The notes under the pieces are model-generated. The model saw only the letters and a list, made by a program, of their open reading frames with translations, was not told the DNA's origin and did no database searches. From assembly GCF_028368935.1 (NCBI RefSeq), contig NZ_JAQNDK010000001.1, positions 1,426,001-1,490,000 of the forward strand: DNA of 64,000 bases. Reading direction: 5' to 3'. Position numbers and translations under genes: made by a program. Positions within the stretch are counted from its first letter, which is position 1, and each line of letters starts with the position of its first letter. This DNA comes from Sorangium aterium. GTDB lineage: Bacteria; Myxococcota_A; Polyangia; Polyangiales; Polyangiaceae. Shown piece after piece: positions 1-64,000 of the stretch.

Positions 1-67
1 TGCCAGCGCGCAATGGGGCGTAGACTGAGCCCAGGCGGCGAGTTCTTGAAGGAAGAGGCATCTGATC

Positions 68-580
68 ATGGCGTTGCAAGCTCATCTCCAGTTGAAGGGC
101 GTTACCCAGGGCCCCATCGATGGTTCGGTCACCCAGAAGGGTCGCGAGAAGACCATCGCTGTCATCTCGGTGCAGCATCAGGTCGTGAGCCCGCGTGATC
201 CGGCGACCGGCATGCCCAGCGGGAAGCGCCAGCACAAGCCCTTCGTGATCACGAAGGAGCTCGACAAGTCGACCCCCCTTCTTTACAACGCCCTGGTCAC
301 CAACGAGAGCATCTCGGAGTGGAAGCTCAAGTTCTACACGCCGGGCACCGCGGCCTCGAAGAACGTCGGCAAGGAGCAGAACCACTACACGGTCACGCTC
401 ACGAACGCGACGGTCGCGAGCATCGACTTCCACATGGACAACACCCGCCTCACGGACGGCAGCAAGGACCGGCCGGAGTACGAGCGGATCTCGTTCACGT
501 ACCAGAAGATCGAGTGGTCGTACGATGACGGCGACGGCGCGCGCCAGGCGGACGACGACTGGGAGACGCCGAACCAGTAG
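68..580 (+). CDS. hcp: T6SS inner-tube protein Hcp (copy 1)
   Basis: A 170-aa Hcp/TssD protein, the subunit whose hexameric rings stack into the tube that a contracting T6SS sheath expels. The usual Hcp landmarks are visible: an N-terminal strand ending in GSVTQKGRE, the KPFVITKELDKSTP segment near residues 58-71, and the C-terminal strand ISFTYQKIEW. The length is normal for the family. The ATG is preceded by an AGGAAGAGG Shine-Dalgarno-like stretch. It is the first complete gene in the window and probably continues an operon entering from the left. A strong terminator follows it, so it is likely to be expressed at higher level than the baseplate genes downstream. Confidence 0.95.
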   Translation: MALQAHLQLKGVTQGPIDGSVTQKGREKTIAVISVQHQVVSPRDPATGMPSGKRQHKPFVITKELDKSTPLLYNALVTNESISEWKLKFYTPGTAASKNVGKEQNHYTVTLTNATVASIDFHMDNTRLTDGSKDRPEYERISFTYQKIEWSYDDGDGARQADDDWETPNQ

Positions 581-605
581 CGTCTAGCGGTAGATGTCTC
601 GTCGC

Positions 606-631
606 ACCGGGCGGCCTTCGGGTCGCCCGGT
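606..631 (+). terminator. Rho-independent terminator after hcp copy 1
   Basis: The arms ACCGGGCG and CGCCCGGT continue through G-C and G-U pairs to a TTCG tetraloop. They are followed by a short T-rich run (TTGCGTTTGT). It lies 25 bases after the first hcp stop codon. Confidence 0.8.
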
Positions 632-661
632 TGCGTTTGTCGTCCTGACGTTGGGGCATCA

Positions 662-787
662 GAGCGGGGCGCATCTTCGTGCGCTACGGGCTCGGCCGCT
701 AGGCAGGCGAGTGAGGCGTACGAAAGTACGCCGCAGCGAGCCGAACGAGGCGGATGAACCCGTAGCGCACGAAGATGCGCCCCGCTC
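662..787. repeat. 29-bp perfect inverted repeat with an inner GAAA hairpin between the hcp genes
   Basis: Positions 662-690 are the exact reverse complement of 759-787 (29 of 29 bases), separated by 68 bases. Inside the spacer, 715-721 (GGCGTAC) pairs with 726-732 (GTACGCC) across a GAAA tetraloop. No target duplication or coding content is visible. It could be a transcribed structured element, an attenuator between the two hcp genes, or a small palindromic repeat family. Confidence 0.85.
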
Positions 788-845
788 CAGAGGGTTCCTC
801 AAAATCAGGCATGGCCATCACCCGCAGCAAGCTCAGAATGTTGGC

Positions 846-1331
846 ATGCCCCTCAGCGCCTACCTCAGACTCACCGGCGAAAGACAAGGGGAAATCAGGG
901 GCTCCGTCACCCAGAAGGGGCGAGAAGGTAGCATCCTCGTCACCGAGGTATTCCACTCGCTGGTGGGGCCGCGCGACCCGGTCACCGGACGCCCGACGGG
1001 CAAGCGGATGCACAAGCCCTTCATCGTCACGAAGGACCTCGATCGGTCCACCCCGCTCCTCCTCAACGTCCTCAGCCACAACGAGAGCATCCCCCGCTGG
1101 GAGCTCCAGTTTTACAGGTCGATCGCGATCGGTATCGAGAAGCCAGTCTTCACGGTCCAGCTCACGAACGCGAACATCTCGAGCATCCAGTTCCACATGC
1201 TCAACGTGAGGAACCCGGTGCAAGCGCGCGCGCCCGAGCAGGAGGAGGTCGCGTTCACGTACCAGAAGGTCGTCTGGATCTGGAACGACGGGGGCGTCTC
1301 CGCGGAAGACGACTGGCTCACGCCGCGCTGA
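846..1331 (+). CDS. hcp: T6SS inner-tube protein Hcp (copy 2)
   Basis: A second Hcp paralogue of 161 aa. It shares GSVTQKGRE, KRMHKPFIVTKDLDRSTP and AFTYQKVVW with the upstream copy but differs in the central loops and C-terminus. The ATG at 846 is chosen because Hcp homology begins there; no strong ribosome site is seen. It lies 46 bases before tssE, so it probably belongs to the baseplate transcript, while copy 1 is insulated by a terminator. Two divergent Hcp copies could give tubes with different cargo preference, because small effectors can ride in the Hcp lumen; that role is inferred. Confidence 0.93.
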   Translation: MPLSAYLRLTGERQGEIRGSVTQKGREGSILVTEVFHSLVGPRDPVTGRPTGKRMHKPFIVTKDLDRSTPLLLNVLSHNESIPRWELQFYRSIAIGIEKPVFTVQLTNANISSIQFHMLNVRNPVQARAPEQEEVAFTYQKVVWIWNDGGVSAEDDWLTPR

Positions 1332-1377
1332 GCGGGCGGGCTTCCGCTCGAGGCGCGAGCTGATCTACGATCCCGCC

Positions 1378-1797
1378 GTGGCCGGTGCCTCCCTCCTCAC
1401 CCGAATCGCGCACGCGGCCGACCCGCACTCGACGGAGCGGCACACCTACCGGGATCACGACCTCGAGTCGGCCATCCTGACGCACCTCGGGCACATGCTG
1501 AACACCCGCCAGGGGAGCTCGCTGACCTGCCCGGACTACGGCCTGATGGAGGTCTCGGAGGTGCTGCATGAGTTCCCCGAGGCGATCGGCCTGGTGCAGC
1601 GCTCGCTCAAGAACTGCATCCAGACCTACGAGCCGCGGCTGAAGAACGTGCAGGTCCGGCACCTGCGCACGGACGCGATCCAGTCGATGGTCCTCGAGTT
1701 CGAGATCACCGCGCAGATTCACTTTCCCGATGGCCGGCGGCAGGCGCTCCGGCTCGGCGCTGCAGTGGACCAGAGCGGCAATGTCCGGATGACGTAG
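1378..1797 (+). CDS. tssE: T6SS baseplate subunit TssE (gp25-like)
   Basis: A 139-aa protein of the GPW/gp25 family, the lysozyme-like-named T4 gp25 homologue that forms the wedge of the T6SS baseplate with TssF and TssG. It contains the family pattern of an acidic N-terminus (HDLESAILTHLGHMLNTRQG), a CPDYG motif near residue 46, and the C-terminal 'FEITAQI' strand. The start is GTG, in frame with the homology. It lies directly upstream of tssF and tssG, the order commonly seen in T6SS core clusters. Confidence 0.9.
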   Translation: MAGASLLTRIAHAADPHSTERHTYRDHDLESAILTHLGHMLNTRQGSSLTCPDYGLMEVSEVLHEFPEAIGLVQRSLKNCIQTYEPRLKNVQVRHLRTDAIQSMVLEFEITAQIHFPDGRRQALRLGAAVDQSGNVRMT

Positions 1798-1870
1798 CCC
1801 CCGCCCGGCGGCCCGGCTCACGGCGGTTGACAGCCTTCGGCCCCGGCGGTCGACTGGCGGTGGCGAGAGG

Positions 1871-3640
1871 ATGTTCAACAAGTACTACCAGGACGAGCTC
1901 ACCTACCTGCGGGATCTGGGGCGCGAGTTCGCCGCCGCCTACCCCGGGATCGCGCCCATGCTCGCGGAGAAAGGCGGGGACCCCGACGTCGAGCGCCTGC
2001 TCGAGGGCGTCGCGTTCCTGACCGGCAAGATCCGCCAGAAGCTCGACGACGAGCTCCCCGAGGTGATCCACTCGGTCGCATCGCTGCTCTTTCCGCACTA
2101 CCTCCGCCAGATCCCGGCGACATCGATCATCGAGTTCACGCCGCTCCCGAACGTGGTGCGCGAGAAGCTCGTCGTCGCTCGGCACGCGGAGGTCGGATCG
2201 GTGCCGGTCGACGGCGTCTCGTGCCGGTTCCGCACGACCCAGGACGTCGAGCTCGTCCCGCTCGCGGTGGAGGACGTGCGCGTCGACACGGGCGCGCAGC
2301 TCGCGCAGACGCTCCGCATCGAGCTCCGTCTGACCGGCGGAGCCGCGCTGTCGGGCCTGTCGCTCTCCTCGCTGCGCTTCTACATCCACGGTGAGCGCAG
2401 GCTGCAGGACGACCTCCGCCTCTGGGTCGGGGCGCACGTCGACACCGTCGCGCTGGCCGCGGTGGACGCCGCGGGGCGCGACACGACGATCGCGTCGCTC
2501 CCGGCGCGCGCCGTGCGGCTCACCGGCTTCTCCGATGAAGAGTCGCTGATCCCGTACCCGAAGACGGTCTACCCGGGGTTCCGGCTCCTGCAGGAGTTCT
2601 TCACGCTCCCGCAGAAGTTCGCGTTCTTCGAGGTGACCGGCCTGCAGGCGCTCTCGGCGGAGCGGATCTCGGACCGGTTCGCGATCCTGCTGCAGTTCAG
2701 GGACGGGCTCCCGCCGGGGACGAGGATCAGCAGGGAGAACCTCCGGCTGTTCTGCTCGCCCGTCGTGAACCTGTTCGAGCACACGAGCGATCCGATCAAG
2801 CCCGAGGCCACGAAGCACGAGTACCTCTGCCGCCCGGCGGGCGCGGCGCCCGCGGCGTTCGAGATCCACAGCATCGACAAGGTCGTCGGCATCGCCCGGC
2901 GCACGAGCCAGCGCGTCGAGATCCCCTCGTTCTTCAGCTTCCAGCACGAGCTCGATCCCGAGGCCGCCGCGCGGACGATCTTCTACCAGGCGCACCTCCG
3001 CCCGGCCGCCATCGGCGACGGCATCGACATGTACCTCTCGTTCGGCTCCCCGCAGGACGCCGGGGCCCTCCCCGAGTTCGACGTGATCAGCATCGAGGCG
3101 ACGAGCACGAACCGCCGCCTGCCGGCGCAGCTGAAGCTCGGCGATCTCAGGGTGCCGACGGCGACCTCGCCCGCCGTGGCGAGCTTCACCAACCTCACCG
3201 GCGTCACCGCGCCGCTCCCGCCGCCGCTCGGGCGCGAGCTGCAGTGGCGCGTGCTGGCGCACATGGCGATGAGCTACCGCTCGATCACCGAGCTCGAGGT
3301 GCTCCGGGCGACGGTCGATCTCTACAATTTCCAGGCGATCGTCGATCGTCAGGCGGCGCGCGCGAACCAGCTCCGCCTGGCCGCGATCAAGTCGATCCGG
3401 GTGCGGCCGACGGATCGGCTGTACCGGGGGGCGCCGGTGCGCGGCGTCGCGGTCGACATCGAGCTCGACGAGGGCGGGTTCGTCGGCGAGGGAGAGATGT
3501 ACCTGTTCGCGAGCATCCTGAACGAGATGCTCGGGTCCTACGTCTCGCTGAACTCGTTCACGCAGCTGACGGTCACCGGCACGAATACACGCGTGGTGCA
3601 CAAATGGGACCCGAAGAGCGGCAGCCTGACGCTGATCTGA
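1871..3640 (+). CDS. tssF: T6SS baseplate subunit TssF
   Basis: A 589-aa TssF (VasA/ImpG) protein. The N-terminus YYQDELTYLRDLGREFA, the following GGDPDVERLLEGVAFL and the LDDELPEVIHSVASLLFPHY segment are diagnostic of the family, and the length is typical (580-620 aa). TssF forms the main wedge of the cytoplasmic baseplate with TssG, TssE and TssK and docks on the membrane complex. Its 3' end overlaps the likely start of tssG by 37 bases, indicating translational coupling. Confidence 0.95.
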   Translation: MFNKYYQDELTYLRDLGREFAAAYPGIAPMLAEKGGDPDVERLLEGVAFLTGKIRQKLDDELPEVIHSVASLLFPHYLRQIPATSIIEFTPLPNVVREKLVVARHAEVGSVPVDGVSCRFRTTQDVELVPLAVEDVRVDTGAQLAQTLRIELRLTGGAALSGLSLSSLRFYIHGERRLQDDLRLWVGAHVDTVALAAVDAAGRDTTIASLPARAVRLTGFSDEESLIPYPKTVYPGFRLLQEFFTLPQKFAFFEVTGLQALSAERISDRFAILLQFRDGLPPGTRISRENLRLFCSPVVNLFEHTSDPIKPEATKHEYLCRPAGAAPAAFEIHSIDKVVGIARRTSQRVEIPSFFSFQHELDPEAAARTIFYQAHLRPAAIGDGIDMYLSFGSPQDAGALPEFDVISIEATSTNRRLPAQLKLGDLRVPTATSPAVASFTNLTGVTAPLPPPLGRELQWRVLAHMAMSYRSITELEVLRATVDLYNFQAIVDRQAARANQLRLAAIKSIRVRPTDRLYRGAPVRGVAVDIELDEGGFVGEGEMYLFASILNEMLGSYVSLNSFTQLTVTGTNTRVVHKWDPKSGSLTLI

Positions 3641-4737
3641 GGCCGGCTGCGCCGAGGGGCGCCGCGAGCGCCGACCCCGTCGCGCTGGAGACGCTCCGGC
3701 GCTTCGCGGATACCGCGCCGCGCTTCTCGTACTACCGCCTCATCTACCTGCTCGAGCGGCTCTTCCCTGCCGCGCCGCCGGTGGGCCAGCTCGGGCCGGC
3801 GCAGGACGAGCGCATCCGGCTGCGCGGCGACCCGTCGCTCATCTTCGCCTCGAGCGACGTGAGCGAGCTCGCGCCGGTCAAGTCGGCTGACGGCGTCGAG
3901 CGCGCCCGCGTCTCGACCACGTTCCTCAGCCTGTACGGCTCGGTGTCGCCGATGCCGGCGTACTTCATCGAGCAGATCGCGCAGGCCGACTACCAGGGCG
4001 GCCCGCAGCCGATCCGAGAGCTCCTCGACGTCTTCCACCACCGGCTCCTGTCGCTGCTCTACCGCGCGTGGACCAAGTACCGCCTGCCCGTCACGTACCG
4101 CAAGCAGGGCGCCGATCCCTTCTCGCGTCGGATGCTCTGCGCGGTCGGCGTCGACGGCTTCCGCGGCTACGAGACGCCGCTCGATCGCTTCTTCTTCCTC
4201 CGCTACGCGTCGGTCCTCGCCTCGAAATCGCGCTCGGCGAGGAACCTGGAGACGGTCCTGTCCGAGATGCTCGGCAACATCGGGGTGAAGATCGAGCAGT
4301 TCGTCGGTCACTGGACGAAGATCGAGAAGCCGTTCAGAAACAAGCTCGGCGTGATGAACCATCAGCTGGGCGAGAGCCTGACGCTGGGGCGCTATGTGTT
4401 CGACGGCTCCGGCCGCTACAAGGTCGTGCTCGGCCCGGTGGGCTACGACGAGTACCTCTCCTTCTTGCCCGGGGGCCGGCGGCAGGATCTGGTCCGCGGC
4501 GTCATCGAGACGTTCACGCCGGGCATCCACGACGTGATGCTCGAGATCCACGTGGACACGGAGGAGGCGCCTCGGTTCCAGCTCGGCTCGCCGCGCGCCG
4601 CGACGCTCAAGCGCACCGCGTGGATCGGCGGATCTGCGGCGGAGCGGCTCGTGATCACGATCCCCCTCGACGACAAGCACCTCGCGGGCGGCGACGACGA
4701 GGACGACGACGATCGGGGCGAGCCCCCGCCGATGTGA
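3604..4737 (+). CDS. tssG: T6SS baseplate subunit TssG
   Basis: A TssG (VasB/ImpH) protein of 377 aa from the ATG at 3604; a CTG at 3637 overlapping the tssF stop is an alternative start. Family hallmarks are FSYYRLIYLLERLFP near residue 40, SLYGSVSPMPAYFIEQI near 110, FHHRLLSLLYRAW near 145 and GRYVFDGSGRYKVVLGP near 265. An aspartate-rich tail (DDEDDDD) closes the protein. TssG is the second component of the F2G baseplate wedge. No tssK, ClpV or membrane-complex genes follow on this strand, so the rest of the machine must lie left of the window or elsewhere. Confidence 0.92.
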   Translation: MGPEERQPDADLRPAAPRGAASADPVALETLRRFADTAPRFSYYRLIYLLERLFPAAPPVGQLGPAQDERIRLRGDPSLIFASSDVSELAPVKSADGVERARVSTTFLSLYGSVSPMPAYFIEQIAQADYQGGPQPIRELLDVFHHRLLSLLYRAWTKYRLPVTYRKQGADPFSRRMLCAVGVDGFRGYETPLDRFFFLRYASVLASKSRSARNLETVLSEMLGNIGVKIEQFVGHWTKIEKPFRNKLGVMNHQLGESLTLGRYVFDGSGRYKVVLGPVGYDEYLSFLPGGRRQDLVRGVIETFTPGIHDVMLEIHVDTEEAPRFQLGSPRAATLKRTAWIGGSAAERLVITIPLDDKHLAGGDDEDDDDRGEPPPM

Positions 4738-4819
4738 GCGAGGCCGAGCGCCGCCGCCGCGGGCCGCCGGGAGGCGCGGCGGCGCTCGCGCCGTGGCGCC
4801 GTCTTGACCCGCCCTGCGC

Positions 4820-5527
4820 TCAGTAAACGGTGAGGCTCTGCAGCGCGGCGGTGATCTCGTCGGCGTTCGCGTCGACGTTCTCGTGGTGCACGATCTGCAC
4901 GAGCAGGATGCGGCGGGGGCTCCGGAGCAGGATCTCGTGGGCGAAGGCATCCGAGACGGGCTTCGACGGGATCTTCGCCTTGACGAGGTAGCTGCGCCCC
5001 TGCGTGTTCGCCGTGGCCACGGGCGCGCGGCCGGAGAGGATCTCCGCGCCCTGCTCCTCGAGGTCCGCCTCGTAGCGCTTGAGCACGTCGGGCCACGGCT
5101 CGTCGGGGCTGTCGATGCGCTCGTAGATCGAGAACAGGAACTGCCGCGGGGACTGGTACGTGATGAAGCGGCGCTCGGGCGTGTAGTCGGCGCCGCCGAC
5201 GTTCCAGTCCATCGGGCGGCTCATGCGGACGTCGCCGTTCATGAGGCCCACGCCGATCCGGCGCGGCACCCGGTCCGTCGCCGGCGCGTCGAGCGGCGGG
5301 AAGTACACCTCGAAGCTCGAGTCCTTGCTCAGGGTGCCGGCCGCGCCGTGGAGGTAGAAGACGTCGTCCTGCCTGGGGGCGGTGGGCGAGCCGCCGCAGC
5401 CGGCGAGCAGCGCGATCGCAGCCACGGCGACGCAGGCCACGCCCGCGCGCCCCGCTCCGGCGGCGAGCGGACGGCGGGCGCGGAAGGCGGGGACGTGCGC
5501 GAGCATCGGCATTCCGAGGTGCCTCAT
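4820..5527 (-). CDS. Putative lipoprotein of unknown function
   Basis: A 235-aa protein with a hydrophobic signal (VAAIALLAGC) and a clear lipobox near residue 39, so it should be anchored in the envelope. The mature part is a single globular domain with alternating strands and ends in HHENVDANADEITAALQSLTVY, a pattern reminiscent of PsbP/DcrB-like folds. That resemblance is weak and is offered only as a hint. It reads against the T6SS genes and converges with tssG, so a T6SS role is not implied. ATG at 5527 is used; the ATG two codons after HLG is an alternative. Confidence 0.7.
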   Translation of the reverse strand: MRHLGMPMLAHVPAFRARRPLAAGAGRAGVACVAVAAIALLAGCGGSPTAPRQDDVFYLHGAAGTLSKDSSFEVYFPPLDAPATDRVPRRIGVGLMNGDVRMSRPMDWNVGGADYTPERRFITYQSPRQFLFSIYERIDSPDEPWPDVLKRYEADLEEQGAEILSGRAPVATANTQGRSYLVKAKIPSKPVSDAFAHEILLRSPRRILLVQIVHHENVDANADEITAALQSLTVY

Positions 5528-5673
5528 CGGGGGAACTCTAGGCCAGCGAGGGCACGCCAGCCAAATGTTCGCCGAGGAGTTTGCCCTCGGGGTGCCCGGC
5601 ATTGAATGATTGCCCGGCCCGGGCAGCGCTGCGCCCGCCGATCGAGGCGGTACCCCCGTGCCGCGAGAGAGCC

Positions 5674-6384
5674 ATGTCCAACGAAAGCATACCGAGTCGC
5701 AAGGGCGAGCCCGCCGGAGCACAGCCGGCGAGCGCGCCGAGCCCCCCCTCCACCAGCACGCGCCAGGGCCACGAGCGTCCGGCGCCGAGCCAGCGCGCGC
5801 CCCGGCGCCCCGCGCTCGCGGCGGCCTTCGCGCTTGCGCTGGGGGCCCCGGCGTGCAGCGGCATCGACGCCGGCGTGGAGTACCCGGGCGACCTGCCCGC
5901 GATCGATCGGTACCTCTTGACTCCCGAGAACGGACCCGAGGCGCCGCTCGCGCTGGGTGAGTTCAAGATCGGCCCCGAGACGTGCAGCGGCGTCGACACG
6001 CACCCGGTCACCCAGAAGCTCTCGCCCGAGGATCTCAGCCGCTTCCTCGCGGCGCAGGGCGCCGGGAGCATCACCCCGAAGCTGGCGAGGTCGAACCTGT
6101 ATTGGTTCGACTTCCCCGCGCGCGACAAGTCGTTCGTCCGGCTGCGCCTTGCGGTGCTCGAGGACTCCAAGCACGCGACGCAGGATCTCCACGACGCGGT
6201 GCTGCAGCACGGGCCGGGCTGGTGGGGCGTCCGCCGCTCGAACCTCGCCGTGCTCGCGCCGAAGGCGAACCTGAGGGAAGCGATGGCGTTCGCCATCAAG
6301 TACAAGCTCGTGTGCTGGGGGGTCTTCACGTACGCGGCCAACGACGACGCGTACGTCGTCCCCGGGCCCTACGCAGAGCTGTGA
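5674..6384 (+). CDS. Putative exported or lipoprotein, unknown function
   Basis: A 236-aa protein divergent from the preceding lipoprotein. A long Ser/Pro/Arg-rich leader of about 45 residues precedes a hydrophobic stretch (ALAAAFALALGAPAC) with a lipobox-like LGAPAC, so the real signal may begin at a later start not visible as ATG. The mature part has two halves rich in W, Y and F, including the motifs NLYWFDFPARDKSF and GWWGVRRSNLAVLAP. No known family is recognised. Confidence 0.6.
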   Translation: MSNESIPSRKGEPAGAQPASAPSPPSTSTRQGHERPAPSQRAPRRPALAAAFALALGAPACSGIDAGVEYPGDLPAIDRYLLTPENGPEAPLALGEFKIGPETCSGVDTHPVTQKLSPEDLSRFLAAQGAGSITPKLARSNLYWFDFPARDKSFVRLRLAVLEDSKHATQDLHDAVLQHGPGWWGVRRSNLAVLAPKANLREAMAFAIKYKLVCWGVFTYAANDDAYVVPGPYAEL

Positions 6385-6488
6385 GGGGAGCAGGCGGCGC
6401 GCGGGGCGGAGGCGCACGCTGCCGGCGCGCCGTCGGCAGACCTCTGCGAAGCTGGCCCCCACTCGGGGAGAACGCGTAGACTGCGCCC

Positions 6489-7640
6489 ATGCGCCGTTAC
6501 GTCTTGCTCGCCGCCGCCGTTGCCCCGATCCTCGCCGTGACCGCAGCCGTCTCCGTGCCCGGCTGCGCAGAGGAATTCGATGACGTCTGCGCGTTCCTCG
6601 AAGACACGAGCAACTGTTACGCAGATTTTCATGCCGATGTCGTGAATCGGTGCGGTGCGCCTGGTGCGGGGAACGGGCCCAAAGGCAAGTTCGCTGGCCG
6701 CGAGACCCTCGACATCTGTTTCCTCACGGAGGGAGGTCAGGTCGTCTTCGACCCGCCGCTCGACGTCGCATCATTCCCTCCGAAGAGCATCGCGTTCAAG
6801 CGCCTCGACGCCCGGGCAGAGGAATGCGGCTCCTTCACGTACTCGGGGGAGTTCAGCTACTCGGTGACCATCAATCCATGCATCCAGCCCGGAAATGACA
6901 CCGGTGCCGGTGGTGGTGGTGGTGGCGGCGCCGGTGGCGCCACCGCCATCGCACAATGCGAGGACGCAAATGCCGGCGGTGGTAGCGCTACTGGCGGGGG
7001 CGGCAACGAGTCTGCCGACGTGGACGGCGGTACAGTGACCGTCATCACACCGGAAGACCGTGCAACGCTCGACGTGAGCTGCTCGGAAGGCACGCAATAC
7101 CACTTCAACCGGCTCGAAGCCGAAGCGAAGTGCGGCGGCCACGACACGCTCCTTCCGAGGGCCATACTCAAAACGAGCCTGGGGAAACAGCCCCCCCCGG
7201 AGGCAGACCCCAACGATCTCGATGGATACAATGGTTTCATCTCCTTCAGCATCCACTACCCACCTATCGTTGGTTCTGGGGAGGGTGGGGGTACTGGCGG
7301 CGGGGGCGATGGTGGAGCGGGCTCCGACGCGGCCCCCTCGGCTGAGGTGGTGGAGTATTTCAACTGCGAGATCCCGGCGCCCCTCCCCCTCTGCTTCAAT
7401 GGCGTGAAGGACGGCACGGAGACCGACGTCGACTGTGGCGGCACGCTCTGCACAGCGCGGTGCGGCGATGGTCAGTCCTGCATCAAGGGCGGCAATGATT
7501 GCGCGGATGGGTTCGAGTGCGTCATCGTGGATGGCTTCTCGAAATGCGCAGCGTCCACGGGCGGAGCCGGCGGTGGCGGCGCAGCCGGCGCTGGCGGCGC
7601 AGATGGGACTGGCGGCTCGGGCGGCGCCGGCGGTCAGTAA
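6489..7640 (+). CDS. Cys- and Gly-rich putative lipoprotein
   Basis: A 383-aa secreted protein. The N-terminal signal ends in SVPGC, a relaxed lipobox. Three glycine/alanine-rich low-complexity linkers (around residues 137-170, 255-275 and 355-383) separate Cys-containing segments. Near residue 305 the motif NGVKDGTETDVDCGG is followed by CTARCGDGQSCIKGGNDC, a Cys-rich module recurrent in myxobacterial surface proteins. Such proteins are usually surface-exposed; the substrate or partner is unknown. It converges with the FHA gene, whose stop lies 14 bases away. Confidence 0.65.
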   Translation: MRRYVLLAAAVAPILAVTAAVSVPGCAEEFDDVCAFLEDTSNCYADFHADVVNRCGAPGAGNGPKGKFAGRETLDICFLTEGGQVVFDPPLDVASFPPKSIAFKRLDARAEECGSFTYSGEFSYSVTINPCIQPGNDTGAGGGGGGGAGGATAIAQCEDANAGGGSATGGGGNESADVDGGTVTVITPEDRATLDVSCSEGTQYHFNRLEAEAKCGGHDTLLPRAILKTSLGKQPPPEADPNDLDGYNGFISFSIHYPPIVGSGEGGGTGGGGDGGAGSDAAPSAEVVEYFNCEIPAPLPLCFNGVKDGTETDVDCGGTLCTARCGDGQSCIKGGNDCADGFECVIVDGFSKCAASTGGAGGGGAAGAGGADGTGGSGGAGGQ

Positions 7641-7653
7641 CCTCGCTCTCCGC

Positions 7654-8805
7654 TCAGGCGACCAGCACCTTCACCACGAACGTCGTGCTCCCGAGGCGCA
7701 GCCGGTCGTTGTCGCGCAGCTGCCGGCGCTCGCCCTGTCCGAGGCGCTGCTCGTTGACGAAGGTGCCGTTGCGCGAGCCGTCGTCCTCGATGAAGACCTG
7801 GCCCGTCGTCGGGTCCGCGTGGATCGACGCGTGCCGTGAAGAGGCGCTCGCATCCGCGAGCCCGATCTCCGTCGTAGCGTCCGCCCCGGCGCGCCCCACC
7901 TGCGTCCGGCCGCTGTACATCGGCCAGAAGCTGCCTCCGGGATCGTTCTGGAACGTCACGATGAAGCCGACGAGGACGCGCGCCGGCTGCGCCGACACCT
8001 GCGGCACCGCGCCCGAGACCGCGCCCTGGACGATCGGAGGCGCGACGATCGCAGGCGCCCTGGCCTGAGCGACCGCCGGCACCCCGCCCTGCACCATCGG
8101 CGGCGGCGCGACCGCGCCCCCCTGCACCATCGGCGGCGGCGCAACCACGCCCCCTTGCACCATCGGCGGCGGCGCGACCGCCCCCCCCTGCACCATCGGC
8201 GGCGCGACAAGCCCTGGCGCCCCCGTCGGTATCACCATCGGCGGGGGCGCAACCATCTGCGGGGGCACGCCGAAGACCGGCGCCGGCGCCACGGGCTGCT
8301 GCCCCATCGCGCCACCCAGGGACGCGCCGGGCACCATGCCCGGGCCCGGCGCCCCGAGCGCCGGCTGGGCCGGCGGGACGCCCGGCGCGTTCATCGGAGA
8401 CGCCGGCTGCGACGTGAGCCCCGCGGAAGGAGCCGCTCGGGCCCAGGGCGAGACCGGGAAAGGCGCTTCCGCGCCCGTCGAGAAGGCGACGCCTCCGCCC
8501 GGCGACGCCGGCACCGAGAGCCCGCCCCCGCCCACCCCGTACGCCTGGGGAGGAGGCGGATAGGCGCCCTGCGCGCCCCCTGCCGCGTAGCCTGGGGCTG
8601 CCGCGCCGCCATAACCCGAGGCGGCTGGCTGCCCTGGATAGCCCGGCGGGCCAGGCGGGGCATAGGCGCCAGCCCCCGCCTGCACCGGCGGAGGCGCGAC
8701 CGGAACGGAGGCTCCAGGCGCTGCGCCCGCCACGCTCGTACCGCACATCGAGCAGGCAGCGTCGGTCTCCTTGAGCATCCACGCGCAGTTCGGACACGGC
8801 CTCAT
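7654..8805 (-). CDS. Zinc-ribbon, proline-rich, FHA-domain protein
   Basis: A 383-aa protein with three parts. A zinc ribbon (CPNC...CSMCG, residues 4-22) opens it. A long Pro/Ala/Gly/Val linker includes four near-identical [10 protein letters not shown] units near residues 205-250. The C-terminal FHA domain (about 290-380) has the hallmark [22 protein letters not shown] and SRNGTFVN motifs. FHA domains bind phosphothreonine, so this is a probable receptor or scaffold for the Ser/Thr kinases abundant in this organism. The low-complexity linker suggests a flexible tether. The 272-base space upstream holds its promoter and the lon terminator. Confidence 0.85.
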
Positions 8806-9004
8806 GCGCTCTCGAGGCTACCGATTCGCTTGACATCCGTCGAGGCGAAAGCCGCCCGCAGGCGCGAGCACCGCCGCGCAGGTCGGCCTGCGCTGCGCAG
8901 GCGACGCGATGTCGCTGCCGCGCGCCAAGCGAACGCGCCAAGCTCGCCGAGAGGCAGAGGCGTCCGTCGCCGCCGCGCGGGGCGTCTTGACGAAGAGAGG
9001 CACG

Positions 9005-9039
9005 AAAAAAGGCGCCGCGCGTTCAAGCCGCGCGGCGCC
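9005..9039 (-). terminator. Rho-independent terminator of lon
   Basis: On the minus strand an 11-bp perfect G/C stem (9011-9021 with 9029-9039) with a 7-base loop is followed directly by six T residues. It lies 40 bases downstream of the lon stop codon. This is a textbook intrinsic terminator, less common in very GC-rich myxobacteria. Confidence 0.92.
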
Positions 9040-9077
9040 TCGGAGACAGGTCGCTCAGCGATCGCTGGCGACGCTCG

Positions 9078-11531
<2,454 letters not shown>

Positions 11532-11929
11532 GGCGATCTCCTCTAGGCACCCGACCGGGGGAGGTAAACCCCTTCATCAACACGCAGCCGGGCCGCGCGG
11601 CCACCGCGCGCCCCGGTCATCTTGGCTTGCATCCAGACGGATGCGGATGGTGCAACGCGGAGCCCTGCTGGCAGCTCTTGGTGGAAGACAGCCCGCGAGG
11701 CTACGGGAACTCACCATAGACACGGCGCATGCCGCATGCCACAGCCCTGGCCATTTTTTTGAATGAGGATACGCTGCGGGTCAGCTCCGACCTGCAGCGC
11801 TCGCTCGTCATCACCACCACCTGGCGCGCGCGACGCGGCGCAGGATCCTCCGCGCCGTCGCTTGCCGCGCGGCGCGGCGCGGCCGAGGCTGCGCCCGGCA
11901 CGGAGCGACACCCTGGCCCTCGCTGAACG
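11532..11929. other. Divergent intergenic region between lon and the FGE-like gene
   Basis: A 398-base space between two divergent genes that should hold both promoters. No convincing heat-shock or sigma-54 promoter was found by eye. A 65-codon frame at 11729-11926 exists but has no recognisable product and was not called. Confidence 0.5.
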
Positions 11930-12763
11930 ATGATCGATCCCCTGCTCGGCCTCGGCGCGCTCGCGATCGCGATGCTCGGCCTGCCGGCGGCGCCGTCGCT
12001 CGATCCAGGGCCCAGCCCGGCGTGTCCGGCGGACATGCGGCTCGTCACCGGCACGCACCGCGACGAGGTGCAGCACGTCTGCGTGGAGCCGGTCAAGAGC
12101 GGCAAGGCGACCCACTGCTTCGCGTACTGGGAGGACATCACGGCCGAGGAGGGGCCGGCGACCGAGATCTCCGTGTGCATGGACCAGTTCGAGGCGCCGA
12201 ACCAGCGCGGGGCGAAGCCGCTCGTCATGCAGTCGTTCGAGACGGCGACCGCGTGGTGCGCCGCGCGCGGCAAGCGGGTGTGCGCCGAGCAGGAGTGGGA
12301 GCTCGCGTGCGAGGGCCCCGAGCGGCGTCCCCTCGCCTACGGCTGGCGCGTCGACAAGGCGGTCTGCAACAGCGGCAAGGCCTGGCGGCCGGTCGACGAG
12401 CGGAAGCTCGGCGCCTCTGGCGAGGTGGCGCAGCGCGAGGTCGAGCGGCTCTGGCAGGGCGCGCCGAGCGGCTCCCACCCTGGGTGCGCCTCGACCTTCG
12501 GCGTCTTCGACATGATGGGCAACGTCGAGGAGTGGGTCGCCTCGCGCGGCGGCCGCCGGTGGCCAGGCGCGCTCATGGGCGGCTTCTGGGCCAAGCCGTG
12601 GACGGGCTGCCGCGGGACGAACGACGCGCACGAGCCGAAGTTCGTGTTCTACGAGACCGGCTTCCGCTGCTGCGCCGATCCGCGCTCGGCTCTCCCTTCG
12701 CGCGGCGCGGCGGCGCGCGAGGAGAACGAGGAGCGCGGCGGGCGGCCAGCGTCCGGGCCCTGA
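11930..12763 (+). CDS. Formylglycine-generating-enzyme-like (SUMF1 domain) protein
   Basis: A 277-aa protein with a hydrophobic N-terminus (LLGLGALAIAMLGLPAAP) suggesting export. The rest resembles the FGE-sulfatase (SUMF1) fold: CMDQFEAPNQ, ETATAWCAARGKRVCAEQEWELAC near residues 103-127, FGVFDMMGNVEEWV near 190 and the terminal GFRCC. The conserved Trp/Cys pairs fit the fold, but the catalytic Cys context of true formylglycine-generating enzymes is not clear. It is therefore better named FGE-family, possibly a non-catalytic surface protein. It lies just upstream of fmt, without evidence of a shared role. Confidence 0.8.
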   Translation: MIDPLLGLGALAIAMLGLPAAPSLDPGPSPACPADMRLVTGTHRDEVQHVCVEPVKSGKATHCFAYWEDITAEEGPATEISVCMDQFEAPNQRGAKPLVMQSFETATAWCAARGKRVCAEQEWELACEGPERRPLAYGWRVDKAVCNSGKAWRPVDERKLGASGEVAQREVERLWQGAPSGSHPGCASTFGVFDMMGNVEEWVASRGGRRWPGALMGGFWAKPWTGCRGTNDAHEPKFVFYETGFRCCADPRSALPSRGAAAREENEERGGRPASGP

Positions 12764-12841
12764 GGTCGGCCCGCCGCGGCGGCGCTCGCCGCGAGCGAAG
12801 AAGGCGGCACGAGGGACGCAGGTCCTGCTAGAAGCCAGGGC

Positions 12842-13777
12842 GTGCGCGCCCTGTTCTTCGGTACCCCCGCCATCGCCGTGCCGTCGCTCGAGGCGCTCGC
12901 GTCGATCGCGGACGTCGTCGGCGTCGTCTGTCAGCCGGATCGGCCGGCCGGCCGCGGGCTCGAGCTGAAGGCGCCGCCGGTGAAGGTGAAGGCGCTGGAG
13001 CTCGGCCTGCCCGTCGTGCAGCCCGAGAAGGTCCGCACGCCCGAGTTCGCCGCGTGGGTCGCGGACGCGCGAGCGGACGTCGCGCTGGTGATCGCCTACG
13101 GGCGCATCCTGCCGAAGGCGGTGCTCGAGGCGCCGCGGCGCGGCTGCATGAACCTCCACGCGTCGATCCTGCCGCGCTACCGCGGCGCCGCGCCGATCAC
13201 GTGGGCTATCGTCGGGGGCGAGGCCGAGACGGGCATCTCGCTGATGCAGATGGACGAGGGCATGGACACCGGGCCCGTCTACGCGGTGCACCGGGCGCCG
13301 ATCGGCCCGGACACGACCGCCGACGAGCTCGCGATCGATCTCGGTGCGCTCGCCGCGCGCGTCGTGCGCGAGGACCTCCGCCGCGCGGTGGACGGCGCGC
13401 TCGCGCTGGCGCCGCAGGACCACGAGGCGGCGACGCACGCGGCGCTCCTGAAGAAGGAAGACGGGCGCATCCGGTGGGAGCGGAGCGCCCGGCAGATCCA
13501 CGACCACATCCGGGGGATGACCTCGTGGCCGGGCGCCTTCACGACGATCGACGGCAAGGCGCTCAAGGTCCTGGCCGCGCGCGTCGAGAGCGAGGCCGAC
13601 CAGGCCGGAGCGCCGCCGGGGACCGTGGTGATGGCGGGCCGCAGCGTCGTGATCGTCGCGTGCGGCGCGGGCGCGATCCAGATCCTGCGGGCCCAGGCCG
13701 AGGGACGAAAGCCGCTCGCGGCGGCGGACCTCGTCGCCGGGCGGACGCTCCAGACGGGGATGGTGCTCGGTCGATGA
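12842..13777 (+). CDS. fmt: Methionyl-tRNA formyltransferase
   Basis: A 311-aa Fmt that formylates Met-tRNAi using 10-formyl-tetrahydrofolate before translation initiation. It has the N-terminal hydrolase-like FFGTPAIAVPSLEAL, QPDRPAGRG, the catalytic-region motif NLHASILPRYRGAAPI near residues 104-119, and TGISLMQMDEGMDTGP near 132-147. A C-terminal tRNA-binding OB-like domain follows. The start is GTG. The usual partner gene def is not adjacent here. A GC-rich hairpin follows the stop codon. Confidence 0.96.
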   Translation: MRALFFGTPAIAVPSLEALASIADVVGVVCQPDRPAGRGLELKAPPVKVKALELGLPVVQPEKVRTPEFAAWVADARADVALVIAYGRILPKAVLEAPRRGCMNLHASILPRYRGAAPITWAIVGGEAETGISLMQMDEGMDTGPVYAVHRAPIGPDTTADELAIDLGALAARVVREDLRRAVDGALALAPQDHEAATHAALLKKEDGRIRWERSARQIHDHIRGMTSWPGAFTTIDGKALKVLAARVESEADQAGAPPGTVVMAGRSVVIVACGAGAIQILRAQAEGRKPLAAADLVAGRTLQTGMVLGR

Positions 13778-13868
13778 GCGCCCCGGGCGCCGTTCACGGC
13801 GCCCCGTCGACGAGCGCCGCCCGCGTCACGGCGCCTCGTCGATGAGCGCCGCCCGCGTCACGGCCCGG
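13772..13868. repeat. Imperfect 32-36 bp direct repeats with a hairpin between fmt and an ALDH gene
   Basis: Three imperfect copies of a unit starting CGA(T/C)GAGCGCC begin at 13772, 13808 and 13840. They straddle the stop codons of the convergent fmt and ALDH genes. Within them, 13785-13792 pairs with 13797-13804 over a TTCA loop. This could act as a bidirectional termination structure, but there is no T-tract. Confidence 0.5.
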
Positions 13869-14828
13869 CCGGGTGCCAGATCGTCTTCATCTCGACGAAC
13901 CGCTCGATCCAGCGGGGGGACGTCGCGGCCCTGTCGTCGAACCACTCGGCCTCGCCGAGCGAGCGGGCGCGCACCCGCTTGACGCTGGCCGCGGCCGCCT
14001 CCTCGAGGCGCTTCGCCAGCGCCGCGTCCACGCCGTGCAGATCGAGCGCGGCGACGTCCATGTGCGCGGCGAGGTGCGGCAGCACCTCCGCGAGCTGGCC
14101 GGTGAGGACGTTGACGACGCCGCCCGGGAGATCGCTCGTGGCGAGCGCCTCGCCGAAGACGAGCGCCGTGCGCGGATCCACCTCGCTCGCGAGCACGACG
14201 CACGTGTTGCCGGCGGTGATCACCGGCAGGAGCGCGCCCGCGAGGCCGAGGAGCGCCGGCCGCGGCGGCGCCGCGATGACGACGACCCCCATCGGCTCGG
14301 GCACCGTGAAGGTGAAGTGCGGGCCGGACACGGGGTTCAGGCTCGCGAAGAGGCTCTGGTACTTGTCGGCCCAGCCCGCGTAGGCGACCGCGCGATCGAT
14401 CGCCGAAAGGACCTCGCGCTCGGCGGCGCCGGCCTCGAGCCCGCCGCGCTCGAGCGAGGCCGCGAGCTCCGCGCGCCGCGCCTCGAGCATCTCGGCGAGG
14501 CGGTAGAGGATCTGCCCGCGGTTGTACGCGGCGCGCGCCGACCAGCCGCCGAGCGCGCCGGCCGCCGCGAGCACCGCGTCGCGCCCGTCCTTCCGCGACG
14601 CGCGCGGGATGTTCTCGACCGCGCCCGCGCCTCCGTGATCGCGCACCTGCGTGTACCTCCCGGACTCCGAGCGCACGAACGCGCCGCCCACGAACATCTT
14701 GTACGCCTTGCGCACGCCGACCCGCGCGCGCGCCTCGCCCGAAGGAGCGTCGAGCGCGGCCGCGCCGGCGCAATCGCCGATCGACGTGCACCCCTCGTCG
14801 CCGCCGCTGTCCTGGTTGCCGAGCGCCA

Positions 14829-14829
<1 letters not shown>
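13858..14829 (-). CDS. Short ALDH-family protein lacking the catalytic half (second half of a split ALDH16)
   Basis: A 323-aa protein resembling the NAD-binding and helical parts of aldehyde dehydrogenases. MFVGGAFVRSESGRYTQV matches the ALDH start, VPEPMGVVVIAAPP and LPVITAGNTCVVLASE match the cofactor-domain segments, and DLPGGVVNVLTGQ follows. It ends before the catalytic Glu and Cys region. Its start codon overlaps the stop of the upstream full-length ALDH by one base (TGATG). Two-domain ALDH16 proteins have exactly this order, an active-like ALDH then a truncated inactive one. The pair is therefore probably ALDH16 encoded as two polypeptides, this one serving a structural role. Confidence 0.8.
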
Positions 14830-16373
<1,544 letters not shown>

Positions 16374-16436
16374 GCCGCGCACTCTACGCCCGCCGCCGCG
16401 CGTTGAACACCGACGCGGCCCCGCCCCGCGGCGCGG

Positions 16437-17390
16437 TCAGTCCTTGCTGAAATGGTCCCCGCTCTGGTAGGCGCCCGTCCGCTCCTTCTCGAGCTGCATG
16501 AGCACGTCGTTGAGGAGCGTCGACGCGCCGAAGCGGAACAGGTCGCTCGTGAGCCAGGCGTCGCCGAGGGTCTCCTTGACCAGCACGAGGTAGTGGAGCG
16601 CCTGCTTCGCGGTGCGGATCCCGCCGGCCGGCTTCATCCCGACGCGCCGGCCGGTCGCCTGCGCGTGATCGCGGATCGCCTCCAGCATCACCAGCGTCAC
16701 CGGGGGCGTCGCCGCCGGCGTGATCTTCCCGGTCGAGGTCTTGATGAAGTCGGCGCCCGCGAGCATCGCGATGCGGCTCGCCTTGCGGACGCGGTCGTAG
16801 GTCCCGAGCTCGCCCGTCTCCAGGATCACCTTGAGGTGCGCGCGCCCGCACGCCTGCTTGGTCGCGGCGATCTCGTCGTACACCGCGCCGTACTCGCCGG
16901 AGAGCATCGCGCCGCGGTCGATCACCATGTCGATCTCGTCGGCGCCGAGCTCGACCGCCTGGCGGACGTCGGCGAGCTTGACGGCAAGCGTGGACAGGCC
17001 GCTCGGGAAGGCGGTCGCCACACTGGCCACCTTGACGGTCGAGCCCGAGACCGCTCGCTTCGCCACGGCGACGAGCTTGGGATAGACGCACACCGCCGCA
17101 CAGGAAGGGATGTCCGCGCGCTCGTGGGGCCGGAGCGCCTTCTGACAGAGCTGCTCAACTTTTCCCGGGGAGTCTTTCCCCTCGAGGGTGGTGAGGTCCA
17201 TCATCGAGATGGCGAGCTTGAGGCCGGCGACCTTGGCGGGGCCCTTGATGCTCCTTTTGCCGAGCCCGGCTGCGCGCTCTTCGACCATGACCTTATCCAC
17301 GGTGGGCGAAGAGAAATCGGGGTAGGTGACCTCCCTGCCCTGGCGCACCACGCCGGGCGCGGCGCCGCTGTCGTTTCCGAAGATCGCCAT
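16437..17390 (-). CDS. deoC: Deoxyribose-phosphate aldolase
   Basis: A 317-aa DERA that cleaves 2-deoxyribose 5-phosphate to glyceraldehyde 3-phosphate and acetaldehyde in nucleoside breakdown. Class I aldolase motifs are present: DLTTLEGKDSPGKVEQLC near residue 62, EIDMVIDRGAMLSG (catalytic Asp) near 157, the Schiff-base region GADFIKTSTGK near 214-224 and GMKPAGGIRT near 250. It is longer than E. coli DeoC because of an N-terminal extension, as in the eukaryote-like branch. It is the first gene of a minus-strand operon with the two ALDH genes. Confidence 0.95.
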   Translation of the reverse strand: MAIFGNDSGAAPGVVRQGREVTYPDFSSPTVDKVMVEERAAGLGKRSIKGPAKVAGLKLAISMMDLTTLEGKDSPGKVEQLCQKALRPHERADIPSCAAVCVYPKLVAVAKRAVSGSTVKVASVATAFPSGLSTLAVKLADVRQAVELGADEIDMVIDRGAMLSGEYGAVYDEIAATKQACGRAHLKVILETGELGTYDRVRKASRIAMLAGADFIKTSTGKITPAATPPVTLVMLEAIRDHAQATGRRVGMKPAGGIRTAKQALHYLVLVKETLGDAWLTSDLFRFGASTLLNDVLMQLEKERTGAYQSGDHFSKD

Positions 17391-17470
17391 CGGCCTCGTC
17401 TCCTGGCGGCGGAACGTATCAGAAGCTTCGGATCGATCCCACCGAGTGCATGCTAACGTGCCGCTCTGAG

Positions 17471-18235
17471 ATGAAGAGACGCTTCCCGATTGCCGTCGTT
17501 TTTGTCGTACTTGCTGTCGTCTTTGCCTTTGCCTCGCTGCTCGGGTGTGGCGCGGCCGAGCGACCCGATGGTGGACAAGGGCTGATCCCGGTCGGCGCGA
17601 CGGCGCCCGACGTGTTCGCTGCGGATCAGCACGGCGCGATCCAGCGGCTGTCCGACCAGCGGGGTCGGGCCGTGGTCGTGTACTTCTATCCGAAGGACGG
17701 GACGCCGGGCTGCACCGAGGAGGCGTGCGCGTTCCGCGACGCGTGGGATCGCTTCACGCAGGCCAACGTGCAGGTCTTCGGCGTGTCTTCCGACACCCGC
17801 GAGTCGCACGAGGCGTTCTCGATCGAGCACAAGCTGCCGTTCCCGATCCTCGTCGACACCGATCACACCTGGGCCACCGCGTTCGGCGTGCCGATGAAGC
17901 TCGGGACGACGGCGCGCGTGACGTTCCTCGTCGATCCCGACGGCAAGATCGCGAAGGTCTATCCGGACGTGGATCCCGGGGTGCACGCGGACGAGGTGCT
18001 GAAGGACGCCGCGCAGCTCACGGGCGCCGCGCTCCCTGTGGCGCCAGCGCCGGCGGGCAGCGCAGCGCCGGCCGGGGCGGACACCGCGGCGCCAGCCGCG
18101 ACCGGGGCGGCGCCCGCGGCGACGCCTGCGGGAGCGGCGGATCCGGCCACGGCCGCTCCTGTGGCGACGGGGACGATTCTGCCCCCGGCGGCCCCCGCGG
18201 CGCCCCCGGCGAAAGGTTCGCCGGCGAAGCGGTGA
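17471..18235 (+). CDS. Lipoprotein peroxiredoxin (Bcp/PrxQ type)
   Basis: A 254-aa thiol peroxidase. A signal peptide ending in ASLLGC (lipobox) places it outside the cytoplasmic membrane, unlike usual cytosolic Bcp. The AhpC/TSA-fold domain has VVYFYPKDGTPGCTEEAC, giving the peroxidatic Cys and a resolving Cys five residues later, the PrxQ arrangement. After residue 185 it continues into an Ala/Pro-rich tail of about 65 residues, perhaps a cell-wall spacer. The start ATG at 17471 follows a weak ribosome site. It is divergent from deoC. Confidence 0.88.
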   Translation: MKRRFPIAVVFVVLAVVFAFASLLGCGAAERPDGGQGLIPVGATAPDVFAADQHGAIQRLSDQRGRAVVVYFYPKDGTPGCTEEACAFRDAWDRFTQANVQVFGVSSDTRESHEAFSIEHKLPFPILVDTDHTWATAFGVPMKLGTTARVTFLVDPDGKIAKVYPDVDPGVHADEVLKDAAQLTGAALPVAPAPAGSAAPAGADTAAPAATGAAPAATPAGAADPATAAPVATGTILPPAAPAAPPAKGSPAKR

Positions 18236-18337
18236 CGCCCGCGCGCGCACGCGGCGCAGGAGCGCCGGCGGCTCGCGCGCGGACCGCGCGGGCCGCGCGG
18301 AGGGCTGACGGGAGCATCTGCACACGGGAGCGCGCGC

Positions 18338-19312
18338 GTGGTGCGTAGGTCGTCGGAAATTTGGAACACCAACGGGTTGGATCTCTGCGTCCACCGCTTC
18401 CGCGACGACGGCGCGCAGCCGACGGGCCTCACGCTGCTGCTGCTCCACGGCTTCCTCGACGCCGGGAGCACGTGGGACCTCGTGGCCGAGCCGCTCGCGC
18501 GGGCGGGGCACGACGTCGTCGCGCCGGACCAGCGCGGGTTCGGTCGGAGCGCCCGCGTCGGCGCGGGCAGCTACTACTACTTCCCCGACTACATCGCCGA
18601 CGTCGCGGCGCTCGTCGACGCGCTCGCGCCGGCGCGCCTCGGCGTGGTCGGCCACTCGATGGGCGGCGCGGTCGCCGTGTACTACGCGGGCGCGTTCCCT
18701 GGCCGCGTCGAGCGCCTGGCGCTGCTCGAAGGCGTGGGGCCGCCGGCGAGCGGCCCCGAGGTCGCCGTCGCGCGCGTCGAGGCGTGGCTGCGCCAGATGG
18801 CGGGGCTCGATCGCGCGCCGCGGCGGCTCTCGTCGATGAAGGACGCGATCGCGCGGCTCGTGGCGAACCACCCGCGCGTGCCGCGCGACGTGCTGGCGAC
18901 GCGCGCGCCGCTGCTCACGCGGGAGGAGCCGGACGGCGGGCTCGCGTGGGCGTACGATCCGATGCACCGGACGACGTCGCCGCTGCTGTTCCAGGTGGAG
19001 GCGTTCATGACGTTCCTGGACCGCATCGCGTGCCCGACGCTGCTCGTGAGCGGCGGGCCGACGGGGTGGCACCCGGAGGACGAAGCCGAGCGGGTGGCGA
19101 GGCTCAAGCGCGCGGAGCACGTCGAGCTGCCGGACGCCGGGCACATGATGCACTGGTCGGCGGCGGCGGAGCTGGCGGAGCGGCTGGGCGAGTTCTTCGC
19201 CGCCGGAGGAGACGCCGGGGGTGCGGCGGGCGCCGTGGGGCAGGGAATCACGGAAGGAGCCGAAGCAGCGAGCGGAACCGGGTCGCTCGAGGACGGAAAT
19301 AAAAGAGCTTGA
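18338..19312 (+). CDS. Alpha/beta-fold hydrolase
   Basis: A 324-aa alpha/beta hydrolase. The oxyanion-hole LLLHGFLDAGSTW (about residues 32-44), DQRGFGRSARVG near 65, nucleophile elbow GHSMGG near 107 and late His in ELPDAGHMMHW near 265 give a complete Ser-Asp-His triad frame. The substrate cannot be predicted; it resembles epoxide-hydrolase or lipase-type enzymes. The start is GTG. The coding region ends 48 bases before a tRNA gene. Confidence 0.9.
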   Translation: MVRRSSEIWNTNGLDLCVHRFRDDGAQPTGLTLLLLHGFLDAGSTWDLVAEPLARAGHDVVAPDQRGFGRSARVGAGSYYYFPDYIADVAALVDALAPARLGVVGHSMGGAVAVYYAGAFPGRVERLALLEGVGPPASGPEVAVARVEAWLRQMAGLDRAPRRLSSMKDAIARLVANHPRVPRDVLATRAPLLTREEPDGGLAWAYDPMHRTTSPLLFQVEAFMTFLDRIACPTLLVSGGPTGWHPEDEAERVARLKRAEHVELPDAGHMMHWSAAAELAERLGEFFAAGGDAGGAAGAVGQGITEGAEAASGTGSLEDGNKRA

Positions 19313-19360
19313 CTCGGCAGGGCGAGTGGGTAATCTGCGCGCCTCCTCGACGAGAGGCGT

Positions 19361-19432
<72 letters not shown>

Positions 19433-20116
19433 CAAAGAGAATGCCAGCGTGTTCGCTCGCCGGTGGGTGAGCGGAAGGCCGCTGGCCCTGGATGGTCTGA
19501 GCAACGCGACGAGCTCTGTAGCTGGGGAGCTCGTGAACCCGAGATCTACGGTTCACGAAGCCGTCGTTCTACCGGCCGGCGTTCCAGATAGTGCGCCTCT
19601 GCTGGGCGCGCTGCTGCAGTCGCTTCTTGTCGCTCGACGTCGAGCGCCCCCTGCGGACGTCGCATCCCCGGGGTGGAGAACTTCGCCACCGCTCCCGAGG
19701 CGGAGGCTCCCACCAGCTCGTCCAGAGAGCGACCGCGAGCCCAGTCAGGGCGCAACGCAGACGGAGCTCATGACGAGGCTTGCCGGGAGACCGCTGGCCG
19801 CGCGCATGGCTGCGAGCCACGAGGCTGGAACTTTGCGACCGCCATCGCGTCCCTTTCGAGGCGCCGCAGGTCTATCGCCTCGACGGTTTGCCCTCTTGCT
19901 TTCGGGCCTGCGCTGATCGCGGACAGCTCGCCGTCTGATCGCGATCCGCCCTTCGCCTGCTCCCAGGCGAGCATCTCCGTGCATTTCGCCCCCGATCGGG
20001 CCGGCACGACGGGTGCTGAAGAGCCCGGCTGGGTGCGACAGGCGCGTGCCTGTGCCGAAGCGATGGTCGCTCTGCATTCACGGCAGGCCCGGCGCGCACC
20101 CGCGACGGGATGAACC
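19433..20116. other. Gene-poor stretch between tRNA-Thr and the CBASS operon
   Basis: A 684-base stretch with several overlapping open frames on both strands, none with a recognisable family, ribosome site or consistent codon bias. It may hold degraded genes or an integration scar next to the tRNA. No copy of the tRNA 3' end was seen further right to define an att site. Confidence 0.5.
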
Positions 20117-21067
20117 ATGTCAAGGAACTGGGATCAGACGCTCAAGGACTGGGCCGAGACGATCGACGCCACCGACGAGGAGCGCGGCAGCCGCGCCCGC
20201 GAGGCCATCAAGGAGGCGATTCGCAGCGCGTCGAACCTGAAGCACAAGAAGATCGATGTAGCCGTCACCGGCTCCTACCGGAACAACACCAACACGCGTG
20301 CCGACAGCGACATCGACGTGGCCGTCGTGCTGCACGACGTCGCCTTCTACGCATTTCCTGCCGACGGTTCGGTGACGCAGGAGATGCTCGGGCTCCAGGG
20401 TTCGAGCTACGCCTTCGACTCCTTCCGCAACGACGTCGAGGCGGCGCTCCGGGCCCATTTCGGCGCCAGCAACGTCGCCGCCGGAAACAAGGCTCTCGAC
20501 GTCCGCGCTTCCGGCGCTCGGCTCGACGCCGACGTGGCGGTGTTCCTGAAACACCGCCGCTATACCGGCAAGAAAACTGCAGCCGGAGAATGGGAATACT
20601 TCGATGGCGTCGAGCTGCGCCCGCGCAACGCGCCCGCGCTGCGCGTCATCAACTGGCCGGACCAGCACTACAAGCGCGGCGTCGCGAAGAACGAGGCGAC
20701 CAACAGGCGGTTCAAGCGCGTGGTCCGCATCTTCAAGCACCTGCGCGCCGACATGGCCGCGCAGGGTGATCTCGAGCAAAAGAGCGCCGCCGGACAGGTG
20801 AGCTCGTTCGTCCTCGAGTGCCTCGTCCACAATGTGCCGGACACGTGCTTCAACCTGGAAGATGGCGGCTATATGAAGGACACGAAGGCTGTCCTGAGCT
20901 GGCTGCTGCGCGCCACCCAGCCCGGCGCCGACAGCTCTGCGCTGACGGAGGTGAGCGGGATGCAGCCGCTCTTCCACGGGCCGGCGCGGCGGACGCCAGA
21001 GCAGGCCTATGCGTTCCTGAAGGCGGCATGGCGGCGGGTTCGCGGCGCGGAGCTGCTCCCCCGATGA
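20117..21067 (+). CDS. CBASS CD-NTase (cGAS/DncV-like nucleotidyltransferase)
   Basis: A 316-aa second-messenger synthase that should make a cyclic oligonucleotide when phage infection is sensed. The polymerase-beta-like core has TGSYRNNTNTRADSDIDVAV, with GS at residues 52-53 and metal-binding Asp65 and Asp67. A third acidic residue lies in RLDADVAVFL (Asp139). Length and the helical C-terminal half (FKRVVRIFKHLR, FVLECLVHNV) match CD-NTases. Its stop overlaps the start of the Cap15-like effector gene (ATGA), so the two are co-translated. The product nucleotide and clade cannot be fixed by eye; Cap15 effectors are commonly paired with clade B enzymes. Confidence 0.9.
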   Translation: MSRNWDQTLKDWAETIDATDEERGSRAREAIKEAIRSASNLKHKKIDVAVTGSYRNNTNTRADSDIDVAVVLHDVAFYAFPADGSVTQEMLGLQGSSYAFDSFRNDVEAALRAHFGASNVAAGNKALDVRASGARLDADVAVFLKHRRYTGKKTAAGEWEYFDGVELRPRNAPALRVINWPDQHYKRGVAKNEATNRRFKRVVRIFKHLRADMAAQGDLEQKSAAGQVSSFVLECLVHNVPDTCFNLEDGGYMKDTKAVLSWLLRATQPGADSSALTEVSGMQPLFHGPARRTPEQAYAFLKAAWRRVRGAELLPR

Positions 21068-21663
21068 ACCGCGCGTCGCTCACGATCCTCGTGCTCCTCG
21101 GCGCCGCCATCTGGGCGCTCACCCTGAGCGGGCATGGCTGGGTCCTGCCGCTGTCGTTCTTCACCCCCCTGTCGGCCGTGGTGTCGGCGGTGTCCGTCGT
21201 GATTCTGCTCTGGGACGTGTGGCTGTGGCGGCTCGGCCTGCTGCATCCCTGGCCCGTGAGCAGGCCTGTTCTGCGGGGCACCTGGCGAGGCGAGCTCACG
21301 CCCGCCAAGGGCGAGGCGCGCACCATCTTCCTCGTCCTCGACCAGGCGTTCTCCAGGATCGAGACCCGGACCTTCACCGCCGAGTCCCGCTCCGCGAGCA
21401 TCGCCGCGCGTCTCGACAAGGTGGACGGCGAGTTCCTGCTCGCGGCCATCTACCGCAACGATCCTGACCTGCTCCTCCACGATCGCAGCCGTATTCACCG
21501 CGGGGCCGTGTGCCTCTGGGTCCACGGGCCCGACCCCACGGAGCTCAGCGGCTGCTACTGGACCGACCGGGACACGAAAGGGCAGCTCCGCTTCGAGCGG
21601 GTCTCCCGGCAGCTCTCGAGCGACTTCGCGAGCGCCAGCGCCCTCGCCGCGCGCTCGGCGTAG
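21064..21663 (+). CDS. cap15: Cap15-type CBASS effector (two TM helices plus beta-barrel)
   Basis: A 199-aa membrane protein. Two transmembrane helices (about residues 4-23 and 30-55) are followed by a strand-rich domain opening with VLRGTWRGEL at residue 73. It continues with RTIFLVLDQAFSRIETRTF, LLAAIYRNDPDLLLHDRS, HRGAVCLWV and LSGCYWTDRDTKGQL. This order, 2TM then GTW-G, YRN-P, H-G and G-YWTDR, is that of the S-2TM-beta effector Cap15. Cap15 binds the cyclic nucleotide in its beta-barrel, oligomerises and disrupts the inner membrane, killing the infected cell. It is the second and last gene of a type I CBASS operon. Confidence 0.88.
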   Translation: MNRASLTILVLLGAAIWALTLSGHGWVLPLSFFTPLSAVVSAVSVVILLWDVWLWRLGLLHPWPVSRPVLRGTWRGELTPAKGEARTIFLVLDQAFSRIETRTFTAESRSASIAARLDKVDGEFLLAAIYRNDPDLLLHDRSRIHRGAVCLWVHGPDPTELSGCYWTDRDTKGQLRFERVSRQLSSDFASASALAARSA

Positions 21664-21665
21664 GT

Positions 21666-22928
21666 TCAGGCCAGCCCCAGCAGCCTGCGCAGCTTGCCTC
21701 GCGATACGCCGAGCCGGCGCGCCGCCTCCGACTGATTGTCCCTGCACTCCGCGAGCACCTGCTCCGCCGCCTCCCGGGTCAGCGCCACCCGGGCGGCGGG
21801 CGGGCCGAGCGCCCGCTCGACCGCGTGCTGCGTGAGCGGCGCCGAGGGGCCGATCATCGCCGCGAGGCGCTCCACGTCGCGCACGTTCGCCGGCCACCTC
21901 TCCAGCATGAGCCGCTCGACCGCCTCCACCTCGGTCTCCCGCGCATCGAAGGGCGTGCCCCGCCGCTCGCGCAACGCCTGGAGCACGGCAAAGACGTCCT
22001 CCGGCCGCTCCCGCAGCGGCAGGAGATCGATCCGAACGAGGAACCGCGCCAGGAGGTCGCGACGGAACGCGCCCCGCTCCACCATGGCCTCGAGAGCCCG
22101 GTTCGTGGCGGCGATGAGCGCCACCTCGACCCGGACCGGACGGTCCTCGCCCACCGGGAGGATCTCGCGGTTCTCGAGCAGGCGCAGGATCTTCGGCTGC
22201 ACCTCGAGCGGCAGCTCGCCGATCTCGTCGAGGAACACGGCGCCCCCCTGGTGCGCCCGGAGCACGCCGCGGCTATCGCCCACAGCACCGGAGTAGGCGC
22301 CCCTCTTCCAGCCGAAGAGCTGGCCTTCGAAGACGCTCGCGGGGATCCCCGCGACGTTGACGGCCGCGAACGGCTTGCCCCGGCGCCCGAGGGCCTCGAC
22401 GACGGCCTCGGCGAGGAGCTCTTTGCCCGTGCCGGTCTCGCCCTGGAGGAGCACATTGACCTCGCGGCGCGCGGCCAGCGCGAGGAGCTCCGCGCGCACC
22501 GCGGTGAGACCCCATGGGCCCACGAGGCGACCGAGCGGCGGCGCCGGCGACAGGGCGCCGGTGAAGGCCTCGCGGTAGACCAGAAGCGTTTTGCCGAGGC
22601 GCACGACGTCGCCGTCATCGAGGCCCGTCCGCTGCTTCGCGCGGAGCGGAACGCCGTTGAGGTACGTGCCGTTGCGCGAGCCGACGTCCTCGACCTGAAG
22701 GCGACCTCCCGTCCGGGAGAAGCTGAGGTGCCGGCCCGACACCTCGGCGTCAGGGAGGCCTGCCGACACGAGCCAGGCGCGGCCGACGACCTCGCCGGAC
22801 GCGGGGATGGACAGGGCCACGACCCCGGGGAAGGCCGCGAGGAGGACGGGGTGACCGCGCTCCCCGTCGCCCGCCGACGGGGGCCGGTGCTCCTCGGTCG
22901 TGGGCTGGGAACGGCTGTCGGCGCGCAT
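21666..22928 (-). CDS. FHA-domain sigma-54-type enhancer-binding protein
   Basis: A 420-aa regulator. The N-terminal FHA domain (about 25-120; EVSGRHLSF, SRNGTYLNG) should read a phosphothreonine signal. The AAA+ domain follows, with Walker A GETGTGKE near 162 and Walker B VFLDEIGELP near 224. Last is a Fis-type HTH (about 375-418; NQSEAARRLGVSRGKLRRLL). The sigma-54 contact loop reads GAYSGA rather than the usual GAFTGA, which may alter or abolish sigma-54 activation. It lies three bases after the adjacent kinase gene, whose product is the obvious candidate phosphodonor. Confidence 0.92.
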   Translation of the reverse strand: MRADSRSQPTTEEHRPPSAGDGERGHPVLLAAFPGVVALSIPASGEVVGRAWLVSAGLPDAEVSGRHLSFSRTGGRLQVEDVGSRNGTYLNGVPLRAKQRTGLDDGDVVRLGKTLLVYREAFTGALSPAPPLGRLVGPWGLTAVRAELLALAARREVNVLLQGETGTGKELLAEAVVEALGRRGKPFAAVNVAGIPASVFEGQLFGWKRGAYSGAVGDSRGVLRAHQGGAVFLDEIGELPLEVQPKILRLLENREILPVGEDRPVRVEVALIAATNRALEAMVERGAFRRDLLARFLVRIDLLPLRERPEDVFAVLQALRERRGTPFDARETEVEAVERLMLERWPANVRDVERLAAMIGPSAPLTQHAVERALGPPAARVALTREAAEQVLAECRDNQSEAARRLGVSRGKLRRLLGLA

Positions 22929-22931
22929 GGA

Positions 22932-24782
22932 TCAGGGCCCCTCGCTCGTCCTGGGGTCGAGGTAAACGGCGAGCTTGATATCGTCCCTCTCGGGGTCGTC
23001 GATGTACACGTAGAGCCCTCCGCACAGCGCCGAGACGAGCACAGGCGGGCTCTTCACGCGCCCCGGCAGGTACGCGCTGCCATCGATGGAGAACTGGATC
23101 CTCATGTCCTCGACGTCCTCGGTGGTCACTGCGAGGCGATTGACCTCGTCGCCATTCCGCGACCCGATCTTGAAGAACGGCGCACACACGGGCGGATCGC
23201 CGATGCGCATGCACACTTTGGAGTAAGGGCGGGACCTGGTCATGTCCTGTGCGTCGGGACCGAACACGCTCGACAAGCGCAACCACCACAGCGCGGCTCT
23301 GGGCAGCGACGGAGCCGCGCCGGTGCACCGGGGGCAGCGGAGCTTCGTCGGCCCCTTGCATACCAAGTGCGAGGGGCAACACGCCTCGATCTCCGGGGTG
23401 CTCGCGGCTGGCACCTGGGGTGGCTCCGGCACCGTCGACGGGAGCGTCACCGACGCGGCGGACGGGGGCGAGAGCGGCGGGATGCTCCCTGCCATCGGCT
23501 CCTCTCGCGAGGCGACGAGGGAGACGAGGAGCTCGGTCCCGCCGCCCGCGATCCATGCCGTCGCGGCGCCGATCACCGAGATCACGAGAGCGAGCGTCGC
23601 GAGCCGCCACCCGTTTCGCCTTCCGGCCGGCGATAAGCCATGCGCAGGCGGGGCAGGCGGCGGGGAGAGGTCCTGCGGCGGCGTGATGATCACGCTCGCA
23701 ATCGGCGGCGGCGCCATCTTCGCCGGTTGCGTCGCGGGCACGGGCGCGCCCCGCGGCGGCGTCATCTTCGCCGGTTGCGCGATGGCCACGGCCGGGACCG
23801 GCGGCGACGTCATCGGTGTCGTCGCCACCTGGTGCGGCAACGTCGGCGCGGACAGCAGCGGTGACAGTGGCCCTGCTGCCGCGGGTACGCCGGCTGCCTC
23901 CGGATTGGCGTGCGCAGCGCTCGTCCGCAGGATCTCCAGCAGCGCCGCCCCGTTCGCCGGCCGCTGGAGCGGCGACAGCGCGAGACTGGCCTCCACCGCC
24001 GCGCCCCACGGCCCGGCGAGCCCCCGCGGCGGCCACACGATGCGCCCCGCCTGCGCGGCTTTGTAAGCGCGTGCGTAATCGACAAGCGTCGCGCTCGACG
24101 CAAGGCCGGTGGGGTGATTGTGGAACAGGACCTCCCACGCCATGATGCCGAACGCGAACAGATCGCGCGAGGGTCCCTCGGCTCGGCCCCACGTCGCCGG
24201 ATCGACGAGCTCCGGCGCCATGTACGGGATCGTGCCCACCACCGCCCCCAACGACGTCAACGGCCGCGGATTGCCCGCCGACGCCGCGATGCCGAAGTCG
24301 AGCAGCTTGACCGCGCCAGGTCGCCGCGGGTCGGACCAGAAGCCGTCCGCGAGCAGCACGTTGTCCGGCTTCAGATCGCGGTGCACGAGCCCCGCGCCGT
24401 GCACGTACGCGAGCGCCGAGGCGACCTGCTCGAGCGCGGCCAGCGCGCGCTGGCCGTCCAGCTGACCGTCGCTCGCCGCCACGGCCAGCGACCGGCCCCG
24501 CACGAAGTCCATCACCAGGCCCACGAGCCCAGCGTGCATATCCTCGAAGAAGCCGTGGCAGGCGACAAGCGCCGGGTGCTTCGCCGACGCGAGGATCTTG
24601 GCCTCGCGCCGGGCGCGGTCGAAGCTCTGCCGCCCGGCCTCCTCGAGGCGGACGAGCTTCAGGGCCCGGACCACGCCGCCTTCCCGCGGATCGATAACCT
24701 TCCACACCGCGCCCTGCCCGCCCTCGCCGAGAGGCTTCACCAGCGTGTAGTGATCGACCCGATCGCCTGCGCGGAGCCGCAT
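22932..24782 (-). CDS. Membrane Ser/Thr protein kinase
   Basis: A 616-aa eukaryote-like kinase. The glycine loop is GEGGQGAVW (19-27), the ATP lysine K42 in RALKLV, the catalytic loop HRDLKPDN at 134-141, and DFG at 162-164. A Pro-rich linker follows (about 320-385). One transmembrane helix, LATLALVISVIGAATAWIA, lies near 390-408, followed by an outward domain with several Cys (EIEACCPSHLVCKGPTKLRC). This is a PknB-like sensor layout. Its stop is three bases from the FHA-regulator start, so kinase and regulator form one transcript and probably one pathway. Confidence 0.93.
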   Translation of the reverse strand: MRLRAGDRVDHYTLVKPLGEGGQGAVWKVIDPREGGVVRALKLVRLEEAGRQSFDRARREAKILASAKHPALVACHGFFEDMHAGLVGLVMDFVRGRSLAVAASDGQLDGQRALAALEQVASALAYVHGAGLVHRDLKPDNVLLADGFWSDPRRPGAVKLLDFGIAASAGNPRPLTSLGAVVGTIPYMAPELVDPATWGRAEGPSRDLFAFGIMAWEVLFHNHPTGLASSATLVDYARAYKAAQAGRIVWPPRGLAGPWGAAVEASLALSPLQRPANGAALLEILRTSAAHANPEAAGVPAAAGPLSPLLSAPTLPHQVATTPMTSPPVPAVAIAQPAKMTPPRGAPVPATQPAKMAPPPIASVIITPPQDLSPPPAPPAHGLSPAGRRNGWRLATLALVISVIGAATAWIAGGGTELLVSLVASREEPMAGSIPPLSPPSAASVTLPSTVPEPPQVPAASTPEIEACCPSHLVCKGPTKLRCPRCTGAAPSLPRAALWWLRLSSVFGPDAQDMTRSRPYSKVCMRIGDPPVCAPFFKIGSRNGDEVNRLAVTTEDVEDMRIQFSIDGSAYLPGRVKSPPVLVSALCGGLYVYIDDPERDDIKLAVYLDPRTSEGP

Positions 24783-24973
24783 CCTGCCCCCTTACCCGCG
24801 CGCTGGCTGCATTGCCTGCAGCTCGCCCCACGCCACGATCATGACAGCCCCCTCCGCCGGCCTGCGCTCCTCCCCCTCCGGCGCGGTAAATAGCGCACCA
24901 GCGAGAGCCACGGGACCGCTGTCGCTGATCTTTGCCATCGTGGATCGGCGGATCGCTGGCATAGGGTACGGCC

Positions 24974-26554
24974 TTATACCTCCACGAGCGTAACCACGAG
25001 AACGGCAAGGAGCGCCACGAGACCGAGCAGCAGCGCCACGACCAGCCCCCCTCTCGTCCGAGAAAGCGCCCCCCGCGTCGCCCTCAGGCCGGCGCCAGCC
25101 TTCGCCTGCTCCCAGGGTTCCGTCCTCGCCAACCGCTCTCCCGCCGTGACACCCGCCATGAGGGCGGCCACCCCTTCCCACGTCTCCGTGCTCATCGGCG
25201 AGCCCGCCCCCGGCCCGACCGCGGCCGCTCCGTTCTGCTTCTCCGTGCTCACGAGCGCGCCCGTCCACATCGCGCGCGCCGCCGCTCCCGGCGCAATCTG
25301 CGCCTCGACCTCGGTCCCCGCTGCCCCGCCCTCCCCCGGCAGCGTCGGTGAAGGTGCCGTCTCCGCGCCAGCTTCGCTCCCGGTCCCAAGCGCGTTCCCC
25401 GCGCGCGCCGCACCGAGCCCCCACGCCGGCTCGACCCTGAACCGCTGCGCCATCGCCAGCCTGCTCCGCGCATCCGCGCCCGGCGCCGCGCTCCCCGGCA
25501 TCACGCCCTGCCCCGGCATCACGCCCTGCCCCGGCAGCGCCGCCGCCAGCTGGACCGTGCTCGCTGCCCTCTCCTCCCGAGGTGTCCCCGCGCGCTCCCG
25601 GATCGCCCGCTCCCTTGCCGCGTCCGCCGCCTCGCTCAGGAGCTGCCGCGCGCCCGCGTCGTCCGCGGCCCTCTCTGCCGTCACCGCGTTCCGCGCCACC
25701 TCGCGCAGCGCCGCCGCGAGCTCCGCCGCCCGCGCAAACCGCCCTTCGGGCCGCTTGGCAAGGCACCTGGCCACCGCGGTCCAGAGCGCCTCCGGACAGC
25801 CCGGGAGCACCTCCGGCAGGGGCGTCGCTTGCAGGTGCACGTGCGCCGCCTGGATCTCCGTCTCCCCGATGCCCGACGCCTCGTCGAGCACCGCGTACGG
25901 GTGCGCCCCGGCCAGCATCTCGTACAGGACCACGCCCAGCGCATACAGATCCGCGCGCGCGTCCACGGCGCCCCCGGCGACCTGCTCCGGGGCCATGTAG
26001 CGCGACGTCCCGACCGCCCTCCCTTGCCCTGTGAGCCCGAGGCCCACGCCCCGCGCGTCCTTCGCCACGCCGAAGTCGACGAGCCGCGCGCGCACGCCGT
26101 CGCTCACCAGGATGTTCTCGGGCTTCACGTCGCGGTGCACGAGGTCGGCCTCGTGCGCCGTCGAGAGCGCGTCCGCGATCTGGATCGCGTAGTGGAGCGC
26201 GCGCACCGCATCGAGCCGCGCGCCGCCCGCGATGATCTCCCGCAGCGGCACGCCCGAGGCGCGCTCCATCACCATGAAGAGCCGCCCGTCCGCGGCCCTG
26301 CCGGCGTCGTACAGCCGCACGATGTTCGGGTGCGCGACCCGCGCGGCGAGCTTCGTCTCCCGGAGGAAACGCTCGGCGTAACGCGCCTCCCCCGCGAGGG
26401 AGCGGTGGATGATCTTGATCGCCACCGGCCGCTCCAGCGCCGTGTCGACGGCGGCCCAGACCTCGCCCATCCCGCCGCGTCCGAGGAGGCGATCGATCAG
26501 GAAGCGCCCCTGGAACAGCGCTCCGGGGCTCAGCGGCTCATCGACGCTCGTCAC
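24974..26554 (-). CDS. Tail-anchored Ser/Thr protein kinase
   Basis: A 526-aa kinase starting at GTG. It has the glycine loop GRGGMGEVW (25-33), Lys47 in VAIKII, HRDVKPEN at 140-147, DFG at 160-162 and GTSRYMAPEQV in the activation segment. After the kinase domain comes a 230-residue Ala/Gly-rich linker containing a doubled GQGVMP unit. The protein ends in a single hydrophobic helix (LVVALLLGLVALLAVLVVTL), giving a tail-anchored protein with no outside domain. It lies 190 bases upstream of the other kinase and could phosphorylate the same FHA partner. Confidence 0.92.
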   Translation of the reverse strand: MTSVDEPLSPGALFQGRFLIDRLLGRGGMGEVWAAVDTALERPVAIKIIHRSLAGEARYAERFLRETKLAARVAHPNIVRLYDAGRAADGRLFMVMERASGVPLREIIAGGARLDAVRALHYAIQIADALSTAHEADLVHRDVKPENILVSDGVRARLVDFGVAKDARGVGLGLTGQGRAVGTSRYMAPEQVAGGAVDARADLYALGVVLYEMLAGAHPYAVLDEASGIGETEIQAAHVHLQATPLPEVLPGCPEALWTAVARCLAKRPEGRFARAAELAAALREVARNAVTAERAADDAGARQLLSEAADAARERAIRERAGTPREERAASTVQLAAALPGQGVMPGQGVMPGSAAPGADARSRLAMAQRFRVEPAWGLGAARAGNALGTGSEAGAETAPSPTLPGEGGAAGTEVEAQIAPGAAARAMWTGALVSTEKQNGAAAVGPGAGSPMSTETWEGVAALMAGVTAGERLARTEPWEQAKAGAGLRATRGALSRTRGGLVVALLLGLVALLAVLVVTLVEV

Positions 26555-26686
26555 CTCGCGACACCCTACCTCGCAGCAGCCGACGATGGCGAAAGAGCGC
26601 CCCCGCCCTCCTCGCTTCTCGGCCCTTGTTGACCCTCCCTGGGAAAGGTAGCGTCGGGTGTCCATCGCGCGAAGCGCGCCGAGCGC

Positions 26687-27028
26687 ATGCAGCGCCAGCG
26701 GGCAGCGCGCCCCCGGAGCCCGATGTCGAGCCCCCGCCCCGACCCCGATGACGGCGATCCGACCCTCGAGGCCCGCGTCGCCCACGCCGTCGCGCCGTAC
26801 GCCGATCTCCTGCCCGCCGAGGATCTCGAGGCGCTGCGCGCGCTGACCGCGCGCTTCCTCGCGACGCACCCCGTCGCCGCCCTGCTCGTCGACCGGCTCC
26901 GCCCGCGCACGCCCCCCGCCGCGAGCGGCGAGGTCGACCGGCGCGAGCCCGCGGCGCTGGCCGAGGCGGCGCAGCGGCTCGCGGCGAAGGCGGGCGCCAA
27001 GGGGCGAGGGCAAGGCGGCGCTCGATGA
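26687..27028 (+). CDS. Small hypothetical protein upstream of a sigma factor
   Basis: A 113-aa acidic-then-basic protein with a predicted helical centre (VAHAVAPYADLLPAEDLEALRALTARFLATHP). No family is recognised. Its stop overlaps the start of the sigma factor gene (ATGA), so the two are translationally coupled and it may modulate that sigma factor. A later start at MSSPRPDPDD is possible. Confidence 0.6.
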   Translation: MQRQRAARPRSPMSSPRPDPDDGDPTLEARVAHAVAPYADLLPAEDLEALRALTARFLATHPVAALLVDRLRPRTPPAASGEVDRREPAALAEAAQRLAAKAGAKGRGQGGAR

Positions 27029-27759
27029 GCCACGGCGACCGGCCGCGGAGGCCCCTGAGCCCTGACCAGCAGGCGCTCGTCGCGGAGGCCGTGCCGCTCG
27101 TCGAGAGGCTCTGCGGCCACTTCCTCCGGCGGACGCGCGCGCACTACGTGGCCGACGATCTCCGCTCCGCCGCGGTCCAGGCGCTCCACGAGGCCGCGCT
27201 CGGCTTCGATCCCGCCCGCGGCGTCCCCTTCCAGGTCTACGCGTGGCGGCGCGTCGACGGCGCGCTGTCGGACGCCCTGCGGCAGGAGTCGAAGCACTGG
27301 CGCGCCGCCCGCGAGGACGGCTACGACGCCGCCGAGGCGGCGCAGGACACGAGCGACGTGCTCGCCGACGGCGACGCCGAGACGATCGCGCAGGCCGACG
27401 GGATGGCCGACCAGGTCGCGGCCGCCGCGGTGCTCGGCCTCGTCGGCCGCGCGCTGACAGCGCAGGGCGAGGAGGGCGAGCGGCTCCGCGCCACGTACGA
27501 CCGCGCCATCCGCGCGGTGGAGGCTGCCCTGTCGCGGCTCCCGGACGAGGAGCGGCGCGTCCTCGTGCTCCGCCACGTCGAGGAGCGGACCTGGCAGGCG
27601 ATCGGCGCGGCGCTCGGCTGCTCGGAGCGGACCGCGAAGCGGCGCAGCGCGGAGGCCCAGAGGCGGTTCGCCGCCGCGCTGCGAGCGGATCGGGAGCGCG
27701 CGCAGGGCGGCGCCGCAGCGCCGGATCGGGTGGGGCTGGCTGGCGCGACGTCCGGGTGA
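27025..27759 (+). CDS. RNA polymerase sigma factor (sigma-70 family)
   Basis: A 244-aa sigma-70-family protein. Region 2 is recognisable in DDLRSAAVQALHEAALGFDPARGVPFQVYAWRRVDGAL (residues 49-86; no more than part of it is needed for the call). Region 4 is in LSRLPDEERRVLVLRHVEERTWQAIGAALG with the HTH CSERTAKRRSAEAQRRF. A 60-residue acidic insert separates them. It is shorter than a housekeeping sigma and lacks region 1.1, so it is an alternative sigma factor. It is divergent from the kinase genes. Confidence 0.85.
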   Translation: MSHGDRPRRPLSPDQQALVAEAVPLVERLCGHFLRRTRAHYVADDLRSAAVQALHEAALGFDPARGVPFQVYAWRRVDGALSDALRQESKHWRAAREDGYDAAEAAQDTSDVLADGDAETIAQADGMADQVAAAAVLGLVGRALTAQGEEGERLRATYDRAIRAVEAALSRLPDEERRVLVLRHVEERTWQAIGAALGCSERTAKRRSAEAQRRFAAALRADRERAQGGAAAPDRVGLAGATSG

Positions 27760-27868
27760 GCCCAGGAGCTCCCGAGGACGAGTCCGTGACGCAGCCCGCC
27801 GATGGCGGCCTCGCGAGCAGCGGCTCGATCGTGCCCGCTCCAGCTAGGCTGGAGTCGTCGGAGGGACC

Positions 27869-28117
27869 ATGACAGACCAGAGCCTGCTCGAGCGCATCAC
27901 CGCGCAAAGCGACATCATGGATGGGAAGCCGGTCGTGCGCGGTACTCGGCTCACGGTGCCGTTCCTCCTGGGCCTGCTCGCCCACGGCGCCACTGTGGAC
28001 GAGATCCTCGAGGAGTACGAAGGCCTGAGCCGCGAGGATATCCAGGCCTGCCTGCTCTTCGCCAGCCGCTCCCTGGAGCAGACATCGTTCCTGCCGAGCT
28101 TGATGGAAGCGAGCTGA
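27869..28117 (+). CDS. DUF433 protein, probable orphan antitoxin
   Basis: An 82-aa DUF433 protein with the hallmark IMDGKPVVRGTRLTVPFLLGLLAHGATVDEILEEY followed by LSREDIQACLLFA (quoted in two parts). DUF433 proteins are HTH-like and are usually the antitoxin of a PIN-like DUF5615 toxin encoded immediately after. Here only a 38-codon GTG frame (VPFLASSARSV...) follows before a stop, so the toxin is missing or decayed. The downstream bases instead resemble the 3' end of the preceding sigma factor gene. Confidence 0.85.
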   Translation: MTDQSLLERITAQSDIMDGKPVVRGTRLTVPFLLGLLAHGATVDEILEEYEGLSREDIQACLLFASRSLEQTSFLPSLMEAS

Positions 28118-28268
28118 GTGCCGTTCCTCGCATCGTCCGCTCGTAGCGTCGGTCAGGCGGCGCCGTCAGCAGAACGATGTGTCGCGGGCGGGGAGCCTGG
28201 AAGCGCTTCGCTTCGCCGCCGCGCTGCACGCTAACCGGGAGCGCGCAGCGCAGCGCCTCGGCACCAGC

Positions 28269-29225
28269 TCAGCCAGGGCCCTCCGTCACGAACTCCGGGA
28301 CGACAGGCGTCGCCCCCGGCTCCTCCCCGCTGCCACTCCCACCACCGCCTCCGCCATCACCGCGCCCGTCCCCCTCGCCTCCCTTCGGCGCCTCCTTCCT
28401 CGACGACCGGGCCGAGTTGGGCCTGCCCACCGCGAACAGGGACGGGAACCGCTCCTGGGTGCGCGAGCTCTTCCGCCATAGCCACAGCGCTGCCGCCCGC
28501 ACCTCCTCGTAGCGCAGGCAGAGCAGCGTCCAGACCCGCACGTACCGGTCGAAGGCCTGCCGGGCCCTCGGCGTCATCGCCGTCGAGAGCTTCTGGATCA
28601 TCGCCCCGGCCAGCTCCCGCGCGCGCGCCGCGTCGTCGGCCCGGTAGTGCTTCGGGTCCGTCTTCACGACGTCGGCGCGCAGCTCGTAGAGCCGCGCGTA
28701 GCCGAGCAGATCGTTCGCGAGGTCGCGGTGCCCGGTGCCCGGCCGCAGCCGGTCGAGCTCCGGCTTGATCGCAGGGTCGTCCGCGAGCTGGTACTCGCAC
28801 AGCGCCTGCATGCGCGCCTCGACCTCCAGCCCCTCGATGACCAGCGCGACCGGCAGCCGCGCCTCCGTCTCGAGCGCGCCGGCGGCCCGGGCCTCCGCGA
28901 GCGCGTGCAGCGCGGCGAAACACGCGAGCTCCAGCTCGTCGACGTGCGTGACGTCGAACTCCTCCTTCGGAAGCCGTGCGAAGCGCGCGCGCACGTCGGG
29001 AGAGGACACGAACCCGACGACGCCGAGCGCCGCATACGTGGCCGCCTCGACATCGATCCTCACGGTGATGAGCTCGGCCTCGGCGAGGCGGTCGAGCTCC
29101 GGAGCGAGCGCCTCTAGCGCCTTCTTGCCAGCCGCGGGATCGTAAATGGGCGGAGTGTAGGATGGCTCTCCAGAGGCGGCAGCAGCGGTCGCGGAGCGCT
29201 TCTTCGACTTCGTCACAGCAGGCAT
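28269..29225 (-). CDS. Conserved hypothetical protein
   Basis: A 318-aa, mostly helical protein with an N-terminal basic Ala/Ser leader and a Gly-rich, charged C-terminal tail. The middle (LAPELDRLAEAELITVRIDV ... DLANDLLGYARLYELRADVV) is well structured and has normal codon bias. No domain is recognised and there is no membrane segment. It lies next to the mobile element but outside its terminal repeats. Confidence 0.65.
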   Translation of the reverse strand: MPAVTKSKKRSATAAAASGEPSYTPPIYDPAAGKKALEALAPELDRLAEAELITVRIDVEAATYAALGVVGFVSSPDVRARFARLPKEEFDVTHVDELELACFAALHALAEARAAGALETEARLPVALVIEGLEVEARMQALCEYQLADDPAIKPELDRLRPGTGHRDLANDLLGYARLYELRADVVKTDPKHYRADDAARARELAGAMIQKLSTAMTPRARQAFDRYVRVWTLLCLRYEEVRAAALWLWRKSSRTQERFPSLFAVGRPNSARSSRKEAPKGGEGDGRGDGGGGGGSGSGEEPGATPVVPEFVTEGPG

Positions 29226-29527
29226 ATCTCTCCTCCTGAAATCTCCTCGGAAAGGGAGTCTGTTGGTTGCGTTCGACCCGAGCGGTCGCCGCGCCGCGCA
29301 GACCGCGCGAGCGAACGATGGACCAGGGCCACCGGGACCGAGCGCGTCGCGCGAAGGGGATCCATCGCCCGGCGTCCTTCCGTCCCGTCGAGGAGATCAA
29401 TCGGGAGCGCGACCCCGATCGGGTCACGAAAATCGACCAGGGTCGGTCGATTTCTTTGCGGCTCCGTCGGGCACGGGCCCTGCCTGCGCAGAGGTCCGTC
29501 AACACGAGAAAGATGATACCTAAACGG

Positions 29528-29577
29528 CTCTCGACAGCCTCCGCCCAGAGTTTCAACTCTGCCGGCGGCTCTCGACA
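29528..29577. repeat. Left part of a 41-bp hairpin repeat array interrupted by the element
   Basis: One complete 41-bp unit (29528-29568) and the first nine bases of a second. Each unit contains the palindrome CAGAGTT-TC-AACTCTG. Identical and variant units resume at 34164. The last eight bases, TCTCGACA (29570-29577), recur at 34164-34171 as the target duplication. The rest of the 352-base space from 29226 holds no recognisable gene. Confidence 0.85.
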
Positions 29578-29591
29578 GGTGGTGTCCGGAA
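29578..29591 (+). repeat. Left terminal inverted repeat of the element
   Basis: GGTGGTGTCCGGAA. Two further direct TGTCCGGAA copies follow at about 29622 and 29644, forming a repeated subterminal pattern. Confidence 0.75.
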
Positions 29592-29762
29592 TAGCCGCTC
29601 TCCCAACCCGAGTGTCCGGAACCTGAAAATGCAGTGTCCGGAATGCTGATATCTGTTGTGACCTCGTGATCGGTCCGTAGGCTTCCGCCGGAAGAAGTGC
29701 GGGACGCGACGCCTGGCAGCGTCCGTCCCGCGTGGCCGAACCCCGCGTCAACGAGGTCCGAC

Positions 29763-30101
29763 ATGCTCACGGTAGTCCAGCCGCCCACCGGCGGCCAAGG
29801 CGAAGGTGCGCCCGCACGGCGCCGTCGCCCCCGTTCCCCCGCGCTCCTCCTGACCGACGTGGAGCGCATGCGGCTCCGCGCCGCCGTCCGCAACCTGCGC
29901 GCCTTGTACGGCACCTGGGCCTGCTTGGCCGAGGTGATGGGCGTCAGCGCCGGGTCGCTCCAGCAGCTCGCCAGCGGCAACGGCGGCTCGCATGCGATGG
30001 CCCTGCGCGCTGCGAAGGCCGCCGGGACCACGCTAGATCGCATCCTGGGCCGCCCCGTCGCGGCTGACCGCTGCCCGCACTGCGGCCGGGGTGCCCCATG
30101 A
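29763..30101 (+). CDS. Small HTH (XRE-like) protein
   Basis: A 112-aa basic protein with an N-terminal Arg/Pro-rich arm and an HTH-like core: LRALYGTWACLAEVMGVSAGS followed by LQQLASGNGGSHAMALRAAKAAG, the spacing of XRE-type DNA-binding domains. A CPHCG pair near the end may bind a metal. ATG 29763 is used; a GTG at 29697 would add 22 residues. Its stop overlaps the following sigma factor start, so it is probably the regulator or co-factor of that sigma factor. It lies inside the mobile element. Confidence 0.7.
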   Translation: MLTVVQPPTGGQGEGAPARRRRPRSPALLLTDVERMRLRAAVRNLRALYGTWACLAEVMGVSAGSLQQLASGNGGSHAMALRAAKAAGTTLDRILGRPVAADRCPHCGRGAP

Positions 30102-30646
30102 ACCCGTGGGGCCCGTACGACGGCCCCGCTCGCGTCCTGACCATCGCCGAGATCGGCGCGCAGGAGCCGCACATCCGCTCCGCGCTGCGCGGCCTCGGCG
30201 TGCCCGCCGTCGACATCGACGACGTGCTCCAGGACGTCGTGCTCGGGGCATGGATCAGCTCGCAGGCCGGTCGATACAGACCCGACCCTGCGCGCGAGCC
30301 GCTGGACGCGCTGAGGCGCTGGCTCTTCGGCGTGTGCCGGTTCCACTGCACGCACTACCACAAACGCGCGTTCCGTCGGCGAGAGGTGCCGGTCGACGAC
30401 CCGTGGGCGACCACGGGTGAGGAGCGCGCCGACCCTTGGCACGTCGGTGAGCGCATCGACGCGGCGAAGGCGCTCATGGCGATCGCTGCGATGCCGCTCT
30501 GGGCCCGAGAGGTGCTCGTCTTGGCGGCGCTCGGGCACGGCGGCACCGAGATCGCCGGCATCCTGCGCATCCCGCTCGGCACCGCGGGCAGCCGGCTGCG
30601 GCTCGCGCGGGCTCGCCTCGCTCGGAAGCTCCGACGGCGGCGGTAG
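30098..30646 (+). CDS. ECF-type RNA polymerase sigma factor on the mobile element
   Basis: A 182-aa ECF sigma factor. Region 2 is in VPAVDIDDVLQDVVLGAWI and the aromatic RWLFGVCRFHCTHYHKR near residues 73-89. Region 4 is in ALMAIAAMPLWAREVLVLAALG followed by GGTEIAGILRIPLGTAGSRL, a clear HTH. No anti-sigma gene with a membrane segment is nearby; the HTH protein upstream is coupled by a 4-base ATGA overlap. A sigma factor carried between insertion-sequence ends is unusual and could drive the element's own genes. Confidence 0.85.
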   Translation: MNPWGPYDGPARVLTIAEIGAQEPHIRSALRGLGVPAVDIDDVLQDVVLGAWISSQAGRYRPDPAREPLDALRRWLFGVCRFHCTHYHKRAFRRREVPVDDPWATTGEERADPWHVGERIDAAKALMAIAAMPLWAREVLVLAALGHGGTEIAGILRIPLGTAGSRLRLARARLARKLRRRR

Positions 30647-30780
30647 TCCGCCGCTCCCCGCCGTCATCGCGCCCGTACCCCTCCTCCCACCACACCCTGA
30701 ACGCCTGCCGCTGCACAGGTGGTTAGTTACCCGGTTTCGTCGACCGCGATATGTCTCTGCGACATCGCATCGGAGGAACC

Positions 30781-31227
30781 GTGCCCACGCTCAAAGAAAT
30801 AGAGAAAGCGATCTCGTCGCGCACCAACAAAGACGAGAGCCTAAACATGAAGGCTTTGCGCATCGTGGATAACCTAGTTGCGGGCACAGCCATGGCGCTT
30901 CAGTGCGAAGTCGAGGGTGTGTGCAGACTCAAGCAAATCTCTCTCCGTGCAGACACCGGAGACGAGTACGTCAGCGACTTCGTGACAAAGAACCAAGGCA
31001 AGTACGCGTTTGTCATTGAAGTGACTGTGCTATCAACAACAATCGCTGTTCCTCTCCAGCTCACGCCGAACTTTAACACGCTCGGGTGGCATATCCCGAG
31101 GCTGACGCCGTCTGGAATTCTGCGAGAGTTCACATCCAAGGATTCGCCCGAGTCCCTGGCGGACATCTGCGAGCAGATCACCAGAAAAATTATGCAGTCG
31201 GCTCTTGAGAACGTGAGTACGAAATGA
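30781..31227 (+). CDS. Hypothetical protein of lower GC content
   Basis: A 148-aa protein, GTG start chosen because GGAGG lies five bases upstream. It has a basic N-terminal helix (TLKEIEKAISSRTNKDESL) and a strand-rich middle (KYAFVIEVTVLSTTIAVPLQ). Codons are less GC-biased than neighbours, suggesting recent acquisition. Its 3' end overlaps by 38 bases the convergent gene that ends at 31190. No family recognised. Confidence 0.6.
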   Translation: MPTLKEIEKAISSRTNKDESLNMKALRIVDNLVAGTAMALQCEVEGVCRLKQISLRADTGDEYVSDFVTKNQGKYAFVIEVTVLSTTIAVPLQLTPNFNTLGWHIPRLTPSGILREFTSKDSPESLADICEQITRKIMQSALENVSTK

Positions 31228-31525
31228 ACTCGCCATCGCAAACAATCATAACCCAGTCGCGCGGATCTGTTACTGGCATATACGCGTAGATGCGCCAGGC
31301 GTCGTCGAACAGCGGCAATTCTGCGCCAGTCGCAGTCTCCCGGTAGCATCCTACCGTCAGGCCGTGCCGCACGATGGGCCTCATGGACTCCGTCGAGTCC
31401 AGTTCGATCGTGGCCAGCACTGCTCCAGATTTTGAGTGTAGGCAAAGCTGCTCTTTCTGCGATCCGCTGATGTGCGGCGAAGCGTTTGCCACTGATCGCC
31501 AGGCATCTTCCAGCGCACGGCTCAT
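31190..31525 (-). CDS. Hypothetical protein convergent with the previous gene
   Basis: A 111-aa protein starting at the ATG at 31525 (MSRALEDAWRSVANAS). It contains an aromatic and acidic C-terminal part (LPLFDDAWRIYAYMPVTDPR). Lower GC like its partner. The tail-to-tail overlap of 38 bases could let the two transcripts pair. It lies upstream-opposed to the transposase only by strand: the transposase gene ends 106 bases before this gene's start. No family recognised. Confidence 0.5.
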   Translation of the reverse strand: MSRALEDAWRSVANASPHISGSQKEQLCLHSKSGAVLATIELDSTESMRPIVRHGLTVGCYRETATGAELPLFDDAWRIYAYMPVTDPRDWVMIVCDGEFISYSRSQEPTA

Positions 31526-31631
31526 CGGGCACCCCCGGCGCAAAGTGCCTCGGTTGTTGCAATTGCCGGCACCACCATCTCGTGAAACATCGAGTAGTAT
31601 GGCCCGTTGGCGCTTCACAAACAAGCGGATA

Positions 31632-32693
31632 TTACTCGCCATCTCCAAACAGGTTGAGTTGCGTCATCCGCCGCGGCTCAGGCGCTTGCGGCGGGTCTTG
31701 CGGTGGCGTCGGCCCGCGGGGAGCCACAGGCGCAGCAGGCGCGCTTCCGACCAGCCGCAGGAACCCGCGCCCGTTGGGCAACTCGCGAGCGGGCGCAGGC
31801 GTCTCGCCGGGGCGAGGCTGCAACTTGAGCGGCTGCGGCACGGGCGGCGGCGCCTCCTCCTCCTCGGCCATGGCCGCGGTGACGAGCTCGGCGAGCGTCC
31901 ACGGTCGCTCTGCGAGACCAGCCGCTACGGCCGGCGTGGCGCCGAGCGTGCCGTGGACGCGCACCCAGTTGTAGACGGCGATGCCGAGGCCGACCGCGGC
32001 ACGGTGCCCGCGCAACGTCTTGCTGAAGGCCAGGCAGAGGCGGCGCGTCCTGCCGACCGTGTGACGTGTCTGGAGGTTGAAGCGCTCGACGTAGGACGTC
32101 GACATGAGCTCGTCCTTGGGCGCGCCGAAGATCGGCGTCTTGGTGACGAACGGGTTCCGAGGCGGCTCGTAGCGATGATCGGGCGAGCGCTGCGGCCCGC
32201 CGCGATAGTTCTTGACGCACTGGGCGTAGTCGGCCGAGCCGCGGAAGCTGGCGGCCATCGCCTCGATGTACGGCTGCCAGCCGTCGCTCGTGATGTGCGG
32301 CACGACCGTGAGCCGCGAACGTAGGTCCTTGATGAACGTCTCCGTGTTCTCGCCGTCGCGCTTGCCGACGTGGAAGGAGATGGCGAGCTTCGTGTTCGCG
32401 TCCAGTGCGACGTAGAGGTACGCGTCGCCGTGCTCGGCGGCGTCCTTCTCGGTCACGCGGGCCTGCTTCTTCTGGACGAAGCTCCACATCTCGTCCATCT
32501 GGATCACGTGCGCCGCTAGGTTGCGCACCTTGCGGCTGTGGAGCCGGATGCAGCCCTCTCCGAGGCGGAGCGCCAGGGCCATCACGGTCCCCTTGTCGAC
32601 GTCGACCATGCGCGCGACGGAGCGGATCGAGTTGCCTTCCACGAGAGCGGACGCGATGCGGACACGCGTCTCCAGCGGGAGCGGTGCGGGCAC
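31632..32693 (-). CDS. IS1-family-like DDE transposase
   Basis: A 353-aa transposase in one frame, unlike IS1 itself, which needs a frameshift. An N-terminal HTH (residues 8-42; GNSIRSVARMVDVDKGTVMA) binds the ends. The catalytic triad is Asp67 (IQMDEMWSF), Asp137 (ITSDGWQPY) and Glu203 (SYVERFNLQTR). The segment VERFNLQTRHTVGRTRRLCL parallels the IS1 ERNNLTLRTR-LARKT motif. A Pro-rich tail of about 85 residues is added. All three acidic residues are present, so it may be active. Confidence 0.87.
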   Translation of the reverse strand: MPAPLPLETRVRIASALVEGNSIRSVARMVDVDKGTVMALALRLGEGCIRLHSRKVRNLAAHVIQMDEMWSFVQKKQARVTEKDAAEHGDAYLYVALDANTKLAISFHVGKRDGENTETFIKDLRSRLTVVPHITSDGWQPYIEAMAASFRGSADYAQCVKNYRGGPQRSPDHRYEPPRNPFVTKTPIFGAPKDELMSTSYVERFNLQTRHTVGRTRRLCLAFSKTLRGHRAAVGLGIAVYNWVRVHGTLGATPAVAAGLAERPWTLAELVTAAMAEEEEAPPPVPQPLKLQPRPGETPAPARELPNGRGFLRLVGSAPAAPVAPRGPTPPQDPPQAPEPRRMTQLNLFGDGE

Positions 32694-32775
32694 GACGGGC
32701 CTTGCCTCTCTCCCTGGGCCGGCCCATCATGCGGCTGCGACGCGCGCTCTGTGGGCCACCACAGGGTGTGTTGCA

Positions 32776-32890
32776 GCCCCGCTCCCGGTTGCAGCCGAGA
32801 GCGGGGCGCTTTGCTGAGTGGCCCTTAAAATAACACGAAACGCCTATGTTTCCCGGCGTTTCTGAGTAGCTAGGACACGGGTTGTCCTAG
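32776..32890. promoter_or_regulatory. Cluster of three hairpins between transposase and antirepressor-like genes
   Basis: Three perfect inverted repeats lie in tandem: 32776-32784 with 32799-32807 (GCCCCGCTC/GAGCGGGGC), 32837-32844 with 32855-32862 (GAAACGCC/GGCGTTTC), and 32870-32877 with 32883-32890 (CTAGGACA/TGTCCTAG). The second looks like a terminator for the upstream minus-strand gene; the third resembles an operator palindrome. This sits in the promoter region of the transposase, so it may control transposition. Confidence 0.65.
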
Positions 32891-32961
32891 CTCTCATGCG
32901 CGATTACAGCCTGTTTGACGGCACTTCTTGGAGCGGCGGCTCGCTCCGCGCGCGGCCTCCG

Positions 32962-33759
32962 TCATGCCGCGCTCTGGACCTTCTTCTTGGCCAGCTTGGG
33001 CGGGTCCTCGGCCAGGTCCTTGAGGATGAGGTCCTTGTAGTGATCGTCGTACAGGTAGCACGGCACATCGGCTACATCGGACCCTGGTTTCTTGTCCATG
33101 ATGGTCTTGCAGTGCGGCTCCTTGCCCCTGATCCCGAGCTTCGTGATCCGGATGCCGACCATCTGCCGGCTCACTCCGGCCAACCTCGCGATGTCGTCGG
33201 GGCGGTGCCACTGCCCTCCGGGCAGTGCGGGCAGCACGTCGGCCGCGCGCTGGCCCGTCAGGAGGCGCAGCCCATGGGCGAGGGCGGCGTCCTTCGACTC
33301 TTGGGAGACCGCGGGCGACATGAGTTCGACGATGCGGGTGATGACCCTCGCGCGTTCGAGTTCAGCGTCTCGCGTGTCGTTGGCCGGCTGCCGAACCGCC
33401 GACAACTCGCTGCGCCGTGCGGCCATATAGACCGCGATCAGCTCCCTGGTGATGGCGATGGCTGTTGGCGTCTCGCTCTTCGTGACGATGAAGAGCGCAG
33501 CGGCCTCGGTGAGCCAGTACTCGGTACCTGGCCGACCACCCTGCGGGGAGGTTCGCCCCACCGTGGGGCGAACCTCGGAATCATTGAGGTTTCCGGCTTC
33601 GCGGTGCCGCTCGATCAACTCCCGTATCTTTCTCGGCCGCTCGTACTCGAGCCGATCAGCGAGGTCGACGTCCCTCACCAGCGGCTCATCCTCGCCGTCG
33701 CGGAACCCCACCGTCCACCCGTTCACCTCACGCAGAACCAACTCGCTCGATCCACCCAT
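32962..33759 (-). CDS. Phage antirepressor-like DNA-binding protein
   Basis: A 265-aa protein. The ATG at 33759 is chosen because GGAGG lies eight bases upstream. The N-terminal part (VNGWTVGFRDGEDEPLVRD, ADRLEYERPRKIRELIERH, YWLTEAAALFIVTKSETPTA) resembles Rha/BRO-type phage regulatory domains. The C-terminal part has an HTH-like RPDDIARLAGVSRQMVGIRI. It is the promoter-distal cargo gene near the right end of the element and may control its transfer or lysogeny-like state. An internal 12-bp palindrome at 33548-33576 lies within its coding sequence. Confidence 0.6.
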   Translation of the reverse strand: MGGSSELVLREVNGWTVGFRDGEDEPLVRDVDLADRLEYERPRKIRELIERHREAGNLNDSEVRPTVGRTSPQGGRPGTEYWLTEAAALFIVTKSETPTAIAITRELIAVYMAARRSELSAVRQPANDTRDAELERARVITRIVELMSPAVSQESKDAALAHGLRLLTGQRAADVLPALPGGQWHRPDDIARLAGVSRQMVGIRITKLGIRGKEPHCKTIMDKKPGSDVADVPCYLYDDHYKDLILKDLAEDPPKLAKKKVQSAA

Positions 33760-34149
33760 ACCCGAACCTCCGCTGCGCCCGCCGTTGTCCGTCGTCGCGC
33801 CGATCGCGATCTCCGGCAACACGTCGCCTACGGTGTCACTAGCCCGATCGCCCCCGATGCGGGATGGCGCGTCAAAATCGGCGACAAAACGGCTGGATTT
33901 GAGCGAGCAGCACGCGGGCGCTGGCCGATCGATCGACCGCGCTTCACGAGAAGGACGACGACACTGGCTCCTTCACCCGACAGATTCAGAGATTTGTCAA
34001 GAACAAACGCAGGACGGCGCCGTCGGCGGGACGGACCGTGCTCGGCGGGGGCGTCTGCCGACTGGGCATCGCCTCAGATTCGCTTCAGTGGAACGGGGTG
34101 TCCGGGATGCGCCGCGCGAGTGTCCGGAATGCGGATGGCGACGATGTGG

Positions 34150-34163
34150 TTCCGGACATCACC
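34150..34163 (-). repeat. Right terminal inverted repeat of the element
   Basis: TTCCGGACATCACC, the reverse complement of GGTGATGTCCGGAA. Two TGTCCGG(G/A)A copies in the opposite orientation lie inside it, at about 34099 and 34121. The 327-base space from 33823 to 34149 is otherwise without a recognisable gene. Confidence 0.75.
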
Positions 34164-34270
34164 TCTCGACAGCCTCCGCCCAGAGTTTCAACTCTGCCGG
34201 CGGCTCTCGACAGCCTCCGCCCAGAGTTTCATCTCTCCCGGGAGCCTCTCGACAGCCTCCGGGTCGATCA
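34164..34270. repeat. Right part of the 41-bp hairpin repeat array
   Basis: A unit matching the left copy (34164-34203), a second diverged in its palindrome arm (34204-34245) and the start of a third (from 34246). From 34271 to 34484 only a 29-codon minus-strand frame beginning MNADAELRVLT is seen, too short to support as a gene. Confidence 0.8.
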
Positions 34271-34484
34271 GATCCGCCCGGTGGCGAGCGCGGTCTGGGC
34301 GAACAGGTCGGCGTGCCGGGCCACGGTAAGCACGCGGAGCTCGGCGTCAGCGTTCATCAGCAGATCCTACCGCTTGCCGGCCCATGCGGCGACTGCATGG
34401 CGGCGCTCCGACCAGCAGCGAGAGAGACCGAAGGCGCGATGCGCGCGATGCGAACGAGCCTTGGCCTCCTTCCAGCAGCCACCG

Positions 34485-35516
34485 CTACATCGTCAGCACC
34501 AGCTTGCCCACGGTGCTGCCCGACTCGATCGCCCGGTGCGCCTCGCCCGCTCTCTCCAGCGGGAACGTCTTCACCGGCGGCGCCGAGAGGCGCCCCTCGT
34601 CCAGCCAGCCCACGAGCCGCTCCATCGCCTCGCGCAGGATCTCCGTCTTATTGAACAGGTACGAGAGGTTGAAGGCCAGCACGCTCTTGTTGTCGTTGCA
34701 GAGATCGAGCGGGTTGAAGCGCGGCATCCGGAGGAAGTCGACAGCGAGCTTCGGATAGCTCGGGCGGCCGCCCTGCCGCGGAAGCATCGTGTGGAAGCCG
34801 TACACGACGAGCTTGCCGGCCGAGGCCACGTGCCGGTAGCTCTGCCGCAGCGTCTCGACCCCGTTCGCGTCGAGGATCACGTCGTATCCCTCGGGCGCGA
34901 GCCGCTCCGCCGCCGCCCAGAGCGGCTCGCTGCTCTTGTCGATCACCGCGTCGGCCCCGAGGCGCCTCGCCGCCTCGACCTTGTGCGCCGCGCCCACCAC
35001 GCCGACCACCCGGCAGCCGGCGATCTTGCCGAGCTGCACGAGCGCGCTGCCGACGCCGCCGGCGGCCGAGTGCACGAGCAAGGACATGCCCGGCCGCAGC
35101 CGCACGAGCTCGAAGAGCGCATAGTACGCCGTCATGAACACCGCCGGGAAGCCGGCCGCCTCCTCCGGTGTGAGCCGCGCCGGCAGCGGGAAGACCTGGT
35201 GGCGCGGGACCGCGACGCGCGAGGCGTAGCCGCCGAAGCGCGTCACGCCGAAGACGGGCGCCCCGGGCGCAAGATCGGAGATGCCCTCGCCAAGCGCGGC
35301 GACGGTGCCGGCAAACTCGAAGCCGGGTGTGATCGGCCAGCCGACGTACTTCTTCGCCGACTCGTAAAGGCCCATGCGGACGACGCAGTCGGCGTAGTTG
35401 ACGCCAGCCGCCCGCACGTCGACGAGCACCTCGCCGCGCGCCGCGGTCGGGTCGGGGTGCTCCTCGACGCGGAGCTTGTCGTGGCTGCCAGGCTCGTGGA
35501 CGACGATCTTCCGCAT
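34485..35516 (-). CDS. Quinone oxidoreductase-like MDR-family enzyme
   Basis: A 343-aa zinc-independent medium-chain dehydrogenase/reductase. It has RKIVVHEPGSHDKLRVEEHP at the start, NYADCVVRMGLY, PGFEFAGTVAALGEG, GYASRVAVP, and the NADPH-binding LLVHSAAGGVGSALVQLGKI near residue 145. The substrate-binding pattern and DANGVETLRQSYRHV resemble the VAT-1/quinone oxidoreductase branch. The reaction would be NADPH-dependent reduction of a quinone or enone; the real substrate is unknown. It lies between the mobile element and the T6SS effector island. Confidence 0.9.
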   Translation of the reverse strand: MRKIVVHEPGSHDKLRVEEHPDPTAARGEVLVDVRAAGVNYADCVVRMGLYESAKKYVGWPITPGFEFAGTVAALGEGISDLAPGAPVFGVTRFGGYASRVAVPRHQVFPLPARLTPEEAAGFPAVFMTAYYALFELVRLRPGMSLLVHSAAGGVGSALVQLGKIAGCRVVGVVGAAHKVEAARRLGADAVIDKSSEPLWAAAERLAPEGYDVILDANGVETLRQSYRHVASAGKLVVYGFHTMLPRQGGRPSYPKLAVDFLRMPRFNPLDLCNDNKSVLAFNLSYLFNKTEILREAMERLVGWLDEGRLSAPPVKTFPLERAGEAHRAIESGSTVGKLVLTM

Positions 35517-35748
35517 GGGCACCTGCTCGGTTGACGTGGCCTCACCACGGGTCGGACACCTCGGAGACGGCGACCGCGGTTGTACACCGATCGGGGCGGG
35601 AGAGCGCGGCAAAGCGGCCCGCTCCTGCGCTCACGGGTTGCGCACCAGCCGCGGCGGCGAGCCGCGCGTAGTGCGCTGAGCCGGGGGAAAAAGAGAGCCG
35701 CGCTGCACCTGTTGCGCCGATCTGGCGGATCGGAGATCCTCTCGATGC

Positions 35749-36828
35749 ATGGGGCATCCCGCGGTCGACAACAAGACGCCGTTTGCCCTGGAGCCTCTCT
35801 TCGTGACCGACGAGGAGGGGCGCCCGCTCCTCGTCGCGCTGGTGCAGGCGACCTTCGACCTGCACCCGGTACGCGGCGTCGAGCGCGCCGAGCAGCAGCC
35901 GCCACCGAGCCTCGCCGGGGAGTTGTGGGGGGCCGACGCCGCCACGTCGAGCTACAAGATCGAGCCGACGTTCGCCTTCTTCAAGCCCGCGACGGACGTT
36001 GTCTTGATCGGCCATGCGCAGGCGCCGCGCCATTCCGTCCCGGAGCTCCAGGTCGTGTTCCGCGTCGGTCCGGTCGGGAAGGCCGTGCGGGTCCTCGGCG
36101 ATCGGGCGTGGGTCCGTAACGCGGGAGGCCTCGTCCCATCGCGACCGCGGCCGTTCGATCGAGTCCCGCTCAACTACGAGCACGCCTTCGGTGGCTGGGA
36201 CCGTACCCACCCTGATCCGGCAAAGCATGCGCTCGAGCCGAGGAACCCCGTGGGAATCGGCTTCCGCGCGCCGAACGCGGCCGTCGAGGAGGGTCTGCGC
36301 TTGCCGAACATCGAGGATCCGAACGATCCGCTGCAGCATTACGGGCAGGTTGTCGCACCAGCGGGACTCGGGTTCGTCTCGCCGGACTGGCAGCCCCGGG
36401 CCACGCTCGCCGGGACCTACGATGAGGCCTGGACCAAGGAACGGATGCCGCTCCTGCCGAAGGATTTCGATCGGCGGTTCTTCAACGCGGCCTCCAAGGG
36501 GCTCGTCGCACCGGGATACCTGAGGGGCGACGAGCCGGTGCTCGTGGAGAACGCGTCGCCGTTCGGGAGGCTCTCGTTCCGGCTGCCCGGGCTCAGCGCC
36601 CCGAGGTGCCGGGTAGAGCTCGTGCGGCAGGAAGACGCGCAGGTGGAGCTGCGGTTGGATACGGTGATCGTGGACACCGACGCCGATCGCGTGATGACGC
36701 TGTTCCGCGGGTACGTCGCGCTGCGGGATGGGCCGCACGACGTGCGCACGATCGCGATCGAGGAAGATCTGGGCGCTGTCAGGAGACAGGTCCCCTCGGG
36801 CTGGTCCCGGGAGGGAGCTCGACCGTAG
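35749..36828 (+). CDS. DUF2169 T6SS accessory protein
   Basis: A 359-aa DUF2169 protein. Hallmarks are VQATFDLHP, VPLNYEHAFGGWDRTHP near residue 145, NPVGIGFRAPNA, LPNIEDPNDPL, PAGLGFVSPDWQPRATLAG and DFDRRFFNAAS, followed by YLRGDEPV. DUF2169 proteins are encoded next to PAAR-like spike tips and effectors and are thought to help load them. Here it is followed 28 bases later by a DUF4150 gene, the standard pair. It reads convergently with the immunity genes. Confidence 0.93.
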   Translation: MGHPAVDNKTPFALEPLFVTDEEGRPLLVALVQATFDLHPVRGVERAEQQPPPSLAGELWGADAATSSYKIEPTFAFFKPATDVVLIGHAQAPRHSVPELQVVFRVGPVGKAVRVLGDRAWVRNAGGLVPSRPRPFDRVPLNYEHAFGGWDRTHPDPAKHALEPRNPVGIGFRAPNAAVEEGLRLPNIEDPNDPLQHYGQVVAPAGLGFVSPDWQPRATLAGTYDEAWTKERMPLLPKDFDRRFFNAASKGLVAPGYLRGDEPVLVENASPFGRLSFRLPGLSAPRCRVELVRQEDAQVELRLDTVIVDTDADRVMTLFRGYVALRDGPHDVRTIAIEEDLGAVRRQVPSGWSREGARP

Positions 36829-36856
36829 TGAACGCTGGCATCTCGAGGAGACGGCG

Positions 36857-37327
36857 ATGGGCGTGACGGTAGGCGTGAACATGATGTCGGTGGTCCACGC
36901 GAAGAGCAACGGGATCACCATCGCATTCCCGGACGTCTGCAAGACCCCGGCGCCCCCCGCGCCGCCCCTGCCGATCCCCTACCCGAACATCGCCAAGAGC
37001 GGCGACACGGCCAAAGGCACGAAGAAGGTGAAGTGCGACGGGGAGTCGGTCTGCGTCAAGGACTCGAACTTCAGCACGAGCACCGGGGACGAGGCCGGCT
37101 CGCTCGGCGGGATCGTGTCGAGCAAGACCAAGGGGAAGGCGGAGTTCGTTAACTTCTCGTTCGACGTGAAGTTCGAGGGGAAGAACGTGGCGCGGGCGTT
37201 CGATCTGATGCTGCACAACGACAAGAACACGCCGCCGTTCCCGGTGATGCAGGGGCCGGTGGTGGTGATCCTGCCAGCAGGGCCGGCGCCGAAGCGGGTG
37301 TGCGCCGCGTGCGAAAAGGAATTCTGA
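36857..37327 (+). CDS. DUF4150 PAAR-like T6SS spike-tip protein
   Basis: A 156-aa DUF4150 protein, a PAAR-like cap that sharpens the VgrG spike and links effectors. The family pattern VCKTPAPPAPPLPIPYPNI is near residues 28-46, with SSKTKGKAEFVNFSFDVKFE and GKNVARAFDLMLHN following. It has no fused toxin domain, so any cargo is bound in trans. A GAGGAG ribosome site precedes the ATG. Confidence 0.92.
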   Translation: MGVTVGVNMMSVVHAKSNGITIAFPDVCKTPAPPAPPLPIPYPNIAKSGDTAKGTKKVKCDGESVCVKDSNFSTSTGDEAGSLGGIVSSKTKGKAEFVNFSFDVKFEGKNVARAFDLMLHNDKNTPPFPVMQGPVVVILPAGPAPKRVCAACEKEF

Positions 37328-37383
37328 AACAGCGGCCGAGCCCGCTGTGCACGTGCACGGCGGCCGATTGGGCCGCACGGACG

Positions 37384-38187
37384 TCAGGCCAGGCCCTCGA
37401 TCGCCGCGAAGAGATCCTCGACGGAGTGACTGGCCCAGGGCAGACGCGCGATCCTGGGGCAGCGGGCCAGCTCGCCGCTCACCTTCATGCCCAGAAGCTC
37501 GGCGATTTTGATGAGCGCCAGGCCCTCGAGGGAGAGATAACTGCGCGGCCAGTACACGACGTCACCCTCACGCACAGCCGCTGAATCACGAGCTTCGTCG
37601 TTCCTCGCCGCCTCCTCGCCCAGCAGCGCCGATACCGACACGTCGAACCCCTCCGAGTCCCTTGCCACCAGCGCTCGACATACTTCATACCGCGGCGATC
37701 GCCGATTTTCCAGGGAGCGCTCGAAGCGCGTCAGGAGCACCGGTGCGTCGGGCGGTGGGGATGTACCCGGGTTCTGCAGCATCCTGTGAAGCAGCAGGAA
37801 GAAGCAATGGTCATCCTCGTATTCCCAATCGGGATTCCACACTTCGGTCGACTCGTCCGCGATCTGGCGCGCTAGCGCAAGGTCGCCGGCGACGACGGCG
37901 TCGAGGACGGAGTTCGTCCGGTTGAGCGCCAGGTGCCTGTCGCGCACGTTGCCCTCCGCGCGCGAGCGCCGCAAGAAGTACCGCCGTGAATGCCCGCTGC
38001 GGATCAGGTTCGTACGAAACTCGCCGACATCCGCGAACTCGAGCAGGTGACAGATCCCGAGAGCTCCGAACTGGGCGGCGAGCTCATCAAAGATATCGCC
38101 GAGTTCTGCAATGGGCGCCTTGCCGACGCAGAGCATGTTGTAATGAATCTCGGAGACCAGCTCCGCATGAACGTCGGCAATATCCAT
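37384..38187 (-). CDS. Imm49-like immunity protein
   Basis: A 267-aa cytosolic, helical protein. The features YFLRRSRAEGNVRDRHLALNR, AVVAGDLALARQIAD, the W/Y/E/D motif (WEYEDDHCFFLLLHRML) and DVVYWPRSYLSLEGLALIKI fit the immunity-49 family found beside polymorphic and T6SS toxins. It starts one base after the upstream gene and is the last gene of the effector operon. It should protect the producer by binding a toxin; the partner is inferred from order. Confidence 0.65.
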   Translation of the reverse strand: MDIADVHAELVSEIHYNMLCVGKAPIAELGDIFDELAAQFGALGICHLLEFADVGEFRTNLIRSGHSRRYFLRRSRAEGNVRDRHLALNRTNSVLDAVVAGDLALARQIADESTEVWNPDWEYEDDHCFFLLLHRMLQNPGTSPPPDAPVLLTRFERSLENRRSPRYEVCRALVARDSEGFDVSVSALLGEEAARNDEARDSAAVREGDVVYWPRSYLSLEGLALIKIAELLGMKVSGELARCPRIARLPWASHSVEDLFAAIEGLA

Positions 38188-38188
38188 C

Positions 38189-38770
38189 TCAGCCGAGCCC
38201 TGTGTACTTGGAGGGCTCGATGAAGCTCAGCCCGGAAAGCCCCTGCGCCAGCATGGAATCAGCCAGCTCCCGGCGAATCACGACCAGGTTCCGCCACTTG
38301 TGGAGGCGGAACACCTTGTACGAAGCGGGCACCACGTCTTGCCTGAGCACGAGCGAGTCGCAGGCGCAGATCGAATCGGGATCGAGCGCGTTCCACTTGA
38401 CGCCCGACTGCGCCACATCGATACAGTCGCAGACGTCCTGCGGGTTGACGATGAAATAGTCAGCCGATGCGGTGTGGCCCTTGTGGTTGATGATCGCGAT
38501 CGGCAAGAGCTCGACGTTGCTGACCTCGGCGTCTTCGAGCGCCTTCTTCACCCGCCCGGAGACGACCAGGCGCTTCGCTCCGAGCAGGCTATCCGCCAGT
38601 GCGATGTCCTTCGGCTTGCGAGGGTCCATCCGGCAGCGCGCGTCCTTGGGCCAGCCGGTGGCCCGAGACACCCCCTGCGCTAGCTCGAAGGCGTCCTCCA
38701 CCCCCTCCACGTCCAGGATCTTGCAGATACCGTCGATGTTTCGCCCCGGCCTCCACAGCAAGAAGCTCAT
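38189..38770 (-). CDS. DUF1629/Imm11-like immunity protein
   Basis: A 193-aa protein with the DUF1629 (Imm11) pattern: GAKRLVVSGRVKKALED, VELLPIAIINHKGHTASADY, FIVNPQDVCDCIDVAQSGV and VFRLHKWRNLVVIRRELAD. Genes of this type sit directly after toxin genes. It follows the AHH-type nuclease by 47 bases, so it is the most likely cognate immunity protein. The ATG at 38770 has better ribosome-site spacing than the one at 38782. Confidence 0.7.
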   Translation of the reverse strand: MSFLLWRPGRNIDGICKILDVEGVEDAFELAQGVSRATGWPKDARCRMDPRKPKDIALADSLLGAKRLVVSGRVKKALEDAEVSNVELLPIAIINHKGHTASADYFIVNPQDVCDCIDVAQSGVKWNALDPDSICACDSLVLRQDVVPASYKVFRLHKWRNLVVIRRELADSMLAQGLSGLSFIEPSKYTGLG

Positions 38771-38817
38771 ACGTTCATCCACTCCTTTCTTTGCGACATC
38801 CGGGCAGCTATTCGAAT

Positions 38818-39546
38818 CTACTTAACCGCAGCAGCCAGGAGGTGCTTCCTTGCCACCGAGGCCCCCGCCGGCGGCTTGACGCGGCGTCGTACGTCACTCT
38901 CCGGACATGCCATAGAGAACGGTATGTGCCATACGCTCTCCTTGGCTGGGTCGTTCGACCCGGTGAGGCAGTAATCGAGGCAGGCCTTGGTGCCGCCGTG
39001 ATCCGTGCCTCTCTTCTTCAAGAACTTTTTCCATTCGCTGCTCCCGCACTCGAACAACTCCTTGACAGACTCGGGGGCCATTTTCTCACATTTTTTTTGC
39101 TGCTTATTCTCCTCGATCTTGTCCCATACGTTCTCGGCCATCCACAGCTCGAGCGCATCAAGATAGATGTCGTGATCTACCTGGTGGCACGGCAACCCGC
39201 CCCACTGTGTCGTGTTGCCAGGATCGAGAACATAGGCCCACTTCTTCGGAAGACCGATATTGTTGCCGGATCCGTTGATGTCCCAGTCGGTGATCGCAAG
39301 CAATTTATGGATGAAGCCGATCCTCTCCTGGGTGAAGGTGGGCGGGAATGTCTCGTCCGAGCAGGCATGCACGCAGAGCACGTGGTGGATCTCGGTGACC
39401 CGCCGTTCCCCCCTGGTTTTCTCCGTCCCGTCGCGGATGGTCAGGGTGCGGTAGTACCCGTCGGAGCAGTTTTTCTCATGCTTGTCGCCGTCGCGGTTGC
39501 GCTTGAACTTCCAGCCGTTGGCCTCCTCCATATGCTTGTTGCTCAC
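38818..39546 (-). CDS. Candidate AHH/HNH-type nuclease effector
   Basis: A 242-aa protein from a GTG start preceded by a GAGGTGGAG ribosome site. The central part has EIHHVLCVHACSDE (His54-His55), DWDINGSGNNIGLPKKW near 88-103 and GLPCHQVDHDIYLDALELW near 117-135. The order HH, D-IN--N-I-LP, H---DH--Y follows the AHH family of the HNH/Endo VII nuclease fold. The chain has eleven Cys and no signal peptide, as expected of a T6SS cargo delivered by the spike. It lies after the KAS-like gene and before two immunity genes. The family call is by motif only. Confidence 0.6.
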   Translation of the reverse strand: MSNKHMEEANGWKFKRNRDGDKHEKNCSDGYYRTLTIRDGTEKTRGERRVTEIHHVLCVHACSDETFPPTFTQERIGFIHKLLAITDWDINGSGNNIGLPKKWAYVLDPGNTTQWGGLPCHQVDHDIYLDALELWMAENVWDKIEENKQQKKCEKMAPESVKELFECGSSEWKKFLKKRGTDHGGTKACLDYCLTGSNDPAKESVWHIPFSMACPESDVRRRVKPPAGASVARKHLLAAAVK

Positions 39547-39566
39547 GCTCCACCTCTTTCGCGCAG

Positions 39567-40736
39567 TCAGCCCGAGCCGCCGTGCAGCACGACAGCGCCC
39601 TTGGCGCCGCCTTCCGAGGACATCCAGATCACGCATCTTCGCGCAGGCGCATAGCCCCGCTCGAACGCCCGCACTGCCATGCATAGAGCCATCGCTGCGC
39701 TCGCCGCCCCCGTATCTCCAAACGACGTCGCTGGGAACCAGCAGGACAGGTCGCCGATGTCGATCTTTTCGCGCACCCGCATCAGGGCGCCGCCCCACTC
39801 CATGGCTCGCCGTTCGGTGCCGTTCAGGTCTCCGATGAGCCATGCCGAGATCGGCCGCTCGACGCCGTGGCTCGGTGAGAGCGACCCGAGCACGACCCGG
39901 GCGAGCGCGATCCCGTTCGGGGTAGCCTCGGACAGCAGGCCGACCGGATCGCTGGCGGACACCGCGGACTCGATGAAGGCGAGCGGAGCGCCTGTGAGAG
40001 CGGCGGGAGCTCGGCGTGAGTCGATCGGCTCGATGAGGAAGAACGCCGCTCCCTCGCCAGGGACCAGGCCAACCGGGTTCTCGTTGGTTCGGAGCAACCT
40101 CAGGCGGGCAGCCGCCTTGAGGAACCCAGGCTCCACGCGCGAGTCGACGCCTCCGACGAGGCAGCGCTCGGCTCTTCCATCCCGGATCATGGTCATCGCG
40201 TCCGCTACCGCGAGCGACATGCCTGCGTTGCCGGCGTGGCGCACGGCCTGAAGCTGGCCTGGAATGGGCATCTCGGCCATGTCCGCGAGCCGCTGCGCCA
40301 AGGACGCCGTGCGGGCTCGCCATGCGGCGGAGGGCGAGACCCCGTGGACGTCGGAAGAGCTGCCGCGCGCGTCGGCGTCCTGCACCGCCGCGTCGGATAG
40401 GTTGACCACCAGCCCGGTGTGGCGAAGCTCGCGATGCGACAGGCCCCTGCGCCGCATCAGATTCTGGAGCGCCGCCGCACCAAGGACAAGGGCCTTGCCA
40501 GGCCCAGCAAACCCCTCGGCCACCTCCCTGACGACGTGGCCGAACACGCTCGGCGGCCCGTCGAGGGTCTCCGAACCGAAGAGCGCCTGGGTCCGGAAGT
40601 CCATGACCGTCAGCTCGGAAGCAGCGCTGAGCCCGGCCCGGGCGGCGGCGCATGAGGTCTCCACATCACGGCCTAGCGCGCTGACCATTCCCAGTGCCGT
40701 GATCCCGAAGCCGATGGCGCCGCTTGCGTGCGTCAT
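39567..40736 (-). CDS. Catalytically degenerate ketoacyl-synthase-like protein
   Basis: A 389-aa thiolase-fold protein. ITALGMVSALGRDVETSCAA (11-30), the LVGGVDSRVEPGFLKAAARL (193-212) segment and VPGEGAAFFLIEP (225-237) are clear ketoacyl synthase features. The nucleophile position reads RHAGNAG (166-172) instead of an A-C-A motif. The HGT His is NGT (305-307), and the second His is Asp341 in SFGDTGAASA. All three catalytic residues are therefore missing. Its place between T6SS genes suggests a scaffold, chaperone or adaptor for the effector rather than an enzyme. Confidence 0.8.
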   Translation of the reverse strand: MTHASGAIGFGITALGMVSALGRDVETSCAAARAGLSAASELTVMDFRTQALFGSETLDGPPSVFGHVVREVAEGFAGPGKALVLGAAALQNLMRRRGLSHRELRHTGLVVNLSDAAVQDADARGSSSDVHGVSPSAAWRARTASLAQRLADMAEMPIPGQLQAVRHAGNAGMSLAVADAMTMIRDGRAERCLVGGVDSRVEPGFLKAAARLRLLRTNENPVGLVPGEGAAFFLIEPIDSRRAPAALTGAPLAFIESAVSASDPVGLLSEATPNGIALARVVLGSLSPSHGVERPISAWLIGDLNGTERRAMEWGGALMRVREKIDIGDLSCWFPATSFGDTGAASAAMALCMAVRAFERGYAPARRCVIWMSSEGGAKGAVVLHGGSG

Positions 40737-40791
40737 GGGTGAGCGACTCCTCGCTCATCCGAGGGTATCGACCGGAGAGCGTCAACACGGG

Positions 40792-42054
40792 TCATCGAGA
40801 GCCTCGCTGGCTACTGCGCCCGCCGACGGCATGCGCCGGCGCACGCACCTCGACCATGCCCGGCCCCGCGCTGCGCATGCCCAGCTCCACCGCCGCCGCC
40901 CCCCGCGCCGCCTGGCTCCCCCGCTGGAGCACCTCCTCGATCCACGCCACCTCCATCGGCCTTCCCAGCAGACACCGCGTCCCCCGCTTCAGCTCCTTCC
41001 CCCGACTCCCCCACCACAGCGCGATCTTCTGCCTGTCCGGCCACGGCAAGCTCTCGTCCGGATCCATCGCCACGTCCTCGTCCTCCGGATCATCGCTCGG
41101 CCCGCTCCGAACCCCCTGCGGCGGCGCCCCCTGTAGCTTTGCCTCTGCCAGATCCACCCCCGAAATCATCGTGAACGCCCCGCCCGCTACCCGCGCGAGC
41201 TCCGGCGCCCCCATGCACTCGATGATCCACGGCATCAGCGCAGGATCCCCGAGCGCCGCCGCCCCCGCGAGCGCCACGCGCGCCCCTCGTATCGTCCCGG
41301 CTATCGCGTGCAGCCATGTGGACGCCATCCCCAGATCCGTCTTCCGCATCGCCATCGCGCAAGCCCGCTCCGCGAACGGCCCTCCACGATCCGCGATGGT
41401 CCCGAGCACCCTCAGCGCCGCCACATCGCCGAGCAGCGCCGCCGACCATGCCGCCGCAAACCGGCACGCGTCGTCCTCGCTGCCCAGCGCTCCGCGCACC
41501 TCACCCAGCAGATCCCCCCGCCCGAGCTCCCCCACGGCGCGCAGCGCCCGCGCCTTCAGGCGCAGGTCGCTCGACATAATCGCGTATCCCAAGGCCGCCC
41601 CCGGGTCCTGTCGGTGGACCGCGCACCCCGCGATCCCGATGCGGTGCAGCTCCGGCCCAACCCGGTGCGAGAGCAGCCCCGGCAGGATCCCCCGCACCTT
41701 GTCAAAGCTCACCCACCCCAGCGCCGACACGATCGCCCGCGCCAGCGCCGGCACGCCCCCGCCCACGTCGAGCACCCCGGCGATGCCCTTCAGATCCCGC
41801 CGCTCCACCGCGAGCACCATGGGCGCAAACAAGCTCCCCGGCTCCTCCTCGTCGATGGCGCCCTTGCAGATCTCCCACCCCGCATCACCCGCCAGCCGCA
41901 GGCCGTCGACATGCGCCTCGAGCCGCTCGTCCAGCTCACCGAGGCTCTGCAAATCGTAGAGCGGATCCACGGCCGCAGCATCCCGGTAGGACCACAGGAA
42001 CGCAGCCTCCACGGCGTGCTGCTCGAAGATCTCGGCCTCGATCGTCGAGATCAA
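40792..42054 (-). CDS. TIGR02270-family T6SS-associated protein
   Basis: A 420-aa HEAT-repeat-like helical protein of the TIGR02270 family, which is tied to T6SS loci. The family start ISTIEAEIFEQHAVEAAFLW and the middle LGWVSFDKVRGILPGLLSH and EDDACRFAAAWSAALLGD are visible. The TTG start at 42054 overlaps the previous stop (TTGA) and matches where homology begins. It may act as an adaptor, since HEAT repeats usually bind proteins; its exact job is not established. Confidence 0.85.
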   Translation of the reverse strand: MISTIEAEIFEQHAVEAAFLWSYRDAAAVDPLYDLQSLGELDERLEAHVDGLRLAGDAGWEICKGAIDEEEPGSLFAPMVLAVERRDLKGIAGVLDVGGGVPALARAIVSALGWVSFDKVRGILPGLLSHRVGPELHRIGIAGCAVHRQDPGAALGYAIMSSDLRLKARALRAVGELGRGDLLGEVRGALGSEDDACRFAAAWSAALLGDVAALRVLGTIADRGGPFAERACAMAMRKTDLGMASTWLHAIAGTIRGARVALAGAAALGDPALMPWIIECMGAPELARVAGGAFTMISGVDLAEAKLQGAPPQGVRSGPSDDPEDEDVAMDPDESLPWPDRQKIALWWGSRGKELKRGTRCLLGRPMEVAWIEEVLQRGSQAARGAAAVELGMRSAGPGMVEVRAPAHAVGGRSSQRGSR

Positions 42055-42692
42055 TTGATCTGCACCGATCCACCCTGGATCCGGTTCACGCCGGACGACC
42101 GGGTCAGCAGATAAGCCCCACGAATCAAGATCTTCCCAGCGCGCGTCAGCGTGATGCTGGCCTTTCCGCACTGGAGCACGATCTCCTTCTCCGCGGTGAA
42201 CACCAGCCGCTCACCATCGGCGGTCGCCGTCGCCCCAGCCTGCACCGCCGCACCGGCGCTCTCCCCCGCCACGTGCATCCGCCCCATCACCACCGGCCTG
42301 TCGCGCCGCCCGCCCTCGAACAGAAGCGCCACCTCCCGCCCCTCGTCCTCGGGCCCGAGCGCCGTCATCGCCCGCGCCGGAATTCCTCCACGCGCGCTCT
42401 CTCCCAGGACAGCCGCCTCGACGAGCGGATCGCCGTTCTGCGCGAATCCGACGATCCGCCCCACCACGACGCCCTCGATCGGCCCGGCGTTCTCTGCCTC
42501 GGCCCGGACGCGCTCCTCGTGCGCCGCGACCACCAGCTCGAGCAGCCCCTCCGCGCCCTCGATCGCTCCCGCTTCTCCCCCGCCCTCGTCCGCCACTTCC
42601 CCGCTGGCGGCAGCGGCCTCCCCTTCCCCCTCCTCGATCAGGATCGCCTCGCCGCTCGGCTCCGCCGCCGGTGCCCGCCCGTCGTCTCTCAT
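42051..42692 (-). CDS. DUF6484 T6SS-associated protein
   Basis: A 213-aa protein. An acidic Glu/Ala-rich N-terminus is followed by the DUF6484 pattern VVVGRIVGFAQNGDPLVEAA and GREVALLFEGGRRDRPVVMG. The C-terminus (LQCGKASITLTRAGKILIRG, TRSSGVNRIQGGSVQIN) is a strand-rich, beta-helix-like tail similar to the end of VgrG. It lies 56 bases after vgrG and probably caps or stabilises the spike. The ATG at 42692 is chosen over a longer frame. Confidence 0.85.
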   Translation of the reverse strand: MRDDGRAPAAEPSGEAILIEEGEGEAAAASGEVADEGGGEAGAIEGAEGLLELVVAAHEERVRAEAENAGPIEGVVVGRIVGFAQNGDPLVEAAVLGESARGGIPARAMTALGPEDEGREVALLFEGGRRDRPVVMGRMHVAGESAGAAVQAGATATADGERLVFTAEKEIVLQCGKASITLTRAGKILIRGAYLLTRSSGVNRIQGGSVQIN

Positions 42693-42748
42693 CACCCAGC
42701 TCCTCCGCTCCCCCTCATCCCGAAGCGCCCGCGATCCCCCCGTCGACC

Positions 42749-44887
42749 TCAGTTCACCCCCACGTTGCTCCCCTTGATCTTCACGTTCCCAGAAGCCTCG
42801 AGGTTCACCGCCCCCTCGCTCTTCACATCGAGCTTCTTCCCCTCGACCCGGATCGGCCCCTCGCCCTTCACCGTGATCTTCTTCCCCTGCACCGTCACGT
42901 TCCCGTTCTTCTCGACCGTGATCGTGGCGTCCCCGCACTGGATCGAGAGCTTCTCCCCGATGATCATCGTCTTCTTCTCCTTCACCTCCTCCTTCGCGCT
43001 CTGCCCGATCGTCACCGTCATGTCCTTGCCCACCGTCACGGTGTAGCCCTCGTCCACGCTCGTCGACTTGCCCTTGGAGACGCTCTCCGAGCTCGATCCG
43101 CCAACCGTCTCGCTCTTGTTCTTGCCGATCGACGCGCTCTGGCTCTTTCCCACGTCGATCGACTGGCTCCCCCCGACCGACTCGGTGTGATCCCCCTCCA
43201 CGCTGACCGAGCGGTTGCCCCCGACCGAGAGGGTCTCGTCCTGGCCGATGCTCTCGGTGTGGCTCTTCGCGACGTCGATGCTCTTGTTGCCGCCGATCGA
43301 CTCGCTCTGGTCGTTCCCCACCACCTTGCTCCGGTCGTGGTCCACCTCAAGCGCCTCGTCGTTCCCGATCCACTGCTTCTTGTCGTGCTCGATCGCGATG
43401 TTCCAGTCCTTCTGACTGTGCAGGAAGATCTCCTCCGAGCCCTTCTTGTCCTCGAACCGGAGCTCGTTGGACCCCCCGCCGCCCTTCGAGCTGTTCGACT
43501 TGATGGTGCTCTTCGTCTTCTCCGCAGGGAGCGAGTACGGCGGCACGTTGGTGCCATGGTAGACGCTCCCCACCACGAGCGGCCGGTCCGGATCGCCCTC
43601 CAGGAAGTCGACGACCACCTCGTGGCCGATCCGCGGAAGGAACACCGCGCCCCACGCAGAGCCCGCCCAGATCTGGCTCACGCGGATCCAGCACGAGCTC
43701 TGCGCGTCCTTCTTGCCCTCCCGATCCCAGTGGAACTGGACCTTGATGCGGCCGTGCTCGTCCGTATAAACCTCCTCGCCAGAAGGACCGACCACGATCG
43801 CGGTCTGGATCCCCTTGATCGTCGGCCATGGCGTCACCGACTGCGGACGGAAGGGGACGTCGGACGGCACGACTTGGAACTGGTTCCGGTAGGCCGCGGC
43901 GTCGCCCTCGGGGACAGCGTCCACCGCGGGCTCGTGGCCCTCATGGCGCACGGACACCAGCAGATACTCCCGGTTGAAATCGTCGCGCGCGTGCTCCGCG
44001 AGCGTGAAGGTCTGGCCAGGGACGAAGCGCGGGCAGACGCCCTCGCCGCTGCCGGTCTTGCGCGAGCTCTGGATCTGCTCGAGCCGGATCTTGGCGATGC
44101 TCGATCCCGCGCCGGGTGCGTCGTAGTCACCGGGATAGTCGTAGACCTCGAGGTCGTCGTCCGCCTCGGCCTGGGCGTTGCTCTCGAGCGACAGGCTGGG
44201 CTTCTTGAAGTTATAGTCGCGCAGCGTCACCTTCCCGGAGCGTACCCGCTCGACATAACGGAAACGGGAGACGTGCTCGCTCTGGTGGAGCGCGCCGAGC
44301 GGCGGCCGGAACACGACGGTGCTCTCCCCCGCGATCGGCCCGTGCCCCGACGCACCGTCAGAGAACACGAGCACGTGGCCGCCCTCGTCGTGCTCGAAGA
44401 AATAACAGATGCCCTCCTCCTCGAGCAGGCGCGACACGAAGGCGAAGTCGCTCTCCCGGTACTGCACGCAGTACTCCCGCGGGCGATAAGCGCCGCTCAG
44501 CACGAAGCGATAACCCTTGCTCGAGATCCCGGCCGCGCGCAGGACCTTCTCGATGATCTCCGGGGTGGAGAGCGCCTGGAAGATTCGGCTGTTCCTGCGG
44601 TGCTTGAGGCGGGAGACGTCGGGTACGACCGTGGCGTGATAGGCCGTGACCCGCTTGCCCTCCTCACCTTGCTCGAAGCTCGAGACGACACCGTGGAGGT
44701 GCCGAGGCAGCTCGCCGACCTGCCAGGTGAGCAGCGCCGTCTTTCCCACGACATCGGCGAACGCGATGTCCCTGTCCGCACAAGCGACGAGCACGTCGAA
44801 ATGGAAGAGCTCGGAGATGCCCTCGCGCCCCTCGAACCGCGTCACACGGAGCTCGTGCTCCAGTCCGTCGACCTGAAACGAGTGCAT
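42749..44887 (-). CDS. vgrG: T6SS spike protein VgrG
   Basis: A 712-aa VgrG (TssI). The gp27-like part opens with SFQVDGLEHELRVTRFEGREG and holds YRESDFAFVSRLLEEEGICY near residue 150. The gp5 OB domain holds DEHGRIKVQFHWDREGK, SSCWIRVSQIWAGSAWGAVF and RIGHEVVVDFLEGDPDRP around 380-440. The C-terminal beta-helix is long, with short tandem units of the VGGNKSIDV/SIGQDETLS type from about 510 to 630. No fused effector follows the helix, so toxins must bind in trans through PAAR, DUF2169 and their partners. A Shine-Dalgarno site (GGGGAGAG) precedes the ATG. Confidence 0.97.
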   Translation of the reverse strand: MHSFQVDGLEHELRVTRFEGREGISELFHFDVLVACADRDIAFADVVGKTALLTWQVGELPRHLHGVVSSFEQGEEGKRVTAYHATVVPDVSRLKHRRNSRIFQALSTPEIIEKVLRAAGISSKGYRFVLSGAYRPREYCVQYRESDFAFVSRLLEEEGICYFFEHDEGGHVLVFSDGASGHGPIAGESTVVFRPPLGALHQSEHVSRFRYVERVRSGKVTLRDYNFKKPSLSLESNAQAEADDDLEVYDYPGDYDAPGAGSSIAKIRLEQIQSSRKTGSGEGVCPRFVPGQTFTLAEHARDDFNREYLLVSVRHEGHEPAVDAVPEGDAAAYRNQFQVVPSDVPFRPQSVTPWPTIKGIQTAIVVGPSGEEVYTDEHGRIKVQFHWDREGKKDAQSSCWIRVSQIWAGSAWGAVFLPRIGHEVVVDFLEGDPDRPLVVGSVYHGTNVPPYSLPAEKTKSTIKSNSSKGGGGSNELRFEDKKGSEEIFLHSQKDWNIAIEHDKKQWIGNDEALEVDHDRSKVVGNDQSESIGGNKSIDVAKSHTESIGQDETLSVGGNRSVSVEGDHTESVGGSQSIDVGKSQSASIGKNKSETVGGSSSESVSKGKSTSVDEGYTVTVGKDMTVTIGQSAKEEVKEKKTMIIGEKLSIQCGDATITVEKNGNVTVQGKKITVKGEGPIRVEGKKLDVKSEGAVNLEASGNVKIKGSNVGVN

Positions 44888-45078
44888 GGCCTCTCCCCTG
44901 TTCAGAGCGCGTGCGCGGACAGACCGCGGGCAGCATTCAGCCCGAGCCATCCTACATGCTGCGACCGCTCGACCGCAATGGACAGCTGAGCTCGATGCCA
45001 GCGAAGCTGATCGGGAGAGCCGACGCGGCATCGGGGCCGCCGAGCGGTGCGGCGCTGCCTCGGCAGTTCCTGGGGGTG

Positions 45079-46887
45079 TTAGCCGTGAAGCAGCCCTGCG
45101 TCTGCCATCGCGGCAAGGAACTGAGCACCGAGCCCTTCCGGCAAAGCGCGGGCATCGCCGGGGCCCGGCGGACGCACGATGGGCGGCGCCACATGGACCT
45201 GCGCGGTGACGAGAGGCGCTGGCGAGAGAAGCGAAGGGGGCGCAGGAGGCGCGCTCGATGACGCTGCCTGGCGCGGAGGCTCGGAAGGCGCGGCGACCGG
45301 AGCTCGGCGCGCGTCGAACGGCGTCGTGGCGGAGGCTATCGCCCTCGCCGCGTCCTCGGGATCGAGCGAGGTCGTCTCCTCGAGCAGATCACGGACGCCG
45401 CCGCGCCTCACGGTCGGGGCCGCAGCAGCTCGCGGGGCGGCGGCCAGCGGCGCCGTCGGCGCTGCCGAGCCCGCAGGCTCCGACGGTGTACGGCGCGCGT
45501 CGAACGGCATCGCCACGGAAGTAACGGCCCTGGCTGCATCCTCGGGATCGAGCGAGGTCGTCTCCTCGAGCAGATCGCGGACGCCGCCGGGCCGCGCTGG
45601 CGCGATGGCTGCAGCGCGCGGGGCGACAGCCGGCTGCGACGTCGAAAGCGTCGCCGAGCGCATAGGCTCCGAAGGCAGTCCCGTCGTGCTGAACGGCATC
45701 GCCCCGGCGGCCACCACCCTGGCCGCGTCCTCGGGATCGAGCGCGTCCGTCTCCCCGAGCAGGTCGCGGACGCCACCGGGCCGCGCGGGAGGGGCCGCAG
45801 CAGCGCGCGGGGCGACGGTCGGCTGCGATGCCGCCGGCGTCACCGAGCGCGCAGGCTCCGAAAGCCCTCGCGTCGCACTGAACGGGGTCGCCACCGCCGC
45901 AACCAACCTGGCAGCGTCCTCGGGGCTGAGCTGGCTGGTGCCGTCCAGCGTGATGGCCTTGGGGTTTTGCTGCGAGGCCGATCCCGAGGGCGCAGCGGAA
46001 GCGCCGCCGGCGGCGAACGGATCGGCCCATGCGATCGGCTGCCCCGGGAGCTCCACGCCCGCGAGAACGCGCAGCGACTCGATCTCCGCCTCCTCGACGG
46101 GCGCATGGCCGCGCCACACCACCGAGCAGCGCCGCCGATCCACGTCGATGTGCGCCGTGTCGGCGCGGAGCGAGATCGGCTCCCCGGCGCGCGGCGAGGC
46201 AAGCTTCTGTCGGTACAGCCGCGCGACGCCGCGCGCCTCGGGCAGCTGCGTCCGGAGCTTCGGCCGCTGCGCCATCATGCCTCCGAGCACGATCCACTCG
46301 TCGCCGCGCAGCGCCGGGATGCGCTGATCCATGGGCGCCGCCTGGAAGTAGCTCCAGTCGAGCCCCTCGGGGATGTCGAGCAGCGCGCCGTGAACGCGGC
46401 GCGCGTCGACCGCGCCGAGCAGCCGGCTGCGCAGCGGCGAGGTGCGGGGAAGCGGCCCCAGGCCGTCGATACGGACGTGGGAGCGGGCTGGGCCGACGCG
46501 CGCGGAGCCGTCGAGCTGAGCTTGCTTGTCGATGCGGAGCTGGCCGTCCTGCACGACCGTCAGCCGGACCATGGCGTGCGGCGACGAGAAGCCCGGAGGC
46601 AGCTCTGCGTGGCCGGTCACCACGACGCCGCACGGATCGAGGTACGGCGCGAGGTCGCTCGCGACCTGGAGGCGCTGGCCAGAAGGATCCGGCTGCTCCT
46701 CCGCCGCGATCGGATCCGGGGCGACGAGCGACATGCGCCCCTCGGGGACGAGCGCGAACGTCGCCTTCACGACGACGGTGACATGGAGCCGGCCGCGAAG
46801 GCGGAAGCAGACCGTCGCGGCGGCGGAAGGGCCGAGGGGGGTGACAGCGACTCGCGGGCTGGGCGCAGACATCGAAGCGCGTGTCAT
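45079..46887 (-). CDS. DUF2169 protein with four 63-aa tandem repeats
   Basis: A 602-aa protein. The N-terminal half (about 1-300) resembles DUF2169: RLHVTVVVKATFALVPEGRM, VVVTGHAELPPGF, LDWSYFQAAPMDQRIPALRG and RADTAHIDVDRRRCSVVWRG. From about residue 325 to 545 there are four repeats of about 63 residues, each with L(S/D)PEDAAR-VA--A-PF followed by a Pro/Ala linker and GGVRDLLEET. The Pro-rich end finishes in FLAAMADAGLLHG. It is the first gene of the effector operon. The repeats could be flexible docking sites for effectors or adaptors. The ATG at 46872 is an alternative start. Confidence 0.85.
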   Translation of the reverse strand: MTRASMSAPSPRVAVTPLGPSAAATVCFRLRGRLHVTVVVKATFALVPEGRMSLVAPDPIAAEEQPDPSGQRLQVASDLAPYLDPCGVVVTGHAELPPGFSSPHAMVRLTVVQDGQLRIDKQAQLDGSARVGPARSHVRIDGLGPLPRTSPLRSRLLGAVDARRVHGALLDIPEGLDWSYFQAAPMDQRIPALRGDEWIVLGGMMAQRPKLRTQLPEARGVARLYRQKLASPRAGEPISLRADTAHIDVDRRRCSVVWRGHAPVEEAEIESLRVLAGVELPGQPIAWADPFAAGGASAAPSGSASQQNPKAITLDGTSQLSPEDAARLVAAVATPFSATRGLSEPARSVTPAASQPTVAPRAAAAPPARPGGVRDLLGETDALDPEDAARVVAAGAMPFSTTGLPSEPMRSATLSTSQPAVAPRAAAIAPARPGGVRDLLEETTSLDPEDAARAVTSVAMPFDARRTPSEPAGSAAPTAPLAAAPRAAAAPTVRRGGVRDLLEETTSLDPEDAARAIASATTPFDARRAPVAAPSEPPRQAASSSAPPAPPSLLSPAPLVTAQVHVAPPIVRPPGPGDARALPEGLGAQFLAAMADAGLLHG

Positions 46888-47014
46888 GTCGGAGACGATA
46901 CTACGTCGGAAGCTCGGAGTTGCGCCGTCGGGCGCGCCCGTGCCCTGCGCCGCGCCGCGGGGCCGGCCGCACGGGCCGGACACCCCTCCCGCCCTGTGCT
47001 AGAGCGGCGCCCGA

Positions 47015-49066
47015 ATGCGCATCGCGCTCGTTTATCCGCCGACCTGCGATCCCACGGCCCCGTACCTCGCGGTGCCGATGCTGACAGGCTTCCTCCGCGC
47101 GAACGGCGTGGAGGTCCTGCCCGTCGACGCGAACATCGAGGCCTTCGACGCGCTCCTCACGCCGCAGCGCATGGCCGACCTCCGCGACCGCCTCGAGGCG
47201 CGCCTCGGCGAGCTCGACCGTCGCCCCGCGCTCCCGCACACAGACCAGCTCGAGTACGTCGCCCTCGCCCGCGCGCGCGGCGACGCGCACGCCGTCCCGG
47301 ATGCGGTGGACCTCGCCAAGGCCACGCTCCGCTCCCCTGACGCCTTCTACGATCCGGACGCCTACGCCCGCGCGGTCGCGACGATCGAGGCGGCGCTCGG
47401 CGTCGTGTCCGCCACGCACCACCCGCTCAAGCTCGACTTCACGGCATACCGCACGCCGTTCGGCCTCACGTCGATGGACGAGATCGCCCGGTCGAGCCGG
47501 CCGGAGCACGACCCCTTCGACGCCTGGGTGCAGCAGACGCTCGTGCCCCGGCTCCGCGACGCGCGCGCCGACATCGTGGGTCTCTCCGTGTGCTTCCCGG
47601 GTCAGCTCCAGCCCGCGTACGCGTTCGCGCGCAAGATCAAGGAGGCGCTGCCCGGCGCGCACGTCACGTGCGGCGGCCCCGGCGTCACGCAGCTGCTCCT
47701 CCGGCTGTCGGGCGAGCGGCTCGCGCGCGCGCTCGGCCCGTTCGACTCGGCGTGCCTGTTCGAGGGCGAGCACACCCTCCTCGCGCTCGCGCGCGCGCTC
47801 GACGAGGGCCGGCCGCTCCGGGACGTGCCCAACGTCGTCGTGCGCGATCGCCTGATGGGCGCGCGCTGGACGTCCGGCCACGGCATGGAGGACCTGAAAG
47901 CGCTCCCCCCGCCCGACTTCGATGGGCTCCCCCTGGAGGCGTACCTCGCGCCGGCGCTCGTGCTCCCGTACGACCCGACGCGGGGCTGCTACTGGGGCAA
48001 ATGCACCTTCTGCCATTACGGGCTCGCGGAGGTCGGCACGGCGGCGTACCGCGAGCGCGCCGTCGAGACGATCGTGGCGCACCTCGGGGCCCTCGCCGCG
48101 CGGCACGGCACACGCCACTTCTACCTGTCGCAGGACTCGGTCGCGCCGAAGACGCTCGTGAAGATGGCGCAGGCGATCCTCGACGCGGGCCTCGACGTGC
48201 GGTGGGCCACCGACCTCAAGCCGGAGAAGTACCTCACCAGGGAGCGCGCGGACGTGCTGCGCCGCGCGGGCGCCGTCGCGTGCGCGCTCGGCGTCGAGTC
48301 GGCGTCGCCGCGCGTCCTCGGCCTCATCGACAAGGGCGCGCCCGTCGAGGTCGTCTCCGACGTCATCGACCACCTCGCGTCCGCGGGCGTGGCCGCCGAG
48401 GCGATGTGCTTCACGGACTTCCCCACCGAGACGCACGCCGAGGCCGTCGAGACGCTCGACTTCCTGCGCGCGCGGCGGGAGGCGCTCGCGGTCTACATCG
48501 TCGGCGAGTTCGGGCTGACGCACGGCGCGCTCGTCGCGCAGACCCCGGAGCGCTTCGGGATCGACGAGGTGTTCGCGCTCGAGGGCGACGAGCTCGGGCT
48601 CGGCCTGTTCTTCGTCCCGCGGGAGCCGTGGAAGACCGACGCCGAGCGCGCCGACGTCGACGCGCGGCTCTCCGACCTGTCGCGCGGCTGGACACTGCGC
48701 AGCTATCCCTGGGCCGGCGCCGTGTCGACCGCGCACACGATCCTCCAGTACGACCGCTTCGGCCCCGGCGTCTTCCGCGATCGCGCGGCGCGCCGCCCCG
48801 ACGAGAGCATCCCCGGAGCCAGCGCCATCGAGCGCGGGCTGCGCTTCGATCCGCGCGCCGCCGAGCACGCGGAGGCGCGCGAGGCGGAGATCTGGGCGAC
48901 GCTCGTCCACGAGGAGCGGCGCGTGGGGCGCGACGCCTACGAGCGGCTCGCCCGGTCGTTGCCGCCGCTCCGGCCGAAGCCCGTGCGCGTCAGGTTCGTC
49001 GCGGGCGCCGCGCCGGCCGTGACGTCGGGGCGACGGCCGTCGCACGCGACCAGCGCGGCACGCTGA
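47015..49066 (+). CDS. B12-binding-domain radical SAM protein
   Basis: A 683-aa protein. The N-terminal B12-binding-like region has RIALVYPPTCDPTAPYLAVP, GLSVCFPGQLQPAYAFARKI and VTCGGPGVT. The radical SAM core has the cluster motif RGCYWGKCTFC near residue 324, a CX4CX2C spacing as in the related group of cobalamin-dependent enzymes (classic spacing is CX3CX2C). SDLKPEKYLT-like and CALGVESASPRVLGLIDKG strands follow. Similar enzymes are found with peptide-modifying or hopanoid/lipid pathways, but no precursor peptide is adjacent, so the substrate is unknown. It stands alone as a transcription unit. Confidence 0.88.
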   Translation: MRIALVYPPTCDPTAPYLAVPMLTGFLRANGVEVLPVDANIEAFDALLTPQRMADLRDRLEARLGELDRRPALPHTDQLEYVALARARGDAHAVPDAVDLAKATLRSPDAFYDPDAYARAVATIEAALGVVSATHHPLKLDFTAYRTPFGLTSMDEIARSSRPEHDPFDAWVQQTLVPRLRDARADIVGLSVCFPGQLQPAYAFARKIKEALPGAHVTCGGPGVTQLLLRLSGERLARALGPFDSACLFEGEHTLLALARALDEGRPLRDVPNVVVRDRLMGARWTSGHGMEDLKALPPPDFDGLPLEAYLAPALVLPYDPTRGCYWGKCTFCHYGLAEVGTAAYRERAVETIVAHLGALAARHGTRHFYLSQDSVAPKTLVKMAQAILDAGLDVRWATDLKPEKYLTRERADVLRRAGAVACALGVESASPRVLGLIDKGAPVEVVSDVIDHLASAGVAAEAMCFTDFPTETHAEAVETLDFLRARREALAVYIVGEFGLTHGALVAQTPERFGIDEVFALEGDELGLGLFFVPREPWKTDAERADVDARLSDLSRGWTLRSYPWAGAVSTAHTILQYDRFGPGVFRDRAARRPDESIPGASAIERGLRFDPRAAEHAEAREAEIWATLVHEERRVGRDAYERLARSLPPLRPKPVRVRFVAGAAPAVTSGRRPSHATSAAR

Positions 49067-49474
49067 GCCTCGGCCCGAACAGGAGCGGCGATCGACGCAT
49101 CACGCGATGGCACGCCGTTGCGCATCGAGGCATGAATCCGCTGACAGCGCACGGGCCCATTGCCTGGCCGCGCGCCGCGGCGGCGCTGTCGCCCGACGTG
49201 AGGTAATGCGACCTATCGTCGCACATGCGACGAATCGACGAATCGTCGAATCGACGAATCGTCGAATCGACGAATCAGCGATGAATCGAATAGGCTTCCC
49301 ACGAGCCTTCACGATCGGTTAAGTTCCACTGTTGGAGGTCCGTCGCCCTCGAGCCCCTGAGTCAGCGAAGCACAGGAGGGGCTCCGGGAGTCGATAGGAC
49401 ATGCGCCTTCGGCGCGCTTGCTTGGGGAAGCCGCGTGCGGGTCGTCACGCGGTGGAATTCAAAGGCATCATAGA
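49067..49474. other. Intergenic region with 8-bp tandem repeats
   Basis: A 408-base space. It contains six tandem 8-bp units of CGAATCG(A/T), alternating to give a 16-bp higher order, at 49231-49278. The rest has no recognisable gene. The promoter of the following lipoprotein gene should lie here. Confidence 0.75.
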
Positions 49475-49909
49475 ATGAAAAGTTTCAATGCATTCGCAAT
49501 CCTGGGTTCGGTGTTCGCGCTGACGGGGTGCGTCGTCGATGCAGACTCCTCGTCGGAGCTGGGAGACGACGCGGAGGTCGACGAGCAGACCTCCGTCGCC
49601 GAGCAGGCGGTGACGAACGGCGCGGTGAACGCCGCCTGCGCCGAGTCCCTCACGCTCCGCGACCAGCCCGGCGGGGCGACGCTCGGCACGATGTACACCG
49701 GTCCGTACAACGGCGTCTCGAAGTTCTACGTGCAGTCGACCAGCGGCAGCTGGTCCTACGGCTACTCGTACTCGCTCGGCCGATGGGGCTGGGCGATGAC
49801 GTACTACCTGACGACGAACTACAGGGAGCAGGGGGCACCCGGACAGATCGGCTACTACTACGCATGTTATCGAGCGGACGGCTCGGGCTGGGGCGGCGGC
49901 ATCGGCTGA
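49475..49909 (+). CDS. Small lipoprotein with SH3-like C-terminal part
   Basis: A 144-aa protein. The signal NAFAILGSVFALTGC has a clean lipobox at Cys19. An acidic spacer is followed by CAESLTLRDQPGGATLGTMY and QSTSGSWSYGYSYSLGRWGW, which look like a bacterial SH3-type fold, then a Tyr/Gly-rich tail. Such domains often bind peptidoglycan or other wall polymers; this is inference. Confidence 0.75.
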   Translation: MKSFNAFAILGSVFALTGCVVDADSSSELGDDAEVDEQTSVAEQAVTNGAVNAACAESLTLRDQPGGATLGTMYTGPYNGVSKFYVQSTSGSWSYGYSYSLGRWGWAMTYYLTTNYREQGAPGQIGYYYACYRADGSGWGGGIG

Positions 49910-50023
49910 CCGGCGCGGCGGGTCGCAGGCAGCGCTCCTGGGGCCGCCCACCCCGCGCCCTACCGCCGCCGCCCCGCTCCCGCCGGCGGCCTGCTCTCGG
50001 AAGGGCATGGTAGGATCGGGCCA

Positions 50024-50608
50024 ATGGCCCAGAAGGCGCCCCAGGCGAAGCTGTCCCAGGAGGAGTACCTCGCGCTCGAGCGCTCCTCCGAGGTGAAGCA
50101 CGAGTACGCTGGCGGTGAGGTGTTCGCGATGTCGGGCGGCACGCGCGAGCACAGCCTCATCGCTGCCAATGTGGTGGGTGAGCTTCGCAGTTCGCTGAGA
50201 GCGCGTCCCTGTGAGGCGCACGCGTCCGACCTGCGGATCAAGAACGTGACGATCGGCCGCTACGTCTACCCGGACGCCTCGGTCGTCTGCGGCCAGCCCC
50301 TGTTCGAGGACGAACACCGCGACACCCTGCTCAACCCCACAGCCGTCTTCGAGGTGCTCTCCGACTCCTCGGAGAGCTACGACCGCGGCGGCAAATTCGC
50401 CCTGTATCGGGGGATTCCATCGATCGCCGATTACGTCCTGCTGTCCCAGAAGCAGGTGGAGGTCGAGCACTTCCGCCGCCAGCCGGATGGAACCTGGCTG
50501 CTCCGTGTGCTCGGCCCGGGCGAGCGACTCCAGATCGCGTCGATCGGCTGCGACCTGGCAGTGGACGAGCTCTACCTCAAGGTCTTCGCTCGGCCCACGG
50601 GCGATTGA
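50024..50608 (+). CDS. Uma2-family putative nuclease
   Basis: A 194-aa Uma2 (DUF820) protein. The family's SQEEYLALERSSEVKHEYAG start, FAMSGGTREHSLIAANV, YVYPDASVVCG (acidic residue) and VFEVLSDSSESYDRGGKFAL (Glu and Lys) match the PD-(D/E)XK-like active site. Uma2 proteins are abundant in this type of genome; their role is not known, and restriction-endonuclease-like activity is inferred. Confidence 0.9.
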   Translation: MAQKAPQAKLSQEEYLALERSSEVKHEYAGGEVFAMSGGTREHSLIAANVVGELRSSLRARPCEAHASDLRIKNVTIGRYVYPDASVVCGQPLFEDEHRDTLLNPTAVFEVLSDSSESYDRGGKFALYRGIPSIADYVLLSQKQVEVEHFRRQPDGTWLLRVLGPGERLQIASIGCDLAVDELYLKVFARPTGD

Positions 50609-50719
50609 GCGGCTCCGCTCGATGCTCAGCCCGACGGGTGCGGGCCATCGTATGCGCGGGTACGTCCGGGCGCTGCTGGGGTGCCAGAACGGCCGAGCCC
50701 ATGATCCCCGACGATAAAG

Positions 50720-51145
50720 TCATACCGGCTCTCTCCAGTTCTCCAGAACCAGCGGGTAGCCGGCTGATTGAACACGGCTGTAATCGGACGTGTTGCCTGT
50801 CACGAGGGGCAACCCATGATGAATTGCCGTCGCGGCGATCATCGTATCCGGTACACCGATCGGCGTGCCGGCCATCCGTAGATCGGCCAGGATGCGACCA
50901 GCGAGCTCGGCCGCGGTCGCATCGAAGAGCAAGACCTCGCTCCGGTGTGCCATTTCCAGGAACCGCCGCGCCTTCTGGTCGGCCCGCTGCTGCGAGTAGC
51001 CAGCGACGACCTCCATGACCGAGACGACGGAGAACGTGAAGCGGCCGTAGGCGGCGATGTACGAGCGCGCGCGCTCCACGACAGCCGGGCTCCTGGCCTT
51101 GGTGATCTCGGACAGAATGTCCGTGTCAAGGAGGGCCCTGCTCAT
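50720..51145 (-). CDS. PIN-domain toxin, VapC-like
   Basis: A 141-aa PIN-domain protein. It has LLDTDILSEI (Asp) near residue 7, ARSYIAAYGRFTFSVVSVME, AGTPIGVPDTMIAATAIHHG (second acidic pair) and PLVTGNTSDYSRV, the VapC ribonuclease frame. It overlaps the antitoxin gene by 20 bases, as in TA pairs. VapC toxins cut tRNA or rRNA and slow growth when the antitoxin is lost. Confidence 0.88.
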   Translation of the reverse strand: MSRALLDTDILSEITKARSPAVVERARSYIAAYGRFTFSVVSVMEVVAGYSQQRADQKARRFLEMAHRSEVLLFDATAAELAGRILADLRMAGTPIGVPDTMIAATAIHHGLPLVTGNTSDYSRVQSAGYPLVLENWREPV

Positions 51146-51392
51146 CCTCTTCCTCCACGTCACGCAGCCTGGAAGAGCGACGATTCTCCTGGACGACCTC
51201 CATCATGGCATCGACGGCCTCGGGGTCATCGGCGAAGAGCCCGATCAGGGAGGGTGCTGCCTCGGCTTCACGCGGCAAGCCCTCGCTCGCGGATCCATCC
51301 GCGAGCTCATGGACCACACGCTCGATGAGCCGGAGCCGCTCCTGGACCGGCAGGCCCTGGATGGCCTGGAAAATTTGTTCGACGCTGGTCAC
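51126..51392 (-). CDS. Putative VapB-type antitoxin
   Basis: An 88-aa protein from a GTG start (VTSVEQIFQAIQGLPVQERL). The helical N-terminus and the acidic, disordered C-terminus (RLRDVEEEDEQGPP) fit an antitoxin that binds a PIN toxin. It is placed directly before and overlapping the toxin gene. A clear DNA-binding domain is not obvious. Confidence 0.75.
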   Translation of the reverse strand: MTSVEQIFQAIQGLPVQERLRLIERVVHELADGSASEGLPREAEAAPSLIGLFADDPEAVDAMMEVVQENRRSSRLRDVEEEDEQGPP

Positions 51393-51553
51393 CGGGCGGA
51401 CCTCCTGTTCGCGCGAACCATAGCCAAGCGTACCCCGTCCGAGGGCGCACGGGGTTCCCCTCTCCGCGCGCAGGCAGGCTCCCGCCTGGGCCGGCTCGCA
51501 GACGCCCATCACCGCGCCCGCGACCGCTCCCGGCGGAGGGGCCTCCCCGCCTC

Positions 51554-52861
51554 CTACACCGCCGCCGCCCCGCCCCCGCTGGCCGCCTGCGCGCGCGCCC
51601 GCTTGCGGACCATGATCTCCGGGGACTCCGCGACCGCCATCCCCACGAGGCGCATGCCCTCCAGGAAGTGCTTCACCCCGCTCCGGACGAGCTCGTGGCT
51701 CGCCTCGCCGACCTCCGGGTAGCCCCGCCCCTCCGCGTCGGGCTGCACCTTGCCCCAGTTCGCGAACAGGCGTCCCCACGGGCTCTCCAGCACGGGGGCC
51801 ATCTTCTCCTTCGCGTAGCGCGGATACCAGAACATGTCGTGATACGTGACCGACGCCACGTAAGCCCAGGGGGCGAGCCACGTCTTGAGCGACCACTCGA
51901 TCGGCTTCTTCAGGGGACCCCAGTAGATGCGGTGCTGGTTGCGCGAGGCGAACGTCATCTCCTTGAACGGTCCATCGAAGTTCCACTGCTCGTTCGCCGC
52001 GTCCACGTCGCCCACGAGCTCGATGTCGCGCACGTCGCCCGTCCCGAGGCCGAGATCGTGCGCCAGCCGCACGAACTTGAGATCGCGCAGCGGATCGAAC
52101 CCCATCAGCTTCGCCGCCACGGCGTCGATCGCCACCTGGTCCGAGGATGCGAGCAGCACGTTCTTCACGTGCGGCACCATGCAGCGCGGCCCAGGGCCGT
52201 CGCCCGCGAACGTCCCGTCCATCACCGCGAAGACCCCGCGGTGGATCTTCTTCTGGATCATCAGGAGATCCACGAGCGTCTCGTGGATCACCGGGTGCGT
52301 CCAGTGCCGGTGCTCGTTCAGGAGGCCGCCGAACGCGTTCTTCATCGCGCCCGTCGTCGTCGTGAAGATGTGGGTCTTCACCGTCGGCAGGTGGATGATG
52401 TTCTCCCCGATGAAGCGCTTCGGGATCGAGAACCCCTTCGGGTACACCTCGTTCAGACAGAGGAACTTCTTCCGCAGATCGCCGACCGCGTCCCCGATCG
52501 GGATCCACTCCTCCCCTTCGTAGAGGTGGACGTTGCGCAGGCCGTGCGCCTGCACGACGTCGATCTGCTTGTTCTCGCGCTCGCCGAGGTGGGCGTCGAT
52601 GACGACCGTGCGGTTGTGGCAGGCGTGGATCAGGTCCTTCGAGTACCCGTCCTGCGTCATCGCCCGGATGACCCCCTCGAGCTGCCAGGGCGTCGTGGAT
52701 GAGCTCGGGTAGAAGAAGTGCCAGGAGATGTTCACCTTGAGCGCCGTGTCGGCGTCCTTGGCGACCACATCCTGGTAACCGGCCAGGTTCATCAGCCGGT
52801 GGTAGTCCGAGAGCACCGTCGCAGGCGACGTGCGGATCACAGCGACCTTCGATTTCGGCAT
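51554..52861 (-). CDS. DUF362 domain protein
   Basis: A 435-aa protein. It starts MPKSKVAVIRTSPATVLSDY and contains LKVNISWHFFYPSSSTTPWQ, IGENIIHLPTVKTHIFTTTTG, AMKNAFGGLLNEHRHWTHP and LASSDQVAIDAVAAKLMGFD, the DUF362 pattern. Unlike many DUF362 proteins it has no 4Fe-4S motif. The function is unknown. It stands alone, divergent from the following repeat-rich region. Confidence 0.88.
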   Translation of the reverse strand: MPKSKVAVIRTSPATVLSDYHRLMNLAGYQDVVAKDADTALKVNISWHFFYPSSSTTPWQLEGVIRAMTQDGYSKDLIHACHNRTVVIDAHLGERENKQIDVVQAHGLRNVHLYEGEEWIPIGDAVGDLRKKFLCLNEVYPKGFSIPKRFIGENIIHLPTVKTHIFTTTTGAMKNAFGGLLNEHRHWTHPVIHETLVDLLMIQKKIHRGVFAVMDGTFAGDGPGPRCMVPHVKNVLLASSDQVAIDAVAAKLMGFDPLRDLKFVRLAHDLGLGTGDVRDIELVGDVDAANEQWNFDGPFKEMTFASRNQHRIYWGPLKKPIEWSLKTWLAPWAYVASVTYHDMFWYPRYAKEKMAPVLESPWGRLFANWGKVQPDAEGRGYPEVGEASHELVRSGVKHFLEGMRLVGMAVAESPEIMVRKRARAQAASGGGAAAV

Positions 52862-53339
52862 GGCTGGGCCCTTATAGCCCGTCCGGAGTCGCCCGTTCCG
52901 GGAAGTTGCAGGGCGTCCGCGTGGAGGCTCCGTGCAGGCGCGGTCGGCACGGAGCGCGGCGCGGGCGCGCGCTCGCCCGACGCCCGCGTTCCGCGCTCCG
53001 CGTACGCGGAGAGCGTACGTGCAGAGCGTACGCGCAGAGCGTACGCGCAGAGCGTACGCGCAGATCCACCCTGTCACGATCGTGGCATCTTGCCCCAGGC
53101 GCGAGGCGCCGCACACGCGCCCGGACGGAAGCGGCTGGGGCCGATCTCGACGCTACCCGCCTCGCGTCGCCGAGAACGCGCCGGCCGACAGCCTCTGCCG
53201 CCGGTCGGCACGGGGGCTGCAATGCTCCAACACCAGGGAACAGCAAGGAACCGCGGCGAACAGCCGCCATCAGGAACCACGTTGAGGTCGTCTCCACGAA
53301 GACAACGGATCGACCCCTGAAACCCCTTTGGAGGACATC
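52862..53339. other. Intergenic region with a 13-bp tandem repeat
   Basis: A 478-base space with no recognisable gene. At 53011-53062 four consecutive copies of GAGCGTACGCGCA lie in tandem, the first with one change. TACGCG/CGTACG palindromes inside each unit could pair. It precedes the DUF1328 gene. Confidence 0.75.
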
Positions 53340-53504
53340 ATGCTCGGCTGGACTGTCACCTTCTTCATCATCGCGATCATCGCTGCAATCTTCGGCTTCG
53401 GCGGGATCGCCGCCAGCGCCGCGTCGATCGCGAAGATCCTGTTCGTCGCGTTCTTGGTGCTCGCGGTGATCTCGCTCGCGCTCGGGCGCCGCATGCCGGC
53501 ATGA
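53340..53504 (+). CDS. DUF1328 small membrane protein (YtjA-like)
   Basis: A 54-aa protein too short for most gene callers. It starts [20 protein letters not shown] and has [20 protein letters not shown] before the tail GRRMPA. Two transmembrane segments and the conserved G-GGIA--AA-IAK pattern match the DUF1328/YtjA family. A GAGGAC ribosome site precedes it. YtjA-like proteins are linked to envelope stress, but the mechanism is not established. Confidence 0.9.
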
Positions 53505-53525
53505 TCCGGAGACAGGGTGGAGGCC

Positions 53526-53888
53526 ATGAAGAACGCTTCGCAACCGCGGAATGGTGAGAGGAACGGTACGTTGGACAGCGCGTTGGACAGCACGTTGAAC
53601 GGCGCGCCGAACATCGCGCCGAACGGTGAACCCTGGAAGCCCGGCGTGCCGCCGCCGGCGGCGAGCCCCCCCGGCGAATCGCCGGCGACCCCCGATTCGC
53701 CAGGCTCGCCCGGCCGCGCGTCGCCGGACCGCGAGATCCAGCTCCCGGGGACGGCGCAGCCCGGAGGGGAGCCGGGGACGAGGCACCAGCCCGAGGTGCC
53801 AGCGCCCGCGCACACGCAGGAGATCCCGGCGCCGCCGCCTCACGAGGTCCCCGGCCACGATTTCCCGCGCGCTCGGAGCGGTCCATAG
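53526..53888 (+). CDS. Proline-rich hypothetical protein
   Basis: A 120-aa low-complexity protein rich in Pro, Gly, Ser and Ala. It begins MKNASQPRNGERNGTLDSAL with repeats of NGAPNIAPNGEP. It ends five bases before the tamB-like gene, so it may be a true co-transcribed gene, but no domain is recognised and chance coding is possible. Confidence 0.4.
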   Translation: MKNASQPRNGERNGTLDSALDSTLNGAPNIAPNGEPWKPGVPPPAASPPGESPATPDSPGSPGRASPDREIQLPGTAQPGGEPGTRHQPEVPAPAHTQEIPAPPPHEVPGHDFPRARSGP

Positions 53889-53893
53889 GCGAT

Positions 53894-56008
53894 ATGCCAG
53901 AGACTCCCGCCCTCCCTCCCGCGCCCGGCGCCGGCGCCCCGCGCCGTCAAGGCCGCTTCCGCCGGGCGCTGGCCCGCGCGGCCGCGGTGTCAGCCAGCGT
54001 GATCGGCCTGGGCGCCGTCTTTGTCACGGCGGTGGCGGTCGGCGCGGTCGTTCACCTGAACGCCTCGTCGACCCGCAACCTGACAAGGCAGCTCATCAAC
54101 GACACCCTGCGATCCAGCCTCGAGGGACGGATCGAGATCGAGCACATCGACCGCCTCGGCCTCTTCACCGCCGACGTCTCCAGGGTGACGGTGAGCCACC
54201 CGAACGGAACCGAGCTCCTGCGCGTCAGCGGCGTCCACGCGGACTTCAACGCGCTGTCGATCGCGACGGAGCTCCTCCTCGGCGACGGCGACCTCGCCGT
54301 CACGATCCCGCTCGTCCGGGTGGCGGACGCGGACGTGCTGCTCGAGCAGGACGAGCAAGGCGCGCTCACCCTGGCCGAGGCGTTCACGCCGACGCCGTCG
54401 GAGCCGCCGGAGGAGCCGCCCGCCGAGCCTGCGCGGCCGCTCCGCCTCGAGCTGTCGCGCGTCGTGCTCGATCGCGCGGCGGTCCACGGCACCGTCGCGC
54501 CAGGGAGCCCCATCGACGCGACGATCGAGGACCTCGCCGGCGGCGTCGTCGTCGCGGACCGGAGCCGGTACGCGCTCGAGCGCGTGCGCATCACCGAGCG
54601 GCGCCTGTTGCCGGTCCCGGTCGAGGCGACGAGCATCTCCGGGAGCGTCAGCGTGCCGGCGGACGCGCCGATGGAGCTCACCGCGAAGCTCGAAGGGAGC
54701 GTCGGGGCGATCCCGCTCACGGCCGAGGGGACCCTGAAGGACGAGCGCCTCACGGCGCGGGTCTCGTCCGCGCGCGTGACGCCCGAGGCAGCCCTCGCGA
54801 TCGATCCGAGCGCGCCGCTCGCCCGGCCGCTCTCGGTGCTGGTGACGGCCGACGGAGCGCTCTCGGACCTGGCCGTCACGGCGCACGTCGCCGTCCTCGA
54901 TCCGCTCGTCGCAGGCGACGCCGTGACCGGTGAGGTCACCGCCCACGCCCGGCTGGACGCGCTGGATCCGAAGCGCATCACGGCCGAGGTGCGGATCGCC
55001 GAGCTCGACCCGCGCGCCTTCGTCGGAACGGCGCCCGCCGCGCGGGTGAGCGCGGAGGCCCGAGGGGAGATCCACCTCGACGAGGAGGGCGGGCCGCGCG
55101 TCATCGCCGAGGCCAGGACGGAGCCGTTCCTCGTCGCGGGGCAGCGCGTGCCGGCGACAGAAGCGCGCGCGACCCTCGAGCGCGGCGCGCTGCGGGCCGC
55201 GGCGACGATCCACGAGCCCGGCGCGCCCATCGAGGCGAGCGTCGCCCGCTCGAAGGAGGGGGTGCTCCAGTTCGAGGCGCAGAGCGAGATCCCGTCGCTC
55301 AGCGCGGTGCAGCGCGTCCCGCGCGGCATCCACGGCAGCGCCGCGCTCCACGTCGAGGGCGCGCTCAGGGACGACGCGCTCGACGCCAAGGCGACCGTGC
55401 GCGTCGCCGGGCTCCGCGTCGGGTCCGATCTGCAGCTCGGGCGCGGCGAGGTCCGGGCCAAGGCCACGGGGCCCCTCGACAAGCTCACGATCGGCGGCGC
55501 GTTCCGCGGAGCGGACCTCCGCGCCCAGCAGTACGCGTTCCGCAGCGTGGCGGCGAGCGCCGCGGGGCCCGTCACGGCGCCGCACGTCCGCGTGTCGCTG
55601 GCCAGCGCGGAGCGCCGGATCATGGCCTCGGCCCACCTCGATCTGCCGCGGAGCGAGGCGCGGCAGCTCCGCGTGGAGGTGGCGCGCGGGGAGGACGAGG
55701 TGACCGCGCAGGCCGCCCGCGTCGCGTGGGACCGCGGGATCGCCCTCCGCGGGCTCGCGCTGCGCGGCGACGGCGTGGGGGAGCTCGAGGGGAGCCTCTC
55801 GCTCGCCGGGGACGAGATCGAGGGCGACCTCCGCGGCACCGCGCTCGACCTCGCGCGCATCGCCGACATCACCGGGGCGCCGCTCGGCATAGGAGGCCTC
55901 GCCAACCTCGACGTGTCGGTGCACGGCCGGGGGGCGCGCCGCGCGGGGCGCGTCCAGATCGAGCTCGAGGACGGCTCGGTCCCGGGCGTGGCGCGCGGCT
56001 CTCGATGA
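53894..56008 (+). CDS. TamB/AsmA-like protein, first part
   Basis: A 704-aa N-terminal part of a large TamB-like lipid-transfer or assembly protein. After a basic start, one membrane anchor (SASVIGLGAVFVTAVAVGAV, about 35-54) leads into a long periplasmic beta-groove with repeating strands of TamB type. The frame ends abruptly in GSVPGVARGSR. The next frame starts within its stop (ATGA) and continues the same groove. A single protein would be expected; see the findings entry. Confidence 0.8.
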   Translation: MPETPALPPAPGAGAPRRQGRFRRALARAAAVSASVIGLGAVFVTAVAVGAVVHLNASSTRNLTRQLINDTLRSSLEGRIEIEHIDRLGLFTADVSRVTVSHPNGTELLRVSGVHADFNALSIATELLLGDGDLAVTIPLVRVADADVLLEQDEQGALTLAEAFTPTPSEPPEEPPAEPARPLRLELSRVVLDRAAVHGTVAPGSPIDATIEDLAGGVVVADRSRYALERVRITERRLLPVPVEATSISGSVSVPADAPMELTAKLEGSVGAIPLTAEGTLKDERLTARVSSARVTPEAALAIDPSAPLARPLSVLVTADGALSDLAVTAHVAVLDPLVAGDAVTGEVTAHARLDALDPKRITAEVRIAELDPRAFVGTAPAARVSAEARGEIHLDEEGGPRVIAEARTEPFLVAGQRVPATEARATLERGALRAAATIHEPGAPIEASVARSKEGVLQFEAQSEIPSLSAVQRVPRGIHGSAALHVEGALRDDALDAKATVRVAGLRVGSDLQLGRGEVRAKATGPLDKLTIGGAFRGADLRAQQYAFRSVAASAAGPVTAPHVRVSLASAERRIMASAHLDLPRSEARQLRVEVARGEDEVTAQAARVAWDRGIALRGLALRGDGVGELEGSLSLAGDEIEGDLRGTALDLARIADITGAPLGIGGLANLDVSVHGRGARRAGRVQIELEDGSVPGVARGSR

Positions 56009-58830
56009 ACGTGACGGCGCGCCTCGACGGGGAGGCGCTGAAGGCGGACGGCCTGGTCCGGCTGCTCGCGCCGCCCGAGCCGCCGCCGGCGCAGGCGCGG
56101 GAGGCCCAGCGCCCGGGCGCGACGCCCGACGAGGCGTGGACCACGGCCTTCGACACGGCGCCGCAGCAGAAGCCGCCGCCCCCGCCGGTGTGCCACGGCG
56201 CCATCGCGCGCGTGCTGGTCGACGGGAACGCGGCGAGGCTGCGCGGGCCGCTGCTCTCGGCGCGCACCTGGCAGACCGTCACCGGCTCGGCCCGCATGGA
56301 CGCCGACGCGTGGCAGCTCGGGTGCCTGGCGCAGGCGTCGCCGGTCCCGCTCGCGCTGAGCGAGCTCGCGGGCCGGCTCACCGCGCGCCTCGCGGTCGCG
56401 CGCGAGGCGGGAGAGCGGCTCCCGTCGGTGCGGGACCTCCTTGTCCGCACGGAGGGCCTGCGCGCGGCGGGGCCGATCGACGAGCAGACGGGCGCGCCGG
56501 CGTGGGTGTCGAGGAAGCTCGACGCGCGGCTCGCGGGGGATCTCGACGCGAAGACCGGCGACGCCCACGTCACGCTGTCGGTGTTCGATCGTCAGCTCGT
56601 GGCGGAGCTCTCGGCCGCGCTCGACGCGGATCTGCCGGCGCTCCTCGCCGATCCGGCGGCGGCGCTCCCGCGGACAGCGATCGCGGCGCACCTGCGCGTG
56701 CCGCGCCGCCGGCTCAACGATCTCACCGAGCTGGCCGCCTTCGGGAAGCGGACGCCGGTGCTCTCCGGCTCCGCGGGGCTCGACGTGTACTTCGCGGGGA
56801 AGCTCGCCGAGCCCCGGGTCGTGGCCCGCGCGACGGCCGCGAACGTGAGCGGCACGACCGGCCCCTCGCTGCTCGGCAAGCTCTGGGTCGACACGCTGCT
56901 GGTCTATGACGGGCGCGACGCCGCGCTCGACGCCTACGCGTTCCGCGGGCCGATCACCTACCTGAGGGCGAAGGCGAAGCTGGGCGCGGACGCCGCCGCC
57001 TTCCTCGGCGGGGCCCCTTCTGCTCGGCGCTTCAGCAACGGCAGCCTCGAGGCGAAGATCGCCGATCTGCCGCTCGCGGAGGTCCCCGTCCTCGCCGACA
57101 TGCAGATCGGCGGCGAGGCGCGCGGCGAGATCTCCGTGCGCGGGCTGTTCGAGGCCGCGCCCGAGGTCAGGGCGCACCTTCAGTTCCCGGGCCTCACGCT
57201 CGGCCCCGACGCGCGGTACGAGACCGCCGAGGCGTCGCTCGACATCGCGCCGCCGGGCGGCGCAGGGCGCACCGCGGCCGTGGCCAGCGTGCGGCTCGCG
57301 GGGCGCGACGGCGGCCGGCTCGAGGCCAAGGCCCAGGCGCCCATGGTGTGGGATGCGAACGCGATCCCGACGCTCACCGACGATCGGAACGCCTCGGTGT
57401 CGCTCGCGGTCGATCGCTTCCGCCTGAGGGCGCTGGAGCCGTTCGTGCAGGGCTCGGTGAACCGGCTCGACGGCACGCTCGACGGCGAGGTGCGGCTCGG
57501 GCTCGGCGCGCAGGCGGGCTTCTCCGGCGAGATGCGCCTCGAGGGCGGCGTCGTCCAGGTGGCCACGATCGGCCAGCCGTTCGAGAACGCCTCGTTCCGC
57601 GTCGCCGCGAGCCCCTCCGGCGAGCTCCGCATCGACGACCTCCGCGCCGACGCAGGCAACGGCCAGGTCCGCGGGAACGCGACCCTCCAGATGGAAGGGT
57701 TCGCGTTCCGGCACGCCCGCGCCGAGCTCTCCATCCCGAGGGGCCGGGCCCTCCCGATCGCGCTGGAGGGCGTCCCGATGGGCGAGGTGCGCGGCCGGGT
57801 GGAGCTCGCGGCGGAGAAGCGGGCCGAGGAGATCGCCGTCCGCGTCGACGTGCCCTCGCTCGATCTGACGCTGCCGCCCACGATCGGGCGGAGCGTGCAG
57901 CCGCTCGGCGAGAACCCGGACATCACGACGTCGGCGCCGCTCAGCCAGAAGGACTACGAGGCGCGGCGAGCGCCGGCCGAGCCGCCGGAGCAGGCGAAGG
58001 AGAGCGCGGGCGGCACGCCGATCGCCATGGAGGTCCACCTGGGCAGGATCGGCGTCGAGGGCGACATGGTGCAGGCCTCGCTGTCGGGGGATCGGGCGCA
58101 CCCGCTCCGCATCAAGATCGCGGGAGAGACCGAGATCCGGGGCAACGTGAACATCGTGTCGGGCAGGCTCGAGGTGCTCGGCAAGGAGTTCGAGATCGAG
58201 CCTGGCGTGGTCGCCCTGCAGGGGGATCCGTCGAATCCGTTCCTGAACGTGAGGGCGTACCACGACACGCCGGAGGGGACGCGCATCTTCATCGACTATG
58301 TGGGGCAGCTCAACCCCATCACCGAGGACAAGATCACCTTCCGTTCGGAGCCGCCGCGCCCGGAGAACGAGGTGATCGCCGAGCTCCTGCTCGGCAGGGA
58401 GTTCGCGGAGGGGACGCTGGCGGGCGGCACGTCCGCCGGGCAGCCCGCGTCGGGCAGCGGCAGCGCCGCCGGCGGGGTCGCGGCCAGCGTAGGGACGGGG
58501 CTCGCGTCCGCGCAGCTCAACATGATCCTCCAGAGCATCGGTCCGCTCCGGAACTTCGAGACGAAGCTGGGCACGACCGAAGAAGGCGCGCTGAAGACGA
58601 CCGTTGGCTACCAGCTCGGGCAGCAGGTGACGGCGAGCGCGAGCTACGAGGCGGGGCCGACGGGGCAAGGACAGGGGCCAGGGTCCGGGGGCGGCAACAC
58701 CGGCGCGCAGGCGCGCACCGAGGTGAGCCTCGAGTGGCGCTTCCGCCGGGACTGGTCCGTGCGGGCGGCGATGGCCACCGGCGCGAACCCGGCGACGAGC
58801 CTCGACCTGCTCTGGAAGCACCGTTACTGA
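56005..58830 (+). CDS. TamB/AsmA-like protein, second part
   Basis: A 941-aa continuation starting MNVTARLDGEALKADGLVRL, with beta-strand repeats and finally the TamB C-terminal domain. Landmarks include ALQGDPSNPFLNVRAYHDTP, TRIFIDYVGQLNPITEDKIT, FRSEPPRPENEVIAELLLGR and the end SLEWRFRRDWSVRAAMATGA then LDLLWKHRY. TamB proteins bridge inner and outer membrane and help phospholipids or outer-membrane proteins. This part lacks a signal or anchor of its own, so alone it could not be exported. That points to a frameshift relative to the first part. Confidence 0.8.
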   Translation: MNVTARLDGEALKADGLVRLLAPPEPPPAQAREAQRPGATPDEAWTTAFDTAPQQKPPPPPVCHGAIARVLVDGNAARLRGPLLSARTWQTVTGSARMDADAWQLGCLAQASPVPLALSELAGRLTARLAVAREAGERLPSVRDLLVRTEGLRAAGPIDEQTGAPAWVSRKLDARLAGDLDAKTGDAHVTLSVFDRQLVAELSAALDADLPALLADPAAALPRTAIAAHLRVPRRRLNDLTELAAFGKRTPVLSGSAGLDVYFAGKLAEPRVVARATAANVSGTTGPSLLGKLWVDTLLVYDGRDAALDAYAFRGPITYLRAKAKLGADAAAFLGGAPSARRFSNGSLEAKIADLPLAEVPVLADMQIGGEARGEISVRGLFEAAPEVRAHLQFPGLTLGPDARYETAEASLDIAPPGGAGRTAAVASVRLAGRDGGRLEAKAQAPMVWDANAIPTLTDDRNASVSLAVDRFRLRALEPFVQGSVNRLDGTLDGEVRLGLGAQAGFSGEMRLEGGVVQVATIGQPFENASFRVAASPSGELRIDDLRADAGNGQVRGNATLQMEGFAFRHARAELSIPRGRALPIALEGVPMGEVRGRVELAAEKRAEEIAVRVDVPSLDLTLPPTIGRSVQPLGENPDITTSAPLSQKDYEARRAPAEPPEQAKESAGGTPIAMEVHLGRIGVEGDMVQASLSGDRAHPLRIKIAGETEIRGNVNIVSGRLEVLGKEFEIEPGVVALQGDPSNPFLNVRAYHDTPEGTRIFIDYVGQLNPITEDKITFRSEPPRPENEVIAELLLGREFAEGTLAGGTSAGQPASGSGSAAGGVAASVGTGLASAQLNMILQSIGPLRNFETKLGTTEEGALKTTVGYQLGQQVTASASYEAGPTGQGQGPGSGGGNTGAQARTEVSLEWRFRRDWSVRAAMATGANPATSLDLLWKHRY

Positions 58831-58901
58831 GCGCCGTCGCGCTGCGGGCGCGCTCGTTCGTCAGGGCGGCGCATCCCCTTCGGCAGCGGCTGCGCGCCGG
58901 C

Positions 58902-59531
58902 TCAGCGCGCGACGCAGATGCCGCCGCAGTCTGCGCCGATCGGCGGGCTGCAGTCGTCGCCCGGATCGTCGATGCAGGTGAGCCCCTTGGGGCACTGGCG
59001 CGCCGTGATGCCGCCGCACGCGGGAGGCCGGGGCTCGGGCACCACGCAGATGCCGCCGCAGTCCGCCCCGCCGCGATTCGGGTCGCAGTCGTCGCTCGGA
59101 TCGTCGATGCACTCGAGCCCCTCGGGGCACGCGAACCCAGCGAACCCCCCGCAAAACGGCGGCTTGGGCGTCGGTTCCACGCAGATGCCGCCGCAGTCCG
59201 CCCCGCCATGCTTCGGGTCGCAGTCGTCGCTCGGATCATCGACGCACTCGAGCCCGTCGGGGCACGGGAAACCCGCGAATCCCCCGCACATCGTCGTCGG
59301 CGGCTCCTCGACGCAGACGCCGGGGCAGTCCGCCCCGCCGTGCTCGGGGTCGCAGTCGTCGCTCGGGTCGTCGACGCAGGTGAGCCCGTCGGGACAGCTG
59401 GTCCCGAGGAAGCCGCCGCACGTTTCTGATTCGGACGGATCCACCGATTCACCGGTGTCGCCGCCGTCGTTCCTGTCGCAGCCCACGAGCCCGATCACGA
59501 TCAGCAAGAGAGCCAGCCCTTTGTGGCGCAT
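58902..59531 (-). CDS. Lipoprotein with four Cys-rich tandem repeats
   Basis: A 209-aa lipoprotein with signal LLLIVIGLVGC. The mature part is four repeats of about 42-45 residues: CGGF-G--CP-GL-C-DDPSDDCDP--GGADC-G-CV, near residues 38-78, 82-122, 125-166 and 168-209. Each has the same six Cys, so each is probably a small disulfide-bonded module. The last repeat is slightly shorter. It is a surface protein of unknown role. Confidence 0.85.
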   Translation of the reverse strand: MRHKGLALLLIVIGLVGCDRNDGGDTGESVDPSESETCGGFLGTSCPDGLTCVDDPSDDCDPEHGGADCPGVCVEEPPTTMCGGFAGFPCPDGLECVDDPSDDCDPKHGGADCGGICVEPTPKPPFCGGFAGFACPEGLECIDDPSDDCDPNRGGADCGGICVVPEPRPPACGGITARQCPKGLTCIDDPGDDCSPPIGADCGGICVAR

Positions 59532-59833
59532 CAGAACCTCCGCGTTGCGTTTGTCCGAACGCCGCATTGAAGCACCTTCGGTGCCACGGGGGGCGGACGC
59601 AATTCGGGCGGAGCGCGCGATCCTCGTCGCGGGCACCGCGATCGCGGTGTCTTGCTGTGTCGCGGTTGTGCCAACGGCTTGACGGGAGGATCTGCGGGCG
59701 CGGGTGGAGGTCGTCTCCTCCGCGAGCCCAGGGGCGGCGTATGCATTCGTATGCATTCGTATGCATTCTATGCATTCCGCGCGCCGCCCCTGGGCGGGCC
59801 GCGTCGATGGGGGCGTCGACGCGTCAGAGGGCG
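59532..59833. other. Intergenic region with repeat-in-palindrome
   Basis: A 302-base space. At 59727-59794 there is a 13-bp perfect inverted repeat (CCCAGGGGCGGCG / CGCCGCCCCTGGG) whose loop holds four 10-bp units of ATGCATTCGT type, the third truncated. No gene is recognised; the promoter of the downstream lipoprotein gene lies here. Confidence 0.75.
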
Positions 59834-61816
59834 TCAGAGGGCGGTGGAGAGCCGGTCGAGCACGGCGTTCATGACCGGCCGATAGCCGTAGTCGGGCGCT
59901 GAGGTGTCGGCCAGCTGCGCCGGGCAGATCGAGCCTGCGACCCCGCGCTCCCCGAGGCTCCGGATCAGCTGCAGCTCGCGGAGGCCGGGGTAGGCCTTGG
60001 CGTGGTCCTGCGTCGTGGACCGCGCCCCGGGATCCGCCAGGTCGTTCGTGCCTTCGGGCTTGCACAGCGGGCTGTCGCTGGGCGCGCCGGCGATCGGCCT
60101 GCAATCACACGACTGGGCCGTACCTTCGCAGATGCGCTCATCGGCGAGGGGGAAGATGCAGGCGTACTGGAGATCTCCAGTGCTGCCCGCTGGGATCGTA
60201 TATTCGCGGCCGTTGATCGCGTTCCAGCCCGCGGAGCTCGGGTGGATGGTCGCGTCACCGGTGATCGGGTTCGCGCCCGAGCGGGGCGCCGTCGACTCGA
60301 TCATGAACGGATCCCCGGCCGCGACGTGGTTCGCTGGATCGCCGAGGAAGACATCCCACGTGCTGCTGAACGTCGTGGCGTACGGCGGGTCGAGGAGCTC
60401 GGCGGCGCTCTTGAGCCCGCCGACCGCCTGGCCGAGCTGGTTCAGGCCGCCCCGGAGATCGGGCTCGCCGAGCGCATTCTGGCGCGCGAGGTCCTGCCAA
60501 GGCACGCCGACGATGCCGGTGAACACGACGTGCTGCGGCCCTCGGGTCCGGGTGTTGTCATCGCTCGGGTCCAGATCCGAGAAGATCGGGTTCGGCACGA
60601 GCTCTCCGCTCCTCGATACCACCATGCGCTCCGTGAGCGCCCGGGTGTACCGCTCGATCGGGTAGAGGAAGTCGATCCCGAAGCGGCGCTTCTGGTCCCA
60701 GCACCGGAGGTTCACCGGGTCTTCCGCCGCGGTGAGCCTGGCGGGGTTGCCATCGGGGCCGGTGCAGGCCGGATCCGCGGGGCAACCGTCCTGCTGCTGT
60801 GCGCAGGACGTGCAGCACGGATGGTTCGGGTCGGTGGCGCACTCGCTCCGCGGCCGCCACAACCTGAAGCCCGGTCCCGTCTCGGCGACGAGGTAGTTCT
60901 TGCCTTCCTCCTTGATCGAGCAGTCGTTCTCGTCGGAGAGCATCACGATGAGCAAGAGCGAGTCCGGCCGGAGGAACGCCTTCCGCTGCGCCAAGAGCGT
61001 CGTGTCGAGCCCGGCCACTGCAATGTCCTCGCTCGGCGACGACACGCCGATCGTCGCATACGGCTCGGGATCGACGAGGAAGCGATAGAAGCTCTCCAGC
61101 GGCGCCTCGAAGCCGCACCCGGATTGCCCGACCCCTTGCACGATGTCGCTGAGCTTCTCGGCGAGCGCCACCGGATCGGAGTCTCCCGCGGGGACGCGGC
61201 TTCCGGTCGGGTCCCACACGAGGAAGCCCTTGTCCTGGTAGGTCGGCAGGTCGTTCTCGGTCGACGCCTCATTGGAGCGCGCGAGGAGGTGGGCCATGTC
61301 GACGTTCGAAGCGGAGGTCGTCCCCTGACAGGCGGCCGACCCGTGGCCGCCGAGGCTGCTGCTGATAACACCGATGTGCATGTCCTGCACTGGGGTGCGC
61401 ACGCGCAATGTGCCAGCGGGGCATGCGCTCAACCCGCTCGGGGGCTGGAAGGGGGGAGCAGCGCCCGTCGGATCGACGCAGAATGGGTTGGTCATGCCGT
61501 CGACGAAGTCGGCGAGCACCAGGCGCATCAGTTGCTGCTTGTCCGACATCGAGCCGGAGTTGTCGACCACGAAGAGGAGATCGACCTTGTCCGGCGTGAA
61601 CTGCGGCGGAACCCAGCCGCCTGTGCCCGTGCTGGAGTCGCCCCCGCCCACCCCGGTACCATCGCTGCCGCCGGTACCGTCGCTGCCGCCGATCCCCGTG
61701 CTGGTGGTGGAGCTGGAGCCGGGTCCGCCGAGGGAGACATCGACTTTACATGCGACGAGCGAGACGGCGCTCAGGACGAAAAAGGGAGACAGTGCTCTTG
61801 ATAGCCTCGAAGACAT
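59834..61816 (-). CDS. von Willebrand factor A-type lipoprotein
   Basis: A 660-aa protein with signal LSAVSLVAC (Cys23) and a Gly/Ser/Thr-rich spacer (about 34-66). The vWA core starts VDLLFVVDNSGSMSDKQQLM, holding the metal-site DNSGS motif near residue 84. Several Cys, including CCTSCAQQQDGCPADPACTG and CEGTAQSCDC, suggest extracellular disulfides. Such myxobacterial surface proteins are thought to bind metal-dependent ligands. It is divergent from the region with the hexamer array. Confidence 0.85.
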   Translation of the reverse strand: MSSRLSRALSPFFVLSAVSLVACKVDVSLGGPGSSSTTSTGIGGSDGTGGSDGTGVGGGDSSTGTGGWVPPQFTPDKVDLLFVVDNSGSMSDKQQLMRLVLADFVDGMTNPFCVDPTGAAPPFQPPSGLSACPAGTLRVRTPVQDMHIGVISSSLGGHGSAACQGTTSASNVDMAHLLARSNEASTENDLPTYQDKGFLVWDPTGSRVPAGDSDPVALAEKLSDIVQGVGQSGCGFEAPLESFYRFLVDPEPYATIGVSSPSEDIAVAGLDTTLLAQRKAFLRPDSLLLIVMLSDENDCSIKEEGKNYLVAETGPGFRLWRPRSECATDPNHPCCTSCAQQQDGCPADPACTGPDGNPARLTAAEDPVNLRCWDQKRRFGIDFLYPIERYTRALTERMVVSRSGELVPNPIFSDLDPSDDNTRTRGPQHVVFTGIVGVPWQDLARQNALGEPDLRGGLNQLGQAVGGLKSAAELLDPPYATTFSSTWDVFLGDPANHVAAGDPFMIESTAPRSGANPITGDATIHPSSAGWNAINGREYTIPAGSTGDLQYACIFPLADERICEGTAQSCDCRPIAGAPSDSPLCKPEGTNDLADPGARSTTQDHAKAYPGLRELQLIRSLGERGVAGSICPAQLADTSAPDYGYRPVMNAVLDRLSTAL

Positions 61817-62024
61817 AATTCCTCCTTGCGCGGTGCCGTGACGCGCCGTCCAACACCGGCAGTGACCGAACGTGAAGGGACGCCCGCCCCGCTTCCCATT
61901 TCAAAAAAACCACCTGGCCCCAAAACGACGCGGACAGCCCCCTTCCCACCGCCCATGGGCGTTAACCAAGCTCGTTCGGTCACGCTCACGGCACGAAGCC
62001 TGCCCGCTCCCCCCTCGGCCACCA

Positions 62025-62204
<180 letters not shown>

Positions 62205-62260
62205 TCGAATGTAGGAGAATGCGACGCTTGGTTAACGCCTATCCCTCACCCTGCCCCGCG

Positions 62261-63382
62261 CTAGGGGGTGAAGGAGCGGAGACGGGGGACGTGCGGGCTC
62301 GACGGATAGGCGAGGAGGAACGCCGACGCGCGCTGCGCGGCCGACGCGCGATCGCCGCTCTGCCAGAGCGCCTCGATGGTGAGCGCCTCGCGCTCCTGCG
62401 CCAGCGCGCCGCCGGGGAAGCGGAGCCGCGCCTGCTCTGCGATCCTCAGCGCGCCGGCGGCATCGCCGCGCCGGAGCGCCGCGCGCGCGTCGCCGAGGAG
62501 CGTCAGCTCCTCGCGCAGCCGGCTCTCCCGCAGCGCCGGGCTGGACGCGCTCTCCGCGCCGACCGCAGCGCCCGTCGCCTCCGGCACGGGCGCCGCTTCG
62601 AGGACGTCCGCCCCGGCCGCGGGCGACGCGCTCGCGGCGCGCTCCGATAGCGACGCGCCCGGGCTCGCGGGCGTCGCGGCCGCGCGGAGGCCGGTCCGCG
62701 CGGGTGACCTGTCCGGCAGTGGTGCCTCGGCCGGCGGAAGCGGCCTCGATCGCAGCGGCGCCTCGACATGCGGCGGCGGCTCGGCAGGCGGCGCCAGCTC
62801 GACAGGCCGCGGCGGCTCGACAGGCGGCGGCTCGGCCTGCGCGGCAGGCCCACGCCTCTCCAGCAGAGAAACTGGCCCGGATGCCGGCGCCGCGACGACC
62901 TCTGCGGCCTCGACGATCCGAGCCGGCGGCGCCTCGCTCGACGGGGCCACGACGACATAGCCGGCGACAATCAGGCCCCCGCAGGCGGCGCCGAACAGCA
63001 TCGCCTTCACGATACCCGCAGCGCCCGCCGCTGCGGCCACGCCGCCGGTGGCCGCAGCGCCGGAAGCGCCGGCGCCCGCCGCAGCGGACACCACCTTGCC
63101 CGCGGACACCGCCGCGGCGATCTCGCCAGCGCCCGCGGCCGCGCTCGCCGCACCGCCCGCGCTCGCCGCGCCCCCCGCGCTCGCCGGGAGCGCCCCTCCC
63201 GCGGCGCCTTGAGCCCCTCCGATCACGGCGGCTCCGGCGAGGCCGATCTGCGCGGCCATCGCGGCCCACACCCGCTCCTGCGCCCCGTCGGGCGGGTCCG
63301 CCGAGGGAGCTGCGCGCAGGAGCTCGCGCTCCATCTCGAGCGCGTTCGCCTCGGCGTCGAGCCAGCGCACCGGATCGCTCAT
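62261..63382 (-). CDS. Putative anti-sigma-like membrane protein
   Basis: A 373-aa protein whose start overlaps the sigma factor stop (ATGA). The first 35 residues are a short helical, acidic domain (VRWLDAEANALEMERELLRA) as in anti-sigma factors. One transmembrane stretch (KAMLFGAACGGLIVAGYVVV) follows an Ala/Gly-rich linker, then a Pro-rich segment and a TPR-like C-terminal part (LLGDARAALRRGDAAGALRI ... ALTIEALWQSGDRASAAQ). By position it is the likely membrane regulator of the sigma factor. Confidence 0.7.
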   Translation of the reverse strand: MSDPVRWLDAEANALEMERELLRAAPSADPPDGAQERVWAAMAAQIGLAGAAVIGGAQGAAGGALPASAGGAASAGGAASAAAGAGEIAAAVSAGKVVSAAAGAGASGAAATGGVAAAAGAAGIVKAMLFGAACGGLIVAGYVVVAPSSEAPPARIVEAAEVVAAPASGPVSLLERRGPAAQAEPPPVEPPRPVELAPPAEPPPHVEAPLRSRPLPPAEAPLPDRSPARTGLRAAATPASPGASLSERAASASPAAGADVLEAAPVPEATGAAVGAESASSPALRESRLREELTLLGDARAALRRGDAAGALRIAEQARLRFPGGALAQEREALTIEALWQSGDRASAAQRASAFLLAYPSSPHVPRLRSFTP

Positions 63383-64000
63383 CGCTCCCCTCCCGCGCGC
63401 TTCCAGACGGGTTGCCGCTCCACCTCCGGCAGCGGAAGGACGACCGAGGGATGCCCCTCGGGCGCCGGCGCGCGCTCGGCGGCCGCCGCCTTCAATACGG
63501 GCTGCGATCGCGTGGTGACCCGGGCCCCGCCCACGTGGAACTCGTCGCGCGCCTTCAGGCGCGCGACGGCGCGGCGAAACGCATCGCGGGCGAGGCGGAG
63601 GCGCGAGTAGACGGTCCCCAGCGGGACGTCGAGCAGCTCGGCGACCTCCTCGCCGCCCATGCCGTCGAGCTCGAAGAGCGTGAACACGGCGCGCTGCTCG
63701 AGCGGCAGCTCGTCGAGGATCGCCTCGAGCAGCGTGATCGCCTGCCGCCGCTCCGCCTCCGCGCCGACGTCGGCCCGGTCATCGGCGCAGTCGAGCAGCG
63801 GCTCGTCGTCGTGAGCGCGCCGCCTCATATGCGCGAGCTTGCGCCGGTCACGGGCGGCGTGAAAGCAGATGCTGTAGAGCCAGGTCGTAATCTTCGACCG
63901 ACCCTCGAATTCGGACAACCGCCGATGGACGACCAAGAACACGTCCTGGACCGCGTCGGCGACGTCGCTCTCGGGCACGCCGAGGCGTCGCAGCGAGCGC
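63379..64000 (-). CDS. ECF-type RNA polymerase sigma factor (cut by the window edge)
   Basis: The C-terminal 206 codons of an ECF sigma factor. Region 2 is in ESDVADAVQDVFLVVHRRLS and FEGRSKITTWLYSICFHAAR; region 4 is in LPLEQRAVFTLFELDGMGGE then EVAELLDVPLGTVYSRLRLA. The open frame runs on past 64000, so the start is outside. It is coupled by a 4-base overlap to the putative anti-sigma gene. Confidence 0.88.
   Translation of the reverse strand, partial: RSLRRLGVPESDVADAVQDVFLVVHRRLSEFEGRSKITTWLYSICFHAARDRRKLAHMRRRAHDDEPLLDCADDRADVGAEAERRQAITLLEAILDELPLEQRAVFTLFELDGMGGEEVAELLDVPLGTVYSRLRLARDAFRRAVARLKARDEFHVGGARVTTRSQPVLKAAAAERAPAPEGHPSVVLPLPEVERQPVWKRAGGER

Follow-up and report, generated by a model that had tools for sequence, protein, structure and literature searches.

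A 4586-bp IS1-related element of Sorangium aterium and its family, which suggests recognition of target shape

The soil myxobacterium Sorangium aterium carries a mobile element of 4586 bp at positions 29578-34163 of the window (the whole stretch of DNA analysed, 64,000 nucleotides). The element is real. Its terminal sequences, GGTGGTGTCCGGAATA (at 29578) and GGTGATGTCCGGAACC (at 34163), agree at 13 of 16 positions and at 13 of the first 14. A transposase of 353 aa and five further ORFs are located between them. The features are listed below; the discovery set is described further on.

29528-29577: left part of the target array (palindromic tandem unit of ~41 bp), ending in the left copy of the target-site duplication (TSD); part of a 51-bp direct repeat
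29570-29577: TSD TCTCGACA, left copy, 8/8 against the right copy
29578-29591, + strand: left terminal inverted repeat GGTGGTGTCCGGAA, 13/14 against the right end
29582-29643, + strand: end motif GTGTCCGGAA, three direct copies (29582, 29612, 29634), probable (predicted) transposase-binding sites
29697-30101, + strand: HTH protein, 134 aa (longest start), family core gene by sequence comparison
30098-30646, + strand: sigma-70-like (ECF-like) factor, 182 aa, overlapping the HTH gene
30751-31227, + strand: orphan cargo ORF, 158 aa, without convincing family; no relative in the other 22 discovery elements
31190-31648, - strand: orphan cargo ORF, 152 aa (longest start), without family; no relative in the other 22 discovery elements
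31632-32693, - strand: IS1-type DDE transposase with C-terminal extension, 353 aa; D67, D137, E203
31647-31661, - strand: QLNLF near the transposase C-terminus, matching the beta-clamp-binding consensus QLxLF as given in the available part of PMC4549789
32871-32889: palindrome TAGGACACGGGTTGTCCTA, candidate operator upstream of the transposase gene
32962-33822, - strand: Bro-N/phage anti-repressor-like cargo gene, 286 aa (longest start)
34098-34129, + strand: end motif, two direct copies near the right end (GTGTCCGGGA, GTGTCCGGAA)
34150-34163, - strand: right terminal inverted repeat, 13/14 against the left end
34164-34171: TSD TCTCGACA, right copy, 8/8 against the left copy
34164-34261: right part of the target array

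The terminal repeats (13/14) and the 8-bp target duplication claimed in an earlier note on this DNA were recovered. The end pair is not a product of chance, since none of 40 control scans with the end-finder (20 loci, both strands) gave an 8/8 TSD pair; a 7/8 pair was obtained in 12 of them. IS21-type ends, which the GTGTCCGGAA repeats had suggested, were rejected: no IS21 genes are present among the ORFs, and the ends fit GGT..ACC with an 8-bp TSD. Relatives have a different end motif in a similar layout. Two checks proposed in the earlier note gave positive results: the same genome contains another element of this design, with ends of its own (L009), and an empty site was found, as described below. 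The transposase matches Pfam DDE_Tnp_IS1 (PF03400) with 26.9 bits (cut-off 24.1), which bears out the earlier assignment to IS1 relatives with a complete DDE transposase; its best NCBIfam match is the IS1 transposase, at 63.9 bits and under the cut-off of 100. D67, D137 and E203 are invariant in the alignment of family transposases. The predicted structure is RNase H-like, with a C-terminal tail modelled as disordered. A search of the PDB with the transposase profile returned no hits.

Relatives of the element were identified in Sorangium and Polyangium, and 45 members of the family, this element included, with lengths of 2730-7030 bp, have resolved ends. In the discovery set the ends of 22 of 24 transposase copies were resolved under one rule (TSD 8/8 in 20, 7/8 in two), and L058, with ends set by eye (7-bp TSD), was added to give 23 elements. 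The held-out set provided 22 credible elements from 30 copies, all with an 8/8 TSD; overall, 42 of the 45 elements have one. Ends were not resolved for L063 in the discovery set, nor for L092, L096, L099 (two further copies), L110, L136, L139 and L137 in the held-out set. A first end pair for L137 (10.7 kb, 7/8 TSD) was discarded as a false hit; a relaxed search placed its ends at 6219-10691, with an 8/8 TSD and a 21-bp array, and this element is outside all counts. L129 consists of two overlapping elements, which are hence not independent.

The five ORFs beside the transposase were all taken for cargo in the earlier note. All five are present, but the HTH/sigma pair lies beside one end in a large part of the family (HTH gene in 44 of 45 resolved elements, related sigma gene in 29), and its status as incidental cargo was therefore rejected; by sequence comparison both are core genes of the family. 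The HTH protein gives a five-helix model with weak Foldseek similarity to XRE-type regulators. The sigma factor matches Sigma70_r4_2 (26.0 bits, cut-off 25.7), with Sigma70_r2 under its cut-off. The antirepressor-like gene of the earlier note is present as well (PHROG anti-repressor 1.9e-5, Pfam Bro-N match under cut-off) and is peculiar to this copy, with no relative in the other 22 of the 23 discovery elements. The remaining genes differ from element to element: no shared cargo was detected among 90 selected ORFs, and the 15 Pfam families identified occur in one member each. Defence-like matches were observed among the cargo of a few elements.

Near the transposase start, a TAGGACA-N5-TGTCCTA palindrome is present in 41 of 45 elements, versus 3 of 300 random windows and none of seven far elements. 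A first pattern, GGACA..TGTC[CT], proved overly stringent (8 matches in 23 elements, 3 in 400 kb), and the count of 41 was obtained with the looser one. At no more than two mismatches the genome of the window contains 8 matches, the same as for the control (8), that is, no enrichment. The conserved palindrome indicates that the transposase gene is probably regulated. A coupling of transposition to host control, as suggested in the earlier note, is a hypothesis. SOS control via LexA was provisionally set aside; the non-element palindrome sites inspected by eye adjoin XRE-type or excisionase-like ORFs, with no obvious lexA or recA.

A perfect 51-bp direct repeat (29528-29578 and 34163-34213) encloses the element, and both flanks are copies of a tandem repeat of ~41 bp. 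When the flanks are rejoined, they form a 41-bp array of 3.5 copies with 95% match. This array is a feature absent from the earlier note. The orthologous site in S. cellulosum So0008-312 is empty, with the tandem array intact; the element thus entered a pre-existing array.

The same habit is found across the family. The rejoined site lies within a tandem array (TRF score of at least 50) in 38 of 45 elements, versus 66 of 3000 random points, with 19 of 23 in the discovery half and 19 of 22 in the held-out half. The array units are mostly 21-22 or 41-44 bp long and comprise many unrelated sequences. The palindrome score at the TSD centre is 4.61 and 4.50 of 9 in the two halves versus 2.66 in the control, and peaks recur 21 and 42 bp from the centre in each direction in both, so that the held-out half reproduced both array insertion and palindrome centring. 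The centring is a tendency, with the best or tied phase used at 13 of 23 and 13 of 21 sites. TRF called no array at seven of the 45 sites (L009, L051, L061, L065, L102, L107, L140); on visual inspection five prove to be degenerate arrays or clusters of palindromes, and L065 and L140 show nothing. No replication-orientation bias was detected among 11 scored elements (6 with, 5 against; origin set at dnaA, terminus half-way, 3 further elements unscored), and a strand-specific fork model thus receives no support.

Judged from sequence, the element is quite probably a DDE transposon related to IS1, one of a Sorangium/Polyangium family that targets arrays of palindromes spaced ~21 bp, with structure counting for more than sequence. 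Its insertion sites suggest that the family recognises target shape rather than letters. Recognition of one repeat sequence by each transposase, as in REP-targeting insertion sequences, has precedents in members of IS3, IS110, IS4, IS256 and IS5 (available part of PMC1525189), and some arrays do recur here (TCTCGACA five times, CGTCGTAG four times, CGCCCACG five times). It is nevertheless unlikely: a single 8-bp site (TCTCGACA, five elements) is shared by transposases of ~50% identity, elements of one genome (G004) occupy arrays of several unrelated sequences, and the 45 elements have 32 distinct TSDs with a target consensus nearly absent (at most 0.26 bit per position). Near-random insertion followed by persistence only in neutral intergenic repeats would agree with the intergenic look of the rejoined sites and with the damage that large cargo-bearing elements would do to genes. 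Survival of this kind is unlikely to be the explanation: in four of the same genomes, elements of other IS families lie within ~1.5 kb of such an array at 6 of 58 loci, and arrays make up roughly 0-1.2% of the sampled DNA; the palindrome-centred phase in both halves and the three different elements in a single array (L060) are left unexplained by it. That the elements create the arrays with which they co-occur, for instance by repeated insertion and excision, is scarcely credible given the element-free arrays at the So0008-312 site, in control stretches and elsewhere in the genome, and units of 21-44 bp that do not fit an 8-bp duplication. Cassette-like movement without transposition, by homologous recombination between flanking repeats that could indeed recombine, is equally implausible, because the GGT..ACC ends are sharply defined and accompanied by an 8-bp duplication in arrays that are unrelated in sequence, and because the alignment contains full-length transposases.

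Targeting of phased palindromes may involve the C-terminal tail. A QLxLF-like motif (Q[LM]x[LFM][FWL] in the last 120 aa; shuffled tails match at 0.6%) is present, sometimes twice, in 50 of 53 family members versus 1 of 17 in a far set, and from this motif we infer a role of the beta clamp in targeting. Eight relatives without the tail have no array at their sites and, at the TSD centre, weakly favour palindromes (3.75 of 9, n=8). These relatives differ from the family in lineage and mostly also in host, and the link between tail and array targeting therefore amounts to about one evolutionary event. In L140 the motif is present and the array absent.

In the proposed mechanism, the transposase would bind the motif repeated at the ends, which is GTGTCCGGAA here and differs in relatives, bring the two ends together and join them to the centre of a palindrome with a stagger of 8 bp. 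Target choice would be mostly structural, directed to phased palindromes that may be extruded or become exposed as the DNA replicates, and the clamp-binding tail may aid it by bringing the transposase to sites of replication or repair. The transposase may be regulated by the HTH protein or a host factor acting at TAGGACA-N5-TGTCCTA, and the genes of the element may be driven by the sigma factor; these are the regulatory targets that we infer. The full proposal, a family guided to its target by DNA architecture (palindromes every two helical turns, of any sequence), probably via a clamp-docking tail, and that has its own HTH/sigma regulators, is put forward tentatively.

The family bears on the question of how transposons that have no fixed target sequence choose safe places to insert. 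It supplies many natural insertions, together with relatives that have neither tail nor array habit, and the tail is a short candidate module for targeting. If the proposal is true, the phased palindromes that large myxobacterial genomes contain in tandem would have a function-related property. These transposons would also exemplify a family with a sigma factor of its own among the core genes. Listings of open-access papers contained no report of elements of this kind, nor of insertion sequences entering tandem arrays of many different sequences.

IS1 elements have short inverted GG.. ends and an 8-9-bp target duplication, and are compact (about 0.8-1.2 kb), with little beyond the transposase, which in classical IS1 is made from two frames joined by a frameshift and in some other members of the family from a single ORF. 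The Sorangium/Polyangium family resembles them in its IS1-type DDE transposase, GGT..ACC ends and 8-bp duplication. It differs in size (2.7-7.0 kb, with five other ORFs in the element described here), in the C-terminal tail of a transposase that is here a single ORF without two-frame frameshift, in its HTH and often sigma genes, and in array targeting. Transposases that bind the beta sliding clamp have been studied for IS1634, with the consensus QLxLF (PMC4549789); the C-terminal motif of the Sorangium/Polyangium family is similar, its clamp binding being predicted from sequence, and tandem-array targeting is not mentioned for IS1634 in the available part of that paper. REP-targeting insertion sequences (IS1397, ISPpu9, ISPsy8 and others) belong to IS3, IS110, IS4, IS256 and IS5 and use one REP sequence per genome, according to the available part of PMC1525189. 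The Sorangium/Polyangium family likewise enters intergenic palindromic repeats, but it is of IS1 type and its targets are many unrelated array sequences rather than a single shared one.

The segment from 29578 to 34163 is a genuine IS1-related transposon. Its family carries regulators as core genes and markedly prefers phased palindromic arrays. The targeting and anatomy of this family are well supported. The window corresponds to G000:C1:1426001-1490000 of a 13.5 Mb genome in seven contigs.

29578 and 34163, element ends: inverted match 13/14, TCTCGACA duplicated just outside
27025-27759, + strand, outside the element: sigma-like ORF of 244 aa, judged by eye

The bounded element of the earlier note, with its 13/14 ends and 8-bp duplication, was thus recovered, TCTCGACA lying on both outer sides. 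The transposase, claimed as an IS1-like DDE enzyme, is IS1-type, though it scores under the strict cut-off of NCBIfam.

Transposase matches were present in 21 of 144 related genomes, its own included. The discovery sample comprised 20 fetched loci, the window and the paralogue L009 from the same genome (24 transposase copies). A single rule (GGT..ACC, inverted match of at least 11/16, target-site duplication (TSD) of at least 7/8) resolved 22 of these, with a TSD of 8/8 in 20 and 7/8 in L052 and L064. L058, set by eye with a 7-bp duplication, was included, giving 23 discovery elements of 2.7-7.0 kb. The unaltered end-finder was applied to a held-out sample of 26 additional loci (30 transposase copies) and gave 23 hits, 22 of them credible and all 22 with an 8/8 TSD; the first hit at L137 was discarded. 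Since 40 control scans gave an 8/8 duplication in 0/40 and a 7/8 duplication in 12/40, 8/8 pairs were trusted and 7/8 pairs handled cautiously. The end motif, of which repeated copies lie close to both ends, varies by subgroup (GTGTCCGGAA, GTGGTCGC, GTGCTGCACTTTG and others).

Five cargo genes including an HTH-sigma pair had been claimed. Profiles grown from the proteins of the window element detected the HTH gene in 22/23 discovery and 22/22 held-out elements and a sigma relative in 17/23 and 12/22, so that these two recur as core genes and not as cargo; the anti-repressor-like gene and two orphan ORFs stand as cargo, with no relatives in the other 22 discovery elements. The HTH gene commonly begins near one element end and reads inward. 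The remaining genes vary: 90 selected ORFs yielded 15 Pfam families, some defence-like, each occurring once. The HTH protein is probably XRE-like: its best PDB match, ClgR, has an E-value of 0.02, and its model has a pLDDT of 71.8.

Sites were rejoined by joining the flanks and retaining one TSD copy. They reveal tandem arrays, mostly of 21-22 or 41-44 bp and some of 85 bp, whose sequence differs between loci. By TRF (period 18-95, spanning the site), an array spans 19/23 discovery sites at scores of both at least 50 and at least 100, and 19/22 and 17/22 held-out sites, respectively (pooled, 38/45 and 36/45), versus 66/3000 and 38/3000 points placed at random on 20 control stretches, each 20 kb long. 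No spanning array was found at L009, L051, L061 and L065, nor in the held-out set at L102 (contig end), L107 and L140. Other insertion sequences (PF01609, PF00665) in four genomes (G000, G004, G019, G060) had a 20-22, 40-45 or 84-86-bp array at 6/58 loci, counted anywhere in the approximately 3.3 kb fetched, after removal of 2/60 loci belonging to the present family. Arrays with 21- or 41-43-bp units but no family element are common in the genomes sampled (control stretches L071, L077, L080, L083). In L060 (G019:C15) a single 21-bp array carries three different family elements, with a separate TSD for each; in L129 (G019:C9) two overlapping elements share one array, and their combined ends form a 6.7-kb composite also with an 8-bp TSD.

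The search for empty sites in relatives gave a clean one and three rearranged ones. In S. cellulosum So0008-312 the flanks lie 0.17 kb apart, with an approximately 42-bp array of 3.1 copies between them and no element. Like arrays adjoin the left flank in So ceGT47 (4.6 copies, right flank about 2.3 kb further) and So ce26 (5.5 copies, about 8 kb further), while in So0157-2 the right flank has a single repeat unit beside it and only part of the left flank can be aligned. The array predates the insertion. Window positions 29075-29578, the left flank with gene start and array, resemble the L009 locus (reverse-complement coordinates 8656-9173); this segment seems to have been duplicated independently of the element.

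At the TSD centre the palindrome score reaches 4.61/9 (discovery) and 4.50/9 (held-out), against a control mean of 2.66, and in both sets the next peaks lie 21 and 42 bp to each side. When 21 phases are compared, the TSD centre ranks at a mean percentile of 0.77 (23 discovery sites) and 0.82 (21 held-out sites, L102 skipped), and is the best or tied phase in 13/23 and 13/21. Eight far elements score 3.75 (percentile 0.69), with no 21-bp periodicity. The target consensus reaches at most 0.26 bit per position (31 distinct sites), and some TSDs are shared (TCTCGACA and CGCCCACG in five elements each, CGTCGTAG in four).

TAGGACA-N5-TGTCCTA (at most 3 mismatches) lies between -150 and +320, counted from the start of the longest transposase ORF, in 41/45 elements, being missed in L053, L060b, L102 and L135, versus 0/7 far elements and 3/300 random windows. 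With at most 1 mismatch, 3/3 sites in G004, 5 of 9 in G060 and 11 of 18 in G019 lie at family transposases; reversed-pattern controls gave 0 in each. In the window's own genome 8 sites stood against 8 control sites at up to 2 mismatches, so the signal there is limited to the perfect site in the element. Outside elements, the palindrome was seen near 1501-1519 of L197, L204, L206 and L207, in two Polyangium-group genomes, with XRE-like or excisionase-like ORFs close by (by eye); such sites may represent a host regulon.

The transposase model has a mean pLDDT of 79.4 and a disordered tail; Foldseek returned DDE transposases (Mos1, 1.7e-5; ISCth4, 1.8e-5) with low TM-scores. More distant IS1-type relatives come from Bradyrhizobium, Nitrobacter, Bryobacteraceae and other Polyangiales. 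Eight of their elements have an 8/8 TSD, and 0/8 lie in an array; array cover of 0.07-0.7% in three of their genomes, versus 0-1.2% in family genomes (small samples), indicates that they do not simply lack arrays. Orientation of elements relative to replication showed no bias. The C-terminal extension of the family bears Q[LM]x[LFM][FWL], within the last 120 aa, in 50/53 members (missed in the interrupted L059, the truncated L141 and one L099 copy) versus 1/17 of the far set, and in 0.6% of shuffled tails. The lone far-set bearer, L063, groups within the family tree, forming with the family a single supported group (100/99). A link between tail and array targeting is offered only as a hypothesis, because approximately one evolutionary event lies behind it and L140 has clamp-type motifs but no array. 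Structural recognition of the target and a clamp step in targeting are the most interesting features that we infer; QLxLF is described as the beta-clamp consensus (PMC4549789).
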